DNA of 13,697 nt from JBFLXN01 sp040755715 [NCBI: Candidatus Edwardsbacteria bacterium] (lineage in GTDB: Bacteria; Edwardsbacteria; AC1; JBFLXN01), in NCBI GenBank assembly GCA_040755715.1, contig JBFLXN010000064.1, positions 1-13,697 on the forward strand, given 5' to 3'. The stretch's first letter is position 1. Each line of letters opens with the position of its first letter. Positions 1 through 13,697 of this stretch are shown here, piece by piece. The notes beneath the pieces were generated by a model. It did not search any database. It saw only the letters and a list, made by a program, of their open reading frames with translations, and had not been told where the DNA came from. Position numbers and translations under genes: made by a program.

Positions 1-1
1 C

Positions 2-70
2 TGGTGCAATAACAAACTTATTGATGTCCAAAGGATTAAAAATACCGATCTAAACATAGTCCACTTTTAA
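2..70 (+). CDS. Transposase C-terminus (5' end outside window)
   Basis: Only the last 22 codons are present, starting WCNNKLIDVQRIKNTDL and ending in TAA at 68-70. The frame was chosen by comparison with the related minus-strand end at 13600-13697. Over 33 aligned bases the two differ at three positions (10% of sites), and in this frame all three are synonymous third-position changes (tgc/tgt, att/atc, gtc/gtt). That is strong evidence of a translated sequence under selection. The stop falls inside the first of three 22-bp repeats, as expected for an insertion-sequence gene that ends in its own terminus. The residues resemble the C-terminal beta domain of DDE transposases/integrases, but family assignment from this fragment is inference; an IS21-like element is one possibility. 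Confidence 0.6.
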   Translation, partial: WCNNKLIDVQRIKNTDLNIVHF

Positions 71-116
71 TTTTCAAAGTGTGCACTTTTAATTCGTAAA
101 GTGTGCACTTTTAAAA
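59..116 (+). mobile_element. Left insertion-element end with three 22-bp iterated repeats
   Basis: Three units begin at 59, 81 and 103, each starting GT(C/G)CACTTTTAA, with an exact 22-nt period; the third is truncated after about 14 nt. The matching unit at the other end of the window is GTTCACTTTTGAA on the minus strand, also with a 22-nt period. Multiple short repeats at the termini, rather than one plain inverted repeat, are known for the IS21 family, so that family is suggested but not proven. The element body lies to the left of the window. Confidence 0.6.
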
Positions 117-143
117 AACTACTAACATACCCCAAGAAAATAC

Positions 144-173
144 TTGACAAAAATAATTATTTTTTGATATAAT
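144..173 (+). promoter_or_regulatory. Consensus sigma-70-type promoter for the tRNA/ribosomal cluster
   Basis: A perfect TTGACA (144-149) and a perfect TATAAT (168-173) are separated by 18 nt of AT-rich sequence. Transcription would start near 180, about 80 nt before the first tRNA-like unit. A small hairpin AGCAAT-TTT-ATTGCT (189-203) lies at the start of the predicted leader. This is the only two-box consensus promoter I found in the window, so it may drive the tRNAs and possibly the whole cluster. The assignment rests on sequence match and position only. Confidence 0.8.
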
Positions 174-261
174 TAATATTTTCCTAAAAGCAATTTTATT
201 GCTAGCGGAAAGGGTATTATTTTGTCTTTGGTTTTATGCTGTTTTTGATAATAAATAAAAA

Positions 262-319
262 GCCGCGGTAGCTCAGTTGGTAGAGCGTCCCGATGTAACA
301 TCGGGAGCGTTGGCGGTTC
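262..319 (+). pseudogene. tRNA-Phe-derived pseudo-tRNA, copy 1
   Basis: The first 26 nt (acceptor 5' strand, D arm) equal those of the intact tRNA-Phe at 496, and the variable region/T-stem start GGCGGTTC also matches apart from the base at 311. The 17-nt anticodon arm is replaced by a 19-nt near-palindrome TCCCGATGTAACATCGGGA (288-306). After GGTTC the T-loop, the 3' T-stem, the acceptor 3' strand and CCA are missing, so a cloverleaf cannot close. No reading of the loop gives a 7-nt anticodon loop with U33. It is unlikely to be a working tRNA but would be transcribed from the promoter at 144-173. Confidence 0.8.
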
Positions 320-378
320 AATAGAAGGCAAGAACAAAAGCTGCTATTTTTGAATATAATTTGGTCCTTCGCAAGAAA

Positions 379-436
379 GCCGCGGTAGCTCAGTTGGTAG
401 AGCGTCCCGATGTAACATCGGGAGCGTCGGCGGTTC
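379..436 (+). pseudogene. tRNA-Phe-derived pseudo-tRNA, copy 2
   Basis: Same structure as the copy at 262: intact 5' acceptor strand and D arm, the substituted hairpin at 405-423, and loss of everything after GGCGGTTC. Its base at 428 is C, as in the real tRNA-Phe, whereas copy 1 has T there, so copy 2 is slightly closer to the parent gene. CCGCGG in the acceptor strand is self-complementary, so starts of neighbouring units could pair with each other in a common transcript; this is inference. Confidence 0.8.
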
Positions 437-495
437 AATAGAAGGCAAGAACAAAAGCTGCTATTTTTGAATATAATTTGGTCCTTCGCAAGAAA

Positions 496-571
496 GCCGC
501 GGTAGCTCAGTTGGTAGAGCGCAGGACTGAAAATCCTGGCGTCGGCGGTTCGATTCCGCCCTGCGGCACCA
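496..571 (+). tRNA. trnF: tRNA-Phe (anticodon GAA)
   Basis: A complete cloverleaf of 76 nt including genome-encoded CCA (569-571). The acceptor GCCGCGG pairs with CTGCGGC with one G-U, the D-stem is GCTC/GAGC, the anticodon stem CAGGA/TCCTG encloses loop CTGAAAA (anticodon GAA), and the T-arm is GGCGG-TTCGATT-CCGCC. It is the third and only intact member of the 117-nt array. One nt separates it from tRNA-Thr, so the two are cotranscribed and processed. Confidence 0.97.
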
Positions 572-572
572 C

Positions 573-645
573 GCCCATGTAGCTCAGTCGGTAGAGCACG
601 TCCTTGGTAAGGACGGGGTCACCAGTTCGATTCTGGTCGTGGGCT
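573..645 (+). tRNA. trnT: tRNA-Thr (anticodon GGT)
   Basis: A 73-nt cloverleaf: acceptor GCCCATG/CGTGGGC with one T-G pair, D-stem GCTC/GAGC, anticodon stem CGTCC/GGACG with loop TTGGTAA (anticodon GGT, reads ACC/ACT), T-arm ACCAG-TTCGATT-CTGGT, discriminator T. CCA is not encoded (TTA follows), unlike the adjacent tRNA-Phe, so a CCA-adding enzyme is needed. tRNA-Thr next to the tuf/rpmG/trnW/secE block is a common bacterial arrangement. Confidence 0.97.
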
Positions 646-825
646 TTAAGAAAAGAGAAAATTCCGGCCCAGGAATTTGAAAAGCAACCACGAAATTATT
701 CAAATTTCTCGAATTTTAGATTGTCCGCAGGACCCGTCTGGAAGAGAAAAAAGCAAATTAGTGTAATTCCTGAAATTCGTGGTTATATATCTTCAAATCC
801 AAAAGTTACAAGATTCAATAACAAA
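646..825. repeat. tRNA-Thr to rpsJ spacer with an inverted repeat
   Basis: This 180-nt gap holds no recognisable gene. AACCACGAAATT (686-697) is inverted as AAATTCGTGGTT (773-784; 11 of 12 pairs), with flanking similarity extending to GGAATTTGAA (672-681) and its partner near 793-800. The ACCACGAAA motif recurs at 1140-1148. An open frame runs through the gap into rpsJ, but its translation has no S10-like content. I see no trace of tuf here. Confidence 0.6.
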
Positions 826-1128
826 ATGCAGAAGATTCGGATTAAATTAAAAGCTTATGACCACGCTCTTTTAGACCAGTCAGCCTCAGAGATTGTCCAG
901 GCGGTGAAGAGAACTGGGGCAAAGGTATCCGGCCCGGTGCCATTACCGACAAAACGCAGTGTCTTTACGGTCAATCGCTCCTGTCATGTGGACAAGAAAT
1001 CCAGAGAACAGTTTCAGATTTTAGTCCACAAGAGACTGATAGACATTTTGGATTCAACACCGCAGACGATGGATGCCTTAATGAAATTGGATTTACCTGC
1101 CGGGGTAGATGCGGAAATAAAAGTATAA
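826..1128 (+). CDS. rpsJ: 30S ribosomal protein S10 (NusE)
   Basis: The product is 100 aa, close to the 102-105 aa usual for S10. It starts [13 protein letters not shown], continues with the long loop segment [15 protein letters not shown] and ends [19 protein letters not shown], all diagnostic for S10. S10 is a small-subunit head protein and, as NusE, joins NusG, NusA and NusB in antitermination. The ATG at 826 gives the family N-terminus; the frame stays open upstream to 604 across tRNA-Thr, and those residues are not S10-like. No convincing Shine-Dalgarno precedes the ATG. Placement is odd: rpsJ usually heads the S10 operon or follows tuf, but here it stands alone between tRNA-Thr and rpmG. 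Identity is near certain; the start is fairly sure. Confidence 0.96.
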
Positions 1129-1289
1129 TCAAAACCCTAACCACGAAAGCACGAAATAAATCAGAAACTTATAGAAATTGATAGAAATTTATTGAAATTT
1201 GTTGTTATTCATTTTCTACAAATTTCCATCAGTTTCTATCAATTTCAACAAATTTCTGTATATTTTTCTGACTTTTGGGGGAACTTGAT
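1129..1289. repeat. rpsJ-rpmG spacer: 41-bp imperfect inverted repeat of phased GAAA tracts
   Basis: Arms 1162-1202 and 1218-1258 pair at 35 of 41 positions around a 15-nt loop. The left arm runs ATAGAAATTG, ATAGAAATTT, ATTGAAATTT, an exact 10-nt rhythm; the right arm carries TTTC at the same spacing. Short A-tracts spaced at one helical turn are expected to bend DNA, and the RNA would fold into a long hairpin. A CCACGAAAGCACGAAA motif (1141-1156) precedes it. There is no U-run, so it is not a canonical terminator. GGGGGA (1277-1282) is the probable rpmG ribosome site. Confidence 0.85.
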
Positions 1290-1439
1290 ATGCGTGAAAT
1301 TATTACTTTAGCCTGCAGCGAATGCAAGAGAAGAAACTATACCACCAGAAAAAATAAGCGGAAACATCCTGATAGACTGGAGTTTAAGAAATTCTGCCCC
1401 TGGTGCCATAAACATACAATGCATAAAGAGACGAGATAA
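1290..1439 (+). CDS. rpmG: 50S ribosomal protein L33
   Basis: The product is 49 aa, the normal length for bacterial L33. It begins [19 protein letters not shown] and has two CxxC knuckles, C9/C12 and C36/C39 (FCPWCHKHT), so it is the zinc-binding type of L33, rich in Lys and Arg for rRNA contact near the exit site. GGGGGA at 1277-1282 lies 7 nt before the ATG. Its place just before tRNA-Trp and secE is the classic order in many bacteria, which supports the call despite the small size. Confidence 0.95.
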
Positions 1440-1451
1440 TATTTCAAATCC

Positions 1452-1505
1452 AAATATCAAAATGTTTAAAAGATTTTTGCATGGCGATTTGTGTTTTTGA
1501 TATTT
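1452..1505. repeat. rpmG-trnW spacer hairpin
   Basis: AAATATCAAAA (1452-1462) is perfectly inverted as TTTTGATATTT (1495-1505), leaving a 32-nt loop. It fills most of the 74-nt gap between rpmG and tRNA-Trp. The stem is entirely AT-rich and no U-run follows, so terminator function is doubtful; a processing signal or repeat remnant is as likely. Confidence 0.65.
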
Positions 1506-1513
1506 TAACAGAT

Positions 1514-1587
1514 AGGTGAGTAGCTCAACTGGCTAGAGCACCGGTCTCCAAAACCGGTGGTTGCGGGTTCAAGTCCTGCCTCACCTG
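1514..1587 (+). tRNA. trnW: tRNA-Trp (anticodon CCA)
   Basis: A 74-nt cloverleaf: acceptor AGGTGAG/CTCACCT, D-stem GCTC/GAGC, anticodon stem CCGGT/ACCGG with loop CTCCAAA (anticodon CCA), T-arm GCGGG-TTCAAGT-CCTGC, discriminator G. The 3' CCA is not encoded. tRNA-Trp between rpmG and secE is a conserved bacterial arrangement and confirms the identity of both neighbours. Confidence 0.98.
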
Positions 1588-1789
1588 CTCTTGAGAATAA
1601 AAATAGCCACTGATTCACGCCCACCTATGCCTAGGTGCGAGGTAAACACGGATAAACATAAAACAGATTCATTTGCTAAAGAAAAAAATGTGATTTATAT
1701 TTAGTGTCTATTCAACGGCGAAATTGATTGAGATAATAGTTCCAGTGAGTTCAGTGTATTCAGTGGCGAAATTGGTAGAGTGAAACGCA
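1588..1789. repeat. tRNA-Trp to secE spacer with repeat fragments and a hairpin
   Basis: This 202-nt gap has no gene. CACCTA-TGCC-TAGGTG (1622-1637) is a perfect 6-bp stem. It splits a phrase of the kind GATTCACG...GTAAACACGGATAAACA that resembles repeat text elsewhere in the window. GGCGAAATTG occurs twice (1717-1726, 1765-1774), and CAGTG/TTCAGTG is repeated at 1743-1765. No clear promoter or strong Shine-Dalgarno for secE is visible. Confidence 0.6.
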
Positions 1790-1972
1790 ATGAAAAGAAT
1801 AATCAATTTCTTTAAAGAAGTGCACCTTGAATTTACCAAAGTCAGTTGGCCACGCCGCGACGAGCTCTTTCAATCAACGATTGTAGTGATTGTCCTTTCT
1901 TTATTGGTCGCCCTTTTTATTGGAATTGTAGATATTACCCTTTCTAAACTGATAACCGCAATCTTTGGATAG
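1790..1972 (+). CDS. secE: Preprotein translocase subunit SecE
   Basis: A 60-aa protein of the short, single-span bacterial SecE type. An amphipathic N-terminal helix (MKRIINFFKEVHLEFTKVSW) leads to the conserved WPRRDEL hinge, then one membrane segment at about residues 29-52 (STIVVIVLSLLVALFIGIVD). SecE clamps the two halves of SecY in the SecYEG channel in the inner membrane. Only 6 nt separate its stop from nusG, implying translational coupling. The ribosome site is weak (GAGTGAA about 7 nt upstream). Confidence 0.96.
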   Translation: MKRIINFFKEVHLEFTKVSWPRRDELFQSTIVVIVLSLLVALFIGIVDITLSKLITAIFG

Positions 1973-1978
1973 AAACCT

Positions 1979-2506
1979 ATGGCAATGAAATGGTATGTTA
2001 TTCGCACCTATGCAGGGTGCGAAGAGAAGGTAAAAAATTCTATAGAACACACGGTTAAAACTAAAAGTCTGCAGGAAAAATTCGGTAAGATAATCATTCC
2101 GACTGAGGATATAACCGTGATTAAAAAAGGCAAACGAGGAAAAGTGACCAAGCAACTTTTTCCGACTTATATCTTGATTGAAATAGAACCTACCGATGAG
2201 ATCTGGCAAGTGGTTGCTACTACTCCGGGAGTGATGCCACTTTTAGGCACCAAAAAACAACCACAACCACTTAGAGGAACTGAAGTAGAACAAATCTTAT
2301 CCCAAGTTGAAAGAGAAAAACCGTCAGTCTATGCTATTCATTTTAAGAAGGGAGAGAGCGTTAAAATAGTTGACGGACCATTTACTAATTTCGTCGGCAC
2401 TATTGAAGAAATAGATTCTCTCCACGGCAAATTACGAGTGATGGTGACTATCTTTGGTAGAGCTACACCAATAGAACTTGATTTCTTACAAGTGAAGGCA
2501 CTGTAG
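1979..2506 (+). CDS. nusG: Transcription termination/antitermination factor NusG
   Basis: The 175-aa protein has the NGN domain at about residues 4-110 (KWYVIRTYAGCEEKVKNSIE at the start, FPTYILIEIE and PGVMPLLG later) and a C-terminal KOW domain at about 122-175 (KKGESVKIVDGPFTNFVGTI). NGN binds the RNA polymerase clamp over the DNA channel and suppresses pausing; KOW contacts Rho or S10, linking polymerase to the ribosome. Length matches the family, with no extra insertion. The start at 1979 lies 6 nt after secE; an internal ATG at 1985 would also fit (MKWYVI). No good Shine-Dalgarno is seen, as expected for coupling to secE. Confidence 0.97.
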   Translation: MAMKWYVIRTYAGCEEKVKNSIEHTVKTKSLQEKFGKIIIPTEDITVIKKGKRGKVTKQLFPTYILIEIEPTDEIWQVVATTPGVMPLLGTKKQPQPLRGTEVEQILSQVEREKPSVYAIHFKKGESVKIVDGPFTNFVGTIEEIDSLHGKLRVMVTIFGRATPIELDFLQVKAL

Positions 2507-2638
2507 CCCCTTTCTCTGAAGTAGGGAACTTCAACGGACAGAAGTTGTTATTGCCGGCATCGTCAAAATTATCGCCTGTCCGCCAACCCGGCATCAGAGT
2601 GAAAGACGGGCTGTAATCATATTAAACGAGAGGAAATA
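2507..2638. repeat. nusG-rplK spacer: nested inverted repeats
   Basis: Outer arms lie at about 2506-2519 (GCCCCTTTCTCTGA) and 2594-2611 (TCAGAGTGAAAGACGGGC), pairing with small gaps. Inside are a 5-bp hairpin GAAGT/ACTTC (2518-2532) and CGGACAG (2535-2541) with its exact complement CTGTCCG (2576-2582). The 132-nt gap is therefore almost wholly foldable. In other bacteria the rplK leader carries the L1 autoregulation site; I could not recognise an L1-binding mimic here. GAGAGGA (2629-2635) is the rplK ribosome site. Confidence 0.7.
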
Positions 2639-3067
2639 ATGGCTAAGAAAGTTGTGGCAATGGTTAAACTGCAGATTCCAGCCGGTCAAGCTACCCCAGC
2701 TCCGCCAGTTGGACCAGCCTTGGGTCAGCATGGTCTAAACATTATGGAATTCTGTAAAGCCTTTAATGCTAAAACACAAGGACAGGAAGGTCTAATCATT
2801 CCAGTAGTCATCTCCATCTATCAGGATAAAACCTTTACCTTTATCACGAAGACCCCACCAGCCGCCACCTTATTAAAGATAGCCGCTGGAATTGCTAAAG
2901 CCTCCGGGGAACCAAATCGCAATAAGATTGGTAAGGTAAAAGCTAGTCAGGTGAAAGAAATTGCTCAAAAAAAGATGCTAGACCTAAATGCTAATACCTT
3001 AGAATCCGCCGTCAGAATGGTGGAAGGGACTGCCAGAAGTATGGGAATTGAAATCACACCTGACTAA
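2639..3067 (+). CDS. rplK: 50S ribosomal protein L11
   Basis: The 142-aa product matches the family length. The N-terminal domain has the proline-rich helix region [20 protein letters not shown] (about residues 16-35), the part bound by thiostrepton-type drugs together with 23S helices 43-44, and the C-terminal domain contains the rRNA-binding stretch ending [15 protein letters not shown]11 forms the base of the stalk where EF-G and EF-Tu act. The 399-nt gap to rplA is unusual, because these two genes are normally only a few bases apart. Confidence 0.98.
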
Positions 3068-3466
3068 CGAATACGCAGAAAGCACAGAATACTCGCAGAT
3101 TACACAGAAAATTCACAGAGACCACAGATTCTCCGCGAAATTTGTGCACGACTTTGTTAAAATTTTGTCTAAAATTGGCACGATTTATCCTGAACGGAGT
3201 GAAGGAAAATCAACACTGACAAGCGTTTAAGCCTTCTGGGCTTGTTCTTCTCTTGTCCCGAACGAAGTTCGGGAAGAAAGACAGCCCAAGCCCCGATAAA
3301 TCGGGGCTTCAGGGCATCCTCAAAAGCACAAGAAAAGTGCCTCAGAGGCTTATATTATTGTGCCAGAAGGCTTCCAGGCAGATTTTGAGCCAAAATTTAA
3401 CAAAGCACTGTTTGTGTTTCGTAATTTGTGTATTCTCTGCGTAATCTGCGAATTAAGAGGAGTAAT
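3068..3466. repeat. rplK-rplA spacer: 399-nt nested inverted-repeat block
   Basis: There is no gene here; short open frames have no family resemblance. TCGCAGATTAC (3093-3103) is inverted exactly at 3441-3451. CTTTGTTAAA (3152-3161) is inverted exactly at 3396-3405, with the match running on to 3167/3391. The two arms therefore enclose an apex of about 220 nt holding further palindromes: TGGGCT/AGCCCA (3237-3242, 3283-3288), TCCCGAACGAAGTTCGGGA (3256-3274), a 10-bp stem with a 2-nt loop at 3288-3309 (core CCCCGATAAATCGGGG), and GCAC/GTGC near 3326-3340. No U-run follows any stem. The block separates two genes that most bacteria cotranscribe with almost no gap. AAGAGGAGT (3455-3463) is the rplA ribosome site. 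Confidence 0.85.
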
Positions 3467-4168
3467 ATGAAGTCCAGTAAAAGATATCAGGAAATAAGTA
3501 AAAAAATAGAGAAAGAAAAAACCTATAAATTAGAAGAAGGTGCAAAGTTAGTAAAAGAACTTGCCAATGCGCGATTTGACGAAACAGTAGAACTGGCAAT
3601 GCATCTCGGCATTGACCCAAAACAATCAGACCAACAGGTAAGAGGAACCGTGTTACTGCCTCATGGGACTGGCAAAAAGGTGCAGGTTTTGGTTTTAGCC
3701 AAAGGCGAAAAAGAAAAAGAAGCCCAGGAGGCTGGTGCTGACTATGTAGGGGCTGATGACTATCTTAAAAAATTGCAAGAAGGCTGGCTGGACATAGATG
3801 TTATTATTGCTACACCGGATTTAATGAGTCAAGTCGGTAAACTAGGAAAGATTTTAGGGCCAAAAGGCTTGATGCCGAACCCCAAAACAGGCACCGTTAC
3901 TTTTGATGTCGCCAAGGCGGTGAAAGATGCAAAAGCGGGAAAGATTGAATATAGAGTGGACAAGACCGGGAATATCAATGTGCCTATAGGTAAAGCTTCT
4001 TTTGAAGAAAATAAACTAATAGAAAATACGAGGGTTCTTTTGACTGAAATTGTGCGGGCGAAACCTTCTTCAGCAAAAGGAACCTACATTAAAAGTATTA
4101 CCATTTCATCAACTATGGGACCCGGAATAAAGATTGACCTTTCCGAAGCCAGCAGTAAAACGAAATGA
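3467..4168 (+). CDS. rplA: 50S ribosomal protein L1
   Basis: A 233-aa product, the usual L1 length. Hallmarks are [20 protein letters not shown] (about residues 56-75), [20 protein letters not shown], the signature [15 protein letters not shown], and a C-terminal half [12 protein letters not shown]...[18 protein letters not shown]1 forms the mobile stalk beside the E site and in many bacteria represses its own operon by binding mRNA. I chose ATG 3467 because AAGAGGAGT precedes it by 3 nt and the protein then begins [15 protein letters not shown], like other L1 proteins. An in-frame ATG at 3428 lies in repeat sequence and adds 13 unrelated residues. Confidence 0.97.
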
Positions 4169-4297
4169 AGAAATTTATAGAAATAGATTGAAACTGAGAG
4201 AAATAAATAGAAATCCAATGAGTGCCAACAAATTTCAATAAGTTTCTCTCAGTTTCCATAAATTTTTACCATCATAGTAAACCAGGGAGAAACCAGT
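4169..4297. repeat. rplA-rplJ spacer: phased GAAA/TTTC inverted repeat
   Basis: GAAACTGAGAGAAA (4190-4203) is inverted exactly at 4243-4256, and AAATTTAT (4171-4178) at 4258-4265. The left arm has GAAA every 10 nt from about 4179 to 4213; the right arm has TTTC every 10 nt. It is clearly the same repeat type as at 1162-1258. This gap is where many bacteria keep the L10(L12)4-binding leader that controls rplJ-rplL; no such motif is recognisable, so the repeat either replaced it or took its place. AGGGAGA (4284-4290) is the rplJ ribosome site, 7 nt from the ATG. Confidence 0.85.
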
Positions 4298-4834
4298 ATG
4301 CCTAAATTAGAGAAAGAGAATAAAATTGAAGCATTAACTGTAAAATTCAAAAAGGCGAAAGTCGTTTATCTGACTGACTTTACTGGACTTAATGTAGCGC
4401 AGATTACAGAATTACGAAAGAAAATGCGTCAGGTAGGCATTGATTATCAGGTGACCAAGAATACTTTTGCCTCTCTGGCGGCCAGACAAACTGGATATGA
4501 CCTTTTAGTTAGTTACTTTGACGGTCCAACAGGATTGGTTTTTGGAGTTGAAGACCCAATTATCACGGCGAAAGTGCTCCTTGATTTTATCAAACTATAT
4601 GAAAAACCCAAAATAAAAGCAGGATTTACAGATGGACGGTTGTTATCACCTGAAGAAATAAAAAATCTTTCCACACTTCCTTCTAAGACAGTTCTTCTCT
4701 CTCAAGTGGTGAGTGGACTACAAGCACCATTAGTGAAATTTGTTGGGGTCTTGCAGGGAATTCTTAGAAATTTTCTTTTCACCTTGGAAGAAATAAGAAC
4801 ACATAAAGTGGATAAAGACACAGACAAAATTTAA
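4298..4834 (+). CDS. rplJ: 50S ribosomal protein L10
   Basis: The 178-aa product has the N-terminal rRNA-binding domain (KAKVVYLTDFTGLNVAQITE at about residues 19-38, LRKKMRQVGIDYQVTKNTF after it) and the C-terminal helix that carries L7/L12 dimers (VSGLQAPLVKFVGVLQGILR). L10 anchors the stalk that recruits translation factors. It is somewhat longer than the roughly 165-175 aa common in the family. The last residues THKVDKDTDKI are encoded by ACACATAAAGTGGATAAAGA-type sequence that resembles the repeats in the spacers, so the tail may be repeat-derived. Followed by rplL as expected. Confidence 0.97.
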   Translation: MPKLEKENKIEALTVKFKKAKVVYLTDFTGLNVAQITELRKKMRQVGIDYQVTKNTFASLAARQTGYDLLVSYFDGPTGLVFGVEDPIITAKVLLDFIKLYEKPKIKAGFTDGRLLSPEEIKNLSTLPSKTVLLSQVVSGLQAPLVKFVGVLQGILRNFLFTLEEIRTHKVDKDTDKI

Positions 4835-4931
4835 TATTTAAACTGTGTGTCTCCGTGTTAACCCCGCACCAAATTTTAGTGCGTGGGTTAATCTGTGGTT
4901 TAAAAACTTTTTTAAAGGAGGTTAAGTAAAA
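4835..4931. repeat. rplJ-rplL spacer: repeat with embedded hairpin
   Basis: AGACACAG in the rplJ end (4816-4823) pairs with CTGTGTGTCT (4843-4852), with two extra bases on the right side, so an inverted repeat spans the rplJ stop. A second hairpin, CCCGCAC (4863-4868 region) with GTGCGTGGG (4879-4887), interrupts a phrase reading CCGTGTTAA...TTAATCTGTGG. AAAGGAGG (4914-4921) is a near-perfect Shine-Dalgarno for rplL, the strongest in the window, in keeping with the need for about four L12 copies per ribosome. Confidence 0.7.
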
Positions 4932-5330
4932 ATGACTACTAAGAAATCACCCAAAGAAATCGTCTTAGAGGCGATTGAATCAATGACAGTCTTAGAATTA
5001 GCAGAATTAGTAAAAACACTGGAAGAAAAATTTGGTGTTAAATCAGCCGCTCCAGCTGCGGCCTTTGTTCCTGCTCCAACAGCGGTGGTCCAAGCTCCAG
5101 CCGCGGCCGAGGAGGAAAAGTCAGCCTTTGACGTTATCTTGTTAGCCGCTGGTGATAAAAAACTCCAGGTCATCAAAGAAGTGAGAGTTATCACTAGCTT
5201 GGGCTTGAAAGAAGCCAAAGACCTAGTTGATGGAGCGCCAAAACCTATTAAAGAAGGGCTCCCGAAAGAAGAAGCAGAAAAGATCAAAGCCCAATTAGAA
5301 GCCGCTGGCGCTCAGGTGCAGTTGAAATAA
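4932..5330 (+). CDS. rplL: 50S ribosomal protein L7/L12
   Basis: The 132-aa product has the N-terminal dimerisation helices (about residues 5-36, [20 protein letters not shown]), an Ala/Pro/Val-rich flexible hinge (about 38-62), and the C-terminal factor-binding domain with the signature KIQVIKEVR-like stretch ([20 protein letters not shown]) and [20 protein letters not shown]. It is slightly longer than the E. coli protein (121 aa), the extra length being mainly hinge. The AAAGGAGG site at 4914-4921 indicates strong translation. It is the GTPase-activating stalk protein. Confidence 0.98.
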
Positions 5331-5465
5331 GAGTCCATAGGTTACGGTAACGAGGCTCGTATCGTTGATAGGTCGCGGTTTTTTAAACACATAACCGTAG
5401 CCTTTAGACGAAACGAGCCTCGTAACCATCAAACCGTCACCGTTATCGTTTAGAGGAGTCTCAAA
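5331..5465. repeat. rplL-rpoB spacer: 27-bp inverted repeat
   Basis: Arms 5346-5372 and 5401-5427 pair at 22 of 27 positions, with a 28-nt loop rich in T then A. The core ACGAGGCTCGT is itself a near-palindrome and recurs after rpoB (9260-9270). In E. coli this gap contains an attenuator and an RNase III site, so a hairpin here could tune the rpoB/ribosomal protein ratio; that is inference from position. The ribosome site for rpoB is GAGGAG (5453-5458). Confidence 0.85.
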
Positions 5466-8400
5466 GTGGGACAAAATAAACGCAAGAATTATTCCAAAAT
5501 TAATGTCATCGTTCCTTTGCCTTCTCTCTTGGAGAGTCAATTAAAGTCTTTTAAGGAGTTTCTCCAAGAAGAGGTATCGCCAGAGAAGCGCAAGGAAGTG
5601 GGATTACAAGAAGTCTTTAAAGAAATCTTTCCTATTGAAGACCCACAAGGACACTATTCGTTGGAATTTCTCTCTTTTTATTTGCAAAAACCAAAATATA
5701 CTAAAGAGGAATGTTTGGCTCAGGATATAACCTACGCTGCCGCCCTGCGAGCTATTCTTAGATTGGTAATTAGAGAGGAAGGTAAACCGAGAGAAGTAGT
5801 GGAAAACGATGTCTATTTGGGAGATATTCCACTGATGACCGAAACGGGCAGTTTTATCATCAACGGTGCTGAACGGGTAGTAGTAAGTCAATTACATCGC
5901 TCACCAGGTGTCTTTTTTGATGAAGAATTTCTACCCGGTGGTAGAAGAATTTATTCAGCTGAAATTATTCCCTATCGTGGTTCGTGGGTGAAATTCATTA
6001 TTGACCGGGATGAAACTCTGTCTGTTTCAATTGACCGTAGGAGGAAATTCCCTGCTACACTCCTTTTGCGAGCTTTAGGTTATATCAATGATTCTCAATT
6101 GTTACAACAATTTTATCCCACTATAGAAGTGAAGCTTAAAGAAGGAGTTGAGGAGAAAATAGTGGGTAAAATTTTAGCTGAAGAAGTTAAACATCCCCAG
6201 ACCCAAGAAATCCTCGGTGGAGCCGGAACAGAGATTACTCAAGGGATGTTGACCAATTGGCGAGTCAGTGGGATAAACAAAATAAAAATACTGGATATTG
6301 ATTCAGTCAAGGAACCGTGTGTGATTTCCAAAACCATTGCTACAGAAGGAATGATGAAGACTCAAGAAGAAGCTTTGAGCAGAATTTACCATCTACTTCA
6401 TCCTGGTGAAATTCTGCCTCCTTTTGAAATAGCCAGAGCCTTTTTTCAAAGACTCTTTTTTGATAAAAAACGCTATGACCTAAAAAGAGTAGGCAGATAT
6501 CAAATGAATCTCAGACTAAAGATGGAAGAACCGCTGACTATCATAACTTTGACAGAAAAAGATTTCATCGTAGTTATAAAACATCTTTTGGATTTACGGA
6601 ATGGTAAGATTGAACCAGATGATATTGACCACTTAGGTAATCGTCGCATCTTGACAGTTGGAGAGCTCCTAGCCAATCAATTTTCAGTGGCTTTGTCCAG
6701 AATGGCCAGAGTGGTGAGAGAAAGAATGGTGACGCAAGATCACAGTCAACCGCTTACTCCTCAGGAACTGGTAAATTCAAGAATTATTACTTCAGTAATT
6801 AACACCTTCTTCGGTTCAAGCCAACTCAGCCAATTTCTTGACCAACCAAATCCCTTGGCTGACTTGCGACATAAGCGTCGGCTTTCTGCTCTGGGACCAG
6901 GAGGATTGACCAGAGAAAGGGCCGGTTTTGAAGTGCGAGATGTTCACTATACCCATTATGGCAGAATCTGCCCCATTGAGACACCAGAAGGTCCCAATAT
7001 CGGACTAATTTCTTCGTTAGCCAGTTATGCCAGAATAAATGAAATGGGTTTCATAGAGACACCTTATCGGAAAGTAAAAGACAGAAGAGTTCTTGAAGAA
7101 ATCAAATATCTTTCCGCCCAAGAAGAAGATTTGTTCACCATTGCTCAGGCGAACACCCCTATTGATGAAACAGGGAATTTCGTTAAGGAAAACATCCTTT
7201 GTCGCCGCCGCGGAGACTTTCCAAATGTTTCACCGAAAGAAGTTCATTATGTGGATGTTTCGCCTGTCCAAATGGTCAGCCTTTCCGCCAGTTTGATTCC
7301 ATTTTTAGAACATAATGATGCTAACCGGGCTTTGATGGGCTCAAATATGCAGTGCCAAGCAGTGCCATTATTGAAACCAGAAGCTCCTGTTGTCGGCACT
7401 GGCATGGAAGAAAAAATTGCCGTGGATTCCGGAGTAATGATTTTGGCCAGAAGAGAAGGTATGGTGGAAAAACTCACCGGTGACATGATTTTGGTTAGAC
7501 CAACAAAGCCTGACAAAGACGAAGAGGATTTTTTGGGTGAAAATCAATTTGACTGCTATTCTTTGATAAGATTTCGCCGCTCAAATCAGGATACCTGTAT
7601 TCATCAAAGACCACTGGTCAGAGAAGGCGAGCTGGTTAAGAAGGGACAGGTGCTCGCCGATGGTCCGGCTACCGAGAGTGGCGAATTGGCTCTAGGAGTT
7701 AACGTTCTGGTAGCTTTCTTGCCGTGGCTGGGATATAATTTTGAAGATGCCATTGTCGTTAGTGAAAAAATGGTGAAAGGAGACCGCTTTACCTCTATTC
7801 ACATTGAGACATTTGAATGTGTGGTTAGAGAAACCAAAAGGGGACCGGAAGAAATTACCAGAGAGATTCCTAATGTTGGCGAAGAAGCCTTGAAAAATCT
7901 TGATGAAAACGGCATCATCCACCTCGGCGCCAGAGTAGAACCTGGAGATATTTTGGTAGGTAAAGTTTCACCTAAGGGTGAAACCGAATTGACACCCGAA
8001 ATGAGACTTTTGCGGGCTATCTTTGGGGAAAGAGCAGAGGATGTCAAAGACACTTCACTTCGTGCTCCCTCAGGAATGGAAGGTATTGTAATTGATGTCA
8101 AGGTCTTCTCCAGGAGGAGTCAGGATCGCCTGGTAATTCAGGAACAAAAGAAGAGAATGGAAATATTGAAAAAAGAGGCAGATAAGAAAATCTTTAAAAT
8201 TCGTCAAGAAAGGAATAGAAGAATTCAGGAAATCCTAAAAGGAGAAATTGCTGGAGAAACGATTAGGAAAGGCGAAAGAATTCTGATGCGCAAAGGACAG
8301 AAATTTACTCCCGAAATCTTAGATTCACTCAACTTTGAAGAGCTTGAATTGGAAGAAGAATTTGTTGAAGACAGAGCCAAGACAAAGAGAATCATCAAAA

Positions 8401-9230
8401 TAATGGAAGCCGCCAAAGCCGCTATTAAGGAAGTAAAACTAGAATTAGAAATGGAAAATACAAAGATTGAAGGAGGCGACGGGTTGCCACCCGATGTGCT
8501 TAAAATGATTAAAGTCTTTATTGCCAGAAAGCGCCATCTGATGGTTGGTGACAAATTGGCCGGTAGACACGGAAATAAAGGTGTGGTGGCTAAGATTGTG
8601 CCGGAAGAGGATATGCCCTACCTCGCTGATGGAACTCCAGTGGACATTGTTTTAAATCCCTTGGGGGTGCCCTCAAGAATGAATGTGGGACAAATCTTGG
8701 AAACCCACTTGGGTTGGGCGGCAAAAATTTTAGGGATGAAAGTCGCTTCGCCAGTCTTTGACGGCGCCACTTTGCCAGAAATCAAAGAAGAGATGAAAAA
8801 GGCTGATATCCCCGAAGATGGGAAGGTTGTTCTCTATGATGGTATAACCGGTGAGCCATTTGATGAGGAGGTAACCGTAGGTTATATGTATATAATGAAG
8901 CTCTCTCATTTGGTAGACGATAAAATTCATGCCCGCTCCATTGGTCCTTATTCATTGGTTACTCAACAACCATTGGGAGGAAAGGCTCATTTTGGTGGAC
9001 AGCGCTTTGGCGAAATGGAGGTTTGGACTTTGGAAGCTTACGGTGCCGCTCATACCTTGCAGGAAATTTTGACAGTAAAATCAGATGATGTGGAAGGGAG
9101 ACAACGGGTTTACGAAGCTATTGTAAAAGGCGAAAATTTACCAGAACCAGGTACGCCAGCTTCATTTAATGTGATGGTTAAAGAATTACAAGGCCTTTGC
9201 TTAGATGTGCAGTTAGAGAAGGAATCGTAG
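5466..9230 (+). CDS. rpoB: DNA-directed RNA polymerase subunit beta
   Basis: A complete 1254-aa beta subunit. The GTG start is 7 nt after GAGGAG, and the N-terminus ([20 protein letters not shown]) fits the family. The rifampicin pocket lies at about 448-480 ([13 protein letters not shown], then [12 protein letters not shown]), retaining the equivalents of E. coli D516 (D459), H526 (H469) and S531 (S474). [11 protein letters not shown] begins at 505. The catalytic-cleft sequence [12 protein letters not shown] is at 1028-1039, with lysines 1030 and 1038. Between about 885 and 1000 is a charged, helical, coiled-coil-like insertion (many E/K/R), in the place of E. coli dispensable region 2. The C-terminus carries the clamp-anchoring [20 protein letters not shown]. 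No truncation or frameshift. It pairs with rpoC immediately downstream. Confidence 0.99.
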
Positions 9231-9496
9231 ATAAAAGGTTAGGTTATGGGCGAAAGGTTACGAGGCTCGTATCGTCAAAAAGATTGTCAATCGGTTAGGG
9301 TAACGAAGCCCGTATCGTCAATCTTGAGAAAGTTTGCACAGTTTTTTGGGTTTACATAGTTTCTTGGGTTACAAAACTCAAGAAACTCAATGAACTCAAT
9401 AAACCCAATAAACTTATTGACCGAAAGGAGTATCATAACCATAGCCCTTAACCGTAACCCATTACCATTTCCCTTTTATGAGAGGTGAGCGATAAA
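9231..9496. repeat. rpoB-rpoC spacer: direct repeats and a long hairpin
   Basis: Two direct copies of a 23-nt motif (9256-9278 and 9299-9321, 20 of 23 identical) contain CGTATCGTCAA and match the spacer before rpoB. Further on, GTTTCTTGGGTT (9359-9370) pairs with AACTCAAGAAAC (9375-9386) across a 4-nt loop (11 of 12), and GTTTTTTGGGTTTA (9341-9354) pairs with TAAACCCAATAAAC (9400-9413; 13 of 14), giving one 73-nt stem-loop. The rpoB-rpoC gap is usually tens of bases. GAGGTGA (9482-9488) closely matches the 16S anti-Shine-Dalgarno complement and sets the rpoC start. Confidence 0.85.
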
Positions 9497-12400
9497 ATGT
9501 TGCACAATGTTGGAGATTTCAAAGGTTCCGCCCCTTGGGGCCAAGAGCAGAAACCACTGGATTTTGAAGCAATACGAATTAAACTAGCCTCACCAGAAAC
9601 AATCCGGAGTTGGTCACACGGTGAAGTCGTTAAACCGGAAACCATTAATTACCGTTCATTTAGGCCAGAAAAAGATGGACTCTTTTGCGAAAAAATCTTT
9701 GGTCCGGTTAAGGATTACGAATGCAATTGTGGCAAATATAAAAAGATTCGCTACCGAGGAGTTATCTGTGATCGCTGCGGGGTGGAAGTGACTCAGAGTA
9801 AAGTGAGAAGACAAAGAACGGGACACATTGAGTTGGCAGTTCCTGTGGCTCATATCTGGTTTGTTCGAAGTATACCTTCCCGCATAGGTTCTTTATTAGA
9901 TATTTCAATCCGGGATTTGGAACGAATCCTCTACTATGAATCTTATCTAGTAATTAATCCCGGTTCAACTTTCCTTAAGAAAAAAGAGATCCTGAGTGGA
10001 GAGCAATATTATGAATACGAAAAGAGCGAAAAATTTGTGGCTAAGACGGGAGCAGAAGCTATTAGAGATTTACTCCAAGAAACAGACCTAGAAGAACTTT
10101 CGGCTGAACTGAAAACCCGTCTTAAAATAGAAACGGCTTTAGAAGCGAGAAAGGAAACACTTAAACGGCTGCGGATTGTGGAAGCCTTTCGCCAGTCAGG
10201 GAATAGACCAGAATGGATGATTCTTGAGGTCATTCCGGTAATTCCGCCAGATTTACGTCCTTTGGTACCTTTAGAAGGAGGACGATTTGCCACCTCAGAT
10301 TTGAACGACCTTTACCGTCGGGTGATTACCCGTAACAACCGATTAAAAAAGATTCTGGAATTGAAAGCACCGGAAATCATCTTGCGGAATGAGAAGCGGA
10401 TGCTTCAAGAAGCGGTGGACGCTCTATTTGATAATGGCCGAAGGGCAAAAGCGGTAAGAGGAAAAGGAAATAGAGAACTCAAATCACTTTCGGAAATTCT
10501 TCGTGGGAAACAAGGTCGCTTTCGTCAGAACCTTTTGGGAAAGAGGGTTGACTATTCAGGACGATCAGTAGTCGTGGTCGGTCCTGATTTAAAACCTTGT
10601 GAGTGCGGTTTGCCTAAGAATATGGCCCTGGAACTCTTTAAACCTCTTATTCTAAAAAAGCTTGAGGAAAAAGGTTATGCTCAAGGCGTTAAAGGTGCCA
10701 AGAGAATGCTGGAGAAAGAAAAGCCTGGTGTGTGGGAAATCCTAGAAGAGATTATGAAAGGCCACCCGGTTTTACTTAACCGAGCTCCCACTTTGCATCG
10801 CCTCGGTATTCAAGCCTTTGAACCAACACTCATTGAAGGCAAAGCGATTAAAATTCATCCCTTGGTTTGTGAAGCCTTCAACGCCGATTTTGACGGTGAC
10901 CAGATGGCTGTGCATGTGCCTCTCTCCGTTGAAGCCCAATTGGAAGCTAAGGTATTGATGTTTTCAACCAACAACATTCTTTCCCCTGCCAGTGGACGAC
11001 CAATCGCTACACCCAGACAGGACATTGTCATTGGCTGCTATTATCTTACTAAAGAGAGACCTGGCGAAAAGGGCGAAGGCAAATATTTTGCCAATGCTCA
11101 AGAAGTAATTATTGCCTATGAATCCGGAGAAGTAGAACTTCATGCCAAGATCAAATTACGTCTCGGAATAGAAGAGAAAGTAGAAACGACCGTTGGTCGG
11201 GTTATCTTTAATCAAATTGTGCCACCAGGATTTGGTTTTATTAATACGGTTCTTTCTAAGAAAACATTAGACAAAATTGCCGCGGAAACCTTTCGAAAGT
11301 TCGGCAGCCACCGGACTGCTATGTTTATGGATGAAATAAAAAAATTAGGTTTTGAATACGCTACCAAAGCCGGATTGACCATTGGTATAGAAGATATGAT
11401 TATTCCCCCAGAGAAAGAAGAACTAGTGAAAAAGGGACATAAGGTAGCAGAGAAAATTCAAGAACAATATAAAAAGGGAGCCATTACCGACGGAGAAAGA
11501 TATAATAAAGTGATTGATACCTGGACCTATGTCAATAACGAGGTGAATGATGTTTTATTACATCACTTAGAAGAAGACCAACAGGGATTTAATCCAATTT
11601 TTATGATGCATGATTCTGGCTCCAGAGGCACAAGAGAGCAAGTACGGCAACTCTCTGGAATGCGTGGGCTAATGGCTAAACCGCAAAGGCGAATTACGGG
11701 ACAAATAGGAGAAATTATTGAGACACCAGTCATTGCCAGTCTCAGAGAGGGATTGACCGTGGTGGAATATTTTATCTCTACTCATGGGGCGCGAAAGGGT
11801 TTAGCCGATACAGCCCTTAAGACTTCAGAGGCGGGTTATCTCACTCGGAGATTGGTGGATGTGGCTCAAGATGTTATCATCACTGAAGAAGATTGTGGTA
11901 CCATTTTGGGTCAAGATATTTCTCCCATTAAAGAAGGCGAAGAAATCATAGAATCTTTAAAAGACCGAATTGTAGGTCGAGTGGCCATGGAAGATATCAT
12001 AAACCTAATTACTCAAGAAGTGCTGGTCAAGGCGGGAGAAGAGATTAAAGAAGAATCAGCTGAAGAAATTGAAGAATGTGGAATAGAAAAAGTGAAGATT
12101 CGTTCAGTTTTAACCTGCGAGGCTAAAAGGGGCCTGTGTCGTAAATGTTATGGAAGAAATCTGGCTACGGGTAAAATGGTTGACCTCGGTGAAGCGGTAG
12201 GAATTATCGCCGCTCAGAGTATTGGTGAACCAGGCACCCAGTTGACTCTACGTACATTCCATATCGGAGGCACCGCCGCAAGGATTGCCGCTCAAAGTAA
12301 AATGGCCGCTAAACATACTGGGACTATTGAATACCGTCATATTCGCACGGTTACCAAACGGAGCGGTGAAGTAGTGGTAATGAATCGGGATGGGGAGATT

Positions 12401-13540
12401 ATCCTCTCAGCAGAAAAGACTGGTGTACGGTTGAGATATAATGTTCCTTATGGAGCGGTAGTAAAAGTAGCTGATAAATCCAAAGTTAATCAAAGTGACA
12501 TTATCTTTGAATGGGATCCCTATAGCACCTTAGTGTTAACGGAAGTAGAAGGAACAGTCAAATTTGTGGATATGATTGATGATGTTACTATCAGAGAGGA
12601 ACTTGATGAAACTACGGGCTTGCGTCAACGGGTATTAATTGAATCAAAGGATAAGAGTCTTTATCCCCACATAGAAATTTTAGATAAGAGGGGTAAAAAA
12701 GTGGCGGCCTATCCTATTCCTCTGAGAGCGAGAATAATAGTCCGTGATGGCGAATTGGTTTCGGCTGGAGATCTTTTAGCAAAAGTCCCCCGTGAAATTA
12801 CCAAGACCAGAGATATTACCGGTGGCTTACCCAGAGTGGCGGAGCTGGTAGAGGCCAGAAGACCTCACAATCCGGCAGTAGTAACTGAAATTGATGGAGT
12901 TGTCGTTTTTGGCTCCTTGAGTAAAGGGGTGCGCTCAATTGCCGTGAAAAGTGATACTGGCGAAGAGAGATACTATACTATCCCTCATGGGAAACACCTC
13001 TATGTGCGTGAAGGCGATCGGGTCAAAGCTGGTGACAAACTAACCGAAGGGGTAATCGATCCACACGATATATTGCGTATCAAAGGAGCGACAGCAGTTC
13101 AGCAATATTTGGCTAACGAAATCCAGGAGGTCTACCGATTGCAAGGCGTTCAAATCAATGATAAACATATTGAAGTAATTGTCCGACAGATGTTGCAAAA
13201 AGTAAAAATTGAAGATGCCGGAGATACTAACTTTATTGAAGGTGATGTCGTTGACAAATTATTGGTGAAAGAAGAAAATGAGAAAGTAAGAAAAAAGGGG
13301 GGCAAACCGGCGACCTTCCAATCACTCCTTATGGGTATTACCAGAGCGGCACTAAATAGTTCCAGTTTTGTTTCAGCTGCCTCTTTTCAGGAAACAACCA
13401 GAGTACTGACGGAAGCAGCTATTCAAGGTAAGGTCGACCGACTTTTAGGATTGAAGGAAAATGTCATTGTGGGCCGCTTGATTCCGGCAGGAACAGGAGT
13501 GAGAAAATACCGAAAGGTTGAAGTTATTCCTGAAGAATAA
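9497..13540 (+). CDS. rpoC: DNA-directed RNA polymerase subunit beta'
   Basis: A complete 1347-aa beta' subunit if started at ATG 9497, which lies 8 nt after GAGGTGA; an in-frame GTG at 9485 would add four residues but overlaps that ribosome site. In order: zinc-binding domain with C76/C78/C91/C94 (ECNCGKY, VICDRCG), the Mg2+-binding NADFDGDQM at 462-470 (D464, D466, D468), the bridge/F-loop region [18 protein letters not shown], the second zinc site (EEDCGTILG and [11 protein letters not shown]), and the trigger loop [10 protein letters not shown] near 916. This is followed by a large insertion of SI3 type before [18 protein letters not shown], and the C-terminal [14 protein letters not shown] and [14 protein letters not shown]. 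The SI3-like insertion is typical of Gram-negative-type lineages. It forms the active centre with RpoB. Confidence 0.99.
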
Positions 13541-13599
13541 ACATCTTTGGCGGCAAATCAACAATCAATACTGTTAGCTAAATTTCAAAAGTGAACCAT
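13541..13599. other. Junction between rpoC and the right insertion-element end
   Basis: About 40 nt after the rpoC stop the sequence becomes the iterated repeats of an insertion element. No terminator hairpin with U-run and no start of rpsL, the usual next gene, is visible. Confidence 0.6.
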
Positions 13600-13618
13600 T
13601 TAAACTTCAAAAGTGAAC
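13584..13618 (-). mobile_element. Right insertion-element end with two 22-bp-spaced repeats
   Basis: On the minus strand GTTCACTTTTGAA occurs twice (13606-13618 and 13584-13596), with a 22-nt period. It corresponds to GTGCACTTTTAA at the left end of the window and lies at the same distance from a transposase stop codon. The element body extends beyond the right edge, so the two elements point toward each other and bracket the operon. Confidence 0.6.
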
Positions 13619-13697
13619 TGCTGTAGATCACTGATTTTTACTCTTTGAACATCGATAAGTTTGTTATTACACCAGAATCTGACCTCAGCTATGCCGT
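13600..13697 (-). CDS. Transposase C-terminus (5' end outside window)
   Basis: Thirty-one codons and the TAA stop (13600-13602) are visible on the minus strand, reading GIAEVRFWCNNKLIDVQ, then RVKISDLQQFTFEV. The central part equals the left-end fragment (WCNNKLIDVQR(I/V)K) with only synonymous differences over the shared 33 bp (13643-13675), but the two diverge after that. They are therefore related, not identical, elements. The EVRFW...L pattern is consistent with the C-terminal domain of a DDE transposase; the exact family cannot be settled from 31 residues. Confidence 0.6.
   Translation of the reverse strand, partial: GIAEVRFWCNNKLIDVQRVKISDLQQFTFEV

Follow-up and report, generated by a model that had tools for sequence, protein, structure and literature searches.

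The gaps between the genes of this operon probably hold copies of palindromic DNA repeats that belong to several families, are dispersed between genes and are partly nested, and not RNA switches dedicated to the operon. The families would comprise a GGTWACGARGCYCGTATCGT element (family 1) and palindromes with arms of tandem 9- or 10-nt words. Four observations carry this reading: the existence of homologous multi-copy families in other genomes, the location of the copies between genes, the turnover of words at one junction, and the absence of a G-U bias among the mismatches of the arms. Judging from distant relatives, the genome from which the sequence comes is likely to carry many further copies, dispersed in the same way, and the copies would arise through copying at the DNA level.

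Palindromes in the gaps of the operon

The window, that is the whole analysed stretch of 13,697 nt, carries the gene order trnF-trnT-rpsJ-rpmG-trnW-secE-nusG-rplK-rplA-rplJ-rplL-rpoB, as assigned with NCBIfam and ARAGORN, and rpoC is the 1347-aa frame 3' of rpoB, which as a tblastn query is matched by relatives at 54-61%. The folding of each gap was compared with 200 dinucleotide shuffles; the brackets after the z values below give the shuffles that were at least as stable. Palindromes are listed without a strand.

144..173, plus strand: sigma70-like promoter match TTGACA-18-TATAAT with TG before the second hexamer; 12/12 consensus positions, a consensus match only
686..784: weak trnT-rpsJ palindrome with the CCACGAA word, arms 686-697 / 773-784; z -2.2 (4/200)
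1162..1258: rpsJ-rpmG palindrome of the decamer family, 10-nt units, arms 1162-1202 / 1218-1258; z -7.0 (0/200)
3093..3451: nested rplK-rplA palindrome, CACAGATTA-like outer arms 3093-3117 / 3427-3451; z -7.0 (0/200)
3152-3175 / 3382-3405: next arms inward of the rplK-rplA palindrome
3229-3239 / 3363-3373 and 3288-3297 / 3300-3309: inner arms of the rplK-rplA palindrome
4178..4268: rplA-rplJ palindrome of the decamer family, 10-nt units, arms 4178-4214 / 4232-4268; z -5.0 (0/200)
4862..4886: rplJ-rplL hairpin, arms 4862-4873 / 4875-4886; z -2.6 (3/200)
5346..5427: rplL-rpoB family-1 palindrome, GGTWACGAWGCYCGTWTCGK halves 5346-5365 (+) and 5408-5427 (-); z -6.5 (0/200)
9256..9440: rpoB-rpoC family-1 half-sites 9256-9275 (+), 9299-9318 (+) and 9421-9440 (-, 3 mismatches); z -7.3 (0/200)
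9340..9414: nonamer palindrome of AACTCAATR units, arms 9340-9370 / 9384-9414, within the rpoB-rpoC family-1 element

The sigma70-like match stands upstream of the tRNA and operon genes.

It had been proposed that nearly every one of eight gaps, from rpsJ-rpmG to rpoB-rpoC, is a long nested inverted repeat. Against the shuffles this holds strongly for five of the eight and moderately for rplJ-rplL, but it was overstated with regard to rpmG-trnW, which folds no better than its shuffles (z +0.4, 123/200), and nusG-rplK, which is unexceptional (z -1.0, 37/200); nesting is seen in rplK-rplA and rpoB-rpoC. Outside those eight, trnT-rpsJ is the weak case listed above, trnW-secE gave z -0.3 (65/200), and the secE-nusG spacer is 6 nt only. 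The claim that different motif families share the same architecture was borne out: rpsJ-rpmG and rplA-rplJ both have arms made up of 10-nt units in tandem, which belong to one family, the arms in rplK-rplA are 9-nt-like units with a weak period (z 2.2), and a 20-nt motif is common to the rplL-rpoB and rpoB-rpoC gaps.

Such gaps are not peculiar to this operon. On unselected contigs of two genomes a strong inverted repeat was found in 55 of 186 gaps that are 30 nt or longer and lie between co-directional genes (35/123 and 20/63), and the share in the window, 5 of 10 gaps, was not significantly above this (p 0.18).

Copies in other genomes and their location

The nearest relatives found are Omnitrophota; these are distant, the best RpoB identity over almost the full length being about 58%. 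Three repeat words of the window recur in them as palindromes between co-directional genes. The family-1 motif has 47 sites in a 1.4-Mb genome (G214) and 42 in another (G346), the control being 0 in both; it occurs in 10 of the 37 genomes of the family of G346 and in at least 19 of 384 Omnitrophota, a lower bound since the search of the 384 genomes apparently scores ambiguity letters as mismatches. For the nonamer AACTCAATR, G190 has 41 sites and G111 has 12 (control 0), and it forms a palindrome between co-directional genes at one locus of G190 (L260), while in G207 the reversed-pattern control was unclean (134 vs 84). For the decamer WGAAATTKAT, whose control also matched in the search of 22 genomes (8 forward, 8 reverse), we rely on the palindromes seen in G123 and G004. 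Counts of the exact words in samples of G207 and G190 were nearly all 0, which is explained by the stricter demand of an exact match and by the sampling of only part of each genome. Units of 7 nt occur in Bacteroidota and Omnitrophota. Carriage by viruses was considered and rejected: the decamer word was present in one viral contig, without a palindrome, GGTWACGAGGCTCGTATCGT in none, and RpoB relatives in none.

The family-1 element lies between many different gene pairs beyond this operon. Among 78 elements, two of them from the window, 55 stand between co-directional, 9 between convergent and 7 between divergent genes, and 7 could not be assigned; the gene pairs around these loci are mostly co-directional anyway, so this location is no enrichment. 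The elements lie at a median of 34 nt from the stop codon and 38 nt from the next start, and the span between the outer half-sites is 55-142 nt (median 90). Relative to the sense strand they show a mild bias of orientation (28 vs 14, 13 symmetric, p 0.04), which counts against spread as DNA since a symmetric DNA spread does not predict such a bias.

Each palindrome might instead have grown purely locally, in its own gap, by slippage of short words and template switching between the arms, with no copying between sites. Of 281 unit deviations in 51 periodic palindromes, 108 were mirrored in register, compared with 28.8% (sd 1.8) for shuffled units, a level reached in 0 of 500 shuffles, and a smaller count gave 62/165 mirrored vs 31/235 shifted; this register test is, however, partly biased, because matching was used to set the limits of the arms. 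Switching of template from one arm of a hairpin to the other has been described (PMC8794818), and a one-armed array exists in G200. Nevertheless identical words stand at tens of sites per genome, the 20-nt family-1 core is common to non-homologous gaps, and family-1 arms have no within-element excess of complementarity, and we therefore regard purely local growth as unlikely.

We consider it very improbable that a RAYT (Y1) transposase mobilises the repeats in the manner of REP elements. Y1_Tnp genes are present in 19 of the 20 genomes tested and the location resembles that of reported REPs (PMC3733652), but the family-1 motif (up to 5 mismatches) was found at 0 of 30 fetched Y1_Tnp loci with flanks of up to 1.5 kb, more matches having existed than the 30 fetched, and family-1 elements are longer than REPs. 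No transposase or other machinery was found, Y1_Tnp being the gene searched, and this is also counted against spread as DNA.

RNA pairing and turnover at one junction

The original prediction preferred RNA hairpins that act together along the operon and are under selection because they protect the transcript, take part in its processing or terminate it in part; each gene would be controlled separately, with the hairpins taking over from the classic leaders. The strong predicted folding of five gaps would agree with this, as would the absence of a recognised leader: an Rfam search of the window (E<=1) returned no leader family, those of ribosomal proteins included, only tRNAs and weak unrelated matches. 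The mild orientation bias of family 1 points in the same direction, and so does a finding in Bacteroidota, where periodic palindromes occupy 11 of 49 rpoB-rpoC gaps vs 10 of 412 other co-directional gaps. Tolerance alone does not explain that enrichment, which is counted against the reading as dispersed DNA repeats. Palindromes of this kind occur in the rpoB-rpoC gap of, for instance, the culturable, non-pathogenic Longitalea luteola and Flavisolibacter longurius.

Selection for RNA pairing, however, was not seen. An excess of G-U over A-C mismatches on the transcribed strand, the mark of structurally selected RNA, is lacking in the pooled palindromes, where the two are equal (157:143, the two family-1 elements of the window being counted once), whereas the RNA controls gave 45:17 in terminators and 99:30 in tRNA stems, the latter with 256 positions classed under other mismatches, which indicates that the stems were imperfectly assigned. 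The window alone gave 10:7, the 78 family-1 elements 60:56 (58:52 without the two of the window), and 24 palindromes of Bacteroidota rpoB-rpoC gaps 24:21. Compensatory evolution of the arms was rejected for family 1, as complementarity within elements is no higher than between elements and is even lower, which may reflect mixed half-types. Intrinsic terminators were likewise rejected (15 terminator-like sites vs 14.6 expected, no excess).

It should also be emphasized that in relatives, though distant ones, the gene order is kept at the same junctions while the pairing is absent or the palindromes are built of other words; the original prediction had itself named a kept gene order without the pairing as counter-evidence. 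Together with the occurrence of one element between many unrelated gene pairs, this speaks against joint RNA control, to which we give little probability. The alternative offered beside it, an expanding spacer repeat, comes close to the explanation that we prefer.

The replacement of words could be followed at the atpG-atpD junction, in 14 loci that remained after exclusion of 3 of 17 without an upstream AtpG; in two of them (L335, L339) the AtpG match is weak and the locus possibly paralogous. The gap is 0-47 nt in 8 of the 14. It is filled by family 1 in G346 (42 sites in that genome) and by ACAATAAAC words in G222 (43 sites), and G200 has a GACCAAA array with one arm there (68 sites), so that all three fillings checked use a word that is multi-copy in its own genome; for GACCRAAG in G222 the control was unclean (67 vs 19). 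Further long gaps measure 133, 139, 163 and 282 nt.

The dispersed-repeat reading suggests the following course. Within one genome the families would spread at the DNA level and settle between co-directional genes, filling the space from one stop codon to the next start region, and a palindrome landing in the loop of another would yield a nested structure. Arms of the periodic type may stay alike via hairpin-templated replication (template switching). The mRNA is expected to contain the repeats in folded form, but the strand-symmetric mismatches, and the same junctions being empty or holding other words in relatives, suggest that pairing is not what maintains them. More tentatively, periodic palindromes could form a general bacterial intercistronic class. 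Its members would have one architecture across phyla, with tandem words of 6-10 nt on the two mirrored sides of a loop and a place between co-directional genes, while the words would be swapped between species. Slippage and template switching of the DNA would create them in a self-templated way and keep them mirrored, they would then be copied to other gaps, and a single junction would be refilled time and again by words unrelated to each other.

If the dispersed-repeat reading is true, many strong predicted intergenic hairpins in such genomes are repeat copies and not regulators, and should be excluded from RNA-structure screens, for which the strand symmetry of G-U and A-C mismatches would be a simple filter. 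With words turning over at one junction, hypotheses on the way in which bacteria acquire long palindromes can be tested, and the Bacteroidota rpoB-rpoC enrichment raises the question whether certain gaps nonetheless depend on a hairpin, whatever its sequence.

Comparison with known repeats

STRR and heptamer arrays consist of tandem 7-nt units; the arms in the window differ, being made of 10-nt units and a nonamer. The described REPs, GTAG- or CGTC-tagged palindromes of 20-40 bp, are extragenic, high-copy and dispersed, and lie mainly between unidirectional or convergent gene pairs; the tag stands unpaired at one end, in the GTAG type the RAYT gene is flanked by the repeat, and the CGTC type has a stem of 8-9 bp (PMC3733652). 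The present repeats are similarly high-copy dispersed extragenic palindromes with several families per genome, but family 1, at 55-142 nt, exceeds the REP size and the other families are tandem 9-10-nt words; moreover, no link to RAYT appeared among the 30 fetched Y1_Tnp loci, out of a larger number of matches. With MITEs they share short, non-coding, dispersed sequences with inverted ends (PMC10969869), though no parent transposon was identified in the search for Y1_Tnp.

The TAACTGA heptamers of Beggiatoaceae, Cyanobacteria and Bacteroidetes are also intergenic tandem short words, patchy over distant lineages and present near ribosomal protein genes (PMC4679880). As described there, they are direct repeats with no predicted structure and one inverted case (PMC4679880), while the arms in the window are mirrored. 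In the tRNA-Leu intron of Nostoc, the P6b stem has 7-nt words and belongs to a functional intron RNA (PMC4476775), unlike the free-standing gap elements of the window with their 9- and 10-nt words (6-10 nt elsewhere); in both cases short repeat words make up the two sides of the stem, and different words give a similar structure (PMC4476775).

Operon and hairpins of the window

The window corresponds to the beginning of a ribosomal-protein and RNA-polymerase operon, with the gene order tRNA-Phe, tRNA-Thr, rpsJ, rpmG, tRNA-Trp, secE, nusG, rplK, rplA, rplJ, rplL, rpoB and rpoC, the last being assigned from a long frame and tblastn matches in relatives. The top near-full-length RpoB matches were found in Omnitrophota (55-58%; shorter fragments score higher), thus the organism is related to the genomes searched, yet stands well apart from them. 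A 117-nt tandem duplication at 259-492 (copies 99% identical) contains a tRNA 5' part with altered anticodon arm, directly before the intact tRNA-Phe (496-571); ARAGORN called the intact tRNA genes alone. The contig ends (1-77 and 13599-13675) are 71% complementary over 77 nt; our guess would be a mobile element, one copy at each end in opposite orientation.

The original prediction placed long inverted repeats, nested in one another, in eight gaps of this operon. Each gap was folded and compared with 200 dinucleotide shuffles.

Folding of the eight gaps
rpsJ-rpmG: z -7.0, stabler than every shuffle
rplK-rplA: z -7.0, stabler than every shuffle
rplA-rplJ: z -5.0, stabler than every shuffle
rplL-rpoB: z -6.5, stabler than every shuffle
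rpoB-rpoC: z -7.3, stabler than every shuffle
rplJ-rplL: z -2.6, moderate
rpmG-trnW: z +0.4, ordinary
nusG-rplK: z -1.0, ordinary

The observation was mostly right: five of the eight gaps hold hairpins far beyond chance and one is moderate, while rpmG-trnW and nusG-rplK fold like their shuffles. The arms of both rpsJ-rpmG and rplA-rplJ are made up of one 10-nt unit family in tandem, and a 20-nt motif is common to the rplL-rpoB and rpoB-rpoC gaps. The nesting was also recovered, in rpoB-rpoC and in rplK-rplA, where an outer pair encloses further pairs.

Features of the window
144-173: sigma70-like promoter match
9256-9275, 9299-9318, 9421-9440: half-sites of the 20-nt motif, rpoB-rpoC gap
9340-9414: second palindrome, of 9-nt units, inside these half-sites

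The end of rplJ, including its stop codon, sits within a small CACAGA-type palindrome at 4810-4864 (arms 4810-4826 and 4848-4864); this repeat may have contributed the last rplJ codons.

Repeat families in Omnitrophota

Three words of the window were searched in Omnitrophota genomes, with the reversed pattern as control for each. GGTWACGARGCYCGTATCGT had 47 sites in G214 and 42 in G346 (control 0 in both); it matched 10 of the 37 genomes in the G346 family and, in a phylum-wide sample of 384 genomes, at least 19. For the nonamer AACTCAATRAACTCAATRAAC, G190 gave 41 sites and G111 gave 12 (control 0); its 134 sites in G207 stand against a control of 84 and are not clean. Decamer matches occurred in 12 of 22 genomes, with control matches scattered too, and decamer palindromes closely resembling those of the window are present in G123 and G004. 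In an exact scan GGTWACGAGGCTCGTATCGT was absent from viral contigs. The best reading of the window hairpins is that they belong to families of dispersed palindromic repeats; the proposal of an expanding spacer repeat gained support from the tests run. In this part of the tree such families would fill operon gaps, the palindromes being in places nested within one another.

For family 1, the palindrome with the 20-nt motif, 78 distinct palindromes were collected from regions around matches, two of them the window's own. They span 55-142 nt (median 90), and their neighbours are co-directional in 55 cases, convergent in 9, divergent in 7 and undetermined in 7. The co-directional copies lie at medians of 34 nt after the upstream stop and 38 nt before the downstream start; we claim this location and no enrichment, since the background of family-1 loci is mostly co-directional as well. 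Among the genes beside family-1 copies are atpG-atpD and other ordinary operon genes, named by reading protein starts.

In unselected contigs (G207: 40 contigs, 388 kb; G190: 20 contigs, 209 kb) strong inverted repeats, with many different words among them, occupied 35/123 and 20/63 co-directional gaps 30 nt or longer, respectively; 12 palindrome pairs were nested and 22 lay side by side. The 5/10 gaps of the window, a count which takes in the tRNA-adjacent gaps left out of the G207 and G190 counts, are not significantly above these samples (p 0.18).

Turnover could be followed at atpG-atpD, measurable in 14 of 17 loci of the G346 family including G346 itself, where gaps were 0 nt (four loci), 4, 25, 37, 47, 133, 139, 161, 163, 208 and 282 nt. 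In G346 the gap (161 nt) is filled by a family-1 copy; a palindrome built from ACAATAAAC words lies in that of G222 (208 nt), and in G200 (37 nt) there is a GACCAAA array with one arm. G222 contains 43 sites of ACAATAAACAATAAACAAA (control 6), against 0-2 per genome in seven others. For GACCRAAG arrays the counts were 68 in G200 (control 1) and 67 in G222 (control 19), the remaining six genomes having 0-1 each. Thus, in the three cases examined, the word at this junction is one which its genome has in multiple copies. In 33 Omnitrophota loci the median gaps were 4 nt (rplA-rplJ), 27 (rplJ-rplL), 66 (rplL-rpoB) and 7.5 (rpoB-rpoC); of the 20 rplL-rpoB gaps that reach 40 nt, 6 had strong palindromes, apparently unlike one another in sequence.

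RNA pairing and the Bacteroidota

An RNA stem survives a G-U mismatch but not its mirror image, A-C, while processes at the DNA level treat both alike. The two were counted on the transcribed strand.

G-U:A-C mismatches
Family 1 without window copies: 58:52
24 Bacteroidota rpoB-rpoC palindromes: 24:21
Window: 10:7
Other Bacteroidota periodic palindromes: 8:10
G207 sample: 38:34
G190 sample: 19:19

The pooled ratio was 157:143 (52%, interval 47-58%), unlike the RNA controls, namely the stems of 101 tRNAs (99:30, p about 2e-6) and 93 terminator-like hairpins from retrieved loci (45:17, p about 0.005). Selection for RNA pairing was thus not seen across the pooled set; single elements might still have some. 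The proposal that the repeats act together as RNA control hairpins gained no support from the tests run. Family 1 has a mild sense-strand orientation bias (28 versus 14, 13 symmetric, p 0.04).

In 51 periodic palindromes 108/281 deviations from the unit consensus had a mirror counterpart in register; with units shuffled the share was 28.8% (sd 1.8; 0/500), in a test partly biased by arm limits set by matching. Mirrored deviations without G-U bias fit template switching from arm to arm at the DNA level, which has been proposed for RNA hairpins (PMC8794818). No such within-element excess of likeness was found in family-1 arms.

In 78 Bacteroidota loci, judged by record titles to be mostly Chitinophagaceae, periodic palindromes with words of 7 or 8 nt, varying from species to species, occurred in 11/49 rpoB-rpoC gaps versus 10/412 other co-directional gaps (one of these ten, locus L035, is really rpoB-rpoC), 4/114 convergent and 2/137 divergent ones. 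Among gaps of at least 40 nt the counts were 11/47 for rpoB-rpoC, 6/37 for rplJ-rplL and 3/26 for rplL-rpoB. The rpoB-rpoC palindromes gave no sign of RNA selection by the G-U test, and a reading as purely 'tolerated' repeats leaves their enrichment, above all other results, unexplained. Three Bacteroidota loci (L006, L008, L010) seem to have rpoB and rpoC split, since tblastn gave no real rpoC match after rpoB and other frames lie downstream.

Comparison with known systems

No report of such repeats in Omnitrophota was found in searches of open-licence literature; subscription journals were mostly outside this scope, so the repeats may already be published. The REP-type extragenic palindromes (PMC3733652) are similar in dispersal and place; family 1 differs from them in size, and no RAYT link to it was found in 30 loci fetched. 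At locus L203 of G190, palindromes containing GTAGGTGACGTTTAAACGTCACCTAC and similar words (1340-1371 and 1874-2236) lie on both sides of a Y1_Tnp gene, an arrangement which is RAYT-like, but with another repeat. The TAACTGA direct repeats (PMC4679880) are unlike these elements. Heptanucleotide arrays are also reported from Geobacter (PMC2700814), and the Nostoc tRNA-Leu intron has a stem of short words (PMC4476775) which the palindromes resemble in build.
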